In this document: positions 1 through 64,000 of the stretch, piece after piece
Numbering within the stretch: the first letter of the stretch is position 1
Layout of the letters: each line of letters opens with the position of its first letter
Origin: Phormidium tenue FACHB-1050
GTDB taxonomy: Bacteria; Cyanobacteriota; Cyanobacteriia; Pseudanabaenales; Pseudanabaenaceae
Reading direction: 5' to 3'
DNA length: 64,000 nucleotides
NCBI RefSeq assembly: GCF_014696925.1
Contig: NZ_JACJQY010000002.1
Location: 124,001-188,000, forward strand
Made by a program: the position numbers and the translations under genes
The notes under the pieces: model-generated
What the model was told of the DNA's origin: nothing
Database searches by the model: none
Seen by the model: the letters and a program-made list of their open reading frames with translations, nothing else

Positions 1-1369
1 CAATGCGTGTGAGATAGGCAGCCGTCACTGATTGTATCGTCGCCTTGAGAACTAGTCCTACGACCGTTACGGAAATGACTGTGGAAACAATTTGGACTAC
101 GCCTTTAACAATACCGAGACTAACGAGAGTGCGGGTGAGAGAATTCGCTAATTCTTTACCGCGATCAATATTGATTTCACAGCCGTAGACTTTCCCAATT
201 TCTACAACCATTTGTGCGTTAATTGCGGCTGTAGCAAGGAGATCGACCACGGGCAGAGGCGTAGCAAATACCACCCCAACTACTAACCATTGGAACTTCT
301 CCACTACTTTTTCGGCTTCTGCTTGTTGTTGTTGAGATAAAGCTTCACGAGTTGCTTCCGTAAGTCTTTGCGATCGCAATAACACATTATCCGCTACCAG
401 TTCATCGCCTTCATAGCTAAGAATATCGAGCATACGAGCCAGCAAAGGTTGAATTTTAGGCTTAGGTGTAACGACTTCGCCAGAGTCGAGGGTAATCGCG
501 GCAGGATTGGCAGCGATCGCGACCACATCTTCGGGTGCGATCAAGCTCAATACTCGCGATCGTAAACTAGTCTGAATGATTTCGCGATCGCTTTTGGTGA
601 GCCGATCAATTTTATTGAAAGCAAGCACAGTCCGTTTGCCGATTTCCGTAAGCGCTTTGAGAACTTCATATTCTGAGCGCCGTAAGTCATCATCGACCAC
701 AAATACAATCAAGTCTGCTTCTGTGGCGATTTTTCGAGCTTCCTGTTCGCGATCGCTACCTAAGGCACTCGCCTCTAATATGCCTGGGCAATCAGTAATT
801 TGCACAGGTACATCTAGATTGGGAAACTTCATAGGCATATAGACTTTCCCAAGTTGTGTGGTTCCCATAGTTGCACCGACTTCGCCTCTAACTTCAGAAT
901 CTTGAAGTGCTAAATCGAGCAATCCATTTACTAAGGAAGTTTTACCTGCGGAGCCAACTCCAAACACCACCACACGCAATTCCTGACGAATGAAATTCTT
1001 TTTGAGTTGTTCTGTTTGCTCAGCAAGCGATCGCCGCATCACTTCATCTTGGATTTGCTCAACTTGACGCTCTAGGGCTTCGAGGCTATCTTGGGCAGCT
1101 TCGATCTTATCGGTGGGAATTTCAGGAAGTGGTCGGGGTGGAGTTGGTTCTGCTTGAAATAGATTAAGATATCGCCAGATTACAAAAAACAATCCTGCCA
1201 ATGATCCCATTACTAACAGCACAACGAAGCCGCCTAAGATTGGCGATGAGGTGGCGACAAGTTGATAGATTTGAATAATGCGATCAAGTAAGGGAACGAC
1301 AAACGAAATCACTAGACCAAAGCAGCCTAAAACAAGTAGCGATCGCAACCAAGGAAATTTTCTTTTCAT
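1..1369 (-). CDS. Dynamin/Era-like GTPase with DUF697 region (3' end outside window)
   Basis: The gene reads leftward from ATG at 1369-1367 and is still open at base 1, so its C-terminus is missing. Two hydrophobic N-terminal segments (about residues 8-30 and 45-68) precede a coiled stretch and a GTPase domain. That domain shows a P-loop GVGSAGKTS, a switch-like GATMGTT, DCPG as the G3 motif and NKID as the G4 motif. A hydrophobic DUF697-like region follows, with the sequence FQWLVVGVVFATPLPVVDLL. Proteins of this layout are membrane-bound GTPases of unknown role. The start lies 4 bases after the stop of the upstream P-type ATPase, so the two are probably cotranscribed. The GTPase call is firm and the DUF697 assignment is from memory of the family. 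Confidence 0.8.
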   Translation of the reverse strand, partial: MKRKFPWLRSLLVLGCFGLVISFVVPLLDRIIQIYQLVATSSPILGGFVVLLVMGSLAGLFFVIWRYLNLFQAEPTPPRPLPEIPTDKIEAAQDSLEALERQVEQIQDEVMRRSLAEQTEQLKKNFIRQELRVVVFGVGSAGKTSLVNGLLDLALQDSEVRGEVGATMGTTQLGKVYMPMKFPNLDVPVQITDCPGILEASALGSDREQEARKIATEADLIVFVVDDDLRRSEYEVLKALTEIGKRTVLAFNKIDRLTKSDREIIQTSLRSRVLSLIAPEDVVAIAANPAAITLDSGEVVTPKPKIQPLLARMLDILSYEGDELVADNVLLRSQRLTEATREALSQQQQAEAEKVVEKFQWLVVGVVFATPLPVVDLLATAAINAQMVVEIGKVYGCEINIDRGKELANSLTRTLVSLGIVKGVVQIVSTVISVTVVGLVLKATIQSVTAAYLTRI

Positions 1370-1373
1370 TGGC

Positions 1374-4295
1374 TTAGGACTGAGGTTTTACAGGAAATTT
1401 TACAGGGTGAGACTTACGCCACCACCTTAAGATAATTTTCTCTGATTCCACCCACAAAACCAACAGCATACTAAATCCAAAGCATAAGCCCAACTCTGAA
1501 GCCGAAAGAGCATCTGTCCCGAAAAATTGTCGTAGGCTTGGCACATAGAGCAAAGCAAGTTGCAGGATCGTAGTAAAAATCACGGAAACCAATAAATAGG
1601 GATTGGAGATAGGATTTAACTCAATGATCAGTTTGGAATCAGATCGACAGGCGAGGGCATGACCCATTTGAGCAATACAGAGAGTTGTAAATGTAATAGT
1701 TTTCCAATGCTCTTGCCATGAAGGATTACCAGAGTTATAGACAAGTTCCATTAAGGAAATAGTTTGCAAACCAAAGACAACGCCAATTCGCAGGATATAC
1801 CAACCTAATCCCCTCGCAAAAATATTCTCTTTGGGGTTAAAAGGAGGTCGTTGCATTACATCAGCTTCTGATGGTTCCACAGCTAAAGCTAATGCGGGTA
1901 CACCATCAGTAACGAGATTCATCCACAGGATTTGTAAAGGGGTGAGGGGAACTGCATTAACGCCTAAAAATGGAGTCGAGGCGATCGCAATCACTTCACC
2001 GACATTACTACCAAGAATATATTTAATAAAGCGGCGGATATTCGCGTAAACCGTGCGTCCTTCCTCAGTTGCCGCCACAATCGTCGCGTAGTTATCATCC
2101 AGCAAAATCATATCGCTAGCTTCTTTAGAAACATCTGTTCCCGTGATTCCCATCGCAATTCCGATATTCGCCTGTTTGAGTGCAGGGGCATCATTCACAC
2201 CATCACCTGTCATCGCCACCACTTCACCACATCGTTGTAATGCTTGGACGATTCTTAGTTTATGTTCAGGTGAAACTCTGGCATAGACAGCGGTTTGTCG
2301 AGAGAGCGACGTGAGTTCATCATCGGTCATCAATTCAATTTCTTGCCCCGTTAAAACGCGATCGCTATCTGGATAAAAAATATTTAAGTCACGAGCGATC
2401 GCTTGAGCTGTGAGTTGATGATCGCCTGTAATCATCGTCGTGTGAATCCCAGCTTGGCGACTGATTTGCACAGCCTTAGCAGCTTCCGCCCTGAGCGCGT
2501 CTCGAATCCCGATTATGCCTAACCAAACGAGATTATTTTCTATATTGGCGAGTTCTTCCTCTGTCGGTAAATTTTCTAAGGGCAAATAGGCAAATCCTAA
2601 TACGCGCATTCCCTTAGAGGCAAGCAGAGTGTTTTGGATGTTAATCGCTGTTTTGTAGGAAGTTGTAATTAAACCAATTTGTTTATCTATTTGAATGCGA
2701 TCGCAGTGACTTAAAACTAGTTCTGGAGAACCTTTGCAAAATAGGAAGTAAGGCGTATTCGGTAACAGTGCAGCGATCGCTCGTAGGGCTTCGGGTGTAT
2801 CTTCGGCATTCATACTGTTAATGGTAGCGATCGCGCTCATCATTTTCCGCTCAGACGTAAAGGGAATCTCTGCAACCCTTGAGAAATAATGCGTAAAGTG
2901 TGACTGCCAAAGATTAGCTTTTCCTGCCAAAGTTAATAACGCGCCTTCAGTAGGATCGCCGATTATTTTCCACTGTGAACTATTTGTAGGCACAGGCAAG
3001 GGGCTTAAGTTTCTTTTTCCTTTTGAGGTTTGGCGATCGCTTATTTGTTCAACAGTCTTTTTCTGGAGATAGGAGTCATTGCAAATTACACCTGACGCTA
3101 GTAAAAGCTGTAATTCTGCACATTGATAAATACTAAGATCACTGGCTAGCATATCTCCCGCTAGTCGAGAGAGCGAAAATTCGCCAATTGGTTCATAGCC
3201 AGTTCCATTGATTTGGGCAGCATAGTTCGTAGTAAAAATATTTTCGGCTACCATTTTGTTCTGGGTCAGCGTTCCTGTTTTATCGGAACAAATCATGGTT
3301 ACCGAACCAAGGGTTTCCACCGCAGGCAATTTGCGAATCAATGCATTACGGCGTACCATTCTTTGCGTGCCAAGGGCAAGAGTCACTGTAATCACCGCAG
3401 GTAAACCTTCAGGAACTGCGGCAACCGCCATACTTAAGGATGTATTGAGCAACTTCACAAAGTCACCATTTCGCCATAGCCCTATGGTAATCACGATCGC
3501 TACTAGCACCAAAGAAGCGATTACCAAAGCCTTAGAAAGTTCTGCCATGCGTCTTTGCAAGGGAGTTTCTTCCAATTCCACATCTTGCAGGAGATTGGCA
3601 ATCTTCCCTAACTCTGTTTGCATTCCTATCGCTGTGACCAGCATCATCCCTCGTCCTTGCAATACCTCAGTTCCCTGAAAGAGCATATTGCGGCGATCGC
3701 CCAAGGATTCGTCTTCATGAAATACTTGATCGGCAAATTTATTTATGCCTTGCGATTCTCCCGTCAGCGCTCCTTCTCTGACTTTCAGCTTGATCGCCTC
3801 TAATAAGCGTCCATCCGCCGCAACTTGCATCCCTGCATCCACAAACACAATATCCCCTACTACCAGTTCTGAGGAGAGGATTTCCGTAACTTTTCCTTCG
3901 CGAAGGACTCTCACATTGGGAGCCGCCATCCGTTTTAAAGCAGCAAGTGCTTCCTCGGCACGACTTTCTTGGACATATCCCAAAATGCCATTGAGAATCA
4001 CGATCGCGGCGATCGCTACCGCATCTTTGGGAAAATTACCCACCCGTAAATCTAAGCCTGCCGAAACTACCGCCACACCCATCAGCATCAACAGCATGAT
4101 GTTAGTAAACTGATCGACAAAAATACTGAGCTTAGAGCGTCCTGCCTTGCCAGTTAATTCATTACGTCCATAGATAGCTTGGCGATCGCTTACTTGCCAC
4201 GACTCTAGCCCCAACTCTGGATTTGTATCCAAAGCCGCGATCGCTTCATCAATCGTTAAAGTGTGCCAAACTGGCTTTGTCGGTAAATTGTTCAT
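1374..4295 (-). CDS. pacL: P-type Ca2+-transporting ATPase, PacL/SERCA-like
   Basis: This 973-residue P2-type ATPase should export a cation, most likely Ca2+, across the cytoplasmic membrane. It has an N-terminal cation-ATPase domain (about 8-75) and the actuator motif TGE at 178-180. The phosphorylation site is DKTGTLT with Asp338, and the hinge contains [11 protein letters not shown]. The ion-site helices match Ca2+ pumps: VPEGLPA in M4, GSNVGE in M5 and NLVTDGVPA in M6. Length and helix count are normal for PacL. Specificity is inferred from these motifs; a broader cation pump is possible. It is the first gene of a probable two-gene leftward operon with the downstream GTPase. Confidence 0.85.
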
Positions 4296-4446
4296 TGTTT
4301 TTTGCCAACAATCAGAATGCTAGAGTCTCAGCTTAAGCCTATCAGAGTCTATGCCCTCTCTAAGCTAAGATGTATTGAGAGATTGTTACGACTGACATAA
4401 GCGAGATCGCCATACTAGATAGTGCTAATGCAATTCTGAGGGAATA

Positions 4447-5046
4447 TCAAGAACGCTTACCTGCTGTAAATCCATACCACTCATCTACAATGGGATAATA
4501 TTTATAAATATCAGAGCCAAAGTGATAGTTGCCATAGGGGTTGGGCTGATAGGCAAATCCATAAAAGTCAGAGATATCAATAAAGCGAAAGTTCGCAGTA
4601 CTAAAATAGATACCACCACGGCTATCGCGATCGCATTCTATGACGCGATATAGACCTAATCTTTGGTTAACTGGTTTGCTATTACAGATGGAGTTGAGCT
4701 TATCCGCATTAGTAACAACCGCCTCAAAGGCAGGGCGTGATACTGAAAAGGCTATTGTTTGGGGCAGATTAGTTTTTAATAAAATTACTGTTAGCCCTAA
4801 AGTTACTGCGGCAGAGATTATTAAGGTTTGAATTGCAGGGAAAAAATTTATCTTCTTCAAGATTTGCATCCCAACTACAACTATCACTACAAATGCAATT
4901 AAAAGCGGGATTCCATAAATATACACAATCAAAAGAAGAATAAAGGTCAGATCGGCAAGCTCTCCAGGAAAGCAACTAATCCACAGTATTCCCAGACAAA
5001 TTAGTTGCAAGAGAAACAAAAGTATAAGTAGGAAACGATTCGCCAT
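4447..5046 (-). CDS. Hypothetical membrane protein
   Basis: I do not recognise this 199-residue protein. It has about three hydrophobic segments near residues 5-25, 32-60 and 72-92, followed by a soluble C-terminal half containing two cysteines (in SICNSK and VIECDRDS). That half is probably on the periplasmic side. The gene stands alone, with about 150 bases separating it from the ATPase. A hairpin element lies just upstream of its start at 5081-5138. No neighbour suggests a function. Confidence 0.55.
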   Translation of the reverse strand: MANRFLLILLFLLQLICLGILWISCFPGELADLTFILLLIVYIYGIPLLIAFVVIVVVGMQILKKINFFPAIQTLIISAAVTLGLTVILLKTNLPQTIAFSVSRPAFEAVVTNADKLNSICNSKPVNQRLGLYRVIECDRDSRGGIYFSTANFRFIDISDFYGFAYQPNPYGNYHFGSDIYKYYPIVDEWYGFTAGKRS

Positions 5047-5080
5047 TCTTCAGCACCTTATTTAGAAACTTGCCGTAGAT

Positions 5081-5138
5081 TATAGCGAGCCTAAATAGGT
5101 GAGAGTGCGCCCCTTCGGGGCGCACTCTCACCTATTTA
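5081..5138. repeat. Hairpin element, TATAGC-AATCC family (copy 1)
   Basis: A perfect 22-bp stem with a TTC loop spans 5092-5138. Its arms read AAATAGGTGAGAGTGCGCCCC. The left end, tatagcgagcctaaat, matches the terminal sequence seen at 22956-22973 and 33578. The right terminus is not recognisable. It lies between the divergent genes at 4447-5046 and 5235-5837. Confidence 0.7.
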
Positions 5139-5234
5139 TAAGTATTGGTAAATAGATCGAACAAAGAGATCGCAATTTAAGGTTACAGTGTAGTAAATCT
5201 GACACCTTACAACCTTTATCAATTCCGCTCCGCT

Positions 5235-5837
5235 ATGTCCTACGATACTCCTCGCATTGCCAAAGTCCACCGCAAAACTGGCGAAACCGATGTCACTGTG
5301 GCGCTAAATCTTGATGGCACTGGTAAAGGCAATATCAATACTGGTATTCCCTTTCTTGATCACATGCTGCATCAAATTTGTTCCCACGGATTGATTGATC
5401 TTGATGTGCAAGCAACAGGTGATTTACACATTGATGATCATCACACCAATGAGGATGTGGGAATTGTATTAGGGCAAGCACTAGGGCAAGCATTAGGCGA
5501 TCGCAAAGGAATTGCAAGATTTGGGCATTTTGTTGCGCCCCTTGATGAATCTTTAGTACAGGTCGCCCTCGACTTTTCGGGTCGCCCCTATTTGGTATAT
5601 GGCTTAGTAATTCCCAATCAGCGCGTAGGAACCTATGACACAGAACTAATTCGTGAGTTTTTTCAAGCTGTGGTTAATCACGCGCAAATGACACTGCATG
5701 TGCGCCTCTTAGAAAGTGGCAATTCTCATCACATTATCGAGGCTGCTTTCAAGGCTTTTGCTCGTGCTTTACGCATGGCAGTAGAAGTCGATCCGCGTCG
5801 TGCCAGTATGATTCCTAGCTCAAAGGGTGTTTTGTAG
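5235..5837 (+). CDS. hisB: Imidazoleglycerol-phosphate dehydratase HisB
   Basis: HisB converts imidazole glycerol phosphate to imidazole acetol phosphate in histidine biosynthesis. The 200-residue product has the usual monofunctional length. It shows the Mn-binding motifs of the family: [13 protein letters not shown] near residue 37, DDHHTNED near 70, and a later [18 protein letters not shown] near 165. I chose ATG 5235, which gives the expected [17 protein letters not shown] start; no clear Shine-Dalgarno is visible. No other his gene is nearby, which is normal for dispersed cyanobacterial his genes. Confidence 0.95.
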
Positions 5838-5889
5838 CACTAAAATTCCAAGATGAGATAAGTATCTGGGCATAATTACTACCCAGAGC

Positions 5890-5924
5890 CAAAGTCTGTG
5901 GCGCAGCCTGCGCCACAGGCTTTG
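5890..5924. terminator. Hairpin downstream of hisB, possible terminator
   Basis: An inverted repeat of about 16 bp around GTGGCGCA / TGCGCCAC with loop GCC lies about 55 bases after the hisB stop. A T-rich stretch follows. It could end hisB transcription; it may also be a degenerate small repeat. Confidence 0.5.
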
Positions 5925-5955
5925 AGGTTTTATATTTAATTGCTTTAGGAAAAAG

Positions 5956-6002
5956 TAATACCAAAACACAAAATGGCTATGCCATTTTGTGTTTTGGTAT
6001 TA
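5956..6002. repeat. Short ATACCAA-family hairpin
   Basis: A perfect palindrome has arms TAATACCAAAACACAAAATGGC around a TAT loop. It matches the first hairpin of the longer ATACCAA...TTGGTAT elements at 25093 and 51851. It abuts the 116-bp element that starts at 6001. Confidence 0.75.
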
Positions 6003-6116
6003 TAGCTGTCGCCATTCTTGTTAGGACATAAAACCCAAATAGTGTGAGGCGGCGCTTCGCGCCGCCTCACACTATTTGGGTTTTGATTTGTCCTGATACA
6101 GGTGGCTATAGCTATA
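6001..6116. repeat. 116-bp MITE-like element, copy 1
   Basis: Imperfect terminal inverted repeats TATAGCTGTCGCC / GGCTATAGCTATA enclose a near-perfect central stem of AAAACCCAAATAGTGTGAGGCGGCGC with its complement. A copy in the opposite orientation lies at 22790-22905 with the same length. No coding capacity of its own is evident. TA at each end would fit a TA target duplication. Confidence 0.8.
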
Positions 6117-6139
6117 CTAGAAAATTTAGAAAAGTACTT

Positions 6140-7327
6140 ATGCTAGATTTACAGAAGTTGATGGGACAGATGCAAGGAATGTCTGAACAATTGCAGAAGG
6201 AAGCCCAGCAATTGACAGTCAAACTCGATCGCGCTGAAACTATATTTCATCAAGCCTCTGCCAACCAAGCTAATCTTTGTAAACACAGTGAAATCCTGCG
6301 CGATCGCTTCATGTTTAATTGCGCGGAACCTGTTGAACCTCTGGAACAAGTTCAAGCAATATCACCCACAACCACACCACATATTGTTCTCGCCACCGAT
6401 GGCTCACAGATTGCCCCTAGTCGCCATGAAATTGCCTACTGCTATTTGATTAATATCGGTCGAGTTGCCATTTACTATAATTCTGGCATCTATCCTTTAC
6501 TTGATAATGTTCCTGAAGTCTTTTATAAAATGGAAGACCTCTATAAAGCTCGTCAGTGGGGAATTCAGACAGAGCAATGGATGACACTCAAACGTACTGT
6601 TGCTGAAAATGTGGCTCTAGCCAATTTAGCGATCGCTACACTTGCGAGTTATCCTCATTCGCCAATGTTAGCTTTTAGCGATGGAGCCTTAGTCCATTGG
6701 GAACTTGATGAGATTCCCGCCGATGCGCGATCGCATCTTTTGCCAGATATCCTTGCCGCATGGGATAACCTAAAAACTCAAAAGATTCCCTTAGCAGGAT
6801 ACATTAGCGCTCCCCGCGCCGCAGAAGCAACTAATTTTTTGCGTTTGCAGCTCTGTCCCTTTGAGGAGCCTGATTGCCATACCCATTGCTCTGATAAACC
6901 ACTAGATGCTGCACCCTGTAGCCAAATCCAACCTTTGCGTGACGGAACATTATGGAGTCGTTTACTGAAAGCAGGTGAATGCAGTCCTATCTGGAAAAGT
7001 CAGGCGCGAATTTTGCAGGAATATGGCGAACATCAGATTTATTTTTGCTACCTTCATGTCGGTACAGAAATCGCTAGAATCGAGATGCCAGCTTGGACAG
7101 CTCTGGATACAGAAATGCGATCGCAAGCTTTACAAATCATTCTCGCGCAGGTACAAAAAGGCTATGGCTATCCTGTGGCACTTGCGGAGGCGCATAATCA
7201 AGCAGTGGTCACTGGTAGCGATCGCCGCCGCTTTTTTGCAATTCTAGAGCAACAAATGGTGAAGTCGGGGTTACGGAATGTGACGACTTCTTATAAGGAA
7301 TCTCGCAAGCGCAGCAGCATTGCCTAA
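6140..7327 (+). CDS. NurA-domain nuclease
   Basis: This 395-residue protein carries a NurA-like fold. The motif LATDGSQIAPSRHE near residue 95 holds the conserved Asp of the metal site. Later conserved pieces are AFSDGALVHW (near 195) and the C-terminal YPVALAEAHNQAVVT. NurA is a 5'-3' nuclease that works with HerA in archaea; cyanobacterial homologues are annotated by similarity and their partner is unclear. I start at ATG 6140 (MLDLQKLMGQMQGM). The frame is open further upstream, but only through the 116-bp element at 6001-6116. An N-terminal coiled coil covers roughly residues 1-50. No herA is in the window. Confidence 0.75.
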   Translation: MLDLQKLMGQMQGMSEQLQKEAQQLTVKLDRAETIFHQASANQANLCKHSEILRDRFMFNCAEPVEPLEQVQAISPTTTPHIVLATDGSQIAPSRHEIAYCYLINIGRVAIYYNSGIYPLLDNVPEVFYKMEDLYKARQWGIQTEQWMTLKRTVAENVALANLAIATLASYPHSPMLAFSDGALVHWELDEIPADARSHLLPDILAAWDNLKTQKIPLAGYISAPRAAEATNFLRLQLCPFEEPDCHTHCSDKPLDAAPCSQIQPLRDGTLWSRLLKAGECSPIWKSQARILQEYGEHQIYFCYLHVGTEIARIEMPAWTALDTEMRSQALQIILAQVQKGYGYPVALAEAHNQAVVTGSDRRRFFAILEQQMVKSGLRNVTTSYKESRKRSSIA

Positions 7328-7345
7328 TTCCTCTAATAATTTTGC

Positions 7346-7461
7346 TATAGCAAAGCAAGTTTTGCTTAGGACATAAAACCCAAGAATCAAGTGGCGGCGC
7401 AAAGCGCCGCCACTCGATTCTTGGGTTTTGGTTTGTACTAGCTAACTCTTTTTTTGCTATA
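7346..7461. repeat. 116-bp MITE-like element, copy 2
   Basis: The element runs from TATAGCAAAGC to TTGCTATA with a central stem AACCCAAGAATC(A/G)AGTGGCGGCGC around an AAA loop. An almost identical copy in reverse orientation, also 116 bp, is at 32937-33052. It lies between the nuclease gene and the ABC transporter. Confidence 0.85.
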
Positions 7462-7587
7462 CATTGACCGATCTGCCCAAGCCGATCGCGGTAACCACCG
7501 CCAGCCAACAGGATGAAAAGCAATACTTGATTTTCGCAAAGGCTTACTAGGCAAGCTTTTGTCAAAATCAAGTAATATGGGTATATT

Positions 7588-9342
7588 ATGGCGCGATCGC
7601 AATTTCAAAATCTCACAAATTATCTCCGTCCTTACTGGAGTGACTTAGCCGTTGGCACGGTTGCCCTTCTAGTGGCAAATATGCTTGGCACATATATTCC
7701 TTGGCTGATCAGAGTTGCAGTTGACGATCTTAGTAAGATTCAGGCTATTGATTCTTCAAATCTGATGAATTATGTGTGGCTAATTGTTGGGTTGTCATCA
7801 CTGATGTGGGTCATCCGTATGACCTCCCGTGTGTGGATTTTTGGGATTGGGCGCAAGATTGAGTACAGCCTCAAGCAACAAATTTTTGAGCATTTACTCA
7901 AGCTGCCACCGAGCTATTTTGCCAACAATTCCGCAGGTGAGACGATCAGCATTGTCACCAGCGATGTGGAAAATATTCGCCGCCTGATGGGATTTGCCCT
8001 TCTCAGCATCATCAACTCAGTATTTGTGTATAGCCTGACTCTGCCAGCGATGATCGTGATTGATCCGATGCTGACGTTGTTATCAGTTTCTGTTTATCCA
8101 ATCATGTTGGTGATTGTGCAGAGCTTTAGCGGTCAGTTGCGTGATGAACAGTTAGAAGTTCAAGAAGAACTATCAAATGTCAGTTCGCTTTTACAAGAAG
8201 ATCTCAATGGCATGGCTTTGATCAAAACCTATGCTCAGGAGGAGAACGAACGAGGAGCCTTTAGAAAATTAAACGATCGCTTACTGGATGCTAATCTGCG
8301 AATGGCTCGCAGTCGAAATATCTTATTTCCATTACTAGGTGGAATTGCCAGTATTAGCTTTTTAGTATTGATTTGGTTTGGTGGCGAAAAATTAGCAAAT
8401 TCAGCGAATACAACATTCAAAATAGGTGATTTGCTGACCTTGATCATTTATGTAGAAAGACTAATTTTCCCAACGGCGATTTTAGGCTTTGTGATGGTGA
8501 CTTATCAACGTGGATTGGTGAGTATCGGAAGGATTCAAGGCATTCTCGATCTGCCCCCAGCGATCGCCGATCAAACAGATGCGATCACTCTTTCTAAGGA
8601 GAAAGTTACAGGCAAAATTGAAGCGAGAGATCTCACCTTCACCTATGACGGAGCTAGTCACCCTGCGCTCAATCATGCTAACTTCACGATTTATCCAAGT
8701 GAAACCGTTGCTATTTTGGGAACAGTTGGTTCTGGCAAATCTACTCTTGCTAGTGCTTTGATGCGCTTAGTTGAAGTTCCATCGGATCAAATTTTTATTG
8801 ATGGCGTAGACATTACAAAAATGCGGATTGCCGATCTCCGCGAGATTATTTCATTTGTACCGCAGGATAGTTTCTTATTTAGCGCCACGATGCGCGACAA
8901 CATTCGTTATGGAAAGCCCCAAGCTTTTGATCATGAAGTGGAGAATTTTGCTAATCAAGCGCGTATTGAACAAGAGATTCTTAAGTTTCCCAAACAATAT
9001 GACACCTTCGTTGGTGAACGGGGAATTACCCTTTCAGGTGGGCAGAGACAGCGCACTGCTCTAGCGAGAGCTTTGTTAGTAGATACTCCAATTTTGGTGT
9101 TAGATGATGCGCTCTCTAGTGTGGATAATCAGACAGCAACAGGCATTTTAGGCAATTTCCCTAAAAACAAAACCGTGATATTTATTACACACAATCTATC
9201 GGCGGCTTCAACTTGCGATCGCATTATTCTGATGGATGCAGGCAAAATTGTCCAAGTGGGGACTCATGCTGAGTTACTAACTGAGTCTCAACTTTATCAA
9301 AAGCTCTGGAATCAGCACAAACTCGAAACGGCTATCAAGTAG
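7588..9342 (+). CDS. ABC exporter, fused membrane and ATPase domains (MdlB/MsbA type)
   Basis: This 584-residue half-transporter has a six-helix membrane domain (about 1-310) followed by an ATPase domain (about 340-580). Visible motifs are Walker A LGTVGSGKST, Q-loop FVPQDSFLFSATMRDNI, signature LSGGQRQRTALARAL, Walker B ILVLDDALSSVD and H-loop ITHNLS. The catalytic Glu after Walker B is Asp (LDDALS). That is the pattern of the degenerate partner in heterodimeric exporters, so the protein may pair with another half elsewhere. The substrate cannot be read from sequence. Confidence 0.85.
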   Translation: MARSQFQNLTNYLRPYWSDLAVGTVALLVANMLGTYIPWLIRVAVDDLSKIQAIDSSNLMNYVWLIVGLSSLMWVIRMTSRVWIFGIGRKIEYSLKQQIFEHLLKLPPSYFANNSAGETISIVTSDVENIRRLMGFALLSIINSVFVYSLTLPAMIVIDPMLTLLSVSVYPIMLVIVQSFSGQLRDEQLEVQEELSNVSSLLQEDLNGMALIKTYAQEENERGAFRKLNDRLLDANLRMARSRNILFPLLGGIASISFLVLIWFGGEKLANSANTTFKIGDLLTLIIYVERLIFPTAILGFVMVTYQRGLVSIGRIQGILDLPPAIADQTDAITLSKEKVTGKIEARDLTFTYDGASHPALNHANFTIYPSETVAILGTVGSGKSTLASALMRLVEVPSDQIFIDGVDITKMRIADLREIISFVPQDSFLFSATMRDNIRYGKPQAFDHEVENFANQARIEQEILKFPKQYDTFVGERGITLSGGQRQRTALARALLVDTPILVLDDALSSVDNQTATGILGNFPKNKTVIFITHNLSAASTCDRIILMDAGKIVQVGTHAELLTESQLYQKLWNQHKLETAIK

Positions 9343-9390
9343 TTCGATATAGCCATTTGCGTCGTGCGAAGCACGACAAATCAAAAACAC

Positions 9391-9421
9391 AGAAATGGCG
9401 GCGCAAAGCGCCGCCATTTCT
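9391..9421. terminator. Bidirectional hairpin between convergent genes
   Basis: A perfect 14-bp stem AGAAATGGCGGCGC with loop AAA separates the end of the ABC transporter (+) and the stop of the GGDEF gene (-). A second small hairpin, GTCGTGC-GAA-GCACGAC, sits at 9361-9377. The position fits transcription termination for both genes. Confidence 0.6.
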
Positions 9422-9422
9422 A

Positions 9423-11018
9423 TTAGATTAAAGCATCAAAAACTTGATAGCATGACTTACCAAGGGATTTAGCTTGATACATAGCAATATCAGCGTCAGC
9501 AAGGATATCTTTTGGAGTTTGATAGGTCTCAATACTAAAAGCCAAGCCCATACTCATGGAAATACTGATCTCGTTGCCCTCAAGACAACAAGTGGGAGCC
9601 ATCGCCGCTTGAATTCTTTCAATCGTAATGATCGCATCTTGCTTTTCCTTGAGATTATCTAGCAAAACCACAAACTCATCACCACCAAGCCTAGCAGCAG
9701 TATCACCTGAGCGAATTGAGGCACTTAAGCGTTTTGCCACTTCGATCAATAGGCGATCGCCATTCAAATGTCCTAGGTTATCGTTAATAGATTTGAATCC
9801 ATCCAAATCCACTAAAATAACTGCAAATAGATAGCCATGTCTTTGATAGAGAGAAATCGCATGATTAATGCGATCGGTGAGTAAAATGCGGTTAGCTAAG
9901 CCCGTAAGATGGTCATGAAAGGCTTCATAGGTAAGCTTAGAATTTATTTGTTGCAAATGTTGCCTTGATTCGATTTGATTTTGAACAATACTGCATAGTC
10001 CAATTGATAGAAGTAAGGAGATCGGCATAGCTACTGGTAGCCAATAGCCAAATGTATAAAATCCAAAAGCACAGACTCCCCAACCACCAGAGATGACTAG
10101 CACAATTACTATTTGTTTAAAAGTTTTACTTTGCCCAAGTATCCAAGCTAGCGCCATGCCAACTAAGAGCATTAATCCCCAAGTCCAATGTATTTCAGGA
10201 ACTCGCAACTGATTCTGCTGCAAAAAGTTTTGCAGAATATTGGCATGTAAATGCACGCTGTGAGCAGGATCATTTCCATCAAAAGGGGTAACCAATGCAT
10301 CATTGCCTGTAGCAGTTACACCTACAAGAACAATCTTGTTTTGGAAAGTATTTAGAGGAATACGCTCTTCAATCACATCGACAAAGGAATATTGGCGCAT
10401 TTGTTGAGGGCGAAATGTCCAGTTGATGCAAAATGTCACATCTGGATTTGGCATTGGCACATTTCCCCAGACGAGGTTATAGGCTTGTAAGGTAGCCATT
10501 GCTAGAGAAGGTGTATCATCTTTGTATAATTCTGTCCAACGCACGATCCCGTCACTACTTTTAAGATCAAGAATATGCCCTGAGCCGATCGCTACTTCCG
10601 CTAGTTGTGGAACTGGCAGTAACTTTTTACCCTGAGCATTCCATGCTTGAGATAAAACAACTTGTCTATTGTCGGACATCACTCTGGCTAACAATACATC
10701 AGCAGAACTAGACTCTGACCAAATTAAATTAATTGTAACTGTACTCGCTTTAGCTTTGGTGAGCTTTTGGAGTAATGGGATATAGCGATCGCGCGTCCAT
10801 GGAAAGCGTCCTAATTTTTCGATGCTGACATCATCGATCGCAATAATTACTAAACGCTCATCCCAATTGCTATCAATGCGCCAATTTGTAAACCGATTAT
10901 AGACAAAGTATTCAAGGGGTTGAAAAGCGCCCAAGTTAGATAAAATGGCGGTGATCACCATCGAGACTGTCCAAGGAATAGACTTCTGTACTATGCGTTT
11001 AGAAAATAACCAGTTCAT
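9423..11018 (-). CDS. CHASE2-GGDEF diguanylate cyclase
   Basis: This membrane sensor is predicted to make cyclic di-GMP. From ATG 11018 (MNWLFSKRIVQ) it is 531 residues. It has an N-terminal helix, an extracellular CHASE2 domain (about 30-280, with WDERLVIIAIDDVSIEKLGRFPW), three further membrane helices, and a GGDEF domain (about 355-525). The active-site loop is an intact GGDEF in ARLGGDEFVVLL, and the metal motif DLDGFKSINDNLGH is present. An earlier in-frame ATG at 11057 would only add residues coded inside the upstream fecR-like gene. The chosen start overlaps that gene by 20 bases, so translation is probably coupled. A paralogous pair lies just upstream. Confidence 0.88.
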   Translation of the reverse strand: MNWLFSKRIVQKSIPWTVSMVITAILSNLGAFQPLEYFVYNRFTNWRIDSNWDERLVIIAIDDVSIEKLGRFPWTRDRYIPLLQKLTKAKASTVTINLIWSESSSADVLLARVMSDNRQVVLSQAWNAQGKKLLPVPQLAEVAIGSGHILDLKSSDGIVRWTELYKDDTPSLAMATLQAYNLVWGNVPMPNPDVTFCINWTFRPQQMRQYSFVDVIEERIPLNTFQNKIVLVGVTATGNDALVTPFDGNDPAHSVHLHANILQNFLQQNQLRVPEIHWTWGLMLLVGMALAWILGQSKTFKQIVIVLVISGGWGVCAFGFYTFGYWLPVAMPISLLLSIGLCSIVQNQIESRQHLQQINSKLTYEAFHDHLTGLANRILLTDRINHAISLYQRHGYLFAVILVDLDGFKSINDNLGHLNGDRLLIEVAKRLSASIRSGDTAARLGGDEFVVLLDNLKEKQDAIITIERIQAAMAPTCCLEGNEISISMSMGLAFSIETYQTPKDILADADIAMYQAKSLGKSCYQVFDALI

Positions 11019-11889
11019 AGATACGTTGTTTTCCCAAAGGATTGGAGACGATGACATTGATCTCAGCTCTGTATATTGAATTGGTGGTTAATACAGCCCT
11101 GAATTGACCATTTCGATCAACAACTTGCTCAACTCCATCAATTGTTACTGTATTAGCAAAATCAACCTGTCCAACTAGAATCACTTGGCGATCGCCATTT
11201 TCAAACTGCTTGAAGACTTGATACTGCAAATCATTATTGTCCTGAATAGGGACTGGCTGCGAAGGTGGCTCTCCTAATATGGTTTGATTTTGAAATCCTT
11301 GCTCCACTAAAACCTCTGTGTTTTGGGCTTCAGTCATTACTGAACCCTCAAAGGTAGAAAGGATCGTGCGACCATCATTCTTTACATTTAATACATACTC
11401 TGTGCCTCTAACTCCTGTAACGACAGCAGGAGTCTGAATATTAAATCGTGAACTAGGATTAGAGAATCGTCGAATTTGTAAACGTACTTGTCCTTTAGGT
11501 ACTTGTAAAATCGTAATTCTTCCATCGTCGCTAGTAACTTTTAGCGCATCTATACGAACTACTGTCCGCTCAGCAACATTAACAAAGCCGATACCTGTAT
11601 CAACACTTAACACAGCCGTTGATTTTCCATCTGTGACAATTTCATCACCAATTATCGAAAGGCGATCGCCCCTTCGCGCAGGACGATTAGTATTTTGATT
11701 ACGTAAAAAAACTTTCCCACGCACTTGCTCTACTTGTAAATATCGGTTTGTTTTTACTTGCAACTGAGATTGAGCAACACTTAGGTCAACTTTTACGAAT
11801 AGTCCTAAAATTAAAGTTGCACTACCATAGCTAAAAATGCTAAGAAACTTTTTGTTCCATAAGTTTTTGGTAGGGATAGTGTTTATCAT
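10999..11889 (-). CDS. FecR-domain exported protein, first of pair
   Basis: This 296-residue protein has a hydrophobic N-terminus (about 15-38) that looks like a signal peptide or anchor. A FecR domain follows (about 55-165), with VFLRNQNTNRPARRGDRL and VTGVRGTEY. The C-terminal part contains a small beta-rich unit (VQVDFANTVTIDGVEQ). FecR domains classically relay periplasmic signals; here the stable partner is the overlapping CHASE2 cyclase, whose CHASE2 domain is also extracytoplasmic. The protein is clearly paralogous to the one at 14883-15767. A direct FecR-CHASE2 interaction is inferred from gene order only. Confidence 0.82.
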   Translation of the reverse strand: MINTIPTKNLWNKKFLSIFSYGSATLILGLFVKVDLSVAQSQLQVKTNRYLQVEQVRGKVFLRNQNTNRPARRGDRLSIIGDEIVTDGKSTAVLSVDTGIGFVNVAERTVVRIDALKVTSDDGRITILQVPKGQVRLQIRRFSNPSSRFNIQTPAVVTGVRGTEYVLNVKNDGRTILSTFEGSVMTEAQNTEVLVEQGFQNQTILGEPPSQPVPIQDNNDLQYQVFKQFENGDRQVILVGQVDFANTVTIDGVEQVVDRNGQFRAVLTTNSIYRAEINVIVSNPLGKQRIYELVIF

Positions 11890-12129
11890 CTGTTGTAAAT
11901 GAAAAAATTAAATGTAGTGAGGAAGTGTAAATCACAAGAAATCTGAGAGCTAATCCACCTTACTAAATAAGACTAGAAGCTTTATTAAATTCTTAATCAA
12001 ATTAGTATATTTAAGTCTTTATAATGAAAACCATTATAAAATCTAGACTTGCTTTGTAGACTTATTTGTCAATTTATTTAATATACCAAACTAATGTATA
12101 AGTTGACTACATTTTCTAGTCTGTTTTGG
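11890..12129. other. AT-rich intergenic stretch
   Basis: No ORF, tRNA or clear hairpin is visible here. It is the 5' region of the leftward fecR-cyclase pair and should hold its promoter, but I could not fix a -10/-35 pair. The 116-bp element at 12130 follows. Confidence 0.5.
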
Positions 12130-12245
12130 TATAGGAATGTAGGTTTTGCTTAGGACATAAAACCCAAAAGATGAGTGGCGGCGCGAAGCGCCGCCACTCA
12201 TCTTTTGGGTTTTGATTTGTCCTAGTTAACTCCTACATTGCTACA
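12130..12245. repeat. 116-bp MITE-like element, copy 3
   Basis: It starts TATAGGAATGTAGG and ends CCTACATTGCTACA. The central stem at 12159-12213 is a perfect 26-bp pairing (AAAACCCAAAAGATGAGTGG...) around a GAA loop. The arms next to the stem read GCTTAGGACAT and TGTCCTAGTTAAC, as in the other copies. Confidence 0.82.
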
Positions 12246-12303
12246 TATGACAATGAAAGAGGTAGTTACACTTTTATGGATTAGTATTACATGGCTTTGC
12301 CAA

Positions 12304-12339
12304 CAAAAAACAATCAAAAAATTTCTTGATTGTTTTTTG
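12304..12339. terminator. A/T-rich hairpin terminator of the GGDEF-EAL operon
   Basis: Arms CAAAAAACAATCAA and TTGATTGTTTTTTG are separated by 8 bases. The hairpin lies about 30 bases beyond the stop of the leftward gene at 12371 and has a T-tract on that strand. It is a plausible intrinsic terminator. Confidence 0.6.
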
Positions 12340-12370
12340 TTTGTAAGAATTAAATCTCACAGAACGATGA

Positions 12371-14902
12371 TCATGTTGTTTGAAAGATTGCTTCGATCGC
12401 AACTACATCAAGAGGTCGGAATAGAAAATAACCTTGCCCATCCCCTTCTTCACTCAACAGATCTTGTAAATAGTTTAACTGAGCTAGGTTTTCAATCCCT
12501 TCTGCGACAATATGCGCCTTGACACTCTGCGCTAAAGAAATGATGGCTTGGAGAATTTCCATACCATTTGTATTGGCATGAATATTATTAACAAAGGAAC
12601 GATCTATTTTTAAGCCGTCAAAAGGGAATTTATGTAGATAGGCAAGCGAAGAATAACCTGTGCCGAAATCGTCGATATAAATATGAATTCCTGCTTGCCG
12701 CATCTGATTGAGAATACCTACTGCAAAATCAGGATTTTCCATGATGGCACTTTCTGTCAACTCGATTTTGAGGTACTTAGGATCTAGTTGCGTTTGTTTA
12801 AGGATACTCAGACATTTTTCTAGTACATTATCTTGTGCCAATTGTTTAGTAGATAGGTTGACACTAACGGTAATGTCTTTAGCCTTAGCAAAGCGCTGAT
12901 GCCAAGATTTGATCTGTAAGCAAGCATTTCGCATAATCCAATCACCTATGGGAATGATAAGCCCAGTCTCTTCAGCAAGGGGAATAAACTGAGTCGGTGA
13001 TACCAATCCACGCTCAGGATGTTGCCAACGAATTAGAGCTTCTAATCCTACGATCTGCATATCGTTAAGCGAGAGAATCGGTTGATAGTAAATTAGAAAC
13101 TCTTGTTGCTCTAGATTATACGGATCTTGACAAAGAGCTACAGCTTTGCGGAGATCCTTTTCAAGTTGTAAGCGTTTGAGAACCCGTTCTCGCATAGATA
13201 TATCAAAGACTTTATTGCATGAATTGCCTAGTTTTTTGGCATAGAACATGGCTGTGTCTGCATCTCGCAATAGGATTTCTGGAGAGATTATTTCGGGAGC
13301 GTCGATATTGTCAAGCCCATTAACTAAATGGAACTTAAGCCCAATATTAGCGAAGACCTTAATGTCATGATCATTAATCTTAAATGTTTGTTGAAGATTG
13401 ATTTGAATGCGATCGCCAATAGCGATCGCCTCTTGTTCATTCTGCAAATCTTCCAATAAAATCACAAACTCAGCACCACCAAACCGCGCAATTGATGAAG
13501 TATTGGGAACAGAACCCTGCAAACATTTGCTGACTTCAATTAGTAATAGATTTCCAATCGGATGACCAAAGGTATCATTAATAGTTTTAAATCGATCTAA
13601 ATTGATCCAAAGAATCGCAATCAGATGTTGACGATTTTCGCTTTGAGAAGATGTATCTTGGGAATAGAGCAGATTTTGTAGACGGTTCTCAATTAATGCG
13701 CGGTTGTACAATCCTGTTAAGTGATCATGGGTGGATTTATATAAAATTTGAGCATCGGCAATCTTCAGAGAACGATACATCTGCCAACGCTCTTGTAAAG
13801 CGATCGCAAAACCTGTAAGGAGAAACATCAAGATCGGAACAGCTAGATCGATCAAGTAGTTCGCTGTAAAAGCACCAAACGCAATGACTAGCCATAGCCC
13901 AGACAGCACAAAAGCACTGATACTACCAGTCCATAAATTCTGTCTTGGTAAAATCAAACCAATAAATAGACTCCCCAATAACGCAAAACTCCAGATATAA
14001 GATGGTTTAACAACTGTAAGCGCACTTTTTTGGAGTAGATTTTGCAAAACCATAGCGTGTAAATGCACGCCACTAGCAGGAGGATTCCGATCAAAAGGAG
14101 TTGCTAAATTATCAATTCCTGATGCTGTGACTCCTACTAAGACAATTTTGTTTTGGAATGCGGAAGCAGGAACTTTGCCATCAATGACATCACTGAAAGA
14201 GACTTGAGGAATGTCACTGATCCGCTTAGTCCAATTAATCAATAAGGGCTGGTTTAACTCTGGCAACAGGGTGACAGCAGCAGTCGTCAGATCATAGGCT
14301 TGCAAGATCGCCACCCCTAAAGTAGGGATATCTTGGATCTGTAAATCAATCTGACGTACAACACCATCAGTATCTTCACGTTTAAGAATATGACCAATTG
14401 CTACTCCTGCATTACCAATAGGTGCGATCGGCAGTAGGGGGCTTCCTGACTTATCCCAAGCCATAGCCAGAACCACCTTCTGATATCTGGCAAGGGCTGC
14501 CGCTAATTGCTGATCCGCAGGAGTTGCTTCAGACCATAAAATATCAAAACCAATGACACTGGCTTCAGTTTGTTCAAGTTTGGATAAAAGCTGGACATAG
14601 CGATCGCGTGACCATGGAAATCTGCCAACTTTACTGACACTCTGATCGTCAATGGCAATAATTACCACGCGCTCATCCCAAGGGAGATCGCCTCTCCAAT
14701 TAGTAAAACAGTTGTAAGTCCAAAATTCGATTGGTTGTAAAATCCCTAATTGAAGCAGGGGGATCAAGACCATTGTGGCAAATATCGTGGGTAAAGCTTT
14801 GAACAGCAGACTAGCTAAACGCGATCGCAGTCGTTTAGAGCGATAATTTGTTACTAATTGGGGAAATAATCGAGAAATAAACTTAGAGAATGGGGATCTC
14901 AT
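12371..14902 (-). CDS. CHASE2-GGDEF(degenerate)-EAL protein, probable cyclic-di-GMP phosphodiesterase
   Basis: This 843-residue membrane protein has an N-terminal helix, a CHASE2 domain (about 50-300, with WDERVVIIAIDDQSVSKVGRFPW), three membrane helices, a GGDEF-family domain (about 390-560) and an EAL domain (about 580-840). The cyclase loop reads GGAEF, so Asp is replaced by Ala and cyclase activity is probably lost. The EAL domain keeps EALIRWQHP, SVNLSTKQL and DDFGTGYSSL, so it should hydrolyse cyclic di-GMP. It overlaps the upstream fecR-like gene by 20 bases. It is the paralogue of the cyclase at 9423-11018 with an added EAL domain, giving a likely opposite output. Confidence 0.88.
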   Translation of the reverse strand: MRSPFSKFISRLFPQLVTNYRSKRLRSRLASLLFKALPTIFATMVLIPLLQLGILQPIEFWTYNCFTNWRGDLPWDERVVIIAIDDQSVSKVGRFPWSRDRYVQLLSKLEQTEASVIGFDILWSEATPADQQLAAALARYQKVVLAMAWDKSGSPLLPIAPIGNAGVAIGHILKREDTDGVVRQIDLQIQDIPTLGVAILQAYDLTTAAVTLLPELNQPLLINWTKRISDIPQVSFSDVIDGKVPASAFQNKIVLVGVTASGIDNLATPFDRNPPASGVHLHAMVLQNLLQKSALTVVKPSYIWSFALLGSLFIGLILPRQNLWTGSISAFVLSGLWLVIAFGAFTANYLIDLAVPILMFLLTGFAIALQERWQMYRSLKIADAQILYKSTHDHLTGLYNRALIENRLQNLLYSQDTSSQSENRQHLIAILWINLDRFKTINDTFGHPIGNLLLIEVSKCLQGSVPNTSSIARFGGAEFVILLEDLQNEQEAIAIGDRIQINLQQTFKINDHDIKVFANIGLKFHLVNGLDNIDAPEIISPEILLRDADTAMFYAKKLGNSCNKVFDISMRERVLKRLQLEKDLRKAVALCQDPYNLEQQEFLIYYQPILSLNDMQIVGLEALIRWQHPERGLVSPTQFIPLAEETGLIIPIGDWIMRNACLQIKSWHQRFAKAKDITVSVNLSTKQLAQDNVLEKCLSILKQTQLDPKYLKIELTESAIMENPDFAVGILNQMRQAGIHIYIDDFGTGYSSLAYLHKFPFDGLKIDRSFVNNIHANTNGMEILQAIISLAQSVKAHIVAEGIENLAQLNYLQDLLSEEGDGQGYFLFRPLDVVAIEAIFQTT

Positions 14903-15767
14903 AATCTTGTATCTTTCCCATAGCGGTTTCCACCGTTACTTTCACTTTTAGACTTGAAGTTGCAGGTAATTGTAAAGAAAACTTTCCACTACGATCTAAA
15001 GACTGTTCTAGCCCGTCTACCTTAACGGTATTAAAAGGATTAGTGTACCCCACAAAAACCACAGAGCGACCTGAACCTGAAGTTTGTCGATTAATGGTAT
15101 ATCTTAATCCTGCGTCATTACTAATCGGCACAGGAATTGAGGGAGATTCACCAACAATTGTGATATTTTGAAATCCTCCATTGACCATTTGTGTCTGATT
15201 TTTAGCAGTCGTCGCCACACTCCCATTAAAGGTGGTAGTGATCATATTGCCATTTGGTCTAGCAATCACGATAAAATTTGTCCCTCTCACGCCACTTATA
15301 CCCGCAGGGGTTTGGATATTTAGCTGAGAACCACGATTGGTAAATTTACGAATCTGCAATCTTGCCTTACCGCGTGGTACAAACAAATTGGTAACTCTGC
15401 CATTATCAGAGGCAATCCGAAAAGAACGAATTTGGATAGTTGTATTTTCAGATACATTGATAACTCCCACACCTGTGTCCACGCTCAAAACTGCCGAGCT
15501 GTTTGCGCCTGTAGAAATTTCGTCACTGGTGGTTTGCAGGCGATCGCCAACTCTTGCCGCACGATTTTCATAGTTGTATAAGTTGCGATATTTAACAGTT
15601 CCCATAACCTTATCAACTTTTAACCATTGGTCAGTGCGAACTTGAATAGCTTTTTGAGCTTCAGTTTTTTGCTGATCTTGAGGTAATAAAGTATTTCCTA
15701 AGACATTAATTAAAATACCTAGACAGGTAATAAAAGTTAGATTGAGTCTTTTTCGTTTTTGAAGCAT
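14883..15767 (-). CDS. FecR-domain exported protein, second of pair
   Basis: This 294-residue paralogue of the 10999-11889 product has the same layout: an N-terminal hydrophobic segment (about 8-30), a FecR domain (about 50-165, with AARVGDRLQTTSDEI and SGVRGTNFIV) and a C-terminal beta unit (GYTNPFNTVKVDGLEQ). Its 3' end overlaps the CHASE2-GGDEF-EAL gene by 20 bases, the same number as in the sister pair. It probably acts outside the cytoplasmic membrane as sensor or modulator of that enzyme. Function is inferred from context. Confidence 0.82.
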   Translation of the reverse strand: MLQKRKRLNLTFITCLGILINVLGNTLLPQDQQKTEAQKAIQVRTDQWLKVDKVMGTVKYRNLYNYENRAARVGDRLQTTSDEISTGANSSAVLSVDTGVGVINVSENTTIQIRSFRIASDNGRVTNLFVPRGKARLQIRKFTNRGSQLNIQTPAGISGVRGTNFIVIARPNGNMITTTFNGSVATTAKNQTQMVNGGFQNITIVGESPSIPVPISNDAGLRYTINRQTSGSGRSVVFVGYTNPFNTVKVDGLEQSLDRSGKFSLQLPATSSLKVKVTVETAMGKIQDYEIPIL

Positions 15768-15805
15768 TTTGAATGCATTGTGCTAATTACTAAAAATTTA
15801 CCATG

Positions 15806-15838
15806 TATAGCAATCCTAAATAGTCTGTGGAAGCGCCA
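15806..15838. repeat. Fragment of the TATAGCAATCC element family
   Basis: The sequence tatagcaatcctaaatag matches the terminus of the elements at 22973 (complement) and 33578. The rest is not recognisable; a separate hairpin (ctcatgctga / tcagcatgag) follows at 15848-15879. Confidence 0.5.
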
Positions 15839-15881
15839 CCAACAACTCTCATGCTGAAGCTCAGTCATTCAGCATGAGAGC

Positions 15882-15960
15882 TATAGCCACCCGTCTCAGG
15901 ACAATAGTATGAGGCGGCGCGAAGCGCCGCCTCATACTATTGGGGTTTTATTGTTGACCT
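15882..15960. repeat. Truncated 116-bp-family element
   Basis: The left end tatagccacccgtctcaggac matches the right end of the element at 6001-6116 (complement). The centre is a stem AATAGTATGAGGCGGCGC with loop GAA. The right end is lost. It may serve as the upstream boundary of the fecR gene and the 3' hairpin of the kinase gene. Confidence 0.6.
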
Positions 15961-16001
15961 TATGTTAATTGGCATAAAACATGAAAATAAAATATAAGGA
16001 A

Positions 16002-18023
16002 TCAAAGGGTGGGGATTTCCCAAATATTTATATTTTTATCTTGTCCACTGCTGATCAATTTCAGACTGTCAGCAGAGATGACTAGAGAAGTTACCAAATC
16101 TGTATGACCAATCAAATTCCAAGTTGAAGATTGCGTTTGGAGATTCCATAAGCGAATGGAATTGGGACTATCTTTGCCACCACTAAACAGATACTTACCA
16201 TCCTTAGTAATCGCGATCGCACTGATCACATCCTCATGACCATTCAATGTAAATAGCTGTTTGCCTGAGGCGATATCCCAAACCCGAATCGCTTTATCAT
16301 TGCCTGCACTAATCACTTGCTTTCGATTAGGAGTGATCAATACGCAAGTCACACCTGCCAGAGAACCTGACAAAGTTTTCTGGTTCTCGCCTGTATTCAC
16401 ATCCCAAATCTTTAAAGTCTTATCACGACTAGCACTAACAACTTGCTTGCCATCGTTGGAAATCGCGACACCCCAAACTCTATCGGTATGCCCCTTGAGC
16501 GATCGCAGCAGCTTACCTGTCGAAATTTGCCAAAGATTAACAGTATTGTCATAGCTCCCACTAACTAACAGATCATTAGCAGGAGAGATCGCTAAACTAT
16601 TAATCAGGTTTGTATGACCACTCAGGGTTTTGACCACTTTGCCTGAAGTGATATCAATAATCTTAATATTTTTATCTTGACCTGCGGTGATAATTTGGCG
16701 ATCGGATAGGAAGACTACTGCTCTTACCCATCCGCCTTGATCTTTGATTTCTTTAATAGGATTAGTCTTGTCCCCATCTAATTCCCAAAGTTTGATGGTT
16801 CCATCATCACTAGCACTAGCGATCATCTTGCCATTAGGGCTAAGTGCTACACTTTGCACCGCATCTGTATGATGACCTTGCAAAAATTTTATCGGATTCA
16901 GACGTTTCTTTTGAAATACTGGTATTTGAAAAGAAACGTCTTCAAAATTGCCGATCGCCGAAACCTTAATCAACGTGCCAATACTCAGCCCCATACAGGC
17001 AGCAATTATCACCGATACTGTTAGCAAAATCGGTGAAGTGGGTTTACGGGTTGATTCTTTGATTGCCTGTTTGATCGCTTTCCGCTTAGCCTTAGTTTTG
17101 TTATGGGGTGCAAGTCGATCAATCTGTTCAATTTCTCTAAGAATACTTAAAATTGCTTCGCAGTTAATGGGGCGATCGCTGGGCTTGCGGGCAATCATTA
17201 CATCAATTAAGTCCGCTAGCTCCTCAGAAATTTCAGGTGCGTAGGATCGCCACTCAAACATATCGCGATCGGGATTGTAAGTATCAAGGGGATATTTGCC
17301 TGTGACCAAATGGATCATTGTGCAGCCAAGGGCATAAAAATCTGACTGTGGCACAGCAAACCCTTTTTCTTGCTCGGGTGCAGTATATCCAACAGAGCAA
17401 ATACTAGTCACGCCTTGTAATCCACCAACTTTGGCAAGATAGGTATGTGTGGCTTCGCGAGCAGTTCCAAAATCAATGAGCACTAGCTGCCCCGAAGGAG
17501 ACAACATAATATTTGCGGGTTTAATATCGCGATGAAAATATTTGTTTTGATGGACTACGGTAAGAATATCTACCAATTGCCTGAGCCATGCGATCGCTCG
17601 TTTTTGGGCGATCGGTTTTCGCTCACGTTGATTGATCCATTGTTCGAGGTTTAGCCCCTCGATTTTTTGCATGACAATACCGTGCAGCATTGTCCCGTTT
17701 TCGAGTTCGTGATGCACATAGGTTTCAATTTTTGGTACCCCCGCATGATCGATCTGTCCTAATACAAAAGCTTCTTGCTGAAACAGTGACACAGCCTTAC
17801 TATCAGTATTCAATTCTTGTTTCAAAATCTTCAGAATTTTGGGTTTGCCTGCGGGGTCGGTGGCTTCATAGACCACTCCGAACCCACCCGCATCGCTTAA
17901 TAATTTGGTGACTGTATAACAATTATCAACTAATAATTCAGAGCCACATCCTTGACAAGTTGGGTAATTGTCATTGTCAGGATGGTTAGGAAGGGGACAA
18001 CTAGGATTAATGCATAGACGCAT
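16002..18023 (-). CDS. Ser/Thr protein kinase with N-terminal zinc motif and WD40 repeats
   Basis: This 673-residue membrane-anchored kinase begins with a four-Cys motif (two Cys at residues 4 and 9, then CQGCG). The kinase domain spans about 35-290, with the catalytic loop FHRDIKPANIML, DFG in LIDFGTARE and the activation region SVGYTAPEQEKG. One membrane helix lies near 330-352. Seven WD40 repeats fill about 380-673, each with a variant of LWDxxTGK. Such zinc-kinase-TM-WD40 proteins are common in cyanobacteria and substrates are generally unknown. The lysine of the ATP site is probably in PKILKILKQ. It is a single gene upstream-divergent from livM. Confidence 0.88.
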   Translation of the reverse strand: MRLCINPSCPLPNHPDNDNYPTCQGCGSELLVDNCYTVTKLLSDAGGFGVVYEATDPAGKPKILKILKQELNTDSKAVSLFQQEAFVLGQIDHAGVPKIETYVHHELENGTMLHGIVMQKIEGLNLEQWINQRERKPIAQKRAIAWLRQLVDILTVVHQNKYFHRDIKPANIMLSPSGQLVLIDFGTAREATHTYLAKVGGLQGVTSICSVGYTAPEQEKGFAVPQSDFYALGCTMIHLVTGKYPLDTYNPDRDMFEWRSYAPEISEELADLIDVMIARKPSDRPINCEAILSILREIEQIDRLAPHNKTKAKRKAIKQAIKESTRKPTSPILLTVSVIIAACMGLSIGTLIKVSAIGNFEDVSFQIPVFQKKRLNPIKFLQGHHTDAVQSVALSPNGKMIASASDDGTIKLWELDGDKTNPIKEIKDQGGWVRAVVFLSDRQIITAGQDKNIKIIDITSGKVVKTLSGHTNLINSLAISPANDLLVSGSYDNTVNLWQISTGKLLRSLKGHTDRVWGVAISNDGKQVVSASRDKTLKIWDVNTGENQKTLSGSLAGVTCVLITPNRKQVISAGNDKAIRVWDIASGKQLFTLNGHEDVISAIAITKDGKYLFSGGKDSPNSIRLWNLQTQSSTWNLIGHTDLVTSLVISADSLKLISSGQDKNINIWEIPTL

Positions 18024-18118
18024 GGTGTTTTAAAGCGTACCAGTCTAGACTTACTATATCGCTAGCGCAGTCAATTTATAGCAAACCCCTCTACTTTTAT
18101 GGTTGAGTCAATTTATTT

Positions 18119-19075
18119 ATGATCGAATACATCTCAACACTTTTTATTAATGCGGCTATCTTTGCCCTGTTTAGTTTAGGACTAAATCTACAGTGGGGAT
18201 TTGCAGGGCTGGTTAACTTTGGGCATGTGGCGTTTATGACGGTCGGAGCCTATACAACCGTATTGCTGACCCTCAATGGTGTGCCTTGGTTTTTAGCCTT
18301 TCTAATTGCCGCCGCGATCGCAGGTTTACTCGGTATCTTGATCGGCAGCACAGCGCTCAAATTACGCGAAGACTATTTGGGGATCGTCACCATTGGCGTA
18401 TCGGAGATGGTTCGCCTTTTTGTGAATAACGAAGAATGGCTGACCAAAGGCACAAGAGGTGTTCAAGATTTCCCCTTACCTCTAGTTAATATCGTTTCGC
18501 GCCAGAACTATTCCTTTGTTTTAGCTGCTCTTTTACTAATTGTTGTGGCAATTATTTACTGGCGATTGGAATGGCTTGTGCGATCGCCTTGGGGGCGAGT
18601 CCTCAAAGCCATTCGCGAAGATGAGGAAGTGGTTAAGGCTCTAGGGAAAAATGTATTTTGGTATAAATTACAAGCCTTTGCGATCGGTGGAGCGATCGGC
18701 GGTCTAGCGGGTTCCTTTTATGCATGGCAACTAACCACCGTCTATCCTGATAACTTTGTGCCGTTAATTACTTTCCAAGCATGGACAATTGTAACTATTG
18801 GTGGGGCAGGCAATAATCTTGGCGTGCTCCTCGGTGCAGCGTTATTTCAGTTTTACAATGCGATACCCCGCTTTTTACCTGAGCAAATTCGGAGATTTGA
18901 AGCTTTGTTCGACTCTAGTAGGCTTGGCTTTAGCATTGCTGAGCAAATTCGGGCTGATGGTGGCAGATTTGAAGCGATTCAGCTAATTCTAATCGGCTTA
19001 ACCTTAATCATCTTGATGCTATGGCGACCACAGGGACTTTTAGGAAATAAAAAAGAACTGACGTTAAATAGATAA
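18119..19075 (+). CDS. Branched-chain/neutral amino acid ABC transporter permease, LivM family
   Basis: This 318-residue membrane protein has eight or nine hydrophobic segments. The LivM-type motifs are NLQWGFAGLVNFGHVAFM near the N-terminus and the EAA-like loop SPWGRVLKAIREDEEVVKALGKN. It would form one half of the import channel for branched-chain or neutral amino acids (NatD in cyanobacterial Nat systems); the specific substrate is inferred. The other permease, ATPases and binding protein are not adjacent, which is usual for Nat systems. Confidence 0.85.
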   Translation: MIEYISTLFINAAIFALFSLGLNLQWGFAGLVNFGHVAFMTVGAYTTVLLTLNGVPWFLAFLIAAAIAGLLGILIGSTALKLREDYLGIVTIGVSEMVRLFVNNEEWLTKGTRGVQDFPLPLVNIVSRQNYSFVLAALLLIVVAIIYWRLEWLVRSPWGRVLKAIREDEEVVKALGKNVFWYKLQAFAIGGAIGGLAGSFYAWQLTTVYPDNFVPLITFQAWTIVTIGGAGNNLGVLLGAALFQFYNAIPRFLPEQIRRFEALFDSSRLGFSIAEQIRADGGRFEAIQLILIGLTLIILMLWRPQGLLGNKKELTLNR

Positions 19076-19108
19076 AAAAAAGAGAGTGCAAAGCACTCTC
19101 TTTTTTTT
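19074..19108. terminator. Bidirectional terminator between livM-like and moeB-like genes
   Basis: Stem GAGAGTGC-AAA-GCACTCTC is flanked by A-run and T-run, so it has a U-tract on both strands. It overlaps the stop codon of the leftward gene. This is a textbook intrinsic terminator for convergent genes. Confidence 0.85.
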
Positions 19109-20279
19109 AGTATTTCGGAACAGAAGGATCGATCTGCTCACTCCATGCATTAATACCACCCTGTACATTGATCCCATCAACGCCAGCTTGCTTGAGAATG
19201 CCAAGAGCCTTCATCGATCGCCCACCCATCTTGCAATGCGCGATTAACTTTTTGCCATTCAGCAAAGACTTCACCTTCTCAACACCATTACCATTCTCGA
19301 TCTCTGGTAAAGGCACTAATACAGTATTCGGAATCTTGCCAATTTCCCATTCATTAGGGTTACGCACATCAATGATCACATAATCCGATGCACCCGCATC
19401 AATGATCTCTTTAAGTTCTTTGACGTTAATTTCGGCGATCGCTTGTTGAGCTTCCATTTCGTTTGCTTTTTGTTGAGGAATACCACAGAACTGCTGATAA
19501 TCAATTAACTTTTCGATTACAGGACGGACAGGATTGGGGCGCAGTTTGAGTTCGCGGAAGGACATCTTTAAGGCATCGTAAAGCAGTAGCCGCCCACTGA
19601 GCGTATTTCCTTGTCCTAAAATGATTTTGACCGTTTCCGTTGCTTGGATCACACCAATAATGCCGGGCAGAATGCCGAGAACACCACCTTCTGCACAGGA
19701 AGGCACTAGCCCCGGTGGTGGTGGCTCTGGATAAAGATCGCGATAGTTAGGACCATCTTGATAGTTAAATACCGTTGCTTGCCCTTCAAAACGGAAGATC
19801 GATCCGTAAACATTGGGCTTATTTAGCAATACACAGGCATCATTGACGAGATAGCGTGTAGGGAAGTTATCCGTACCATCCACAACAATGTCATAGGGAG
19901 CCATGATCTCCAAAGCATTTGCTGAAGATAGCTGCGTATTGTACAAATCAATTTGACAATGGGGGTTGATTTCCAAGATCCTCGCTTTCGCCGATTCGAT
20001 CTTGGGTTTGCCGACCCAGCTAGTGCCATGAATAACTTGACGCTGAAGATTGGAGGTATCCACCACATCGAAGTCCACGATGCCAATACGTCCGATCCCT
20101 GCGGCAGCAAGGTATAACAACAAGGGCGCACCCAAGCCACCCGTACCGATGCACAGTACGCTGGCAGCCTTGAGGCGCTTTTGTCCTTCTACGCCAACCT
20201 CAGGCAAGATCAGGTGACGAGAGTAGCGCTCATAGTCATCTTGGGTGAGTTGAATCGAATTTGGGTCTGGGTTGAGCAT
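19107..20279 (-). CDS. moeB: MoeB/ThiF-type adenylyltransferase with C-terminal rhodanese domain
   Basis: The 390-residue protein activates the C-terminus of small sulfur carriers by adenylation and passes sulfur through a rhodanese domain. The E1-like domain (about 10-250) has GTGGLGAPLLLYLAAAGIG for ATP binding and the conserved R/K in NLQRQVIH. The rhodanese domain (about 285-385) has the active Cys in AHCKMGGRSMK. I start at ATG 20279 (MLNPDPNSIQLTQDD), where family homology begins. The frame is open 129 bases further upstream, but that part is unlike any family member and runs toward a repeat. The likely roles are molybdopterin, thiamine or tRNA thiolation; which one is not resolvable from sequence. 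Confidence 0.87.
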   Translation of the reverse strand: MLNPDPNSIQLTQDDYERYSRHLILPEVGVEGQKRLKAASVLCIGTGGLGAPLLLYLAAAGIGRIGIVDFDVVDTSNLQRQVIHGTSWVGKPKIESAKARILEINPHCQIDLYNTQLSSANALEIMAPYDIVVDGTDNFPTRYLVNDACVLLNKPNVYGSIFRFEGQATVFNYQDGPNYRDLYPEPPPPGLVPSCAEGGVLGILPGIIGVIQATETVKIILGQGNTLSGRLLLYDALKMSFRELKLRPNPVRPVIEKLIDYQQFCGIPQQKANEMEAQQAIAEINVKELKEIIDAGASDYVIIDVRNPNEWEIGKIPNTVLVPLPEIENGNGVEKVKSLLNGKKLIAHCKMGGRSMKALGILKQAGVDGINVQGGINAWSEQIDPSVPKY

Positions 20280-20371
20280 GATTAAATAAATCGCACTTTG
20301 AATGCGTAAGCGATCGCTTACGCTGATTTGGCGTGTTTTTGTATTTCTATTGTAGTTTCCTAGTTTACGCT

Positions 20372-20464
20372 TTAAGTAGCTAGACGCAATTAAAAAACTA
20401 TGGCGCACGCTGCGCGTGCGCCATAGTTTTTGGCTCTGGTTTTTAATTATGCTCAGCTACTTAA
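20372..20464. repeat. 93-bp hairpin element with TTAAGTAGCT ends
   Basis: Terminal inverted repeats TTAAGTAGCT / AGCTACTTAA bracket an inner stem AACTATGGCGCACG paired with its complement. TTAATT-like arms lie in between. The architecture is MITE-like but the ends differ from the other families; it is a single copy in this window. Confidence 0.65.
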
Positions 20465-20574
20465 TGCAATGTTGTATCTTTGTTGCAGTTGGTTTAACTG
20501 CCATAACTACGATCTAAGATTTACAAAAGTTTAGATTACAAAAAATTAAAGTGTGACTGAATCCACGCATTATT

Positions 20575-20838
20575 ATGGAGCTTATGGATACCCCTTACAT
20601 TTATTACATTCCGATTTACCCTGATGATGATAATTGCGAAACGCTCATGCACTTATTCATCGGTAAACCCGGACTAGACAACGAAATTCTTACCCTATTA
20701 GAAACCCTTGACAATCGTGAACATGAGGGCGAAGCCGTAGACTATGTGCACGAGTTGGAAGACAAATTTGACTTAAAGCGAGTTTCAGTTAGATTTTTGC
20801 CGCGAAAACGCGATCGCGCAGTGCCAATTATGACTTAA
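20575..20838 (+). CDS. Conserved-looking small acidic protein, unknown
   Basis: This 87-residue acidic protein is not one I recognise. It begins MELMDTPYIYYIPIYPDDDN; ATG 20584 is an alternative start. The sequence looks like a globular alpha/beta protein and has no membrane helix. A hairpin follows directly after the stop, and a DUF1825 gene lies 190 bases downstream in the same direction. The codon use (including a HIP1 site near the 3' end) matches the neighbours, so I take it as real. Confidence 0.55.
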   Translation: MELMDTPYIYYIPIYPDDDNCETLMHLFIGKPGLDNEILTLLETLDNREHEGEAVDYVHELEDKFDLKRVSVRFLPRKRDRAVPIMT

Positions 20839-20873
20839 ACCATAAAGTTTTTGCAAAGCAAAAACTTTATGGT
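20839..20873. terminator. Hairpin after the 87-residue gene
   Basis: A perfect 16-bp stem ACCATAAAGTTTTTGC with loop AAA overlaps the stop codon region. A second, imperfect hairpin built on AAGCCCAAA / TTTGGGCTT follows at about 20879-20930 and resembles a worn element. Termination is the likely role. Confidence 0.6.
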
Positions 20874-21032
20874 CAACAAAGCCCAAAGAGTATGAGAGTG
20901 CAAAGCACCGCCATACTTTTTGGGCTTTTTATAGTGATATCCCCACATCGGTTAATTTCTGTAAAGTTGACCTAGCTTGTAAAATTAGAATGGATGTAAG
21001 AAAAATAAATGTAAATAAAGCAGAGCATTAAA

Positions 21033-21356
21033 ATGGCATTTTTTGATTCTGAAATTGTTCAACATGAAGCCCGCAATCTGTTTCAAGATTACCAAGCCTT
21101 AACTCAGCTTGGCGGTAGTTATGGCAAGTTTGATCGCGAAGGCAAAATTCTCTTTATTGAAAAGATGGAAGAGATGATGGATCGCTATAAGATTTTTATG
21201 AAGCGGTTTGAATTGTCCGATGACTTTATGGCGCAGATGACCCTCAAGCAATTGGAAAACCAGTTAGGCAATTTTGGCATTACACCCCAGCAAATGTTTG
21301 ACCAGATGAACATCACTCTTGAGAAGATGAAATCTGAACTGGAACTTCATAATTAG
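21033..21356 (+). CDS. DUF1825 family protein
   Basis: The 107-residue product matches the cyanobacterial DUF1825 family from memory. It opens MAFFDSEIVQHEARNLFQDY and has a central helix EKMEEMMDRYKIFMKRFEL and the segment GITPQQMFDQMNITLE. It is probably all-helical and cytoplasmic. The family has no established biochemical function. It is convergent with the comF-like gene, whose stop is 31 bases away, and the spacer contains a short direct repeat of ctttt(g/a)gctttt units. Confidence 0.8.
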   Translation: MAFFDSEIVQHEARNLFQDYQALTQLGGSYGKFDREGKILFIEKMEEMMDRYKIFMKRFELSDDFMAQMTLKQLENQLGNFGITPQQMFDQMNITLEKMKSELELHN

Positions 21357-21387
21357 CTTTTGGCTTTTAGCTTTTGGCTTTTAGCGC

Positions 21388-22122
21388 TTAGCTTTTAAAT
21401 TGTGGGCGTGCAATCACAATTACACCGCACACTGTCATTTTACTGGTAGCAAGAGTGGCGATCGCTTCGCGGATAGTTGCACCAGTCGTATAGATATCAT
21501 CAAATAGAATTACTGATCGCGAGTTTGTCTGCTTAGAAACTTGGGTTGAGGGAACTGTAAAGGCTTTAGATAAATTTTGCTCACGCTCTTGGATAGTCTT
21601 GGTTTGCATTTGCGCCTTAGTATCCTTGACCCGTTGCAACAGTTGGGGAGCGCATGGCATTGCAGTCAGATCACAAAAACGACGGGCAACAATTTCAGCT
21701 TGGTTAAATCCCCGCGATTTTAATTTGTTGTCATGGAGAGGAATCGGAATCACCGTAATTTTTTTATGATTTTGAGTAAATTCCCTAGCATCTGGCGATC
21801 GCTTCCATCTTTCAGCGATTTTTTCGGCAATCAGTTCCATAATTTCAGGATGATTTTCATATTTGCTAGCAGCAATGCCCCGCTTCAATGTGCCATCGTA
21901 AACTCCCCAGCTATAAAGTGGAATCTTTGGTGCAATAGGATGATCTTTTTGCAAAAATTCTGGTAATTGATAAGCAGTAATTTGCCGATCGCAGTCTTTG
22001 CATAAAATGAGATCGGCAGGACGTTGACATAACGGACAATTGGCTTGCCAAAGGGAATCTGTAACGACATTTGCTAAGCGATCAATCCTTAAACCTTTGC
22101 TAATTGATGTGAACCAGTTCAT
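21388..22122 (-). CDS. ComF/GntX-family phosphoribosyltransferase-like protein
   Basis: This 244-residue protein has an N-terminal zinc motif CPLCQRPADLILCKDC (about 31-46). A phosphoribosyltransferase fold follows, with the PRPP loop VILFDDIYTTGATIREA (about 205-221). Family members include ComFC, used in DNA uptake in Bacillus, and E. coli GntX. Cyanobacteria that are naturally competent use com genes, but nothing here ties this copy to competence. The upstream spacer holds a hairpin that may terminate ndhN. Confidence 0.82.
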   Translation of the reverse strand: MNWFTSISKGLRIDRLANVVTDSLWQANCPLCQRPADLILCKDCDRQITAYQLPEFLQKDHPIAPKIPLYSWGVYDGTLKRGIAASKYENHPEIMELIAEKIAERWKRSPDAREFTQNHKKITVIPIPLHDNKLKSRGFNQAEIVARRFCDLTAMPCAPQLLQRVKDTKAQMQTKTIQEREQNLSKAFTVPSTQVSKQTNSRSVILFDDIYTTGATIREAIATLATSKMTVCGVIVIARPQFKS

Positions 22123-22141
22123 GATTTTTGGATAATCGCTT

Positions 22142-22180
22142 AATAGAGAGTTGCGGCGCTTTGCGCCGTAACTCTCTATT
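22142..22180. terminator. Hairpin between ndhN and comF-like gene
   Basis: Arms AATAGAGAGTTGCGGCGC and its complement pair around a TTT loop with one G-T pair. It lies 18 bases beyond the ndhN stop on the minus strand and upstream of the comF-like start. A ttaaaaaac run flanks it. Confidence 0.55.
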
Positions 22181-22197
22181 GTTTTTTAACTAAAAAG

Positions 22198-22647
22198 TTA
22201 GGCAGCAACTGCTTGTTTGAGCGGCTGCCAAGTAACTTGGCGATCGCTCGCTGTTTCAATCACGATTTTTACACGCGGATCGCGATCAGGGATCTGGCTG
22301 AGTGTCTCTAGCTCTTGCTTGGAGAGATACTTACCTTCGATTAGCCACACAACTAGCCCCTTAGATTTTGCGGGTAAAGCATTGAGGCGAAATTGGATCG
22401 CAGGTGGAATGAAATATGTGCGGATTTCAGTTTTGCCAAGGTGAGAAGGACGCACACCATGAACATCCGTCAGATAACTACTTATATCGCCTAAACCACG
22501 CGCCGTAATAAAGAGAATTTCATAACCTGCATTCTTCAAGCGCAGTTGGTAGCGACCTTCATAACCACCTTCAGGAGGGACGCGCATTGCTAAAGCACCT
22601 GCTTTCTCTAGGTCTTTTACAATTTTATCGGTTGCAATCAAGGGCAT
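22198..22647 (-). CDS. ndhN: NAD(P)H-quinone oxidoreductase subunit N
   Basis: NdhN belongs to the peripheral arm of the cyanobacterial and chloroplast NDH-1 complex, which feeds electrons from ferredoxin to plastoquinone in respiration and cyclic electron flow. The 149-residue product shows the family signature: DLEKAGALAMRVPPEGGYEG, ITARGLGDISSYLTDVHGVR and the C-terminal AKSKGLVVWLIEGKYLS. Its length is close to known NdhN. It is transcribed alone leftward. Confidence 0.92.
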   Translation of the reverse strand: MPLIATDKIVKDLEKAGALAMRVPPEGGYEGRYQLRLKNAGYEILFITARGLGDISSYLTDVHGVRPSHLGKTEIRTYFIPPAIQFRLNALPAKSKGLVVWLIEGKYLSKQELETLSQIPDRDPRVKIVIETASDRQVTWQPLKQAVAA

Positions 22648-22693
22648 GGTGACATCCTAGGCTAAATCATAAATATACAGCTACCAGTATTTT

Positions 22694-22760
22694 ATACCAA
22701 AACACAAAATGACTACACCATTTTGTGTTTTTAAAACCCTTACTGGGTTTGGTTTTTAAT
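22694..22760. repeat. Partial ATACCAA-family element
   Basis: It starts ATACCAAAACACAAAATG with its hairpin partner CATTTTGTGTTTT. It continues with AAAACCCTTACTGGGTTTGG, the second hairpin of the full elements at 25093 and 51851, and then stops before the third hairpin. Confidence 0.65.
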
Positions 22761-22789
22761 CCATACCTATAGCGCTCCTAAATGAGTTG

Positions 22790-22905
22790 TATAGCTATAG
22801 CCACCTGTATCAGGACAAATCAAAACCCAAATAGTGTGAGGCGGCGCTTCGCGCCGCCTCACACTATTTGGGTTTTATGTCCTAACAAGAATGGCGACAG
22901 CTATA
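22790..22905. repeat. 116-bp MITE-like element, copy 4
   Basis: A reverse-oriented, nearly identical copy of the element at 6001-6116. It begins TATAGCTATAGCCACC and ends GGCGACAGCTATA, with the same GTGTGAGGCGGCGC stem and TTC loop. The length is exactly 116 bp. Confidence 0.85.
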
Positions 22906-22916
22906 AGATTTTGGGG

Positions 22917-22973
22917 GTTGTGAGAGTGCGCCCCGAAGGGGCGCACTCTCACAACCTATTTAGGATTGCTATA
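22917..22973. repeat. Hairpin element, TATAGC-AATCC family (copy 2)
   Basis: An 18-bp perfect stem GTTGTGAGAGTGCGCCCC with a GAA loop is followed by ctatttaggattgctata, the complement of the family terminus. It lies 11 bases after the 116-bp element, so the two are stacked. Confidence 0.7.
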
Positions 22974-22974
22974 G

Positions 22975-23014
22975 AAAGCAAAAGGATGCGCTTCGCGCAT
23001 CCTTATTGCTTTTT
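22975..23014. terminator. Hairpin downstream of zinc-ribbon gene
   Basis: The stem AAAGCAAAAGGATGCGC pairs with its complement around TTC, with one bulge. It lies about 30 bases beyond the leftward gene at 23042 and has a T-run on that strand. Confidence 0.6.
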
Positions 23015-23041
23015 AAAAATTTGTTCAGTGTAAAACGCTGA

Positions 23042-23425
23042 TTAGTCAATGACTTGAACATCAATATCAATCGTGCCTGGTGGGGTAAGCCGTACAAATT
23101 TATTTTGCTGTTCTTGCAAGGGTTCGCCACAGCTAGGGCATTGAAACTGACTGGACTTTGAAGCATTAAAAGTCGCAGCACATACAGGACAATCTGCGGT
23201 AACAATGCTGCGCTTAATCCACCATTGCAAACCCAAAAAAGCAACTACAGGGACAACTGTAACTAAACCAATCAAGATGAAGAAAGAGTTAACTAACCAG
23301 CCTAGCCCGATCGCACTAAAAGCCCAAAAAACAAGCATAGTCGTCAGCCAAAAGCGCACACCTGACCAGCGATCGTCTCCACCACCGCCATTGGGAAAAT
23401 TATTGCCAAATGTGTAGTATTTCAT
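23042..23425 (-). CDS. Membrane protein with C-terminal zinc ribbon, unknown
   Basis: I do not recognise this 127-residue protein. It has a Gly-rich N-terminus (NFPNGGGGDD), two membrane helices (about 24-45 and 48-68) and a zinc ribbon made of CPVCAATF and CPSCGEPL (about 80-105). It ends with an acidic tail (IDIDVQVID). The ribbon probably faces the cytoplasm. No neighbour suggests its task. A conserved cyanobacterial small membrane protein is the most I can say. Confidence 0.6.
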   Translation of the reverse strand: MKYYTFGNNFPNGGGGDDRWSGVRFWLTTMLVFWAFSAIGLGWLVNSFFILIGLVTVVPVVAFLGLQWWIKRSIVTADCPVCAATFNASKSSQFQCPSCGEPLQEQQNKFVRLTPPGTIDIDVQVID

Positions 23426-23513
23426 GAGTTTCAGTCCCTGTATTTACCCTTTATTTGCATGTAGCGATCGTAACACTCTTATCTGATCTTGCCCTTCGGT
23501 TATTGGGTATGGT

Positions 23514-23554
23514 TAATACCAATTCACAAAAGGGTGACTACACTTTTGTGCTTT
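23514..23554. repeat. Truncated ATACCAA-family element interrupted by a 116-bp-family element
   Basis: The sequence taataccaattcacaaaagggtg matches the outer end of the family (complement of the third hairpin). It breaks off exactly where the TATAGC element at 23555 begins. Insertion of one element into another is the simplest reading. Confidence 0.6.
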
Positions 23555-23651
23555 TATAGCAACAAATCAAAAACCAAAAGATGAGTGGCGGCGCTTCGCG
23601 CCGCCACTCATCTTTTGGTTTTATGTCCTAAGCAAAACTTACATTGCTATA
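23555..23651. repeat. Shortened 116-bp-family element (97 bp)
   Basis: TATAGCAACAAATC...ACATTGCTATA ends enclose the stem AACCAAAAGATGAGTGGCGGCGC around TTC. About 19 bases of one side arm, present in the copy at 12130-12245, are missing. It ends 41 bases before the chosen GTG start of the KtrB-like gene. Confidence 0.78.
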
Positions 23652-23692
23652 GAATTAATTTTGTAAATTCTGGATCTATTTGCGGAATCAAC

Positions 23693-25027
23693 GTGAACCC
23701 TGCTAGAACTATTTGCCTTGGCTTTTTTGCTGTAATCACTTTCGGGGCATTTTTACTAATGCTACCTATATCCTCTAGCAGTGGTACTTGGTCTAATCCA
23801 ATAACTTCTCTGTTTACATCCACCTCTGCGGTATGCGTAACAGGGCTATCGGTCGTGGATGTGGGTAAATTTTATTCCTTCTGGGGTCAACTATTTTTAG
23901 TGATATTAGTCCAAGTAGGTGGTTTAGGCTACATGACGGCAACTTCCGTACTAATGATACTGATAGGACGTAGGTTTAGTCTGCGCGACAAAGTAACCTT
24001 GCAACAGTCCCTAGATACCACTGGCATTCGTGGAGGACTGCAATTGGTGAAGTCAATCATTGCCGTGACCATGCTATTTGAATTAACTGGAGTATTGGCT
24101 CTAATTCCCATCTTTAATCAAAAGATGAGCTTTATCGATAGCGTTTGGCAAGCGATTTTTCATAGCATCAATGCTTTTAACAATGCGGGATTTAGCCTCT
24201 TTACCGATAACTTAATGAGTTACGTGAATACGCCAGTAGTCAGCATTATTATCGGCTTACTGATTATTTTTGGTGGCATAGGCTATCAGGTAATTTTAGA
24301 AGGATATCTATGGTTAAGAACTAAATTTTCGCGCGATCGCGAATATATCTCCTTCAGCCTAACTTTTTGTGTTGCCATCAGTACGACGATCGCCTTGCTA
24401 TTGTTTGGAACTATATTTTTCTGGTTAACAGAGTTTAATAACGGTGAAACTTTAGGCAAACTACCACTATTTGATCAGATTATCGGTGCTTGGTTCCAGT
24501 CGGTAACTACGCGCACGGCTGGTTTTAATACGATTGATAATGGCAAAATGACTGTCACTGGGATATTTATCACGATCGCCCTGATGTTTATTGGGGCAAG
24601 CCCTGGTGGTACGGGTGGAGGCATTAAAACCACGACAGCAAGAATTTTAGCTAGCTGTACGAGTGCCGCTTTGCAAGGTCGGGATGAGGTGACAATGTTC
24701 AAACTTCAAGTCCCCAATGGTCTGATTCTAAAGGCTGTCGGGGTAGCGGTAGGTTCATTGTTTACCGTGATTTGTTCAACAGGGTTACTATCGCTGACCG
24801 ATCGCAATATCAGCTTTATTAGTATCCTGTTTGAAGCAACTTCCGCCTTTGCGACAGTGGGATTATCCACAGGGATTACAGCCTCTTTGTCTTGGGCAGG
24901 ACAACTTGTAATAATTGCAACCATGTATATTGGGAGAGTTGGCATATTACTACTGATGGCAGCGATCTTTACTGATACTCGGCCGAGTCTGATTAAATAT
25001 CCTAAAGAGTCAATGCTCGTCGGTTGA
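23693..25027 (+). CDS. KtrB/TrkH-family K+ (Na+-coupled) uptake membrane subunit
   Basis: This integral membrane protein has the fourfold pore motif of the Trk/Ktr/HKT superfamily. The four filter segments are AVCVTGLSVVD, NNAGFSLF, RTAGFNTID and ATVGLSTG, each with the key glycine. From GTG 23693 (MNPARTICLGFFAV) it has 444 residues, a normal KtrB length. The frame is open upstream to 23585, but those 36 codons read through the repeat at 23555-23651 and are unlikely to be native. No good Shine-Dalgarno is visible. Its regulatory partner KtrA-like gene lies 240 bases downstream, beyond an inserted repeat. Confidence 0.85.
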   Translation: MNPARTICLGFFAVITFGAFLLMLPISSSSGTWSNPITSLFTSTSAVCVTGLSVVDVGKFYSFWGQLFLVILVQVGGLGYMTATSVLMILIGRRFSLRDKVTLQQSLDTTGIRGGLQLVKSIIAVTMLFELTGVLALIPIFNQKMSFIDSVWQAIFHSINAFNNAGFSLFTDNLMSYVNTPVVSIIIGLLIIFGGIGYQVILEGYLWLRTKFSRDREYISFSLTFCVAISTTIALLLFGTIFFWLTEFNNGETLGKLPLFDQIIGAWFQSVTTRTAGFNTIDNGKMTVTGIFITIALMFIGASPGGTGGGIKTTTARILASCTSAALQGRDEVTMFKLQVPNGLILKAVGVAVGSLFTVICSTGLLSLTDRNISFISILFEATSAFATVGLSTGITASLSWAGQLVIIATMYIGRVGILLLMAAIFTDTRPSLIKYPKESMLVG

Positions 25028-25092
25028 ACTCCTAAAGGGCTCTCTACGCGCTGTTTTTAGTAACATATAAAATTAAAGCAGCATGAGATTTT

Positions 25093-25192
25093 ATACCAAA
25101 ACACAAAATGGCTACATTTTGTGTTTTGAGAACCCTTACAGGGTTTGGTTTTTAATTCACAGAAGTGTCGTAACACTTTTGTGAATTGGTAT
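25093..25192. repeat. Full ATACCAA...TTGGTAT element (three hairpins)
   Basis: A 100-bp element: hairpin 1 AACACAAAATG/CATTTTGTGTT, hairpin 2 AACCCTTACAGGGTTTGG, hairpin 3 TTCACAGAAGTG/CACTTTTGTGAA, with outer ends ATACCAA and TTGGTAT. TA occurs at both boundaries. It separates the two Ktr genes. Confidence 0.75.
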
Positions 25193-25267
25193 TACTAGAG
25201 GCTTTGCTAGGTGAGGTTTCTAGTAAAATCTACCATCACAGCACAATGCAGAATATAGGAAAATTTT

Positions 25268-26044
25268 GTGGATATATCTTCTTTGAGTTTTTTTCGCAGC
25301 CTACGCCATGAGAATAAGCAATTTGCCGTGATTGGCTTAGGTCGATTTGGAAGATCGGTATGTTCTACTCTTGATCGATTGGGGCATGAAGTATTGGCTG
25401 CTGACAAAGATGAAGAGAGTGTTTCTAACGTCCGAGCCAATAACCTAGCAGCCCATTGTATTCAGTTAGATTCCACTAATCCACTTGCTCTTAAAGAATC
25501 TGGCATTCTCGAAATTGATACGGTGATTGTGGCGATCGGTAATTTTTTAGAAGAGAGTATTATTACCACCCTCAATGTCAAAGAAGCAGGTGTAAAACAT
25601 GTAATTGCGAAGGCTTCATCAGAAGTCCATGGCACATTGCTCAAAAAAGTAGGAGCCGATCTTGTTGTTTATCCTGAAGCAGAAATGGGAAGAGCTTTGG
25701 CGCGATCGCTCACACAACGAGGGATTTTAGAACGCTTTGAACTTGATCCAGATAATAGCATTGTCGAAGTAATGGTTCCTGAAGAATTTGATGGTAAAAC
25801 GATTCTCGAACTAAAGTTGCGGGGTCACTATGGTGTAAATGTGATCGCGGTTAGCCATGATCAAAAATTTGAAATTAACCCCGATCCTAATCAAAAGCTC
25901 CTCAAAGGATCAGCGATCGTGGTGATTGGTAGTAACAAAAATATTAGTCGTCTTCCTATCTCCTGCGATTTGTTTAATACCGATGGAACTTCCGTAACGA
26001 CTCAGCTACCATTTCATCAATCATCAGAAGTCAAACTTAAGTAG
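25268..26044 (+). CDS. KtrA/TrkA-type K+ uptake regulatory subunit
   Basis: This 258-residue cytoplasmic RCK protein gates the membrane subunit upstream. The TrkA-N Rossmann domain (about 18-140) starts FAVIGLGRFGRSV, with a GxGxxG nucleotide loop and an acidic residue ending strand 2 (LAADKDE). The TrkA-C domain covers about 155-235. The start is GTG 25268 (MDISSLSFFRS). Together with the KtrB-like gene it makes a complete Ktr-type system; ATP/ADP or NAD(H) control is known for the family and assumed here. Confidence 0.88.
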   Translation: MDISSLSFFRSLRHENKQFAVIGLGRFGRSVCSTLDRLGHEVLAADKDEESVSNVRANNLAAHCIQLDSTNPLALKESGILEIDTVIVAIGNFLEESIITTLNVKEAGVKHVIAKASSEVHGTLLKKVGADLVVYPEAEMGRALARSLTQRGILERFELDPDNSIVEVMVPEEFDGKTILELKLRGHYGVNVIAVSHDQKFEINPDPNQKLLKGSAIVVIGSNKNISRLPISCDLFNTDGTSVTTQLPFHQSSEVKLK

Positions 26045-26421
26045 AAAGAATTACGCCAGTAGTTCTGCACTTAAGTGCGATACTCAAAGCTCAAACCCGT
26101 TGCAACGGGTTAATTAATATAATTACAAAGCAAAACCCGTAAGGTTGCGCCCCTGCGGGGCGCAACCTTACGGGTTTTGCTTTGTAATTAGTATTCTGTA
26201 GTCCACTTCAGTGGACTTGAGCTTTTAGCCAAGAACTTGAGTTCTTGGTTTATTTGCTTCGCGATCGCTAGACGTAGTTTATGCTCAAATTTTAATTAAG
26301 TGGAAATCTAATCCTGATAAGTATTTTAACTAAATCTTAACTATTTTGAACGCACGAAATATAATGTGAATAATTTTATAATGTGAATAATTTTAAAAAA
26401 GTTTTTACTTTCGGAGTCTAA
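26045..26421. other. 377-base gap with stacked small palindromes
   Basis: The gap holds AACCCGTTGCAACGGGTT at about 26095-26111, the long palindrome at 26120-26190, a GTCCACTTCAGTGGAC hairpin near 26201-26216, and AAGAACTTGAGTTCTT near 26231-26246. The last 120 bases are AT-rich and precede the next gene. No ORF is visible. Confidence 0.6.
26120..26190. repeat. 71-bp near-ideal palindrome
   Basis: A 34-bp perfect stem, from TAATTACAAAGCAAAACCCG inward to GGTTGCGCCCC, closes on a TGC loop. It does not share ends with the TATAGC families. It may be a REP-like element or a structured RNA end. Confidence 0.75.
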
Positions 26422-27522
26422 ATGATCAGACATACCCTTGTAGATAATCTAGCGGAAGATTTTCACAATGTTAGCAGTGCTTCTGTTCCGACTCTCGCGA
26501 ATATTTGGGCAAAGAAGTATATTCAAAATCTGCAAGCGGATTCACCAAAGCAAGATATTAAATCTAATAATTTGGGGGAGATTCTCTCACCAGAGAGACG
26601 TAAAACTACTGCGGCAAATTTATTACAGTCTTTGCGGTTTTCCAGCGCTCAAGCATGGGCGAAGACCGAAAATCTGCTGATGGGGCAGTTGCAAGCCCAC
26701 GGTATTTCCGCAGATCTGATCGATCCTTGGCAAATTGCCACAGATTCTCGTTTTTTATTGGAACAAGCTCTCAACATATACACAGAGAATTCGCATTCTC
26801 GTCTAGTCCAAATAGAATTGAATACCGATGGGCAGAATCTAAAGCTAGAAAGTTACACGCAACTTCCCACAATTGGACAACTTTCAGTAGCGATCGCCCA
26901 AAGTGTTGGGAAGATTCGCAAAAAATACACATCAGTTGATCCAAGGGCGATCGGGTTTGTGAGTATGCAATTTCATTACAGTGGACAGCTACTGCTCGAT
27001 TCACTGCCACCCCTAGAAAAACTCATGGTGAACTCCTACTTCAAAGTCATTGACGATCATCTCTACATGCCCTTGCAAAGATGTTACGAAGCGGCTGGAA
27101 ATTTGGAATATGAGGATAACGCTTTGGAATCTGTGCGTCATTTGCTGACATTAACCAGTGAAATCGCGCGGCAAGTTTCTCAGCAAACCCTGATTATGCA
27201 TTCTGACTATCAGTGCCATAGCGGCGTGCTGAGTTCGCCTCAAGTTCGTATTTCCAGCTTGAGAGATATTGAGATGTTCCAAGTTTATCTTTGTCTATGC
27301 GTACTGGAAAAAAGCGTTTCTTCAATTCAGCAAGAGCTTTTTCCCCTCTGTATCATGCTTTATCCACCTTTAAAAGTTAGATGGGAACTAGTCCGCACTC
27401 TATTGAGATTACTTTCTCAAGAAATGTATAGCCATCTCGCCAAAGAGCATGTTCAGGAGTTTGAGCCTTATCTCACAATTTTGAATGAAATGTTTGGTGA
27501 TGATGTGCTGCCCGAAGCCTGA
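26422..27522 (+). CDS. Unrecognised cyanobacterial-type soluble protein
   Basis: This 366-residue protein is not in any family I can name. It has no membrane helix or signal peptide and is mostly helical by residue pattern. Landmarks are RRKTTAANLLQSLRFSSAQAW (shortened here to its core LLQSLRFSS) near 60, a central QFHYSGQLLLDSLPPLEK near 190, and a Cys-containing hydrophobic helix VYLCLCVLEKSV near 292. The start has a weak GGAG-like signal (cggagtctaaATG). A clear terminator follows, so it is a single-gene unit upstream of murF. Confidence 0.6.
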   Translation: MIRHTLVDNLAEDFHNVSSASVPTLANIWAKKYIQNLQADSPKQDIKSNNLGEILSPERRKTTAANLLQSLRFSSAQAWAKTENLLMGQLQAHGISADLIDPWQIATDSRFLLEQALNIYTENSHSRLVQIELNTDGQNLKLESYTQLPTIGQLSVAIAQSVGKIRKKYTSVDPRAIGFVSMQFHYSGQLLLDSLPPLEKLMVNSYFKVIDDHLYMPLQRCYEAAGNLEYEDNALESVRHLLTLTSEIARQVSQQTLIMHSDYQCHSGVLSSPQVRISSLRDIEMFQVYLCLCVLEKSVSSIQQELFPLCIMLYPPLKVRWELVRTLLRLLSQEMYSHLAKEHVQEFEPYLTILNEMFGDDVLPEA

Positions 27523-27557
27523 TAATAATAAAGCTAATGATATTAAGCCTACCAACC

Positions 27558-27594
27558 TAACAAGAAAGCCATGCTTTGTATGGCTTTCTTGTTA
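27558..27594 (+). terminator. Intrinsic terminator after the 366-residue gene
   Basis: Arms TAACAAGAAAGCCATGC and its complement pair almost perfectly around TTT. The hairpin sits 35 bases after the stop and about 55 bases before murF. Confidence 0.65.
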
Positions 27595-27648
27595 AGTTCA
27601 GGCTTTCCATCCTCAGCTTAGAACAGCTACGAACAGAAAAAATTAAGC

Positions 27649-29034
27649 ATGACCTGTATTTGTACGATTAGCCAAGCGATCGCCATCACATCCGCAACGG
27701 TTGCCAATATTGACGAAAACGCGCAAAACAAAGAGATAAGGGGCGTTATTTCCGATAGTCGCAAACTCAAAGCTGGTGAGTTGTTTGTGGCTCTAATAGG
27801 CGAAAATTTTGATGGTCATGGGTTTGTGGCTCAGGCGATCGCTCAAGGGGCTGTGGCGGCGATCGTTAGTCGTGAGTGGGCTAGCTCTAGTGCTGCTACA
27901 GGTTTGCCTGTCCTAGCAGTTGACGATACGATCGCAGCCTATCAAGATCTAGCGCGTTGGTGGCGATCGCAGTTTTCAAGCCCAGTAGTAGCGATTACTG
28001 GCTCTGTAGGCAAAACTACTACTAAAGAAATTATTGCGAGTATGTTGGCTTGCTACGTCACTACAGCCGATCATCGAGTCCACAAGAGTCAGGCTAATCA
28101 TAATAATGATATTGGTGTGGCACAAACCTTGATGGCGATCAACCCAGATCAGGATGATTTTGTAGTCGTAGAGATGGGAATGCGTGGTTTAGGTGAAATT
28201 GAGCGGCTTGCGAAAACGGCTCTGCCAACAGTAAGTGTAATTACCAATGTTGGGACGGCGCATATTGGGAGATTGGGATCAAGGGAAGCGATCGCCCAAG
28301 CTAAATGTGAACTTTTAGCGGAAACACCTGTCACTGGCACAGTTGTTTTGAATGCTAGTAACCCCCTTTTACTAGAGACTGCGAGCAAAGTTTGGGAGGG
28401 TAAAACACTTACCTATGGTTTGGGAACTGGTGATATCAATGGAGAACTAATTGATAATCAGTTACAGGTAGAGGGTTTAACATGGGAATTACCTTTACCA
28501 GGTCGGCATAATGCTTTAAATTTTTTGGCTGGTTTAGCCGTTCTCAAAGCGTTAAATCTTGACTGGGCTAGAACAACGCAAGGATTAGGGAAACTCGATT
28601 TACCCTTTGGCAGAGCGCAGTTATACGAGTTACCTCAAGATGTGATCATTCTCGATGAGACTTATAACGCTTCTCCTGAAGGTATGTTGGCAGCACTAAG
28701 ACAACTTGCGGATATGCCAGCCAAGCGCCATTGGGCTGTGTTGGGAACGATGAAGGAATTGGGAGAAATGTCTACTCAATTACATCGTCAAGTTGGTGAA
28801 GCAATTAGTAAATTGGGAATCGAAGGAGCGATTATTTTGACCGATGGTGAGGCGGATGCAATTTTAGCAGGAGCCAATGGATCGTTAAAATATGCGATCG
28901 CCTGTCAGTCCTATGAAGATATCACGCAGACACTTTTACAAAAAGTCAAAAGTGGCGATCGGATTCTCTTCAAGGCTTCGCGATCGGTGGGTATGGATCA
29001 AGTGGTCAAAGCATTTCGCCAAACTTGGCAATAG
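27649..29034 (+). CDS. murF: UDP-N-acetylmuramoyl-tripeptide--D-alanyl-D-alanine ligase
   Basis: MurF adds D-Ala-D-Ala to UDP-MurNAc-tripeptide, the last cytoplasmic step of peptidoglycan precursor synthesis. The 461-residue product has the N-terminal substrate domain (about 20-105, with ISDSRKLKAGELFVAL), the ATP loop AITGSVGKTTTKEI (about 117-130) and HNNDIGVAQTL. The C-terminal domain contains LDETYNASPEGM and the motif RSVGMDQV at the end. The length is typical. It stands alone and is convergent with the hybrid kinase gene. Confidence 0.94.
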   Translation: MTCICTISQAIAITSATVANIDENAQNKEIRGVISDSRKLKAGELFVALIGENFDGHGFVAQAIAQGAVAAIVSREWASSSAATGLPVLAVDDTIAAYQDLARWWRSQFSSPVVAITGSVGKTTTKEIIASMLACYVTTADHRVHKSQANHNNDIGVAQTLMAINPDQDDFVVVEMGMRGLGEIERLAKTALPTVSVITNVGTAHIGRLGSREAIAQAKCELLAETPVTGTVVLNASNPLLLETASKVWEGKTLTYGLGTGDINGELIDNQLQVEGLTWELPLPGRHNALNFLAGLAVLKALNLDWARTTQGLGKLDLPFGRAQLYELPQDVIILDETYNASPEGMLAALRQLADMPAKRHWAVLGTMKELGEMSTQLHRQVGEAISKLGIEGAIILTDGEADAILAGANGSLKYAIACQSYEDITQTLLQKVKSGDRILFKASRSVGMDQVVKAFRQTWQ

Positions 29035-29042
29035 ATTGCTTT

Positions 29043-29097
29043 AAACCCAAAAGAATAATTGGCGGTGCTTCGCACCGCCAATTATTCTTTTGGGTTT
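29043..29097. terminator. Hairpin between murF and hybrid kinase, derived from the 116-bp family
   Basis: A 26-bp stem AAACCCAAAAGAATAATTGG...TGC with a TTC loop is followed by atgtcctag, the side-arm sequence of the 116-bp elements. The outer TATAGC ends are missing. It now sits as the only hairpin between two convergent genes and probably ends both transcripts. Confidence 0.65.
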
Positions 29098-29132
29098 ATG
29101 TCCTAGTTTTGCGCTCAAACCCCGCACTACCA

Positions 29133-32100
29133 TTAATTACGTTTTTTCTGGAGTTGTTGTTGAATAATTTTAACTAGATGAGATAGTTTCACAGGTTTGG
29201 TCAGATATTCATTTGCACCAACTGCTAAACATTTTTCGCGATCGCCTTCCATGGCAAGAGCAGTTAAAGCAACAATCGGAACATGGCTAATGTTGGGATT
29301 TGCTCGAATCTGGGCGATCGCGCTAATCCCATCGAGGACTGGCATTTGAATATCCATCAGCACTAGATCAGGGTTTTGGTCAATAATCATATCAATGGCT
29401 TCTTGACCATCAGTTGCAAAAATTAGCCGATATCCGCGACTAACTAAATAATTAGAGAAAGTTTCAATATTGCTTGGATTATCATCTGCTAGCAAAATCA
29501 AAGCATTAATCGATGAACTGTTTTCTAAACTGTTTTCCAAACTGTTATCTAAATTGTTTACACAGTGATGATTGTCATCTACATCATGCTTTGAACTGAT
29601 GTTATTTAAGTTAACGCGCTCTCTATGGGGCAGAACTATCGTAAAACAACTTCCCTCTCCGACTTGACTAGTGACATTCACAGATCCACCATGTAGTTCC
29701 GCAATCTGTTTAACTAGGGTAAGTCCTAGTCCTGTACCTGTATATTGTCGGTTTAGACTACTATCAATCTGGACAAAAGCTTGAAATAATTTACTAATAT
29801 CTGCTGGAGAAATACCAATACCTGTGTCAATAATTGAGAAAACTAGAGCATAGGAACATTCGATAGTTAGTTCTGATAATATTGATGCTTCTATCTTCTG
29901 AAGCTTGACTTCTAAGGACACCCTACCATTTTTAGGAGTGAACTTAACTGCGTTACTGAGCAGATTAATTAAGGCTTGCCTCATGCGACGCTCATCAATT
30001 AGAACAGTCAGGATATTGGGTGCGATCGCTAACTTAAGCTGAATGTTTTTCTGGTTGGCAACTTGCTTTACAAAGTTGAGGCTAGATTTACAAAGATACT
30101 CGACTTCTACAGAGCTAAGTTCTAGATCTAATTTCCCTGCCCCAATTTTAGCAACATCCAAAATGTCATTAATTAAAGCCAATAGATGCCGACCACTATT
30201 TTCAATTAGAGATAGCGATCGCATCTGTCGTTCATTTAGCTCCCCAAATACTGCCGTCATCAAACCTTCAGACATTCCTAAAATTGCATTGAGCGGTGTG
30301 CGAAGTTCATGGCTCATATTGGCAAGAAACTCATCTTTAAGCTTAGTTGCTCTCGCTAGCTCAGCATTGGTTTCTATTAATTGTTGATTGGCAAACTGAA
30401 GCTCCTGAGTACGTTGCTCAACTCGAGACTCTAATTGCTGATTGAGTTGATAGAGAGCTTCGATCGCTTCTTGACGTTCAATTTCCGCACTAACTCTAGC
30501 GGCAAAAACCTGTAACATCGCATTGGCTCGTTGCACATTAATAATGGGTTTGTCATCAACGATACATAGACTACCAATCTGTTCTTCTTTAGTATTAGTA
30601 ATCGCAATTCCTAAATATGACTCCGCATCCAACTCTTGTATAAGTGGGGAATTAATAAAATGCTCCTTTAAATTGTCAGGACAGAAAAATATCCCTTCTT
30701 TCATTGTTATAGCCGCAGGAGAATCTATCAGAGGAATTATAAATGGAGGATACAGTTGTCCATCAAGACATGCCACTTTAGTCTTAAGAGAATCTTCATG
30801 CTTTTCCGTAACAAATACATAGCGCACTTCTAGAGCCTTAGCAATATACTGTGCTAGCGCAGGCAAAAAATTCTCTCCAGTTTGAGCAGCAGTTCCCTCC
30901 GCTAAACTTTGCAAAGATTCTTCAGCTTGTTTGCGATCGCTAATATCTTCAATGACACCAACAAAAAGTGGCGGCTGGCCGACTTCATCTAAGATTTTAG
31001 AACTAGTTGTTCTCACCCATAGCATCTTGCCATCTCGATGTAAAAGCCGTTTTTCCATTTGATAGCCTTCACTTTCTCCAGATAAAACTTGAGTACGCAA
31101 CTTCAAGTTATCTTCGATGTCTTCAGGCAGCATATTGTCAGTAAATCGCATTAATTGTAATTCACTTTCAGAATAGCCAACCATTTGTTGATAGAAAGGA
31201 TTAGCCCTCACAAATCTACCATTAGCATCAGTAATCGCCATACCCACAACTGAGCGCTCAAACATAGCACTTAAGAGAGATTCGCTGGCTCTCAAGCGTT
31301 GTTCACTCTGTTGTAAAGCTATGGCTGCAATCTTGCGATCGCTAATATCTTCGGCGACCGCCGCAATTTGCTCAATGTACCCTTGGGCATTTTTTAGAGG
31401 GAAGCAGCGCCCCCATATCCACCGAATTTCTCCATCAGGACGCACAATTCGATACTCTTCACTAAAGGCTCCACTATCAGCAGTTAAAGCATGAGCTTGA
31501 TTAATTCTATCTATATCTTCAGGATGAATTGATTGCATCCATATATTAGGATTTTGATATAAATTCTCACTTGGTTGTCCCCATATTTCTGAATATCTAG
31601 GACTCACATACACAACCTTATTAGATCGAGCTTCACGAATAACGATCACCGCCCGATTATGGTCAGCAAATTGACGAAACATATCATTACTATCGGCTAG
31701 TGCTGATGTCCTTTCTTGCACTTGACTCTCTAATAACTTGTTCTGATTTTGGAGTAGTTCTAGTTTCTCTTGCTCTAGTCGTGACATTTTTGATTCGAGA
31801 AAGGAGACTAATCTATAAATTTCATTTGGTTGCAGGGTCTTCAACAGATCACTTTGAGCAATGATTCCCTCCATTTGACCATCGGCATTAGTAACGATTA
31901 AATGATTAACCATCCGCTTTTGCATAGTCTCCCGCACAGTCCACAATGTCTCGTCACGACTGACTGTTGCCACAGGAAAATTCATAACTACCTTTACAGG
32001 TGTTGTCACTAGATCTAGCTCTAGGGCAAGATATTGAACGATATCGCTTTCCGCAACAATGCCTAGAGGACATAAACCGTTACCGCAGTCTTCAGCAATC

Positions 32101-32753
32101 ACCACTGAACTAACTTTCTGCGCTAGCATCAAGTTCACAACTTTTGCAACTGAAGTCGTAGGCGGAGCGTAAACTACCTTGGTAATCATTACCTCTCTAA
32201 CCTGACGCAAGCGCAACATATCGACGGGTCGCAACAATTGCCGCAAACTCTCATAAGTAAGCAACCCAACAACTTCGCCATGATCATTTACTAATGGCAA
32301 ATGTCGAAAGTTATAGCGATGGAAGCGATTGATCGGCACAAGTATATCGGTAAATTCCCATTCCAATAGTGACTGAACGGGATAGGTCATCACCTCAAAG
32401 ATCGCTGTTTCAATTAGATTGCATGTTAAATTTGGGGATGGATTTAGATTTAAACTTTGATCTAAATTTTGATCTAAGTTGTCAAGATGAACATTTTGTC
32501 CACAAAGCTTAATCAGATCACGTTCTGTCAAAATCCCAATGAGCTTTTTTCCTTCGGTTACTAAAATGCAACTATTGCGAGCATGGGCTAGTTGTAAGTT
32601 TATTTCTGAGTCAATTTCACATAAAAGATCGCAAGTTTGACTACCAACACTCATCATCGCGATCGCATCTGCAACTGTTGCACTTGCTGAGATCGTTAAG
32701 GGAGAGCGGATGATAGCATGTTCAAGCGAATCTTCCTGACTATTAGAATACAT
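29133..32753 (-). CDS. Hybrid sensor histidine kinase: CBS x4, PAS x2, GAF, HisKA, HATPase, REC
   Basis: This 1206-residue cytoplasmic hybrid kinase starts with two CBS pairs (about 10-170 and 180-310; for example ILTERDLIKL and VTNADGQMEGII). A coiled coil follows, then PAS domains (about 350-475 and 495-615), a GAF domain (about 630-755) and another coiled coil. The dimerisation helix holds the phospho-acceptor His in NMSHELRTPLNAIL. The ATPase has NAVKFTP, DTGIGI and GTGLGL. The receiver (about 1080-1200) has the Asp in LVLMDIQMP and Lys in LTKPVK. CBS domains bind adenosine ligands, which suggests energy-state input. No adjacent regulator is seen, so its target is unknown. Confidence 0.88.
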   Translation of the reverse strand: MYSNSQEDSLEHAIIRSPLTISASATVADAIAMMSVGSQTCDLLCEIDSEINLQLAHARNSCILVTEGKKLIGILTERDLIKLCGQNVHLDNLDQNLDQSLNLNPSPNLTCNLIETAIFEVMTYPVQSLLEWEFTDILVPINRFHRYNFRHLPLVNDHGEVVGLLTYESLRQLLRPVDMLRLRQVREVMITKVVYAPPTTSVAKVVNLMLAQKVSSVVIAEDCGNGLCPLGIVAESDIVQYLALELDLVTTPVKVVMNFPVATVSRDETLWTVRETMQKRMVNHLIVTNADGQMEGIIAQSDLLKTLQPNEIYRLVSFLESKMSRLEQEKLELLQNQNKLLESQVQERTSALADSNDMFRQFADHNRAVIVIREARSNKVVYVSPRYSEIWGQPSENLYQNPNIWMQSIHPEDIDRINQAHALTADSGAFSEEYRIVRPDGEIRWIWGRCFPLKNAQGYIEQIAAVAEDISDRKIAAIALQQSEQRLRASESLLSAMFERSVVGMAITDANGRFVRANPFYQQMVGYSESELQLMRFTDNMLPEDIEDNLKLRTQVLSGESEGYQMEKRLLHRDGKMLWVRTTSSKILDEVGQPPLFVGVIEDISDRKQAEESLQSLAEGTAAQTGENFLPALAQYIAKALEVRYVFVTEKHEDSLKTKVACLDGQLYPPFIIPLIDSPAAITMKEGIFFCPDNLKEHFINSPLIQELDAESYLGIAITNTKEEQIGSLCIVDDKPIINVQRANAMLQVFAARVSAEIERQEAIEALYQLNQQLESRVEQRTQELQFANQQLIETNAELARATKLKDEFLANMSHELRTPLNAILGMSEGLMTAVFGELNERQMRSLSLIENSGRHLLALINDILDVAKIGAGKLDLELSSVEVEYLCKSSLNFVKQVANQKNIQLKLAIAPNILTVLIDERRMRQALINLLSNAVKFTPKNGRVSLEVKLQKIEASILSELTIECSYALVFSIIDTGIGISPADISKLFQAFVQIDSSLNRQYTGTGLGLTLVKQIAELHGGSVNVTSQVGEGSCFTIVLPHRERVNLNNISSKHDVDDNHHCVNNLDNSLENSLENSSSINALILLADDNPSNIETFSNYLVSRGYRLIFATDGQEAIDMIIDQNPDLVLMDIQMPVLDGISAIAQIRANPNISHVPIVALTALAMEGDREKCLAVGANEYLTKPVKLSHLVKIIQQQLQKKRN

Positions 32754-32936
32754 AAGTACAACCGCAGAATTTTATAAAATTTATATCTAAACATCCCTTA
32801 GCCAAATTCTACTTTAAGTTCATAAGTTTTTGTTTGGTAATTTTAAAATTGCTACTAATTTTCGGTACAGACAATTTTTTAAGATATTTGTCAACTATTT
32901 TGTTGTACTGGGCATCCCTCTTGTTTGCAAGGGTTA

Positions 32937-33052
32937 TATAGCAAAAAAAGAGTTAGCTAGTACAAACCAAAACCCAAGAATCGAGTGGCGGCACGAAGCG
33001 CCGCCACTCGATTCTTGGGTTTTATGTCCTAAGCAAAACTTGCTTTGCTATA
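32937..33052. repeat. 116-bp MITE-like element, copy 6 (reverse of copy 2)
   Basis: Reverse-oriented twin of 7346-7461: TATAGCAAAAAAAGAG at the left, CTTGCTTTGCTATA at the right, and the AACCCAAGAATCGAGTGGCGG stem. The loop side carries one change (GGCACGAAGCG). It begins the repeat cluster 5' of the chemotaxis operon. Confidence 0.85.
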
Positions 33053-33153
33053 CCAATTTACGAAAGGGTAGCAACATTTTTGTGAATTGAAAACCAAAAC
33101 CAGTAAGGATTTTAAAAACACAAAATGGCTAAGCCATTTTGTGTTTTGTTATT
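33050..33153. repeat. ATACCAA-family element in reverse order
   Basis: It starts ATACCAATTTACGAAAGG, passes through AAAACCAAAACCAGTAAGG, and ends with AACACAAAATGGC-TAA-GCCATTTTGTGTTTTGTTAT. This is the 25093-25192 order read on the other strand. Its first bases are shared with the end of the 116-bp element. Confidence 0.7.
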
Positions 33154-33486
33154 ACCCAGAACTAGAGATTGTATTTATGGCAATTTTTATCTTGAATTAT
33201 GGCAAGATAAAAGCCTAAAAACCTTACGGTAACTTTACTATAACTGTTTTTTATAGTTTATGAATATACACATAGGCAATTAATCTAAGCGATAAATTAT
33301 TTTTTGTTGCTTATAGCAACTCTCAGACAATACTGTTAACTATTACTAAATTAAAGTTAATAAACTAATCAATGCTGAAATCCACAAATTAACTTTGGTT
33401 AAATACTTGAATACTGAATACTATCGGTAAATCTACTAGAAAAAATAATTACTAAGATATTTGATGTAGCAACAAGTATCTAGTTA
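33154..33486. other. AT-rich intergenic stretch without genes
   Basis: No ORF, hairpin of note or RNA gene is visible. A short A/T-rich direct-repeat character is the only feature. Confidence 0.5.
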
Positions 33487-33579
33487 TATAGCAATCCCAA
33501 ACAAATCACCAAGACCTAAATTTCACAACAATAGACTTAAATAAATTGTGTTTCTTACAAATGAATTAGGATTACTATA
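33487..33579. repeat. TATAGCAATCC-family element, AT-rich interior
   Basis: The ends are TATAGCAATCCCAAA and ATTAGGATTACTATA, a 93-bp unit with imperfect terminal repeats. The interior lacks the GC-rich stem of the other copies. Confidence 0.6.
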
Positions 33580-33668
33580 TAGCAATCCTAAATGGTTTAT
33601 GGAATCGCACCCCTTCGGGGTGCGATTCCATAAACCCAAAAACATTCAAATGAATTAGGACTACTATA
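33578..33668. repeat. TATAGCAATCC-family element, full
   Basis: A 91-bp unit, TATAGCAATCCTAAATGG to TGAATTAGGACTACTATA, with a central stem GTTTATGGAATCGCACCCC around TTC. It overlaps its left neighbour by TA and is followed at 33667 by another tatagtaatccta start, so at least three units are stacked. Confidence 0.7.
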
Positions 33669-33719
33669 TAGTAATCCTAATTCATTTGAATGTTTTTGAA
33701 GTTTGGATTTGGGGAATAT

Positions 33720-34256
33720 CACCACCAAAGGAATGTCAATTCCTTCAACTATTTAGAGTGGCTAAAGTGATTGGCTATGTTTAGTCAATCACTTTAGATA
33801 GGATACATAAAAGAATTACGACCTCTAAAAAACTAATGAAGCCAGCTCTTCATACTTTAAAAGCTAAAAAAACACAACGGTTTTTATGCCTGTATTTAGT
33901 AAAAATTTGATTTTAATTATGGGTTATGCAATCAATACGCCATCCTACATTTAATTCCAACAACTTAGCTTAGAAATTAATTTCGATAGGAAGTGATAAC
34001 GAAGAGGATTTCCAAATAATTGTTTAACAGAGAGCTAAAAGCCTAATTCCTATAGTATGATGATAGTCCTGAAATTAGTCTTTTAAAGCTCCCTCAATCT
34101 CAAAAAGTTACTTTAAAGTTATCTTTGTAAATATATCTGTAATATTCTATAGTTGACTAATAATTGTTTTGTGATTGCCTATTAAATAAACACCTATGAT
34201 GATAGGTAGTAAAAGAAGATGAATATATTCTAATTGCCAGAGATTTTCGTGACCGA
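33720..34256. other. AT-rich leader of the chemotaxis operon
   Basis: There is no gene in this stretch. It should contain the operon promoter and possibly a long 5' untranslated region. I could not assign promoter elements with confidence. Confidence 0.45.
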
Positions 34257-35477
34257 TTGTACATGTTACTTACCCGACCTGCTCAAGTGGATACATCAGC
34301 CCAATTACAACCTAAATTTATTCAAGATTTGAAGCAGATACATGTTCTGTTCCAGCAGGCTACAGGTGAATTGTTGGTAACTGGGGATCAAGAATCAGAT
34401 CCTGATTGGAATGTATATTTTTATTTGGGGCGGTTGGTGTATGCAACAGGGGGAAAGCATCGAGTTCGACGATTAGCTAGAGCAATTCGTCAGCATTCAC
34501 CTCACATAAATATTCAGGAATTGCTTGCACAAGCTCAACCAACTAATGAAGCTTGGGAGCTAAAGCTCATCGAACAGGCTATACAAGATCATTTACTGAC
34601 AACTGAACAGGCGCGTGCAATCATCCAAGCCAGTATTCATGAGGTTTTTTACAGTTTAAGTGATCAAAAACAGCCGAAATCATCTTGGAAACCACTAGAA
34701 GCACTCGCATTTAAGCCGATTGTTGCTTTGTCTACGATGCAGACTTTAGATAATATTGTTGTTGCCCAAATGAAATGGCAACAGGCTGGATTATCCCATG
34801 TGCAGAATATGATTCAGGGATTTTCCTTTGACTTAGCACCCTATATAGCTAATCCAGAGCAGTTAGATGTGATGCTCAAAGCTGACGCGATTACTATCAA
34901 AACCTATAAAACTCTTAAGAAAATTTTAAATGGCAAAAATACTCTCTGGGACATGTCGATTATCATGCACTGCTCGATGATTGCCGTGATGCGATCGCTG
35001 TTACCTCTGGTAGTAGATGGAATTGTTGCTTTTCAGGAAGTTGAGGATTGGTCATCACCAAATTGGAAATTCCCCAATAAGCCCCATGAGGTTCCACTTC
35101 GCGGTTTAATAGCTTGTATTGATGACAGTCCTCAAGTGGCGATCGAAATGCGTCGCATCCTTGAACCATTAGGCTATGAAGTTCTAGGGATTACTGAACC
35201 ATTACAAAGTGTAAGTACCTTATTGCAACGTAAGCCTGATTTGATTTTTCTGGATTTGGTTATGCCTAATACCAATGGCTACGAACTATGTACTTTTCTC
35301 CGAAAAACTACAACATTTCAGGAAATCCCTATTGTGATTTTGACGGGACGAGATGGAGTGATTGATCGGGTACGTGCGAAGATGGCTGGTTCTTCGGACT
35401 TTTTGAGCAAGCCACCCGATCCTGCAAAAGTTCTGCAAATACTGCGAAAGTTTTTGCAAGTACCTGAAGCTAATTAG
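34257..35477 (+). CDS. PATAN-REC response regulator, PilG/PixG/PatA-like
   Basis: This 406-residue protein has an N-terminal PATAN (PatA N-terminal) domain. Its recognisable core is ATGELLVTGDQ and VYFYLGRLVYATGGKHRVRR (about 38-75). The C-terminal receiver (about 285-402) has acidic residues DDS, the phospho-acceptor Asp in IFLDLVMP and Lys in LSKPPD. In Synechocystis the equivalents (PilG, PixG) act in type IV pilus motility or its light direction. It is first in a seven-gene same-strand run with gaps of 13-82 bases. ATG 34263 (MLLTRPA) is an alternative start. Confidence 0.85.
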   Translation: MYMLLTRPAQVDTSAQLQPKFIQDLKQIHVLFQQATGELLVTGDQESDPDWNVYFYLGRLVYATGGKHRVRRLARAIRQHSPHINIQELLAQAQPTNEAWELKLIEQAIQDHLLTTEQARAIIQASIHEVFYSLSDQKQPKSSWKPLEALAFKPIVALSTMQTLDNIVVAQMKWQQAGLSHVQNMIQGFSFDLAPYIANPEQLDVMLKADAITIKTYKTLKKILNGKNTLWDMSIIMHCSMIAVMRSLLPLVVDGIVAFQEVEDWSSPNWKFPNKPHEVPLRGLIACIDDSPQVAIEMRRILEPLGYEVLGITEPLQSVSTLLQRKPDLIFLDLVMPNTNGYELCTFLRKTTTFQEIPIVILTGRDGVIDRVRAKMAGSSDFLSKPPDPAKVLQILRKFLQVPEAN

Positions 35478-35551
35478 TTTGTGGAAGCTCTCACTTAGCT
35501 CATCAATTAACACAGTAAATAAAACATTCAAAACAAAGGAAAAATTTAGAT

Positions 35552-35917
35552 ATGAGTACGATTTTAGTGGTTGAGGACACAATGACCCAAGCGGAGATTA
35601 TTACAGGCAGTCTTAAAAATGCTGGTTTTAATACGATCTTGGCAATGAGTGGCGCTGAAGCCAGAGCAAAGATTAGTCAACAGAAGCCTAGTGCCATTGT
35701 TTTAGATGTGGTGTTACCAAATGAAAGTGGGTTTGAGTTGTGTCGCGATCTCAAAGATAAACCTGAAACAAAAGATATTCCGATCATCCTTTGTTCAACT
35801 AAGAGTGGTGAGATGGATAAGTTTTGGGGCATGAAACAAGGGGCTTCGGCTTATCTAACTAAGCCTGTAGATGTTACGGAACTGATCCGCACGATTAAAT
35901 TACTAGTAAAAGATTAG
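35552..35917 (+). CDS. Single-domain receiver, PilH/PixH-like CheY
   Basis: The 121-residue protein is a lone receiver. It has the acidic pocket EDT near 8, the phospho-acceptor Asp in IVLDVVLPNESG near 52, the Thr/Ser pair in LCSTKSG and Lys in LTKPVD. In the PilG-PilH-PilI-PilJ order it is the second response regulator of the pathway and probably tunes pilus motor switching. The start is preceded by AAAGGAAAAA, a good ribosome site. Confidence 0.88.
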   Translation: MSTILVVEDTMTQAEIITGSLKNAGFNTILAMSGAEARAKISQQKPSAIVLDVVLPNESGFELCRDLKDKPETKDIPIILCSTKSGEMDKFWGMKQGASAYLTKPVDVTELIRTIKLLVKD

Positions 35918-35930
35918 GAAGACGATCACC

Positions 35931-36452
35931 ATGACAAATAAGATGGTTGGCAGTCAGAAAAATTTAACTCAGCTAGCTAAATCCCAGACTAAAACTGAGC
36001 AATTTCTGTCTTTCCCTTTAGAGCCAGAGCAGCAAGCCTTACTGCCTACCCATCAGCTATTAGAAATTGTTAAGGCTAGTTTGTCGCAAATAACGGCGAT
36101 CGCAGGTTTAGACAAAAGTGTCATGGGGATATATAACTGGCGGGGGGATGCGATTTGGGTTGTTGATTTGGCTAGCCTGTTGGGATATAAGCCTCTCTAC
36201 GCACAAGAATATGAGCAGGAAAAATTGCAGGACAAGTGTCATATCATATTTATGCGGAGTCAAGATAATGTTATTGGGTTTGCAGTTTCACATGTAGGGC
36301 AGATGCTGAAATGTGAGACTTCTAAAATACAAACTTCAGCATTGATATTTCCAAATTCAGTGATGATGCAAGTTTGTCGGGGGTATTGGTTGAGTAGTAT
36401 TAACGAGACATTTTTTGTGCTTGATGGCGATGCGATCGCGCAGATTATCTAG
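35931..36452 (+). CDS. CheW-like adaptor, PilI/PixI type
   Basis: A 173-residue CheW-domain protein with LLEIVKASLSQITAIAG and GIYNWRGDAIWVVDLASLLGY (shortened core IWVVDLASLLG) typical of PilI/PixI. It would link receptors to the CheA-like kinase. It starts 13 bases after the CheY-like gene. The N-terminal 35 residues are a polar tail rich in Gln and Lys without clear fold. Confidence 0.83.
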   Translation: MTNKMVGSQKNLTQLAKSQTKTEQFLSFPLEPEQQALLPTHQLLEIVKASLSQITAIAGLDKSVMGIYNWRGDAIWVVDLASLLGYKPLYAQEYEQEKLQDKCHIIFMRSQDNVIGFAVSHVGQMLKCETSKIQTSALIFPNSVMMQVCRGYWLSSINETFFVLDGDAIAQII

Positions 36453-36519
36453 ACATAGATAAAGTTTTATTTGTTTTGATATTTTTTAAAATTTTTTAGA
36501 TTATTACGGAGAATTAGCA

Positions 36520-38874
36520 ATGTTGACACAAGATAACCAATCCAAAAACCAACCTCAAGCATTGAACAATAATAGCGACAACACTAATGACAATGCTGAA
36601 GTTATTAGTCAGCCAGAGGTGATTTCCCTAGAAAATTTACTAGAAGAAGTTCCAGCCAATCCGCAAGATCAAAAGCCAAAAAAATGGGGATGGGGATGGC
36701 GATCGCTATCTTTGCGATCTAAATCCACAATTCTGGCGATTATGATTGGCTCATTTCCTGTATTGCTGGTCGGAATTGCAGGATATTTAATTGCTGACAA
36801 TACTGTGACAACAAAGGTGAGGACTAGTCACACACAGGCTTCTATTTCAACGGCAGACAAAATATCTAGATTTATGTTTGAACGTTATGGTGACGCACAG
36901 GTGTTGGCAAATCTTCCAATTTTTACTGACCCTAGGGTGCGAAAAATTTATAGTACGGCTGAGCGTTCAGAAATCCTAACAAAATATGCCGAGAACTATG
37001 GAGTTTACGACAGTATTGCCGTATTTGATTTGCAGGGTAATACTCTTGTACAGATGCGTGGTGGAACCCCTATTAGTAACTACAGTGATCGTCCATACTT
37101 CCAAGAAGCAATCAAGACTGGAAAGGCGGTTCTCAACCCACCCACGGTATCGAAGTCTTCAGGCAAGGTCTCTATTGAAATTGCTGCCCCAATTAGAGAT
37201 ACTGAAACTAATCAAATCATCGGGGCGTTGCGAACTCGTATTCCTGTTAAAGTCATTGAGGATCTAGTCTCTGCGGCTGATAAGGATAGTGGATATAAAG
37301 TTGTTGATGCCAAAGGCATAATTTTTGTCTCTCGCGACAAAGATGTAGTTGGAAAACCTCTAAGAGAAGCCTTTGAAGGGATTGACAGTTTAATAGCCAA
37401 TAACAAGGCGGATTCTAAAACTTCTGTAAAGGCTACCGATGGGAGTTTAAAATTAGTTGGCTATGCTCCCACAAAAGAACTAACTGGATTGCCTAGCCTG
37501 AATTGGAAATTTATATTAACTGTTGACGAGGATGAGGCCTTTCAAGCAGTATCAGAGTTATCTTTGGTGTTTTTACTTGGTGGTCTAATCTCGGCTGTAG
37601 TTATAGGTGTAATCGCAGCTTGGTTAGCTAATCGCGCCGTGAAACCAATTCAAAATGCTGCTGGTGTCGTAGCTAAAATTGGAAAAGGGGATCTTGATAC
37701 TCGTCTAGAAGTTTCCAGTGAGGACGAACTAGGGATACTGTGTAGCAACATCAACAGGATGACAGAACAACTGAAGTATCTGAGTGAAGTACAGCAACAA
37801 GAAGCAGGAAGATTAGAAAATGCTCGTCAAGAAGCAAGAGCCGAAGCAGATGAACGAGCAGAACAGCAAAAACAAGAAAAAGAATTTTTGCAACGCCGTG
37901 CATTAGAGCTATTGATAGAAGTAGATCCTGTGAGCCGAGGTGACTTGACGATTCGGGCAAACGTAACTGCTGATGAGGTAGGGACGATTGCTGACTCCTA
38001 CAACGCCATTATTCGTAACTTACGGAAACTGGTACTAGATGTACAGGGTGCATCGCAGTCCGTAACCCAAACCGCTACAAGTAATGAAATGGCTGTGCGA
38101 TCGGTATCTAATGAAGCTCAGAAGCAGTCAGAGTCAATCAACTCGGCGCTACAGGAAATTCAAGTCATGGCTAAGTCAAGTCGAGGTGTAGAAACTAGAG
38201 CCAAACAAGCAGAACAAGGGATGCAGATGGCGGTGGCAGTTCTCCAAGAAGGAGACGAAGCTATGAACCGCACTGTTGAAGGGATTTCAGAAATTCGTGA
38301 GACTGTCTCGGAAACTGCGAAAAAGGTCAAACGTCTGGGTGAGACTTCGCAAAAGATTTCACGCATTGTGAACTTAATTGGTAACTTTGCAGCCCAAACC
38401 AACTTGTTAGCACTGAATGCGGCGATCGAAGCAGCCCGTGCTGGAGAGGAAGGACGAGGTTTCAGCGTCGTTGCGGAAGAGGTACGCGATCTTGCAGAAC
38501 AGTCCGCAACATCAACTGCTGAAATTGAACAGTTGGTGGAAGAGATTCAAACCCAGACTAATGAAGTGGTTGCCGCGATGGAGACTGGTACAGAGCAAGT
38601 TGTCACAGGGACAAAGCTTGTCCAAAATGCCCGTGAAAAACTAACGCAAATCGCAATGGTAAGTAAGCAGGTCAACACCATTGTTCGGGAAATTGCGATC
38701 GCGGCGGATAATCAAACCAAAACCTCCGATCGCATGGGTCAGACGATGCAAGAAGTCTCGGCGATCGCTAAGGATACATCGAAACAGTCTGAAGATGTGG
38801 CGCAATCATTCTCTGAGCTTTTGCAAGTTGCTCAAGATTTACAGGTAAGTGTATCTCAGTTCAAAGTCGCTTAA
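36520..38874 (+). CDS. Methyl-accepting chemotaxis receptor with Cache domain, PilJ-like
   Basis: The 784-residue receptor has a polar cytoplasmic N-tail (about 1-65), TM1 (about 70-95), an extracellular double-Cache region (about 100-335), TM2 (about 343-368), a HAMP domain, and a coiled coil rich in EA/QQ. A second HAMP-like unit ([14 protein letters not shown]) precedes the signalling hairpin, whose tip reads [20 protein letters not shown]. The Cache domain suggests small-molecule sensing. Unlike Synechocystis PixJ it has no GAF photosensor, so it is closer to PilJ. The start follows CGGAG. The ligand is unknown. Confidence 0.88.
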
Positions 38875-38877
38875 GTT

Positions 38878-38910
38878 TAGTCTATTCAGTGCTTTGCACT
38901 GAATAGACTA
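38878..38910 (+). terminator. Perfect hairpin between the two receptor genes
   Basis: Stem TAGTCTATTCAGTGC around TTT, starting 3 bases after the receptor stop. There is no T-run, so it may be an mRNA-processing or attenuation element rather than a full terminator, given the operon continues. Confidence 0.5.
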
Positions 38911-38943
38911 ATTAAATATTGATTCTAAGATTTAAAGAAGACT

Positions 38944-41556
38944 ATGTTAATTAAAGACAAACCAGAAATCCCTCCCTCCGAAAATCCCGAACAAATCCTA
39001 CCCAAAAGATCAATTACCCACATCTCTTTGCCAGAGAGAACTACATCTATATCTAAGCCCAAAGTTCCTTTCTGGAAATTACCAGCCCAAGCTTGGAATA
39101 ACTTGAGTGTAAGCTGGAAGTTATCGATTTTGCTATTATTAGCTTCAGGTTTACCAGTATTTGTCGTCACTCAAATCCTCGTTACATCTTCAGAACAAGC
39201 TTCTCTTAGAGAATTACGAACTTCAGTAAAGGAAAAAGGTTCGTTCTTTGTTTCAGAATATGTACTTTGGACAAACAATGAGGCTAAACAAGATGCGGAA
39301 GCGATCGCCAAAGCGATCGAGTCAAATAGTTTTGATCTCAACGATGCGACAGAGTTAGCAGCCAAACGAGCTAGCCTACAACCGTTACTGCAAGTAAGCG
39401 GCGAAGATGTTGATCCAGAATCCATTAAAAACGTGAAACTCGTTACTGATAGCCGTGGGCGCAGTATTGAAGGAAATACGCTTATTCTTGACGAAGATTT
39501 TACTAAGTTCCCATTGCTTGCACCCAAAGATCAAAAAGGTCAACTAGAACTAATTCCTCAGTTATACAAACAGGGATCAATCCCCTCTGGCAGTAATTTG
39601 GCAAATTTACCAATTGTCAAAAATGCGATCGCTACAGGTAAACCCATGTATGGCATCGAATTTGTAAAATTATCGGATTTGCAGCAATTAGGACTAGAAG
39701 CCCCTGCGAATATCGGCATTCGTGGTCAATCCACTCAAGGACTTGTGGAATCTAAGCAGCCAGCGCCCTTAGGAACTTACGAAATTGAGCAGGGTAAGTC
39801 TGGGTTGATTAGCATGGCAGTATATCCAATCAAAGTCAAAGGACGAATCGTTGGTACGGCGATAGTGGGATCGTTGCTCAACCGTAACTATGGCATCGTG
39901 GACAAATTTTCCAAACGCTACAATATTCCCACTGCAACGATTTTCGCTCAGGATTGGCGCATTACCACTAACATTCCTTACGTCGATCCCACTACCAAAA
40001 AAGCAGACAATACCAGAGCGATCGGCACGCGGTCAGCCCGTGAAGTTTCTGATGCTGTCCTCAAACAAGGAAAGGAATATGTTGGAGACACCAATATCAC
40101 AGGTGTCAACTACCTGACCTTTTACGCTCCTCTTTATGATCACCGTAAACTGATTGATGAAAATGCTAAGCCAGTTGGTATGGCTTATGTAGGTCGTCCG
40201 CTATCAGAAATTCAAGAACTTGTTGATAGCCTATCCAATGCAGGTTATACGATCGCAGGGATTTCCATTCTTATAGCTGGGGCGATCGGCATTATGGTAG
40301 CTATTTCCTTTGCACGTCCTTTACGTCTTTTGTCTAGTTTCACCAAAAAGATTGGTACTGGAGAAATAAGCGAACGTCTAACTGATGGCGATCGCCGTGA
40401 TGAAATCGGCACATTATCCCAAGAGTTAAATAACATGGCGGAACAGCTAGAAGTTCTAATTGCAGAAAAGCAACTAGAGGCAGAACGCATTGTTGAAGCC
40501 AAACAGGAAGCTACTCAGACTGAAGCAGAGCTACGCATACAAGAACAGAGACAAGCCACAGAGTTTCTCCAAAAACGAGCTTTGGAATTGCTGATTGAAG
40601 TTGATCCTCTCAGTCGAGGTGACTTAACAATTCGCGCTACGGTAACAGAAGATGAAATTGGCACAATTGCTGACTCCTATAATGCCACCATTAGAAACCT
40701 TCGTAAGCTTGTAATAGAAGTTCAATCCGCCTCTCAGTCTGTATCTCAAACTGTTTTGCAGAATCAACCGACTATGCAAAACGTATCCGATGCAGCCACA
40801 GAGCAGGTAGTGGCGATCAATCAAACCCTTGAACGTATCCAAATACTCACCGAATTGATCGCAGGTGTAGAGATGCGTGCTGTTCAAGCTGAAGCACAAG
40901 TGGAATCAGCAAACCAAGCATTGCTTGAAGGTGATGCGGCTATGAATAGTACCGTTGAAGGTTTCACCGCAATTCGGGAAACCGTGTCAGAAACTGCCGA
41001 AAAAGTGCAGCAATTGGGAGAAGCTTCACAGAAGATCTCCAAGGTCGTCAAACTGATTAGTGGCTTTGCTAGCCAGACAAATATGCTCGCACTAAATGCT
41101 TCCATTGAAGCTGCAAGGGCTGGAGAAGAAGGTCAAGGCTTTGGAGTAGTTGCCAACGAAGTACGAGCGCTTGCTCAACGCTCAGCAAAGGCTACCACTG
41201 AAATTCGGCAATTGATCGAAGAAATTCAAGCGCAGGTTAATGATCTGGTCAAAGCGATGGCTATCGGGACAAAACAAGTGAATAGTGGTTCACAATTGGT
41301 TGAAGAAACTCGCCAAAAACTGACCGATATTTCGGCATCCAGTCAACAGGTTAACCAACTAGTAAAAGAAATTGCTCAAGCCGCCGCTTTGCAATCACAG
41401 ACATCGGATCAAGCCACCCAAACAATTCAAAACGTGGCAACGATCGCTACTTCTAACTCTAGTTATGCCCAAAACCTGAATGACGCTTTTAGTGAGTTAC
41501 TCCAAGTTGCGGAAGCATTGCAAGTGAGTGTCGCTCAGTTTAAAGTCAACGCTTAG
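38944..41556 (+). CDS. Second methyl-accepting receptor with large extracellular Cache region
   Basis: The 870-residue receptor has a proline-rich cytoplasmic N-tail, TM1 (about 58-80), a large extracellular domain (about 85-425, single-Cache type by pattern), TM2 (about 435-458), HAMP, coiled coil, a second HAMP-like stretch and the signalling tip [20 protein letters not shown]. Its cytoplasmic half is closely related to the upstream receptor: both have [12 protein letters not shown] or [12 protein letters not shown] followed by SRGDLTIRA. The extracellular domains are unlike each other. This indicates duplication of the signalling half with exchange or divergence of the sensor. Confidence 0.87.
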   Translation: MLIKDKPEIPPSENPEQILPKRSITHISLPERTTSISKPKVPFWKLPAQAWNNLSVSWKLSILLLLASGLPVFVVTQILVTSSEQASLRELRTSVKEKGSFFVSEYVLWTNNEAKQDAEAIAKAIESNSFDLNDATELAAKRASLQPLLQVSGEDVDPESIKNVKLVTDSRGRSIEGNTLILDEDFTKFPLLAPKDQKGQLELIPQLYKQGSIPSGSNLANLPIVKNAIATGKPMYGIEFVKLSDLQQLGLEAPANIGIRGQSTQGLVESKQPAPLGTYEIEQGKSGLISMAVYPIKVKGRIVGTAIVGSLLNRNYGIVDKFSKRYNIPTATIFAQDWRITTNIPYVDPTTKKADNTRAIGTRSAREVSDAVLKQGKEYVGDTNITGVNYLTFYAPLYDHRKLIDENAKPVGMAYVGRPLSEIQELVDSLSNAGYTIAGISILIAGAIGIMVAISFARPLRLLSSFTKKIGTGEISERLTDGDRRDEIGTLSQELNNMAEQLEVLIAEKQLEAERIVEAKQEATQTEAELRIQEQRQATEFLQKRALELLIEVDPLSRGDLTIRATVTEDEIGTIADSYNATIRNLRKLVIEVQSASQSVSQTVLQNQPTMQNVSDAATEQVVAINQTLERIQILTELIAGVEMRAVQAEAQVESANQALLEGDAAMNSTVEGFTAIRETVSETAEKVQQLGEASQKISKVVKLISGFASQTNMLALNASIEAARAGEEGQGFGVVANEVRALAQRSAKATTEIRQLIEEIQAQVNDLVKAMAIGTKQVNSGSQLVEETRQKLTDISASSQQVNQLVKEIAQAAALQSQTSDQATQTIQNVATIATSNSSYAQNLNDAFSELLQVAEALQVSVAQFKVNA

Positions 41557-41612
41557 AATCTATTTAAAAGAATCAGGACAAAGAATCAGCCCAAAGCAGC
41601 AGGATAGCAGTC

Positions 41613-44600
41613 ATGTACAGTACAGAAACAGAAATTCACGATCAAGCCTATCAATTTTTCATGCAAGAAGCGCCTGAATTTTTGCAGACAATTGAGATGG
41701 GGTTGCTTTCTCTACGTGAAGACCGAAGTACTGCGAATATTCACGCGATTATGCGTGCTGCTCACTCCATTAAGGGAGGCTCAGCAAGTCTTAACTTTGA
41801 AGGCATTAAAACCGTCGCCCATCAATTAGAAGATGTCTTCCGATCGCTATATCGTTTTGAAGGCGAGATTGATGCGGATGTAGAAGGCTTGTTGTTACAG
41901 GCTTACGACTGTTTGCGTCTACCATTAATGGAGCAACTGCAATCAGGGCGTTACGATTCGGCAGAGGCGATCGCTGCTGCCGAACCTATATTTGAAGTGC
42001 TGAAGCTCTATTTGGGTGATACGGATGAAGATGTTGAATTACCGACAGCAGCCGAGTTAGGCGTAGATATCGTGCAGATCGTTTTTGAAGGCGATGTCCA
42101 ACAGGGAATTGTACGGTTGCAAAATGTCCTTGCTAACCCCGAAGGCGTACCTGTGACAGGGGAAATTCGAGCGCAAATAGAAGTATTTAGCGGCATTGGC
42201 GAACTGTTAAATTTATCTGGATTTAAAGCGATCGCCCAAGCGACATTAGAGGCTCTCGAACATAATCCTGATAAGCCCATCTTGGTAGGAAAAGTAGCGA
42301 TCGCTAATTTTGAGACAGCCCGTGCTGAAGTTTTGGCAGGCGATCGCGCTCAAGGTGGTCAACTTAGTCCAGAGTTAATCGCCCTAACAAAATCCCCATC
42401 TCCCCATGCTCAAACTGATAAAGCTCAAGCAAATCAGACGTTAAAGATAGCAACTTTATCCGAAGAATCTCCTTTTGAGATGGAGTTTGATAATGCTGAT
42501 GATTGGTTTCTATCTTTAGAACAGGAACTAAGTGAAACTAAATTTCCAGATTCTCAATCAGAGCCGCAAACAGAAACTCAAAGCAAAATTCAAATAAATA
42601 CTCCAGAAGATTTAATCTCAGATAGTTTAGCTGATGATTTTCTAGAAATAAGTCCAGAAATAAATATAGAGCCGAGCTTAAATTTGTTCGCAGATAGTCA
42701 AGGATTGTCTCGTTTCGATGATATTGATATTTCCTCAATTAATTCAGAATTATGGAATCCAAAAACAGAACCCGATAGCATTGATGTTGACATTGATGCC
42801 GTTGACATTGATGACTTTGCTGATGTAGATATTGATCAACTAGATCTACAATACTTAGATCAACTAGATCAAAATTTTGATATTTTTTCCACTTCATCAG
42901 AAGTACTATCAAATTTAGACGACGACACAGGGAACCTTGGAAAAAATGATTTTAATGATCTTGATAATTCCGATATATCGGAATTATCAAGATCATTAAA
43001 ATCACCAAAATCTTCATTAACCGAATTAACTGATCAACAAAATTCTTTTCCATTGGCTAAGTCCGCCCAAGATCCCAAAGCGACATTAGCTAATTACGCT
43101 CCCAAAAAAACTGCCCCTATTCCTACAACCGTCACTCCTTCTATTGCCGAAACCATCCGAGTTGATTTGCCTAGATTAGACCGATTAAATAATTTCTCTA
43201 GTGAATTAGTAACGCAAGAGAATGCATCGATTCTTCAAAATCAGCAACTTCAATCTAAAATTGAACGCATTCAAAAGCAGTTCCAAAGCTTTGATCAACT
43301 TTCAAAAAATCTGCAAACTTGGCTGGATAAAGCGCAGCGATCGCAAGTTAGAACCCAAGAGCTAACTGTAGATTCTTCGCAACTTGATACTATTCCCACC
43401 AACTTTTCAGCTTCGGCAGGTCTACTAGCAGACTTCGATCCATTACAGATGGATTCCTATGGTCATCTGCATAGCTTTGTCCAAGAAGCGCTCGAAGATA
43501 TCGCGCAAATGGATGAAGGAATGCGCGACATGAAGGTTTTAATGCAACAGACGCAGCAAACTCAAAGACGCAAACAGCAAATCCTCAAGCAATTACGGTA
43601 TGACCTCTTGTGGTCAAGGATGTTGCCCTTGGGCGATATCCTTAGCAGCTTGCCGCGCATGGTGCGGGAGATGTCCAATAAATATAACAAGCAAGTCAAT
43701 CTAAAACTATTTGGTACAGGTACATTAGTTGATAAATCTGTACTAGAAAAACTTTATGATCCCTTTGTACATTTAGTTCGCAATGCTTTCGATCATGGTA
43801 CTGAGTCCACTCAAAAACGTCTAGAACTCGGTAAGCCTGTGATTGCAAGCATTGAAATTCGCGCCTATTATCGCGGTAATCAAACCTATATCGAAATTAA
43901 AGATGATGGTCAGGGGCTTAACCCTGAGAATATTAAAGCAAAGGCGATCGCAACTGGTTTATTGGAATTAGAAAAAGCAGATCAGATTACTAATGAAGAT
44001 CTCTATCAGTTTTTATTCGAGCCTAGTTTTTCGACAGCAGAAGTCGTTTCGGAACTGTCAGGTCGGGGCATGGGGCTGTCAACTGTCCAAGAACAAGTCC
44101 GCAGCCTGAAGGGATCAATTGAAATCAAGTCAGAAGTAGGGCAAGGTACGACTTTTACAATTAAACTACCGCTCACTTTGAGTATTGCCAAGCTGATGAT
44201 CTTTAGCATTCAAGAGCGATTATTAGCGATCGCGATCGATACTTTGCTAGGAATTATCCCCATTGATGCTAATGAAGTACAAATCATCCAAGGCAAAAAG
44301 TTTTACCGTTTTGAAGATCGGTTGATTCCCCTATATTCCACCGACCTCTTCGCAGATGGTTATCCATTACCCAAACAATCCCAAGACATATTTAATATCG
44401 AATCATTCACCGAAGAAAACCAGATCATTTTGTTGCTATTTGCCGATGGCGATCAAGTTATGGCGCTACCGATAGATCGTGTACTCAATGAGCAGGAATT
44501 GGCAATTAAGCCGTTTGGCAAAGCGATCGCGCCGCCCCCCTATCTTTATGGTTGTACCGTATTGGGCAATGGCACACTTGTACCTGTCATCGACGCTTCA

Positions 44601-45077
44601 GCTTTGTTTTCGCTTAAGCAATCATCCCATGAAGCTAAGGGAGAGTATTTGTCTACTAGTAATGCTAGTTCTACCCCAACATTAGTAGAGTCGAAACCAA
44701 AACTAATCCAAAGAAAAACGCTCTTGATTGTGGATGATTCGCTCACAGCTCGCCAATCACTTTATCTGACTTTAGAAAAGTTTGGTTATCAAGTACTCCA
44801 AGCAGGGGATGGACGTGAGGCGATCGAGCAACTTGCGAGATCCTCTGAAATTAAAGCTGTATTGTGTGATGTGGAAATGCCTAACATGAATGGGTTTGAA
44901 TTCTTAGCATTCTGTCGTAAAGAGCCTCGCTACTTAAATATCCCCATTGTGATGCTTACTTCTCGCAGTGGAGCTAAACATCGTGGTGTTGCTCAAATGC
45001 TTGGAGCTTCAGGATATCTCACCAAACCCTATCTAGAGCAAGAACTAATCAAAACTATTCAAACTCTCCTCGTATAG
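41613..45077 (+). CDS. Hybrid CheA-like kinase, PilL/PixL type (Hpt, HATPase, CheW, REC)
   Basis: The 1154-residue kinase has an Hpt domain at the N-terminus with His51 in AAHSIKGGSAS. A second helical Hpt-like region (about 145-235) lacks the His motif. A long acidic, low-complexity linker covers about 270-500. The ATPase domain (about 680-870) has HLVRNAFDHGTE, IKDDGQGLNP and GRGMGLSTV. A CheW domain (about 870-1015) and a receiver (about 1035-1150, Asp in VLCDVEMPN, Lys in LTKPYL) follow. It is the central kinase of the operon and should phosphorylate the PATAN-REC and CheY-like proteins. The linker contains a perfect 58-bp palindrome at 42947-43004. Confidence 0.9.
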   Translation: MYSTETEIHDQAYQFFMQEAPEFLQTIEMGLLSLREDRSTANIHAIMRAAHSIKGGSASLNFEGIKTVAHQLEDVFRSLYRFEGEIDADVEGLLLQAYDCLRLPLMEQLQSGRYDSAEAIAAAEPIFEVLKLYLGDTDEDVELPTAAELGVDIVQIVFEGDVQQGIVRLQNVLANPEGVPVTGEIRAQIEVFSGIGELLNLSGFKAIAQATLEALEHNPDKPILVGKVAIANFETARAEVLAGDRAQGGQLSPELIALTKSPSPHAQTDKAQANQTLKIATLSEESPFEMEFDNADDWFLSLEQELSETKFPDSQSEPQTETQSKIQINTPEDLISDSLADDFLEISPEINIEPSLNLFADSQGLSRFDDIDISSINSELWNPKTEPDSIDVDIDAVDIDDFADVDIDQLDLQYLDQLDQNFDIFSTSSEVLSNLDDDTGNLGKNDFNDLDNSDISELSRSLKSPKSSLTELTDQQNSFPLAKSAQDPKATLANYAPKKTAPIPTTVTPSIAETIRVDLPRLDRLNNFSSELVTQENASILQNQQLQSKIERIQKQFQSFDQLSKNLQTWLDKAQRSQVRTQELTVDSSQLDTIPTNFSASAGLLADFDPLQMDSYGHLHSFVQEALEDIAQMDEGMRDMKVLMQQTQQTQRRKQQILKQLRYDLLWSRMLPLGDILSSLPRMVREMSNKYNKQVNLKLFGTGTLVDKSVLEKLYDPFVHLVRNAFDHGTESTQKRLELGKPVIASIEIRAYYRGNQTYIEIKDDGQGLNPENIKAKAIATGLLELEKADQITNEDLYQFLFEPSFSTAEVVSELSGRGMGLSTVQEQVRSLKGSIEIKSEVGQGTTFTIKLPLTLSIAKLMIFSIQERLLAIAIDTLLGIIPIDANEVQIIQGKKFYRFEDRLIPLYSTDLFADGYPLPKQSQDIFNIESFTEENQIILLLFADGDQVMALPIDRVLNEQELAIKPFGKAIAPPPYLYGCTVLGNGTLVPVIDASALFSLKQSSHEAKGEYLSTSNASSTPTLVESKPKLIQRKTLLIVDDSLTARQSLYLTLEKFGYQVLQAGDGREAIEQLARSSEIKAVLCDVEMPNMNGFEFLAFCRKEPRYLNIPIVMLTSRSGAKHRGVAQMLGASGYLTKPYLEQELIKTIQTLLV
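42947..43004. repeat. 58-bp perfect palindrome inside the CheA-like gene
   Basis: Two 29-bp arms meet without a loop at CGATATATCG. The outer ends are TGATTTTAATGATC and its complement. It is in frame and codes part of the acidic linker (from NDFNDLDNSD to SELSRSLKSP). I checked pairing base by base; the first mismatch is 42946/43005. Confidence 0.9.
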
Positions 45078-45086
45078 CTAGATGAA

Positions 45087-45106
45087 CAAGGGGCTTAAGC
45101 CCCTTG
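45087..45106 (+). other. Short palindrome after the CheA-like gene
   Basis: CAAGGGGCTTAAGCCCCTTG, a 20-bp perfect palindrome 9 bases after the stop. It may modulate mRNA stability between the kinase and the last CheW gene; no T-run follows. Confidence 0.5.
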
Positions 45107-45159
45107 CCTGTGACCCACCATCCTGAGACTCGCGATATACGAAATTATAATTAACTACA

Positions 45160-45615
45160 ATGCTTAGCAACAAAAAGAAAGAAGAAACACTTAAATTCCT
45201 GATCTTCTCAATGGGAAATCTCAATTTAGCGATGGGTATTGATAGTGTAGTGAGGATTATTCCTTTACCCCAAATTCATCGCAGTGGTAATAAGTTACTG
45301 GGAATAACGACCTATGAAGATCAAGAAGTTTTAGTGATTGATTTATATAAGCAAATTTATAATCAAGAGACCAATCTAACTAAAGGTTTTTTGGTTATTT
45401 TTGCAGGTAAATATAGCTTGTATGGTCTTACAATCACAGCTTTACCCAATGTAGAAGATGTTCCTGTGCATAAGTTACAACCAGTGCCAGCCGAATATCG
45501 CGATCGCGACACGCTCGGCATAGCTAGTCACATGATGCAAGTTTCTATCAAAAAGTCTGATCCGCAAACTGTGTTTTTACTGGATTCAGAACTATTACTA
45601 AAAATGGCAAGTTAG
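45160..45615 (+). CDS. CheW-like protein, last gene of the chemotaxis operon
   Basis: A 151-residue CheW-domain protein with FSMGNLNLAMGIDSVVRIIPLP at the start (core MGIDSVVRIIP) and LLGITTYEDQEVLVIDLYK, typical of the short CheW-like proteins encoded at the end of cyanobacterial pil/pix/hmp operons. It could compete with or supplement the PilI-like adaptor. A hairpin follows the stop. Confidence 0.78.
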   Translation: MLSNKKKEETLKFLIFSMGNLNLAMGIDSVVRIIPLPQIHRSGNKLLGITTYEDQEVLVIDLYKQIYNQETNLTKGFLVIFAGKYSLYGLTITALPNVEDVPVHKLQPVPAEYRDRDTLGIASHMMQVSIKKSDPQTVFLLDSELLLKMAS

Positions 45616-45633
45616 AGACACTTAGTCAAATTC

Positions 45634-45684
45634 AGAACCGATTTTTGGTAGCGCGGCAAAGCCTCGCTACCAAAAATCGGTTCT
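45634..45684 (+). terminator. Hairpin at the end of the chemotaxis operon
   Basis: Arms AGAACCGATTTTTGGTAGCG and complement, with a bulged centre, 18 bases after the last stop. It ends about 32 bases before the OmpR-type regulator gene. Confidence 0.6.
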
Positions 45685-45715
45685 ATAATTAAAGTTGCGG
45701 CAATAATGGAGATTT

Positions 45716-46399
45716 ATGCGAATCCTATTGGTAGATGATGAAGAAGAACTCGCCGAACCATTACAACGGATTTTGACAAATCAGGGTTATGCGGTTGACA
45801 GTGCTAATAGTGGCGATCGCGGATGGGAATTAGCTCAGATAGGTGGTTATGACCTATTGATTTTGGATTGGATGATGCCAGAGAAATCGGGAGTTGAGAT
45901 TTGCAACCAATTGCGCCAAAAAGGAGATAGCACCCCAGTTCTGATTCTTACAGCCAAAGATACTCTCGATGATCGCGTGACAGGGCTAGATAGTGGAGCC
46001 GATGACTATCTGGTTAAACCCTTTGAATTAAGAGAATTGCTAGCAAGAGTAAGAGCTTTACTGCGCCGTGCGCCATCACCGATCGCCTTAACTAGTGAAC
46101 CTACAAAATTAAGTTATGGAGATTTGGAACTTGATCGCGATAATCAAGTCGTATATCGAGATCAAGTGGCGATCTCTTTAACCGAGAGAGAATATCAACT
46201 CTTAGAGTATTTTATGTTGCAACCCAATCAATTACTAAGTCATGATCAGATTTCCCAACATCTTTGGAAAGAAGGAGAAGATATTCCAACTAGCAACGCT
46301 CTCGCCGCACAGATCAAGTTATTGCGCCGCAAAATTGATCGCGATCGCCAAATTTCTTTGATCAATACGGTATATGGCAAAGGCTATCGTTTTGGCTAA
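45716..46399 (+). CDS. OmpR-family response regulator (RppA/ManR-like)
   Basis: A 227-residue two-domain regulator. The receiver (1-118) has DDEEE, the phospho-acceptor Asp in LLILDWMMPEKSG, Thr in LTAKDT and Lys in LVKPFE. The C-terminal winged helix (about 128-225) has SLTEREYQLLEYF and the recognition region SNALAAQIKLLRRKID. It resembles the cyanobacterial RppA/ManR type from memory. No cognate kinase is adjacent; it may receive phosphate from a distant one. It is probably its own transcription unit. Confidence 0.86.
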   Translation: MRILLVDDEEELAEPLQRILTNQGYAVDSANSGDRGWELAQIGGYDLLILDWMMPEKSGVEICNQLRQKGDSTPVLILTAKDTLDDRVTGLDSGADDYLVKPFELRELLARVRALLRRAPSPIALTSEPTKLSYGDLELDRDNQVVYRDQVAISLTEREYQLLEYFMLQPNQLLSHDQISQHLWKEGEDIPTSNALAAQIKLLRRKIDRDRQISLINTVYGKGYRFG

Positions 46400-46713
46400 A
46401 GCTTATTCCCGCACCTTCGGCGTAGGAATAGGCAATACTGGCTTTTGAGTTACTAGACTGTAATGATTGAGCTTTACTTGGTAAATAAAAGCTGATATTT
46501 TTTAAAAGCTTTGCTTAATAGCGCTTTCATAGCTGCCGCCAGTCTTGTTAGGATCAAACCCCAAAAGACGAACTGCGGCGCTTAGCGCCTCAACTCGCTT
46601 CTTGGGTTTGGATTTGTGCTAATACAAATGGCGACGGCTATAAAATTGGCAAACCGCTACAAGGCGAACATATGTAAAATGGTGTCGTGAGGGCATCAAT
46701 GGAGTGAAAAATT
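46400..46713. other. 314-base gap with a worn 116-bp-family element
   Basis: Besides the element at 46528-46642, a weak hairpin with CGCAC-CTTCG near 46415 is visible. No ORF is evident. The ribosome site of the TamB-like gene is the AATGGAGTG stretch just before GTG 46714. Confidence 0.55.
46528..46642. repeat. Degenerate 116-bp-family element, copy 7
   Basis: The ends are catagctgccgccagtcttgt and acaaatggcgacggctata. The central stem is eroded (AACTGCGGCGCTTAGCGCC). Length is 115 bp. It is related to the 6001/22790 subtype and appears to be an old copy. Confidence 0.7.
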
Positions 46714-49700
46714 GTGGGACAGGCTCAACTACCGCCGCAGAGACCAACCAACTCTACATTCGCCAAAAATTTAGGGCGTGTAGGTGTGGGACTTGCGATC
46801 GCATTTACAGCAACTAGCTTAGGTGCTTTTTGGTATGGACGCTATTTTCTAAATGAGCAATTGTCGCCGCTATTACAAACTGAGCTTACTAAGTCTCTCA
46901 AACGTCCTTTACAGCTAGGAAAAGTTGAGCGAGTTAGCTTTTCGAGTATCAGGTTTGGCAAATCTCTGATCCCGCCCACTGCTCAAGAGTCGAATTTCTT
47001 GGCAGTTGAAGCGATCGAAGTTAATGTTGATCTCTGGAGCTATTTGACCCGTCGCCAAATTGGTATTGATGCGATCGCGGAGCAGCCACAGGTATTTTTA
47101 AAGCAGGACGTTACAGGTTTACTGCAATTACCTAAACTCACACCGCCCGATCCACAGACAAAAGAAGGATTTGTTGATCTGCGGACGCTTACTTTTCGGG
47201 ATGCTCAGATCACCATCCAAACGATCGATAAAGGAGAGCTAGTGTCTCTCAGTCAAGTGCAGATCGATAGCAATTGGAAGATCACCGATCCCAACAATCA
47301 AAGTTTGAAAATGAATGGTAAGGGGCGCGTAACTTTACCAAATCTTGCGGCGATCGCTACACCACCAAATCCTGAGCAGTTAAAAAAAGCGATCGAGACA
47401 GCCAGCGCTGACAAGGAAGGCGATAAAGGTAGCGTCATTTTTGCGGTTGATTGGGATTTGACCAAAGGACAAGGTACGGTTGATCTCAAGTCTCAGAAAT
47501 TACAAGTTGCCGCAGTTCAAGGGTTTGCAGTTAACTTGCCCGTAGAAATTCAGCAAGGGCTACTTGATGCCGAGGCGACGATTTCTCTAGTTGCCGAGAA
47601 AGAGAGTCCTACTATATCGGTTACCGCCCAACTGAGTGATGGAGCCATTAAGTCTCCACAATTAATCAAACCAATTACCGAAATTTCAGGACAGCTTAAC
47701 TTTGATGGGAATGATGCGACCCTTAAGGAATTTTCCGCAAATTATGGCTTGTTGACCACAACTGTTGATGGCACATTTAATCAACAAAAGGGCTTTAACT
47801 TGAATTTTACCAGTGCCATACTGGATCTCGCGAAAGGGCTTGAAAGTTTTGATGTCAAGACTCCCGTGGCGATCTCAGGTGAGGTGAAGCTAGCAGGCAA
47901 ACTTACGGGAACAGCCCAAAAACCATCCCTATCGCTCAACATTACTACCCCCAAAGCCGTTACCTTTGATCGAGTGACTGTCGATCGCTTCTTGGCGACG
48001 ATTGAACTCAAAGATCTCAATACACTCCAAATCAAGAAAGTCCAAGCTGCATCCACAGGCGCAACTCTCACAGGTGAAGGACAGATCCGCTTACCTCAAA
48101 AAAATCAACCTGCGGAAATTCTATTTACCTCCAACCTCGTGGGAGTTGCCGAAGAATTTACCAAGCTATATGGCGCGAAACTGCCCGTTACCATTGGTCA
48201 AATTACGAGTTCCTTACAAGTTACTGGAGCTTTAGCAAATCCGCAAATTTTGGCACAGATTGAGGCTCCTAATGCCACCTATCCTGCCAGAGGAGAGGTG
48301 TTTCTGGCGGATGGATTAGCCACAATTCGGAATACAAGGGTGCGTTTTCCCATTGGCGAGATTGGGCTAGCAGGTACTTACAATATTGTTAGTGGTGCAT
48401 GGAAATCCCAGCTAAATAGCAATGGTATTCCGTTATCCGCTTTCCTAATGAATCAGAAAGGTATTCTCGAAGGGTTGATCAACTTGCGAAGCGATCGCGG
48501 TGGTTTTTCCTTAGCTGATATTACTGCTGATGGCGTTGTGCGATTACCACAAGGGTTAACCGAAGTTCCTGATGCGATCGTTGCTAATCTGACATGGGAT
48601 GGTAGGAATTTGCTTGTCCCATCCTTACAAGTGGGTAACTATCTAACTGCTAATGGTAAAGTCGATCTTGCTTTTCCCAATAGTTCACGCAATGAATTCC
48701 CTACAGGTATCGCAGGAATTAACCTAGATCTGATTTCCCGCGATGTGAATATCAATCGCTTGGCAACTCTCTCTAACGCCATACCTGCTCAAGCATCAGG
48801 CATCTTCAACTTTCGCGGCAACCTCTCTGGAGCGATCGATCGCCTTAAGATCGCGGGAGCCTTACAACTGGATAACGTCGATCTAGCTTCTTTGGGTTCT
48901 AGCTTTGCTAAACAAGGGGTAGTGGCTCCATCACGCGGCTCATTGGATTTTGATGGCACGATTAATGGTGACTTGGCGGCTCCCAGCCTAGTAGGTAATC
49001 TGCGTGTAGCCAGTTTAAAGGTCAATCAAATCGAACTTGATAAACTCACTTTTAACGGTGCTTTAAATGGAATTGGTAGCGTTATCCAAGCTACAGGTGA
49101 TTTGCTACTAGCAGGACTGAGAGTTGATAAATTAGCCTTCGATCCACGTTTAGAAGGCAAACTCAATTTTGATGGCAATCAAGGCTTAAATGTTGACTTA
49201 CGCGGAAAACGCGATCGCATTGCTGCGCGTCTAGATAGCGCTTTCCGTCCCATTGATTTTAATGTGAACTTAGGAGAATCGACGGCGACAGGTAGACGTT
49301 TTGAGAATAATCCCCGTCGTTTACAAGTAGCGATCAATAACATCCCCCTTGCGCTAGCCGCTTCTCTCGCAGGACAAAATGATGTCAGTGGCAAGCTATC
49401 CAGTAATCTCATTGTTGATTTTACCAATAATCCCTCGGCGACAGGTGAGATTACGGTAGAACGCCCTCGCTTTGGTCGAGTGTTGGCGGAACGAGCGATC
49501 GCTAAAGTCACCTATGCCGATGGTATTTTGAATGTTAAGGATGGCAACTTAAGTATTCGGCAGGGAGAAGTTAGTAATGAGTATAAATTCAATCTGACCT
49601 ACAATCCCGAATCCGAAAATCCGATCGCTGGAGCCGTCGAAATTGCTCAAGGTCGAGTTCAAGATGTATTTGCCACATTGCAATGGGCGAACATTGTCGA

Positions 49701-51831
49701 TGTTACCCAAGGGCTTACCTTTGCTAAAAATAGAGCAGCAGAATTACAGCCCCTAGAAGCAATCAGATTAATGGGAGAGCCTCTATATAAACAGTTACAA
49801 TATCTCACTCAGATCGAACTGCGACAGGAACAACAGGAAACCGTGGCTTCAGCCCGCAATTTTAATTTACCACCGCTTACGGATTTTCGTGGTGATATCA
49901 AAGGTAAAGTCACTTTTGGGTTTAACAAACGCAGGGGTATTCGTGTCGGCTTTAATCTAGTTGGCAAAAAATTTGAGTATGGAAAATTTGCTGTTGACGA
50001 CATTCAAGTAGAAGGAAGATATGCCTTTGGTGTTTTCAATATTACCAATGCAAATTTCCAGTCCGACAAGAGCTATGGACGCATTACCAAGGCAAGAATC
50101 CGAGTTACTCCTTCGTCAAATCCATTATTCCGATTCCGTGAACAAAGTGGTGAAATTGAATTAAAGGATTTTCCCATTGAATCTTTGAGACCATTGCCAT
50201 TTTTTAGCGCAATCCCCTTTGATTTGACAGGAAAAGTTAACGGCAACCTCTCTATTTCTGGTACTAATTTGCTGGATTTAGGAGTTAAAGGGCAGTTGAG
50301 CCTGACCGATGGCTCCGTTAACCGTCAACCAATCGATTTTGTGGCGGTGAAGTTTAACTACGACAAGTTAAATATTAACTTCAATGCCAGTATGAAGGTG
50401 GCAGGCAAGGATTCTGTTGTCGCCTCGGGTAATTTTGGAGTTTTTGGTATCTTTGACGTTAAGCTCGATGTTAAGGATGAAGGTATTGCTTTTATCAATA
50501 TTTTCAATCAACCTGTACGTTGGGTCAGTGGTAAAGGCAATATCAATCTCACTGCAAATGGAACCTTTAGAGATCCCAAAATCGCTGGAAAGATGACGGT
50601 CGATAACGCCAAGGTCAAGATTGCAGGTTTACCAGGAGATTTCACCGAGGTTCAAGGTGTGATTGACTTCACTCGCGATCGCTTGATCAGTAATATCACT
50701 AGCAACTTTAGCGAAGGCAAACTCGCTTTAACAGGCATTCTCCCCATTAGTAATCCTAATCTAATCCCAACAGATAGTCCCGAATATCAACAAGCCCTTG
50801 CCATCAATGCCGATAGGCTCAAACTGAACATTCGAGATATTAGTTCTGACAACTTCAATACGCGAGTTATCGTTAGAGGCGCATTATTAGCGCCAATCAT
50901 TACAGGGGAAGTGGCGCTAGGCGACGGGCGATTTGTCATCGGTAATGATGCTGATCCCAATAGTTCTGCTGCTCTAGCTGATGACAATAGCAATTTAGCA
51001 GATGTTGCCTTTGATCGCCTCTCGGTTAAATTGCAAAACATGCAAGTGACCCGCTTTCCCATATTTAATTTCTTAGGAGAAGGAACATTAGTCGTAAATG
51101 GAACCTTCCTCAAACCAGAGCCAGAAGGTAAAATTAATATCTCACGCGGACAGTTCAACGCAATTTCGACAAGGTTCCGCCTTGATCGCGCCTATGAAAA
51201 CTTTGTCGAGTTTAAACCCGTTCAAGGACTAAATCCGACCCTCAATGTCCGTGTTTCTGGCGCTGTTGCTGAGATCACCCGCGTACCGATCAATTCCAAT
51301 CGTCCCGACGATCTGTTCCGTCCCAATGAAGTACCTGTGAGCAATTTGGGAGCGCAGAAGACCCTACGAGTCCAAGCTAGTGTTACGGGTACAGCCCTTG
51401 CCCCCGATATCCGTCTCTCTAGCAGCCCACCACGTAGCCAAGCCGAAATCATTGCCCTCATAGGCGGTGGCGTTTTACAACAACAGGGTGGATCTGATCC
51501 TGCTTCAGCCCTTGCGAGTTTCGCAGGTGGTACAGTTCTCAACTTCCTCCAAGATGCGATCGGTGATGCGTTGAATCTCGCCGAATTTAATCTCAGTCCA
51601 GTTACTACGACTTCAGGCACTAGCAGTACAGGAACATTAGGACTGTCGGCTGAGGCAGCGATCGATGTCAGTAATAGTTTCTCGGTCGCCCTCCAACGGA
51701 TTATCAATGATTCCACCCAACCAACTAATTTCTCGGTGCGTTATCGTGTTGATCCAAATATTCTATTGCGCGGTAACTACGGGACTGATGGCAGCACGGG
51801 TATCTCGATCGAGTATGAAAATCGTTTTTAA
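46714..51831 (+). CDS. TamB/DUF490-type translocation and assembly protein
   Basis: A 1705-residue protein with an N-terminal anchor (about 22-42) and a very long beta-rich, repetitive periplasmic region with repeated pieces such as LKIAGALQLDNV and SGEIELKDFP. The C-terminal TamB/DUF490 domain has FSVRYRVDPNILLRG near the end. TamB-like proteins form a hydrophobic groove that moves lipids or supports outer-membrane protein assembly across the periplasm. The start is GTG (MGQAQLPPQRP). In cyanobacteria it is chromosomal and usually single; the partner Omp85 gene is not here. Confidence 0.86.
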   Translation: MGQAQLPPQRPTNSTFAKNLGRVGVGLAIAFTATSLGAFWYGRYFLNEQLSPLLQTELTKSLKRPLQLGKVERVSFSSIRFGKSLIPPTAQESNFLAVEAIEVNVDLWSYLTRRQIGIDAIAEQPQVFLKQDVTGLLQLPKLTPPDPQTKEGFVDLRTLTFRDAQITIQTIDKGELVSLSQVQIDSNWKITDPNNQSLKMNGKGRVTLPNLAAIATPPNPEQLKKAIETASADKEGDKGSVIFAVDWDLTKGQGTVDLKSQKLQVAAVQGFAVNLPVEIQQGLLDAEATISLVAEKESPTISVTAQLSDGAIKSPQLIKPITEISGQLNFDGNDATLKEFSANYGLLTTTVDGTFNQQKGFNLNFTSAILDLAKGLESFDVKTPVAISGEVKLAGKLTGTAQKPSLSLNITTPKAVTFDRVTVDRFLATIELKDLNTLQIKKVQAASTGATLTGEGQIRLPQKNQPAEILFTSNLVGVAEEFTKLYGAKLPVTIGQITSSLQVTGALANPQILAQIEAPNATYPARGEVFLADGLATIRNTRVRFPIGEIGLAGTYNIVSGAWKSQLNSNGIPLSAFLMNQKGILEGLINLRSDRGGFSLADITADGVVRLPQGLTEVPDAIVANLTWDGRNLLVPSLQVGNYLTANGKVDLAFPNSSRNEFPTGIAGINLDLISRDVNINRLATLSNAIPAQASGIFNFRGNLSGAIDRLKIAGALQLDNVDLASLGSSFAKQGVVAPSRGSLDFDGTINGDLAAPSLVGNLRVASLKVNQIELDKLTFNGALNGIGSVIQATGDLLLAGLRVDKLAFDPRLEGKLNFDGNQGLNVDLRGKRDRIAARLDSAFRPIDFNVNLGESTATGRRFENNPRRLQVAINNIPLALAASLAGQNDVSGKLSSNLIVDFTNNPSATGEITVERPRFGRVLAERAIAKVTYADGILNVKDGNLSIRQGEVSNEYKFNLTYNPESENPIAGAVEIAQGRVQDVFATLQWANIVDVTQGLTFAKNRAAELQPLEAIRLMGEPLYKQLQYLTQIELRQEQQETVASARNFNLPPLTDFRGDIKGKVTFGFNKRRGIRVGFNLVGKKFEYGKFAVDDIQVEGRYAFGVFNITNANFQSDKSYGRITKARIRVTPSSNPLFRFREQSGEIELKDFPIESLRPLPFFSAIPFDLTGKVNGNLSISGTNLLDLGVKGQLSLTDGSVNRQPIDFVAVKFNYDKLNINFNASMKVAGKDSVVASGNFGVFGIFDVKLDVKDEGIAFINIFNQPVRWVSGKGNINLTANGTFRDPKIAGKMTVDNAKVKIAGLPGDFTEVQGVIDFTRDRLISNITSNFSEGKLALTGILPISNPNLIPTDSPEYQQALAINADRLKLNIRDISSDNFNTRVIVRGALLAPIITGEVALGDGRFVIGNDADPNSSAALADDNSNLADVAFDRLSVKLQNMQVTRFPIFNFLGEGTLVVNGTFLKPEPEGKINISRGQFNAISTRFRLDRAYENFVEFKPVQGLNPTLNVRVSGAVAEITRVPINSNRPDDLFRPNEVPVSNLGAQKTLRVQASVTGTALAPDIRLSSSPPRSQAEIIALIGGGVLQQQGGSDPASALASFAGGTVLNFLQDAIGDALNLAEFNLSPVTTTSGTSSTGTLGLSAEAAIDVSNSFSVALQRIINDSTQPTNFSVRYRVDPNILLRGNYGTDGSTGISIEYENRF

Positions 51832-51850
51832 ATTCAGCATGGGTGATCTT

Positions 51851-51954
51851 ATACCAAAACACTAAATGGCTAAGCCATTTAGTGTTTTTAAAACCCTTAC
51901 TGGGTTTGGTTTTTAATTTCCGAAAGTGTGACCACACTTTTGGAAATTTGGTAT
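51851..51954. repeat. Full ATACCAA...TTGGTAT element
   Basis: Three hairpins in the order AACACTAAATGGC/GCCATTTAGTGTT, AACCCTTACTGGGTTTGG, and TTTCCGAAAGTG/CACTTTTGGAAA. The right end GGTATTA contains the stop codon (tta, 51954-51956) of the leftward oxidoreductase gene. Confidence 0.78.
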
Positions 51955-52937
51955 TAGCGGACAAACGCAGGCATCACTTCGGCAGCAGTCATCAAACCGT
52001 AAATACCGCGTTGATGGAACTGCTTACCAGCCTTAAGATAGCCAAAAGCGGGGCCACAAACATTTGCCGCCATGCTGGTTTCATCGCCAAGGGTGAAAGT
52101 ATGCGTCGAGATTTTGCCCTCAAAGGTGCGTCCTGTCAGCTTCATATTGGTGCTGAGGGGCTTCTTAGGGTTGCGGGTATCGACTACGCCGCCAACGGTC
52201 ACGCGATCGCGATCGCAAATTCCGACACGTTCGAGCATGATGTCATCGGCATGTTCCATGTTTTCCAGAGAGATTAAGCCATTGGTCTTCTCCAGCAGTG
52301 CCTCTACTTCCGCATCGGTCATCGCTTGAGCCATATCGACGGTATAACCCGACATATGCGCGATATCTTCGCGGATGGTGGCACGGTAAGCATTCCAGTT
52401 AGCAATACCGACCCCGAAGGTAATCTCGACCTTGTGGACTTCCGCAAAGCTCTGAGCCGCGATCGCGGCGGCGGCTGTCAATAATCCAGGGGTTGCGCCA
52501 CAACCAGACATATAGGTAATCCCTGCGGCTTCCAGTTCTGGGGCAAGGGCAATCATTTGCTCAACGGCGCTAGTGCGTTTGATGGCATCAACTAGCACAC
52601 CCTTCCAGCCTGAAGCGATGAATTGCTTAGCCACGCTTGCCATGAAGGTATTGGGCAGGTTCGGCAATGCGAGAAAATAACCATCGACATCCTTGGCGGT
52701 AGCGATCGCCTTAGCAATGCTGTCCTGTGTGAGAGTACCCGATCCTTCGAGATGGCCCAGTGAGCCTTGTTTTTGGTAAGTGGCGATCGCTTTGTTAGCA
52801 TCTAGCCCCTGTGGGTCATAGGCAAAGCCTTCTTTGTCGGCTGCTACGACTAGCTGCATTTCTTGCTTAGCGCTAAGCAATTTCGCCGCCGCTTGCCCTA
52901 ATCCACCAAATCCTAAAATTCCAACTTTTAATGTCAT
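51954..52937 (-). CDS. Saccharopine dehydrogenase-like NAD(P)-dependent oxidoreductase
   Basis: A 327-residue protein whose Rossmann fold begins [17 protein letters not shown] (GxGxxG). The middle region carries [18 protein letters not shown], as in saccharopine-dehydrogenase-like proteins; the C-terminus ends AEVMPAFVR. The exact reaction is unknown; lysine-pathway activity should not be assumed. The stop codon falls in the end of the 51851-51954 repeat, so the C-terminal end may have been set by that insertion. It is divergent from the 53137 pseudogene. Confidence 0.75.
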
Positions 52938-53044
52938 TTAAGTTTAACTTCGTTTATCACTATGGGAGTTTACAATTCTGATGCGATCCCTTAATGTGCC
53001 ATATTTTCGGACGCAATAGCACATTAGAGTCCTGTAACTTAATA

Positions 53045-53098
53045 AAGAACCAAATTTTTGAGGGTGTAGCAAAGTCCATCCTCAAAAATCTGGTTCTT
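53045..53098. repeat. Imperfect 54-bp inverted repeat
   Basis: Arms AAGAACCAAATTTTTGAGGGTG and CATCCTCAAAAATCTGGTTCTT enclose a short AGCAAAGT-like centre, with two mismatches. It lies between divergent genes. The sequence resembles the hairpin at 45634-45684 (AGAACC...GGTTCT) in its ends only. Confidence 0.6.
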
Positions 53099-53136
53099 CT
53101 TTTGGGCTTGGCTTATGCGTGATAAGCTAATCAGCG

Positions 53137-53654
53137 ATGAAAACCGATACCCTCTTTTATCAACTCTTCCAATCATTCCATACGCTACTCTTTGAGCTAA
53201 TCGATCGCCCCATTTCAGATGCAGAAGGCTATCAATTCAGCACTGCCGAAGTCAGATAGATTTACAAGACCAAGTAGTAAAATTTATAGAGACGGTACTT
53301 GTCTATAAGTTCCCCAAGTTAAGTCGTCAGGAGATCGAAGCCATGTTTACATACAACGATTTAAAAAATACCCGCGTTTATCAAGAGGCGAAGGAAGAGG
53401 GGTTGCAGCTAGGCAAGCAGGAGGGTTTGCAGTTAGGTAAGCAAGAGGGCTTACAGTTGGGTGAGCAAAGAGGTTTGCAAAGACAAATTGCGATGCTGCT
53501 AAAAATGCTAACCCGCAAGTTTGGGAAATTAAGCCCTAGAACCAAAAATCGGATTACAAAATTATCGGTGACGCAGTTAGAAAACCTTGCTGAAGTTATC
53601 TTTGATTTACAAACTGTTGCTGATTTAAATACTTGGTTGCGTAACAATGGATAA
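53137..53654 (+). pseudogene. Decayed Rpn/DUF2887-DUF4351 family nuclease
   Basis: Two out-of-frame pieces of one family remain. From ATG 53137, 40 codons read MKTDTLFYQLFQSFHTLLFE...STAEVR and stop. The family's C-terminal part resumes near 53262 in another frame (LQDQVVKFIETVLVYKFP) and runs into the open piece from 53343 (MFTYNDLKNTRVYQEAKEEG). The middle nuclease core, about 150 residues in intact relatives by memory, is gone. So an internal deletion with frame loss is the likely cause. The 3' piece carries an EGLQLGKQ tandem repeat and a DUF4351-like tail and could still be translated, but it lacks the PD-(D/E)XK core. Confidence 0.75.
53397..53483 (+). repeat. 24-bp in-frame tandem repeat (EGLQLGKQ)
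   Basis: Three 24-bp units coding EGLQLGKQ, EGLQLGKQ, EGLQLGEQ, followed by a partial RGLQRQ, in the 3' piece of the Rpn-like pseudogene. Third-base differences show the units are not recent. The pattern is a coiled-coil linker known in this family. Confidence 0.8.
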
Positions 53655-53700
53655 AAATAAAATCTAACATTTTAGTTTTAGTAATCGAGAGCAGTAAGTT

Positions 53701-54039
53701 ATGGCAAATGGTGACGATCGCACTCAAAATATTCCTGTCAAACTTAAAAATGGCAGAATCATTCGGGTTGAAGTAACGCAGACTGGGCGTGAAGATGTGG
53801 CACTTGGAGCAGCCAGTGAGTTTGAGGAAGTAACTGATGCGTTAGAGGGGATTGTGGAAGCGATCGCTGAAACGATTAATCAGGCAAATCCCACTAAGGC
53901 AACTGTAAAGTTTGGACTGGAGATTGCTGTGGAGTCGGGCAATTTGATTGCGATTTTGGGCAAGGGCAGCACTAAAGCAAATTTAGAGATCGCGCTGGAA
54001 TGGACAAAAGAAGAAGGATCAGGAAAAATCATTGGCTAG
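53701..54039 (+). CDS. Trypsin-co-occurring domain 1 (Trypco1) protein
   Basis: A 112-residue acidic protein. The core IIRVEVTQTGREDVALG and the C-terminal FGLEIAVESGNLIAILGKGS are typical of the CU044_2847/Trypco1 domain. This domain was described as a partner of trypsin-like proteases in NTP-dependent conflict systems (Kaur, Aravind and colleagues). Its last 8 bases overlap the TTG start of the protease-NTPase gene, so expression is probably coupled. It may be a substrate, scaffold or inhibitor of the protease; the role is not known. Confidence 0.8.
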   Translation: MANGDDRTQNIPVKLKNGRIIRVEVTQTGREDVALGAASEFEEVTDALEGIVEAIAETINQANPTKATVKFGLEIAVESGNLIAILGKGSTKANLEIALEWTKEEGSGKIIG

Positions 54040-56740
54040 TCTAAGTCCAGACAATCTCCATACTTGTACTGTGAAGCTGAGCATTGATAATACTCACGGT
54101 ACAGGTTTCTTTGTGGCGGCGGGGCTGATTTTGACCTGTCATCATGTGGTTAAAAATGCTGGCGATCGCCCGATTAAGGTGAGATGGCAAAACCAAGAGG
54201 ATTTTGCAGTGGCGACGGTTTTGCAGTCTTTTCCCGATCCTATCGATCTGGCTCTGTTGCAATTTGAGACGGTAGAAGCTTTAGCCTCTGTGGAGTTGGA
54301 TGGGGCGATCGCTGCTTTTGATGATCTCTTTGCCTATGGTTATCCTGAGCGTGACCCGAATGGTGCGGGTGTGGTGTTGCGATGCGATGGGCTGAATGGT
54401 GATGTGCCGCCGAAGATCAAGTTTAGTGATGGCACTGCGCGACTTGGGTTAAGTGGTGCGCCGTTGCTCAATCCTGCTACGGGCAAGGTGTGTGGTGTTG
54501 TTAAATATACTGAAGATCGCAATTTCCCTTTAGGTGGCGGTGGGATTCCGATCGCGACTGTTTTTGAGTATTTTCCCGTTCTCAACACTCCTTATAAGGG
54601 ACTTGCCTATTTTAAAGATGACGATGCACGGTTCTTTTTTGGGCGGACAGGACTAACGGATTTATTGCTTGATCGCCTACAGCAAAGTAATTTTCTAGCA
54701 CTATTAGGGGCTTCGGGCAGTGGCAAATCTTCGGTATTACGGGCGGGACTACTGAACCAATTACGTCAGGGGCGATTATCGGGTAGCGATCGCTGGGAAT
54801 TGCGGGTGATGTTACCGACTGAGCATCCACTTAAAAGTTTGGCTAATGAGTTTATCGATCAAAAGTTAGGGAATATTGATCGCGCTGCACAGTTGGCAAC
54901 AGCCGAAAAGCTACTTGCTGAGGGCAAAGATGGTTTGCGGCGTTTGGTGGAAGCAACGGCAAAAGCAACCCGCATGGTGTTGGTGATCGATCAGTTTGAG
55001 GAATCCTTTACGCTCTGTCAAAATCTGGAGGAAAGGGAACAGTTTTTTGCTTGTTTGATTGGGGCGCTAGAGATTACGGCGGATAAGTTCTGTCTGGCGA
55101 TCGCTATGCGTGCGGATTTCTTTGGGAAATGTGTGGAACGGGAATATGGGGGACTATCAAAACGAATTGCGGCGCATTTGGTGGCGGTGACACCGATGAA
55201 TGATGATGAGTTGCGAGAGGCGATCGCTAAACCTGCGGCGATTGTTGGTTGTGAAGTGGAGCCAATTTTGATTGAGGAGATTGTGCGGGATGTGGCAGGT
55301 GCGCCTGCGAATTTGCCATTGATGCAGTTTGCGCTCTCGGAATTATGGCAGTTACGGGATGGAAATCGCTTGACTTTGCAAGCCTATAAGCAGGAGTTGG
55401 GAGGGATTACGGGGGCGTTAGAGAAACGCGCAAATGCGGTCTATGCTCAATTTACGGATGAGTTAGACAAGAGGGCGGTGAAGCATATCTTTTTGTCGCT
55501 GACGCAGTTGGGTGAGGGTACGGAAGATACGCGCCGCCGTGTGGAGATGTCGAATTTGGTGACGGCTAAGTTGTCGCTGGAGGCGATCGAGCGGGTGGTG
55601 CGGAGGTTGGCGGATGAGAAGTTGGTGGTGACTGATGATCGCGAAAAGAGAAAGGTGAGTGGTGATGCGATCGTGGATGTGGCGCATGAGGCGTTAATTC
55701 GTGGTTGGAAGTTGTTGCGCGGCTGGTTGGATGAAGATCGCCAGAATTTACGGCAACAGCGATGGATTGAAGATCGGGCGATCGAGTGGCAGAGATCTGG
55801 GAAAGTGAAGGAGTTTTTGCTGTCGGGGAAGCAATTGAAGGAGTCACGGAAGTTTCAACAGCAAGAAGTGGATAGATTTCCTTTGCCTGAATTAGCGCAA
55901 CAACTTCTTAAAGTGAGTAAGCGCCAAAGAGTAAAGGAAATAGCTTTTGTGGCGATAATCTACATGATTGTTCCTATTGTCTTTGGAGGATTTTCTATTC
56001 GTTGGTGGTATTTAGAAACAAAATGGGCTGTATTGCGACAATGCGAAAAAGAACAAACTAAAGATGGTAAATGTGCGGGTAGAGTAGAAGCTCTTAAGTC
56101 ATTAATCAATGCTAACGCTAACCTTCACTCCATAGACCTTAGCGGTGCTAACCTCAGTAGTATTGATCTCAGTAAAACTGACCTGAGCCGAGCTAATTTG
56201 AGCAGAGCTAATCTCAGTAGATCTGACTTGAGTAAAGCCAAGCTCAGTGAAGCAAACCTTAATAGTGCAGACCTAAGTAGGGCAAATCTCGCAGGAGCCA
56301 ACTTGAGTAGAACTGATATGAGCAGAGCAAACCTCAATAATGCAAACCTCACTAGTGCAGACCTAAGCAGGGCAAATCTGACGAGCGCTAGTTTCATTGA
56401 AACGAACCTCTTTAAAGCAGATTTTTTCAGTTCTAACCTTAGCAAAACCAATTTCAATAATGCTTACCTGATCGAATCCATACTTGTTGGAACAGATCTC
56501 ACAAGAGCAGATCTCAGCAAAGCCCAACTCATCAAAGTCTCTCTCGAAAGATCGAATCTAGAAGAAGTAAACCTAAGTGAAGCTAGTCTGGTGGGTCTAG
56601 ACAAATCCAACTTAGAGATAATCAAAACAACCTGTAATTGGGAAAAATCTAAAATAAGCGAAGAGTTACGCGCGAGTCTTACAAAAGCTCCCAATCCCAA
56701 AGAAAAAACTGATTGTAGTCAATGGAATAAATCATCCTGA
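54032..56740 (+). CDS. Trypsin-like protease - nSTAND1 NTPase - TM - pentapeptide repeat protein
   Basis: A 902-residue multidomain protein. The protease domain (about 10-182) has a plausible triad: His38 in LTCHHVV, Asp72 in DPIDLALLQ and Ser141 in LGLSGAPLL. The nSTAND1-type NTPase follows after YKGLAYFKDDDARFFFGR (about 188-600). It has Walker A GASGSGKSS at 226-234 and Walker B RMVLVIDQFEES, with a helical/winged-helix part after it. One membrane helix lies near 637-660, then about 34 pentapeptide (ANLSR-type) repeats (about 690-862) and a short tail. The start is TTG 54032 (overlap with the Trypco1 gene). The architecture fits a regulated conflict or programmed-death system: NTP-driven assembly, protease, membrane anchor and a repeat sensor/effector. 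No activity is proven. Confidence 0.85.
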   Translation: MASLSPDNLHTCTVKLSIDNTHGTGFFVAAGLILTCHHVVKNAGDRPIKVRWQNQEDFAVATVLQSFPDPIDLALLQFETVEALASVELDGAIAAFDDLFAYGYPERDPNGAGVVLRCDGLNGDVPPKIKFSDGTARLGLSGAPLLNPATGKVCGVVKYTEDRNFPLGGGGIPIATVFEYFPVLNTPYKGLAYFKDDDARFFFGRTGLTDLLLDRLQQSNFLALLGASGSGKSSVLRAGLLNQLRQGRLSGSDRWELRVMLPTEHPLKSLANEFIDQKLGNIDRAAQLATAEKLLAEGKDGLRRLVEATAKATRMVLVIDQFEESFTLCQNLEEREQFFACLIGALEITADKFCLAIAMRADFFGKCVEREYGGLSKRIAAHLVAVTPMNDDELREAIAKPAAIVGCEVEPILIEEIVRDVAGAPANLPLMQFALSELWQLRDGNRLTLQAYKQELGGITGALEKRANAVYAQFTDELDKRAVKHIFLSLTQLGEGTEDTRRRVEMSNLVTAKLSLEAIERVVRRLADEKLVVTDDREKRKVSGDAIVDVAHEALIRGWKLLRGWLDEDRQNLRQQRWIEDRAIEWQRSGKVKEFLLSGKQLKESRKFQQQEVDRFPLPELAQQLLKVSKRQRVKEIAFVAIIYMIVPIVFGGFSIRWWYLETKWAVLRQCEKEQTKDGKCAGRVEALKSLINANANLHSIDLSGANLSSIDLSKTDLSRANLSRANLSRSDLSKAKLSEANLNSADLSRANLAGANLSRTDMSRANLNNANLTSADLSRANLTSASFIETNLFKADFFSSNLSKTNFNNAYLIESILVGTDLTRADLSKAQLIKVSLERSNLEEVNLSEASLVGLDKSNLEIIKTTCNWEKSKISEELRASLTKAPNPKEKTDCSQWNKSS
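56104..56620 (+). repeat. Pentapeptide-repeat region
   Basis: Tandem 15-bp coding units giving A(D/N)L(S/x)x repeats, for example ANLSRANLSR and ADLSRANLTS. They form a right-handed beta-helix in known structures. The unit order is imperfect, with a weaker section after 56395. Confidence 0.85.
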
Positions 56741-56764
56741 TTTACTCTCATCTTATTCTCCATC

Positions 56765-56897
56765 ACCCACCCGTCCCAAACGGAACACCCCTCTTCCCAT
56801 CAACCTTAATCCCCTACTCCAGCATCACCTTACTCAAATTCGCCACAGCCACATTCCTCAGAGCATCCAGTACCCCATTCCCATAGAACAAAGTCAT
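56765..56897 (-). pseudogene. Possible short coding remnant
   Basis: On the minus strand ATG 56897 opens MTLFYGNGVLDALRNVAVAN, then a TAG after 27 codons; the frame continues with KVDGKRGVPFGTGG and another stop. The amino-acid pattern is protein-like and codon-compatible with the neighbours, but I cannot name a family. Between the NTPase and higB genes, it looks like a deleted gene's end. Confidence 0.35.
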
Positions 56898-56938
56898 TTA
56901 AGCAATATATAGCATGACATCCGTGTTACCATGCTACA

Positions 56939-57232
56939 ATGATTATCTCATTCAAAAATCAAGGTACACGCGATATCTTTGATGGCAAAAACACAAAGGA
57001 AGCTAGAAAAACTTGTCCCGCATCGCTTAATCGAGTCGCCACCCGTAAACTCGACCAAATCAACGCCGCCATTAGCTTACAAGACTTGCGAATGCCGCCT
57101 AACAATCGACTAGAAACATTACTAGGCGATCGCGCTGGGCAATATAGTATTCGCATCAACGCTCAATATCGCATTTGCTTTATCTGGACAGAAACTGGAG
57201 CCGAACAGGTCGAAATCATCGACTACCACTAA
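56939..57232 (+). CDS. higB: HigB/RelE-family toxin
   Basis: A 97-residue HigB-type toxin, an mRNA-cleaving ribosome-dependent RNase in known relatives. It has the start MIISFKNQGTRDIFDG, the middle LNRVATRKLDQINAA, and the conserved end GQYSIRINAQYRICFIW and VEIIDYH. The toxin gene comes first, then the antitoxin 49 bases later, the standard higBA order. Length is normal. It is intact and could be functional. Confidence 0.88.
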   Translation: MIISFKNQGTRDIFDGKNTKEARKTCPASLNRVATRKLDQINAAISLQDLRMPPNNRLETLLGDRAGQYSIRINAQYRICFIWTETGAEQVEIIDYH

Positions 57233-57281
57233 TTGCCAATAATTAATCAAAAACTCATTCACAAAACCAACCCAAAAAAAT

Positions 57282-57593
57282 ATGCCTTACATTCCCACCC
57301 ATCGTCCACCAACCCATCCTGGGGAAATGCTCCTCGAAGAATTTCTATCCCCATATAGCCTAACCCAGCGACAACTAGCCGACGCGATCCATGTCCCATA
57401 TCAAAGGATCAACGAAATCGTCAACTGTCGGCGCGGCATTACCCCTAGCACAGCCCTACGCTTAGGAAAATTCTTCTCCACTTCACCAGACTTCTGGATG
57501 AACCTACAACAATCTTGGGATTTGTATCACGCTCAATTAGCAGAAAGAACTGACTTATCGGCTATACAACCTTTATCATTAGCCGCCAGTTAA
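57282..57593 (+). CDS. higA: HigA antitoxin, XRE-family helix-turn-helix
   Basis: A 103-residue antitoxin and autorepressor. It has the HigA opening RPPTHPGEMLLEEFL, the helix-turn-helix LTQRQLADAIHVPYQRINEI and the hallmark RLGKFFSTSPDFWMNLQ. It should bind its own promoter and HigB. The unit is complete. Confidence 0.9.
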   Translation: MPYIPTHRPPTHPGEMLLEEFLSPYSLTQRQLADAIHVPYQRINEIVNCRRGITPSTALRLGKFFSTSPDFWMNLQQSWDLYHAQLAERTDLSAIQPLSLAAS

Positions 57594-57640
57594 CAGCGAT
57601 CGCCTGTGGCAAAATATGAAAGTAGCGATCGCGCAATTTT

Positions 57641-57645
57641 GGAGG
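57641..57645 (+). promoter_or_regulatory. Shine-Dalgarno GGAGG for the 71-residue antitoxin
   Basis: GGAGG, 7 bases before ATG 57653. It is one of the few strong ribosome sites in this island and supports the start of the small gene. Confidence 0.75.
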
Positions 57646-57652
57646 TTAACCC

Positions 57653-57868
57653 ATGCTCAAAACTGTACAGGGAATTTATAAAAACGGGCAAATTCGTCTT
57701 ACAGAAGTACCACAAGGTATCCTCGAAAGCACTGTATTTGTTACCTTTCTAGAAAATAAGATCGCTACTTGGTCAGATCTCATTTTGCAACATCAAGGTT
57801 TTGCCGAAAGTATTAACTTTGAGTCCTATCGAGAGGAGCTAAGGCCACCCCAAGAAATAGCACTTTAA
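57653..57868 (+). CDS. AF2212-like (DUF104) antitoxin, probably orphaned
   Basis: A 71-residue protein matching the small antitoxin family that begins MLKTVQGIYKNGQIRLTE and continues ESTVFVTFL. Relatives are followed by a PIN toxin. Here only a 31-codon toxin start remains 17 bases downstream, so this antitoxin has lost its partner. The strong GGAGG site suggests it may still be expressed. Confidence 0.72.
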   Translation: MLKTVQGIYKNGQIRLTEVPQGILESTVFVTFLENKIATWSDLILQHQGFAESINFESYREELRPPQEIAL

Positions 57869-57885
57869 ATTCACAAACTTGATTT

Positions 57886-57981
57886 ATGCGATATTTACTA
57901 GATACTTGTGTAGTCAATGACTTTGTAAAGGTTGATGCAAATACATCACAGCGATTAAAGACAATTTATCGTAAGGGCTAA
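57886..57981 (+). pseudogene. PIN-domain toxin remnant
   Basis: ATG 57886 opens MRYLLDTCVVNDFVK, the exact N-terminal pattern of PIN/VapC toxins with the first catalytic Asp. After about 31 codons the frame ends at TAA 57979-57981 in YRKG. The rest of the roughly 130-residue domain is absent, so the gene was truncated, probably when the next toxin-antitoxin pair joined here. Confidence 0.72.
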
Positions 57982-57987
57982 AAAACT

Positions 57988-58266
57988 ATGACTTGGAAAA
58001 TTGAAGAAGCACAAGAACAATTTTTGGAAGTTGTTAATGCTTCTGGACAAACTCCTCAACTAATTTATCAGCGCGATCGCTTTGTTGCGGCGGTAATTCG
58101 TGCTGACCTATTTCAAGAATTTCTTACATGGCAACAACAGCAAAAACGAACTTCCCTAGCCGATACCTTCGATGAATTACGACAGATTTGTATTGCAGAA
58201 AACTATACCTTCGAGATTAGCCCACGCTGCGATCGCCCTAATCCATTTTTAGAAATGCTGCCATGA
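57988..58266 (+). CDS. Phd/YefM-type antitoxin
   Basis: A 92-residue antitoxin with MTWKIEEAQEQFLEVVNAS and the family middle PQLIYQRDRFVAAVIRADLF. Its C-terminal tail, from RTSLADTFDELRQI onward, should wrap the toxin. The stop overlaps the next start (ATGA at 58263), so toxin and antitoxin are translationally coupled. The partner toxin gene is frameshifted. Confidence 0.78.
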   Translation: MTWKIEEAQEQFLEVVNASGQTPQLIYQRDRFVAAVIRADLFQEFLTWQQQQKRTSLADTFDELRQICIAENYTFEISPRCDRPNPFLEMLP

Positions 58267-58651
58267 CCTTTCTCTGCGATACAAATATTATCAGTGAGCT
58301 AGCTAGACCTCGCCCAAATTCTGGGGTGATTGATTGGAGTCAAAATGTTACGTTCATAGCCATAAGTGTAATTACGATTGAAGAAATCACTTACGGGCTA
58401 ACAGCAAAGCCAAATGCAAGGATTCAAGATTGGTTTCAGCATTTTCTTGCCAAATATTACCAGTAACACCTGAAATAGCTCAATGTGCAGGGCTAATGCG
58501 TGGCAACTTCAGAACAAAAGGTATTTCTCGCTCTCAAGCTGACATTCTTATTGCTGCGACTGCTGAAGTTCACGATCTAATTCTGGTTACGCGCAATAAT
58601 CGTGATTTTGAAGGTTGTAATATTCAAATCTTGAATCCGTTTGTTGAATGA
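58263..58651 (+). pseudogene. Frameshifted VapC/PIN toxin
   Basis: The first frame (58263-58466) codes MTFLCDTNIISELARP and an EEITYGLTAKP helix, then meets a premature TAA. The rest of the PIN fold is in another frame from about 58445: CQILPVTPEIAQCAGLMRG, SQADILIAATAEVHDL and LVTRNNRDF. The acidic residues of the four PIN positions survive across the two frames. The shift equals loss of one base (or gain of two) near 58440-58460. Either the gene is dead, or a sequencing error is present. Confidence 0.78.
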
Positions 58652-58796
58652 CACTTCTGGCGCGTTCTCGGGTAAATTTGCATACCATACTGCGTTTTAG
58701 GAGACACAGGTATTATCAGCTACAGTCACAATGTCATCGATAGCTCACAATAGTTACGATAGTCCTATGGGTAGCGATCGCCATCGCGCATAAGCA
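58652..58796. other. Island boundary spacer
   Basis: No gene or hairpin is visible. The sequence AGGAGACACAGG near 58700 and the HIP1-containing end before the next ATG are the only landmarks. It marks the end of the toxin-antitoxin island. Confidence 0.4.
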
Positions 58797-60488
58797 ATGA
58801 AACCCCGCATTATCATCTGTGGTCTGGATCGCACGGGTTACAAAATTTTGGGTTTGCTGAAACAGCAAGGTTGTCTTGTTGTGGGCATACACGATCGCCC
58901 GATTCATCAAGCTGATGCTGAAATTATTATTGGTGATTTGGCGGCAGCGGAAACATTGCTTGCCGCAGGAATTCGCGATGCTCAGACATTGATTTTGGCA
59001 GGAGCCGACGAGACCCGCAACTTGTCAATTTTGATGCAAGCAAGGGTTCTTAATCCCCATGTCAGAATTATTAATCGGTTGTTTAACTCCAGTTTGGGCG
59101 TGCGTCTAGACTTGACTTTGCCTAATCATTTGACCATGAGTGTCGCAGCTCTGGCTGCGCCTGTATTTGCCTTTAGTGCAATGGGAAGTCAGGCGATCGG
59201 TCAATTGCGCCTATTTAACCAGACTTGGCCGATTCATGAAGAATATATTGATGATCATCATCTTTGGTTTGGTAAACCTCTGTCCGATTTTTGGGAAGAT
59301 CGCTCAAGGATGTTGATTTATTACCTACCCTACGACGAGAGCAAAGTTGATCTGGTCAGTGCCGTGCTAAATGGTCGAACTTTGCAAATAGGCGATCGCC
59401 TCTTACTTGGCACTCAGCCCAGTGTCAGAACGGCATCGCGCCCAATCTTGCAGAAAATATCTAAACTCTTTATGAGCTTTCGCCATTTTCATGAACATGG
59501 ACGAGCTGTCCTGTTTACCGCGATCGCTCTATTGGTGACAATTTTTTCGGCAACGGTGGTTTATACCAGCTTCCAAATGAATATTTCCCTAGTGAATGCC
59601 CTCTATTTTTCGGTGGGGATGATTACGGGAGCAGGTGGCAACGAGCAAGTTGTAGAACATTCCCCTGATAGCATCAAAGTTTTTACAATTATCATGATGC
59701 TGATTGGTACAGCGGTAATTGGAATTTTCTACGCGATTTTAAATGATTTTATTCTGGGTTCACGACTGAGGAATTTCTGGGATGCGGCTCGAGTTCCCCA
59801 ACGCAATCATATTGTTGTGTGTGGTTTGGGAAGTGTCGGTGTGCAGACAGCGCTACAACTGGTTAGCTATGGCTATGAAGTTCTAGTTATAGAACGCGAT
59901 CTCAATAATCGTTTCTTAGATACGGTGCGATCGCAAAATATTCCCGTCATTCATGGTGATGCGAGCCTACCCACGACTCTCAAGGCTGCCAATCTTGAAA
60001 AAGCTGAAAGTCTGCTTGCTGTCACCAGTAACGACACGGCAAATTTAGAAATTGCGCTGAATGCTAAGGGAATTGCGCCACGATGTCGGGTGGTAGTGCG
60101 TTATGACGATCCCTACTATGCCAGCATGGCACAGGAAGTATTTGATTTTGAAGCAGTTCTCAGTCCTCCCGAAATTGCGGCTCCTGCCTTTGCTTCTTCG
60201 GCTCTAGGTGGACGCATTCTCGGCAATGGCATTGTTGCTGATAGCCTCTGGGTAGCGATCGCCACCATGATTACGCCCAATCATCCATTCTGTGGAAAAC
60301 CTGTCTGCGAAGCCTCTATGACCGCAGATTTTGTGCCACTTTATATTGAGACTTCCTGCCAAACCATACATGGATGGAACTTATTGGAAGCATCTCTAAG
60401 TGCAGGTGATATTCTCTATTTGACGATGCCAGCGGCAAAATTAGAACAGCTATGGCGGGTTGCTCCTTTTCAAGTAGCGGTTAGCTAG
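58797..60488 (+). CDS. 2TM channel-like protein with two RCK (TrkA-N) domains, atypical filter
   Basis: A 563-residue protein. Residues about 1-130 are a first TrkA-N domain (IIICGLDRTGYKILGLL, with a GLDRTG in place of GxGxxG). A membrane part with two helices (about 240-262 and 298-320) encloses a pore loop. A second TrkA-N domain starts IVVCGLGSVGVQTALQL (about 340) and is followed by TrkA-C-like sequence. The pore loop reads SVGMITGAGGNEQ where K+ channels have T(V/I)GYGD. So it is related to RCK-gated K+ channels, but the conducted ion, if any, is uncertain. It does not look part of the toxin island. Confidence 0.8.
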   Translation: MKPRIIICGLDRTGYKILGLLKQQGCLVVGIHDRPIHQADAEIIIGDLAAAETLLAAGIRDAQTLILAGADETRNLSILMQARVLNPHVRIINRLFNSSLGVRLDLTLPNHLTMSVAALAAPVFAFSAMGSQAIGQLRLFNQTWPIHEEYIDDHHLWFGKPLSDFWEDRSRMLIYYLPYDESKVDLVSAVLNGRTLQIGDRLLLGTQPSVRTASRPILQKISKLFMSFRHFHEHGRAVLFTAIALLVTIFSATVVYTSFQMNISLVNALYFSVGMITGAGGNEQVVEHSPDSIKVFTIIMMLIGTAVIGIFYAILNDFILGSRLRNFWDAARVPQRNHIVVCGLGSVGVQTALQLVSYGYEVLVIERDLNNRFLDTVRSQNIPVIHGDASLPTTLKAANLEKAESLLAVTSNDTANLEIALNAKGIAPRCRVVVRYDDPYYASMAQEVFDFEAVLSPPEIAAPAFASSALGGRILGNGIVADSLWVAIATMITPNHPFCGKPVCEASMTADFVPLYIETSCQTIHGWNLLEASLSAGDILYLTMPAAKLEQLWRVAPFQVAVS

Positions 60489-60552
60489 ATAGCTTGTATT
60501 GTCGCTGCCACATTAACTTTCTGTGATTTTGGATGCGAAATTAGTCAAATAT

Positions 60553-60603
60553 CTTTATCATAATGATGGGCGGTACGAAGTACCGCCCATCATTATGATA
60601 AAG
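60553..60603. repeat. Perfect hairpin upstream of cbiM
   Basis: Stem CTTTATCATAATGATGGG...GTAC around GAA, 24 bp, between the channel gene and cbiM. It may terminate the channel transcript; it also sits just 5' of the cbiM ribosome site, where it could affect translation. Confidence 0.6.
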
Positions 60604-60613
60604 CTCAACTTAT

Positions 60614-60617
60614 GGAG
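60614..60617 (+). promoter_or_regulatory. GGAG ribosome site before cbiM
   Basis: GGAG 5 bases before ATG 60623, but 32 bases before ATG 60650. It favours initiation at 60623, while the family N-terminus favours 60650. The start is therefore ambiguous. Confidence 0.55.
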
Positions 60618-60649
60618 TGTAGATGTTTTCGCTTCCAATTCATTTAGCA

Positions 60650-61330
60650 ATGCATATTCCCGATGGCTACCTCAGCTTGCCAGTGAGTTTGGTTACAGGA
60701 GGTATAGCGATCGCCTTAATTGCTCTCTCTCTTAATCGTGTGCAATCAGAATATAAAGAACGTACTGTGCCTCTGATGGGTGTAAGTGCCGCTTTTATTT
60801 TTGCCGCGCAGATGATCAACTTCCCGATTGTCGGTGGTACATCTGGGCATTTAATGGGTGGAACTCTAGCAGGGATTTTGCTTGGTCCTTGGGCTGGCTC
60901 GTTAGTTATGTCGGTAGTCTTTATTGTGCAGACCATCATGTTTCAGGATGGTGGTTTGACTGCGTTAGGAGCCAATATCACGATCATGGGACTAATGGGA
61001 ACCTTTGGTGGTTATTATCTTTATCGAGTGATTCGGTTTTTGATTGGGCGCAATACTTGGCTAGGTATGAGTGTCAGCACGGCGATCGCTTCATGGACAA
61101 GCGTAGTCGTGGCAGCCGCAGTTTGCGCGGTGCTTTTAGCACTTTCGGATACAGTTCCCTTAGCTTTAGGAATGACGGCAATGCTATCTTGGCATTTCAT
61201 GATTGGCATTGGTGAGGCGTTTATCACCCTTTCCGTAACTAGTTTTATCTGGAAGACTCGCCCTGAGCTAATTTATGATGCTCCCCATACCCTCACCCCT
61301 AGCCCCTCTCCCACTGGTAAAGGCGAATAA
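60650..61330 (+). CDS. cbiM: Energy-coupling-factor Co2+/Ni2+ transporter membrane component CbiM
   Basis: The substrate-capture subunit of an ECF importer for Co2+ or Ni2+. From ATG 60650 it is 226 residues. It opens MHIPDGYLS, where the N-terminal Met-His are known to bind the metal in the family. It has VGGTSGHLMGGTLAGILLGP, FQDGGLTALGANI and about six membrane helices. A longer form from 60623 adds MFSLPIHLA and has the better ribosome site; short leaders of this kind occur in some relatives. The last twelve residues (LTPSPSPTGKGE) come from a dispersed cyanobacterial intergenic repeat and may be non-native. It heads an operon with a PDGLE protein and CbiQ. Confidence 0.88.
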   Translation: MHIPDGYLSLPVSLVTGGIAIALIALSLNRVQSEYKERTVPLMGVSAAFIFAAQMINFPIVGGTSGHLMGGTLAGILLGPWAGSLVMSVVFIVQTIMFQDGGLTALGANITIMGLMGTFGGYYLYRVIRFLIGRNTWLGMSVSTAIASWTSVVVAAAVCAVLLALSDTVPLALGMTAMLSWHFMIGIGEAFITLSVTSFIWKTRPELIYDAPHTLTPSPSPTGKGE

Positions 61331-61356
61331 AATATTTCTGTAATTAACATAAACAA

Positions 61357-61674
61357 ATGCCCAAAAAAAATGTTTTTATATTCTCAGGATTAGCCTTAGC
61401 TCTGAGTATTGCTGCATTACTCTCACCCTTTGCTAGCAAAGATCCAGATGGATTGGATCGAGTTGCTCAAGATTTAAAATTTGAAGAAAAAGCGACTGAA
61501 AACCCACCTACAAAACAACTTCCCTTCTCACAGGTTTTTGAAGAATATTCGATCAAAGCAGTTTCCAATGAGAAGGTATCGACGGCTCTCGCAGGTATCA
61601 CAGGTACATTAGTCGTATTTGGCTTAGCGTGGGGAATTGGAAAGCTCGCTGTACGCAAATCTGAACCAAAATAA
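61357..61674 (+). CDS. PDGLE-domain (CbiN/NikN-like) ECF transporter accessory protein
   Basis: A 105-residue protein with two membrane helices (about 6-24 and 78-98) and the diagnostic PDGLDRVAQDLKFEEKA loop outside the membrane between them. Such proteins replace CbiN in some ECF cobalt or nickel importers. It lies between cbiM and cbiQ with gaps of 26 and 11 bases. It binds no metal itself as far as known and helps CbiM load metal. Confidence 0.85.
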   Translation: MPKKNVFIFSGLALALSIAALLSPFASKDPDGLDRVAQDLKFEEKATENPPTKQLPFSQVFEEYSIKAVSNEKVSTALAGITGTLVVFGLAWGIGKLAVRKSEPK

Positions 61675-61685
61675 AAGCTGGATCT

Positions 61686-62492
61686 ATGCTGCTCCATATT
61701 CATCTAACTGAATCAAGCGATCGCCTGTCTCTATCCCAGAGCGATCGCCTAAATATATGGAATCACTTAGCTGTGCATACACGCTTGCTCTGTATATTTC
61801 TATTGGTATTTGCGATCGCTTTAACGCCCATGGGTAGATGGTGGACTTGGGCGCTATATGCAACTGTGACTTTGCCAATTCTCTATTGGAGCAAAGTCGA
61901 TTTAGGAATATTAGCCAAGCGCATGGCGATCGAGTTAATGTTTATGGGTGTCATTCTTTTAGGGACTCTATTTCGGGGCGGTGGAAACGTACTCTGGCAA
62001 TGGGGCTGGTTACAAATTACCACGAATGGATTAATGATTTTAGGAAGTGTAAGTATCAAAGCTTTTCTATCTTTACTTCTCTTAAATATTCTTACCCTCA
62101 GTACTTCCGTTCCCTTATTACTACAAGCTCTAGTTACTCTCAAAATGCCTCCTTTGCTAATTAGCATTCTTGCTTCCATGTATCGCTATATTAATGTGCT
62201 AATTAATGAGTTTAATGCCATGCGTCGTGCAGCTACTGCTCGGAACTTTGACCCGCGCAATCTCTACAACTATCAACGAGGCGATCGCGCATGGCAACGA
62301 CAGGTATTAGGTAATATGCTCGGAGTCCTGTTTATTCGTACCTACGATCGCGGCGATCGCATTTATCAGGCGATGCTAGCACGCGGCTATCAAGGCACAC
62401 CGATGATCATGGAATCAGCTACAGGCAATTGGCGCGATCGGCTAGCGATTGCTTGCGTTCTGGTCGTAATTCTATGTGGGACGCTAATTTAA
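61686..62492 (+). CDS. cbiQ: ECF transporter transmembrane component CbiQ
   Basis: The 268-residue T-component couples CbiM to the ATPase CbiO. It has five membrane segments and the two coupling motifs near the end: AATARNFDPRN in a cytoplasmic loop and MLARGYQG. Both match the A-R-x motif that touches the ATPase. No ATPase gene follows in the window; the gene is convergent with the Uma2-like gene across a terminator. Confidence 0.87.
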   Translation: MLLHIHLTESSDRLSLSQSDRLNIWNHLAVHTRLLCIFLLVFAIALTPMGRWWTWALYATVTLPILYWSKVDLGILAKRMAIELMFMGVILLGTLFRGGGNVLWQWGWLQITTNGLMILGSVSIKAFLSLLLLNILTLSTSVPLLLQALVTLKMPPLLISILASMYRYINVLINEFNAMRRAATARNFDPRNLYNYQRGDRAWQRQVLGNMLGVLFIRTYDRGDRIYQAMLARGYQGTPMIMESATGNWRDRLAIACVLVVILCGTLI

Positions 62493-62518
62493 AAATGTGG
62501 CTTCGCCACATTTTTAAA
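62488..62518. terminator. Bidirectional terminator after cbiQ
   Basis: Stem TTTAAAAATGTGGC around TTC overlaps the stop of cbiQ and the stop of the leftward gene. It has A/T runs on both sides and suits both directions. Confidence 0.8.
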
Positions 62519-63146
62519 AAGTTTCTATGGCAGCTTGGAATATATCATCAGTCATCAAATTTAGTTCGGGCAAAATATCAGATTCAATCCTTTTACCCGC
62601 AGTAAATAGAAATAGCTGATATTCCCCTTCGATCAATTTGCAAACTGTTACCGTGGGCTGCTTTGGCTTACCAATATGTCGTACTGCTCCTAGAGCTAAA
62701 TAGTCTACAATCCAATATTCAGCAATTCCCATAGCTTCATATTCTGCCAATTTCACCGCATAATCATTGCGCCAATTGGTACTTACCACCTCAATTACTA
62801 AAGGCACAGTCTTGCCATTTTGAATTACCGAAGACTTTTGCCAGAGAGGCTCATTGCCTAATTCTCGCCGATCTATAACCACTACATCAGGAGTAAAACC
62901 TGTCTCCACCATTTCTGGCTTTAATAGACACATTCTACTAACCCGATAGTTAGAATGATTACTACGAACCTCTAAAGTTAGCTCCTCAGACAAAAAGCTA
63001 CTAGCTAATTCATGATCACCTATAGGCATCATTTCTCTAACCACTCCTCTATATAGCTCATAGCGCCTACCATCTTCGGGATACCAATCGATAAACTCTT
63101 CAAAAGTCATGCGATCGCAGTCAACTAGTGCTTGTACCATCCCCAT
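62514..63146 (-). CDS. Uma2 family (DUF820) restriction-endonuclease-fold protein
   Basis: A 210-residue protein from ATG 63146 (MGMVQALVDCDRMTFEEF). It has the PD-(D/E)XK-type residues of the Uma2 family: FTPDVVVID, PLVIEVVSTNWRND and VKLAEYEAMGIAEYWIVD. The function of Uma2 proteins is unknown; they are very abundant in cyanobacteria. An upstream TTG start at 63203 is possible, but its extra residues are coded by repeat-like sequence (caaaacccaaaag). The ATG at 63140 is an equally good start. Confidence 0.8.
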   Translation of the reverse strand: MGMVQALVDCDRMTFEEFIDWYPEDGRRYELYRGVVREMMPIGDHELASSFLSEELTLEVRSNHSNYRVSRMCLLKPEMVETGFTPDVVVIDRRELGNEPLWQKSSVIQNGKTVPLVIEVVSTNWRNDYAVKLAEYEAMGIAEYWIVDYLALGAVRHIGKPKQPTVTVCKLIEGEYQLFLFTAGKRIESDILPELNLMTDDIFQAAIETF

Positions 63147-63243
63147 ACCTCTAACTTTTGGGTTTTGACTTGCCTCGATTATAACTGGTATAACTAAGTT
63201 CAATTTGCTGAAACGCTAGCAAACTATGTAATCAAGACATACA

Positions 63244-64000
63244 GTGAAAAAACACATTCTCTTCATTTTGCCTTACCTTAATCAAGGTGGTACAGAAAAA
63301 CAAGCTCTTAGTCTGATCAAAGGACTTGGCGATCGCTACAAAATATCGCTATTAGCCCCAGATGGTAAAGGCGCACCCCAATTTCGAGCTTTACCAATCT
63401 TGCAGCGTGAATATACCAAGTGGGAGATCAATTTTTTTAAAGGTTTTCCCGAACTGATCTCAGCAATTAAGGAAATCCAAAAAGAACAAGCGATCGATCT
63501 TGTGCATATTCATGGTGCTCATGAATTAATGTTAGCTGTACATTTAGCATTAAGCAAAGTTCCAATTCTCTTTACGGTGCATGGCTATCATGGAGCAGGA
63601 GCAAAATTTAGTTATCAAATGTCCTGCTGGTTTAGTAATTGGTTAGCCGATCGCGTAATTTGTGTTTGTGAAGCTGAATATAATCTTTTACGCGAATTAG
63701 GACTAAATAAAAAGAAGCTCCATTTAATTTATAACGGAGTCCAAGAGCCGATTCTCGATTTGGACAAGTCATTGGAACTGGCTCAGAAGTTTCAGCTAGA
63801 CCCTGCTAATCAAATCATTCTAGGATCAGCCGCGCGACTAGATGAGGCAAAGGGTTTAACCTATTTACTTCAGGCTTTTGCTAAATTGCAAGGAGATAAC
63901 CTGCGCCTAGTCATCGCTGGGAATGGTGAGTTAGAAGCTTCTCTTAAACAAGAAGCTCAGGATTTAGGGATCGGCGATCGCGTGATTTTTACAGGCTATC
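63244..64000 (+). CDS. Glycosyltransferase family 4/1-type (3' end outside window)
   Basis: The frame opens at GTG 63244 (MKKHILFILPYLNQGGTEKQ) and is open to the last base. The N-terminal part has the GT-B nucleotide-independent half (GTVHGYHGAG-like FTVHGYHGAGAK). The second half starts ILGSAARLDEAKGLTYLLQA, typical of GT4 enzymes. It would transfer a sugar in cell-surface polysaccharide synthesis. The C-terminal end, with the E(x)7E motif, lies beyond the window. Confidence 0.83.
   Translation, partial: MKKHILFILPYLNQGGTEKQALSLIKGLGDRYKISLLAPDGKGAPQFRALPILQREYTKWEINFFKGFPELISAIKEIQKEQAIDLVHIHGAHELMLAVHLALSKVPILFTVHGYHGAGAKFSYQMSCWFSNWLADRVICVCEAEYNLLRELGLNKKKLHLIYNGVQEPILDLDKSLELAQKFQLDPANQIILGSAARLDEAKGLTYLLQAFAKLQGDNLRLVIAGNGELEASLKQEAQDLGIGDRVIFTGY

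Follow-up and report, generated by a model that had tools for sequence, protein, structure and literature searches.

Introduction

Quasipalindrome-associated template switching in Escherichia coli makes an imperfect inverted repeat perfect, or more nearly so, with the other arm used as the template, as described in the sections of PMC7202029 considered here. In yeast genes, homogenisation of the arms of inverted repeats has been documented for arm lengths of 7-16 bp (Table 1 in the part of PMC8604942 considered), and the mitochondria of Nematomorpha contain numerous coding palindromes of up to 284 bp, for which repeat conversion is considered by the authors in the excerpted text of PMC6649704. 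Template switching has also been reported to create and maintain RNA hairpins in RNA genes, with perfect stems and multi-base compensatory changes (PMC8794818, in the passages drawn on here).

The locus described in this study is a perfect palindrome within a cheA-type gene of the cyanobacterium Phormidium tenue FACHB-1050 (Pseudanabaenaceae), a strain assigned here to the genus Pseudanabaena. Judged from the portions of these papers mentioned above, it resembles the E. coli mutations (PMC7202029) in that the changes in cheA appear to be templated by the opposite arm, but it differs from them in its 29-bp arms, the lack of a spacer, its occurrence in a natural coding sequence of a sequenced strain, and apparently two tracts of opposite direction. 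The present data share with the yeast cases (PMC8604942) a coding sequence, a substitution cluster that includes neighbouring amino acids, and loop inversions, whereas the arms in cheA are 29 bp long instead of 7-16 bp and the host is a bacterium. Perfect inverted repeats within genes are common to Nematomorpha mitochondria (PMC6649704) and to cheA; however, the latter belongs to a bacterial genome in which hairpins lie mostly between genes. The mechanism considered here for a perfect stem is the same as that in the RNA-gene cases (PMC8794818), although cheA is a protein gene without a shown RNA function. The class of mutation is already known, and it is the size, the bacterial coding position and the setting that are unusual. 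Among the matches listed in our literature search, drawn mostly from papers outside subscription, no report of palindromes of this kind in Pseudanabaena was found, and the genus is unmentioned in the sections considered of PMC10434271 and PMC13289151.

A perfect palindrome in the CheA linker

The window (the whole stretch of 64,000 nucleotides that was analysed) contains on its plus strand a CheA-type hybrid kinase open reading frame at 41613..45077, which encodes 1154 amino acids with Hpt, H-kinase_dim, HATPase_c, CheW and Response_reg domains. As originally predicted, a 58-bp palindrome without a spacer is present inside this frame: positions 42947-43004 form two 29-nt arms that are 100% complementary with a spacer of 0 nt. 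The left arm (42947..42975, plus strand) encodes (N)DFNDLDNSD(I) and the right arm (42976..43004, plus strand) encodes (I)SELSRSLKS, and at the centre lies a self-complementary core, GATATATC (42972..42979, no strand assigned). The palindrome is in frame and falls in the linker between the Hpt domain (residues 13-93) and the dimerisation domain (residues 513-568), and the reading frame of cheA is open and of full length despite it. The longest perfect inverted repeat of the window is a different one, with 34-bp arms at 26120-26190; the cheA palindrome is the longest among those lying at least 60 bp inside an open reading frame of at least 200 amino acids in the 768 kb sampled from this genome. 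A search of the genome (5.63 Mb) with a 76-base query found the palindrome in single copy, the other match at E <= 0.001 being its own reverse strand. In another part of the window (33558-33698), several overlapping inverted repeats were observed (41-bp arms, 88%; 31-bp arms, 97%).

A chance origin had been judged very unlikely, and two controls bear this out. Palindromes with arms of at least 12 and loops of at most 10 nucleotides numbered 131 in 304 kb of real sequence and 0 in the random control, which consisted of one Markov-1 copy for each of the 13 stretches sampled. The 14 observed differences were also placed at random on the L004 segment, with three bases dropped so that the arms came into register; in 300,000 placements, the run of contiguous pairs never exceeded 13 and the number of paired positions never exceeded 21/29.

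Comparison with cheA orthologs

In the gene tree, the cheA of this strain pairs with that of L005 and then with L004 (bootstrap 100), and L004 is the closest by identity, its linker being ~79% identical. The linker setting assigned to the palindrome was confirmed as a fast-evolving one, with 70% amino acid identity to L004 over residues 281-510 and ~91% outside. Both arms are co-linear with homologous sequence of the relatives in protein and codon alignments. L004 reads TGACTTCAATGATTTTGATGCAGTATCCGATA followed by TATCTGAATTATCTAGTTTCTTTGAATCT, and the counterpart in the window is TGATTTTAATGATCTTGATAATTCCGATA followed by TATCGGAATTATCAAGATCATTAAAATCA; the segment has one codon fewer here than in either L004 or L005. 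This difference lies at the AAT tract (42966..42968, plus strand), whose place is taken by six bases in L004 (GCAGTA) and in L005 (ACCGCA), and the AAT is the reverse complement of the L004/L005 right arm.

A comparison of the linker with close relatives had been proposed in the original prediction. The core GATATATC, which encodes a conserved (S/T)DIS block, is common to the six nearest orthologs (L004, L005, L006, L007, L015 and L016), and an imperfect inverted repeat with this core palindrome and partly paired arms is found at the same place in L004, L005 and L015. The perfect arms, on the other hand, are not shared by these three, in which 7, 7 and 9 of the 13 inner pairs and 7, 5 and 7 of the 16 outer pairs are matched, respectively, and in L004 and L005 the outer arms are offset from each other by 3 nt. 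Put in register, 13/29 pairs are mismatched in L004 versus 29/29 complementary pairs in the window.

The outer parts of the two arms differ in their relation to the relatives. In the left arm, 13 of the outermost 16 nt agree with the left arm in each of L004, L005 and L015. The outermost 16 nt of the right arm resemble these relatives' left arm, read as its reverse complement (13/16 positions in each), more closely than their right arm (9/16 in L004, 6/16 in L005 and 7/16 in L015). A search with the linker likewise returned a minus-strand match to the left region of L004 (82%, E 3.4e-4). With pairs counted from the centre and polarity judged against extant relatives, the right arm has changed with respect to both L004 and L005 at pairs 5, 14, 17, 19, 20, 23 and 29, with respect to L004 only at pair 24, and with respect to L005 only at pairs 15, 16, 25 and 27. 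Changes in the left arm are found at pairs 8, 9, 16 and 26 versus both relatives, at pairs 10 and 23 versus L004, and at pairs 5 and 28 versus L005; pair 26 is ambiguous, the T being already present in L015-L017. The changes are clustered, and every one of them ends as the complement of the opposite arm.

At the protein level, LSSFFES of L004 is replaced by LSRSLKS in the right arm, altering four residues, and FDAV by LDN in the left arm. The FF motif, which 11 of the 20 further orthologs in the alignment have, the six nearest among them, is gone in the window. In L006 and L007, the cheA linker contains repeats of a EEGDEVEELEKIDPF-like unit, indicating that this linker tolerates several kinds of rearrangement.

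At the linker's rate (0.099 per site multiplied by ~1.9), a 58-bp stretch should have received about ten substitutions on this branch, and the number that break the palindrome is 0. This suggests that the last event was recent relative to the branch, or that conversion is continuing. No intermediate strain was found among the relatives compared.

Proposed origin of the palindrome

On the basis of these alignments, the palindrome probably arose from a quasi-palindrome that was perfected in place by homogenisation of its arms, a reading to which we assign a probability of roughly 0.85 and which includes any route to that result, patchwise repair of a hairpin among them. The most likely route is template switching during replication on the lineage leading to the strain, probably in two tracts of opposite direction, and several amino acids were most likely rewritten at once. 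The core GATATATC, with its SDIS block, would be the likely pivot, at which a nascent 3' end pairs with the opposite arm or with the other strand. In a first tract, GAATTATC of the right arm would have been copied onto the left arm, converting six bases to AAT with the loss of one codon and leaving pairs 1-13, except pair 5, matched in the stem. In a second tract, the left arm would have been copied over the right arm, starting at pair 5 or closer to the centre and reaching pair 29. This order is suggested because the left-arm bases found in the second tract are those of the window itself, and because the first tract would lengthen the stem and so make the second more likely. Two tracts, or patchwise repair, are assumed since the inner left arm is unexplained by a single left-to-right tract. 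Against simple homogenisation, the left-arm changes at pairs 16 (T to C) and 26 (C to T) may be earlier point changes. Decay of an ancestral palindrome would require the same right arm to have arisen repeatedly, given that the gene tree joins the strain first to L005 and then to L004.

The product could also be reached if a mismatched extruded hairpin or cruciform were repaired patchwise in both directions, without polymerase template switching. Changes in both arms would be natural for such mismatch repair, which competes closely with template switching as a mechanism while leaving the result the same; still, a long hairpin could hardly form first from relatives' arms that are paired at 5-7 of the 16 outer positions with a 3-nt register shift (L004 and L005), and a long contiguous tract is better explained by copying, which leaves this route with a small but appreciable chance. 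It is much less probable that the perfect pairing was driven by selection for an mRNA hairpin or another cis function, such as attenuation, RNA stability or antisense termination. The strong mRNA hairpin envisaged in the original prediction is indeed possible in silico, the fold predicted for the sense RNA being the full hairpin at -39.5 kcal/mol (z -10.1, with 0/200 shuffles as good). In a scan for intrinsic terminators (a GC-rich stem and a T-run on the transcribed strand), however, only the minus strand scored as terminator-like, because of its T-rich tail, while the plus (sense) strand has no such site at the palindrome and the scan total was 7 sites versus 10.1 expected from shuffles. Moreover, the structure is not kept in the three relatives, as seen from the pair counts given above, and the change removed a motif present in more than half of the other orthologs. 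In these analyses, no evidence of a functional use of the palindrome was found.

A mobile palindromic element, comparable to Rickettsia palindromic elements, REP or MITE-like sequences, might instead have entered the coding linker. The genus is rich in palindromic repeats, and in three of the 13 aligned priA orthologs a single linker site is occupied by other palindromic inserts. In this genome, moreover, a palindrome with 17-bp arms inside an open reading frame (L139:1037-1070) has, by eye, the same core as one that lies between genes (C12:112985), so insertion into reading frames may occur. The cheA segment, however, has gained no length and is in fact shorter by a codon than its counterparts in L004 and L005, each of its arms has homologous sequence at the same place in the relatives, and the genome search (E <= 0.001) brought up only the site itself and its reverse strand; the in-frame lengthening and similar copies that mark Rickettsia-type coding elements were therefore both lacking, and an insertion is very improbable. 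These observations also speak against the repeat element tolerated in a linker that had been suggested earlier, and, of the recent inverted duplication put forward as its alternative, they leave the recent date, which is probably correct, and not the duplication. The least credible explanation is a fold-back chimera produced during assembly or amplification. The draft assembly consists of 89 contigs and palindromes are hard to sequence, but the site is interior to a 258-kb contig, the reading frame is open, both arms carry changes, and an 8.8-kb in-order alignment with a relative spans the site, where a fold-back would have put the reversed left flank at the right. Homogenisation of a pre-existing quasi-palindrome, with the outcome best explained as a mutational scar in a tolerant linker and not as a regulatory device, accounts for these data, and the scar would be nearly neutral.

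Perfect hairpins in the genome and genus

Perfect hairpins, defined by arms of at least 12 and loops of at most 10 nucleotides, are abundant in this genome, with 374 in 768 kb (4.87 per 10 kb), 185 of which have arms of at least 20. The earlier remark that such DNA is usually unstable fits badly with this number. A similar density was found in G022 (307 in 680 kb, or 4.51 per 10 kb), and samples of other genomes of the genus ranged from 4.90 (G005) and 4.40 (G008) to 2.00 (G002) and 1.62 (G023) per 10 kb. Three other genera of the family had 0 hairpins in 60 kb each, and one genome of the class had 3 in 60 kb. In a comparison set of 63 loci (L046-L108), mostly from other cyanobacteria with 5 loci from other bacteria (non-cyanobacterial by record title), 9 hairpins were counted in 511 kb, 0 of them with arms of at least 20; this set is centred on cheA-like genes and slightly more coding (90% vs 85%). 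Based on mechanical ORF sets, hairpins at least 60 bp inside open reading frames of at least 200 amino acids accounted for 7/374 in the strain, 5/307 in G022 and 0/9 in the comparison set, and those compared with relatives were two of the seven (cheA and priA) and one of the five, respectively. The intergenic hairpins often have 3-nt loops and belong to a few sequence families (AAAACCCAA...GGCGGCGC and others).

In E. coli, SbcCD cleaves palindromes and ExoVII suppresses quasi-palindrome mutations. SbcD was detected over the cut-off in 55 of the 58 genomes searched, including 26/26 of the genus, 25 of which have two; outside the family, 21 of 23 genomes have one copy and 2 have none. SbcC-like matches occurred in 57/58 genomes, with the curated cut-off passed in 6 and not in 52/58, and all 26 genomes of the genus have such matches, usually two, below that cut-off. 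XseA was over the cut-off in 48/58 genomes and in 26/26 of the genus. Hairpin abundance is therefore not put down to a loss of SbcCD or ExoVII, matches to SbcD, SbcC and XseA being present in every genome of the genus that was searched. The strain's own copies are located at G000:C89:34783 and C57:19507 (SbcD) and at G000:C3:115599 and C64:2219 (SbcC-like). Most genomes of the genus also have a second SbcC-like gene, which in some is adjacent to the second SbcD gene (e.g. G019:C78:8432-12584).

Possible arm homogenisation at other hairpins

The fate of other hairpins was followed in a syntenic set from which cheA was excluded: of 368 hairpins of the strain, 44 were mapped and 29 retained at an identity of at least 70%, some being doubtful near this limit. 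At these 29 hairpins, 22 pairs had changed on both sides and were still pairing versus 2 that had changed on both sides and were non-pairing; 522 pairs were unchanged, 7 fell on gaps, and 82 had changed on one side, a class inflated by the choice of hairpins for perfection in the strain's own genome. With 82 one-side changes beside 22 paired ones, the evidence for recurrence is mixed, and selection on RNA stems could contribute to the paired changes between genes. In 31 comparisons, the loops were exactly inverted in 5 (four 3-nt and one 1-nt), the same in 13, different in another way in 11 and absent in 2; orientation flips of a repeat would also explain loop inversion. One example lies upstream in the same cluster as cheA, where an intergenic hairpin (38877..38911, no strand assigned) between the open reading frame at 36520-38874 and the MCP gene at 38944 differs in G005 by one stem pair changed on both sides and by an inverted 3-nt loop. 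In a further hairpin (L177:13541-13625), a 26-bp family hairpin has its arms extended to 41 bp into the flank; 5 outer pairs are unmatched in G022, whose outer left flank differs as if it had been overwritten in the strain's own genome from the right flank.

Within genes, a hairpin with 26-bp arms (L174:10607-10661) lies in frame in a linker of priA, a helicase by Pfam. Over its inner 17 of 26 pairs in seven orthologs without inserts or gaps (L272 included), 119 cells comprised 15 changed on both sides and paired, 4 changed on both sides and unpaired, 16 changed on one side and 84 the same, whereas control arms slid by 1-2 columns gave 0-3 cells of the first class. With 13 orthologs, including those with inserts and gaps, 221 cells were divided into 29 both-changed and paired, 17 both-changed and unpaired, 46 one-changed, 107 the same and 22 on gaps, and slid arms gave 5-12 paired; the effect persists but is weaker. 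At the same priA linker site, three other species have different palindromic inserts of the CTCTCCC...GGGAGAG type. A coding palindrome in thiL of G022 (L148:7665-7712; 23-bp arms, 2-nt loop, AIRS domains) has a conserved right arm beside the SGMDSSDG motif, which by eye was apparently copied onto the variable left arm in both G022 and the present strain, and matched arm variants were seen, also by eye, in G005 and G006. The cheA palindrome itself displays gain only, and arms that co-vary are seen in priA and, by eye, in thiL. These alignments suggest that arm homogenisation recurs in the genus, within genes as well as between them.

Implications for the genus

The cheA palindrome offers a large and clean example of how template switching may rewrite a bacterial protein in few steps, and a substitution model would misread such rewriting as fast adaptive change. 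With partial support from these data, it is possible, if somewhat short of an even chance, that Pseudanabaena is a natural template-switch mutator genus, in which an unusually active hairpin-templated conversion would keep hundreds to thousands of hairpins perfect, invert their loops, spread arms into unique flanks and genes, and rewrite protein linkers in single multi-residue steps. With close species that can be compared, and with SbcCD and ExoVII genes present, the genus is suited to testing why perfect hairpins persist and stay perfect.
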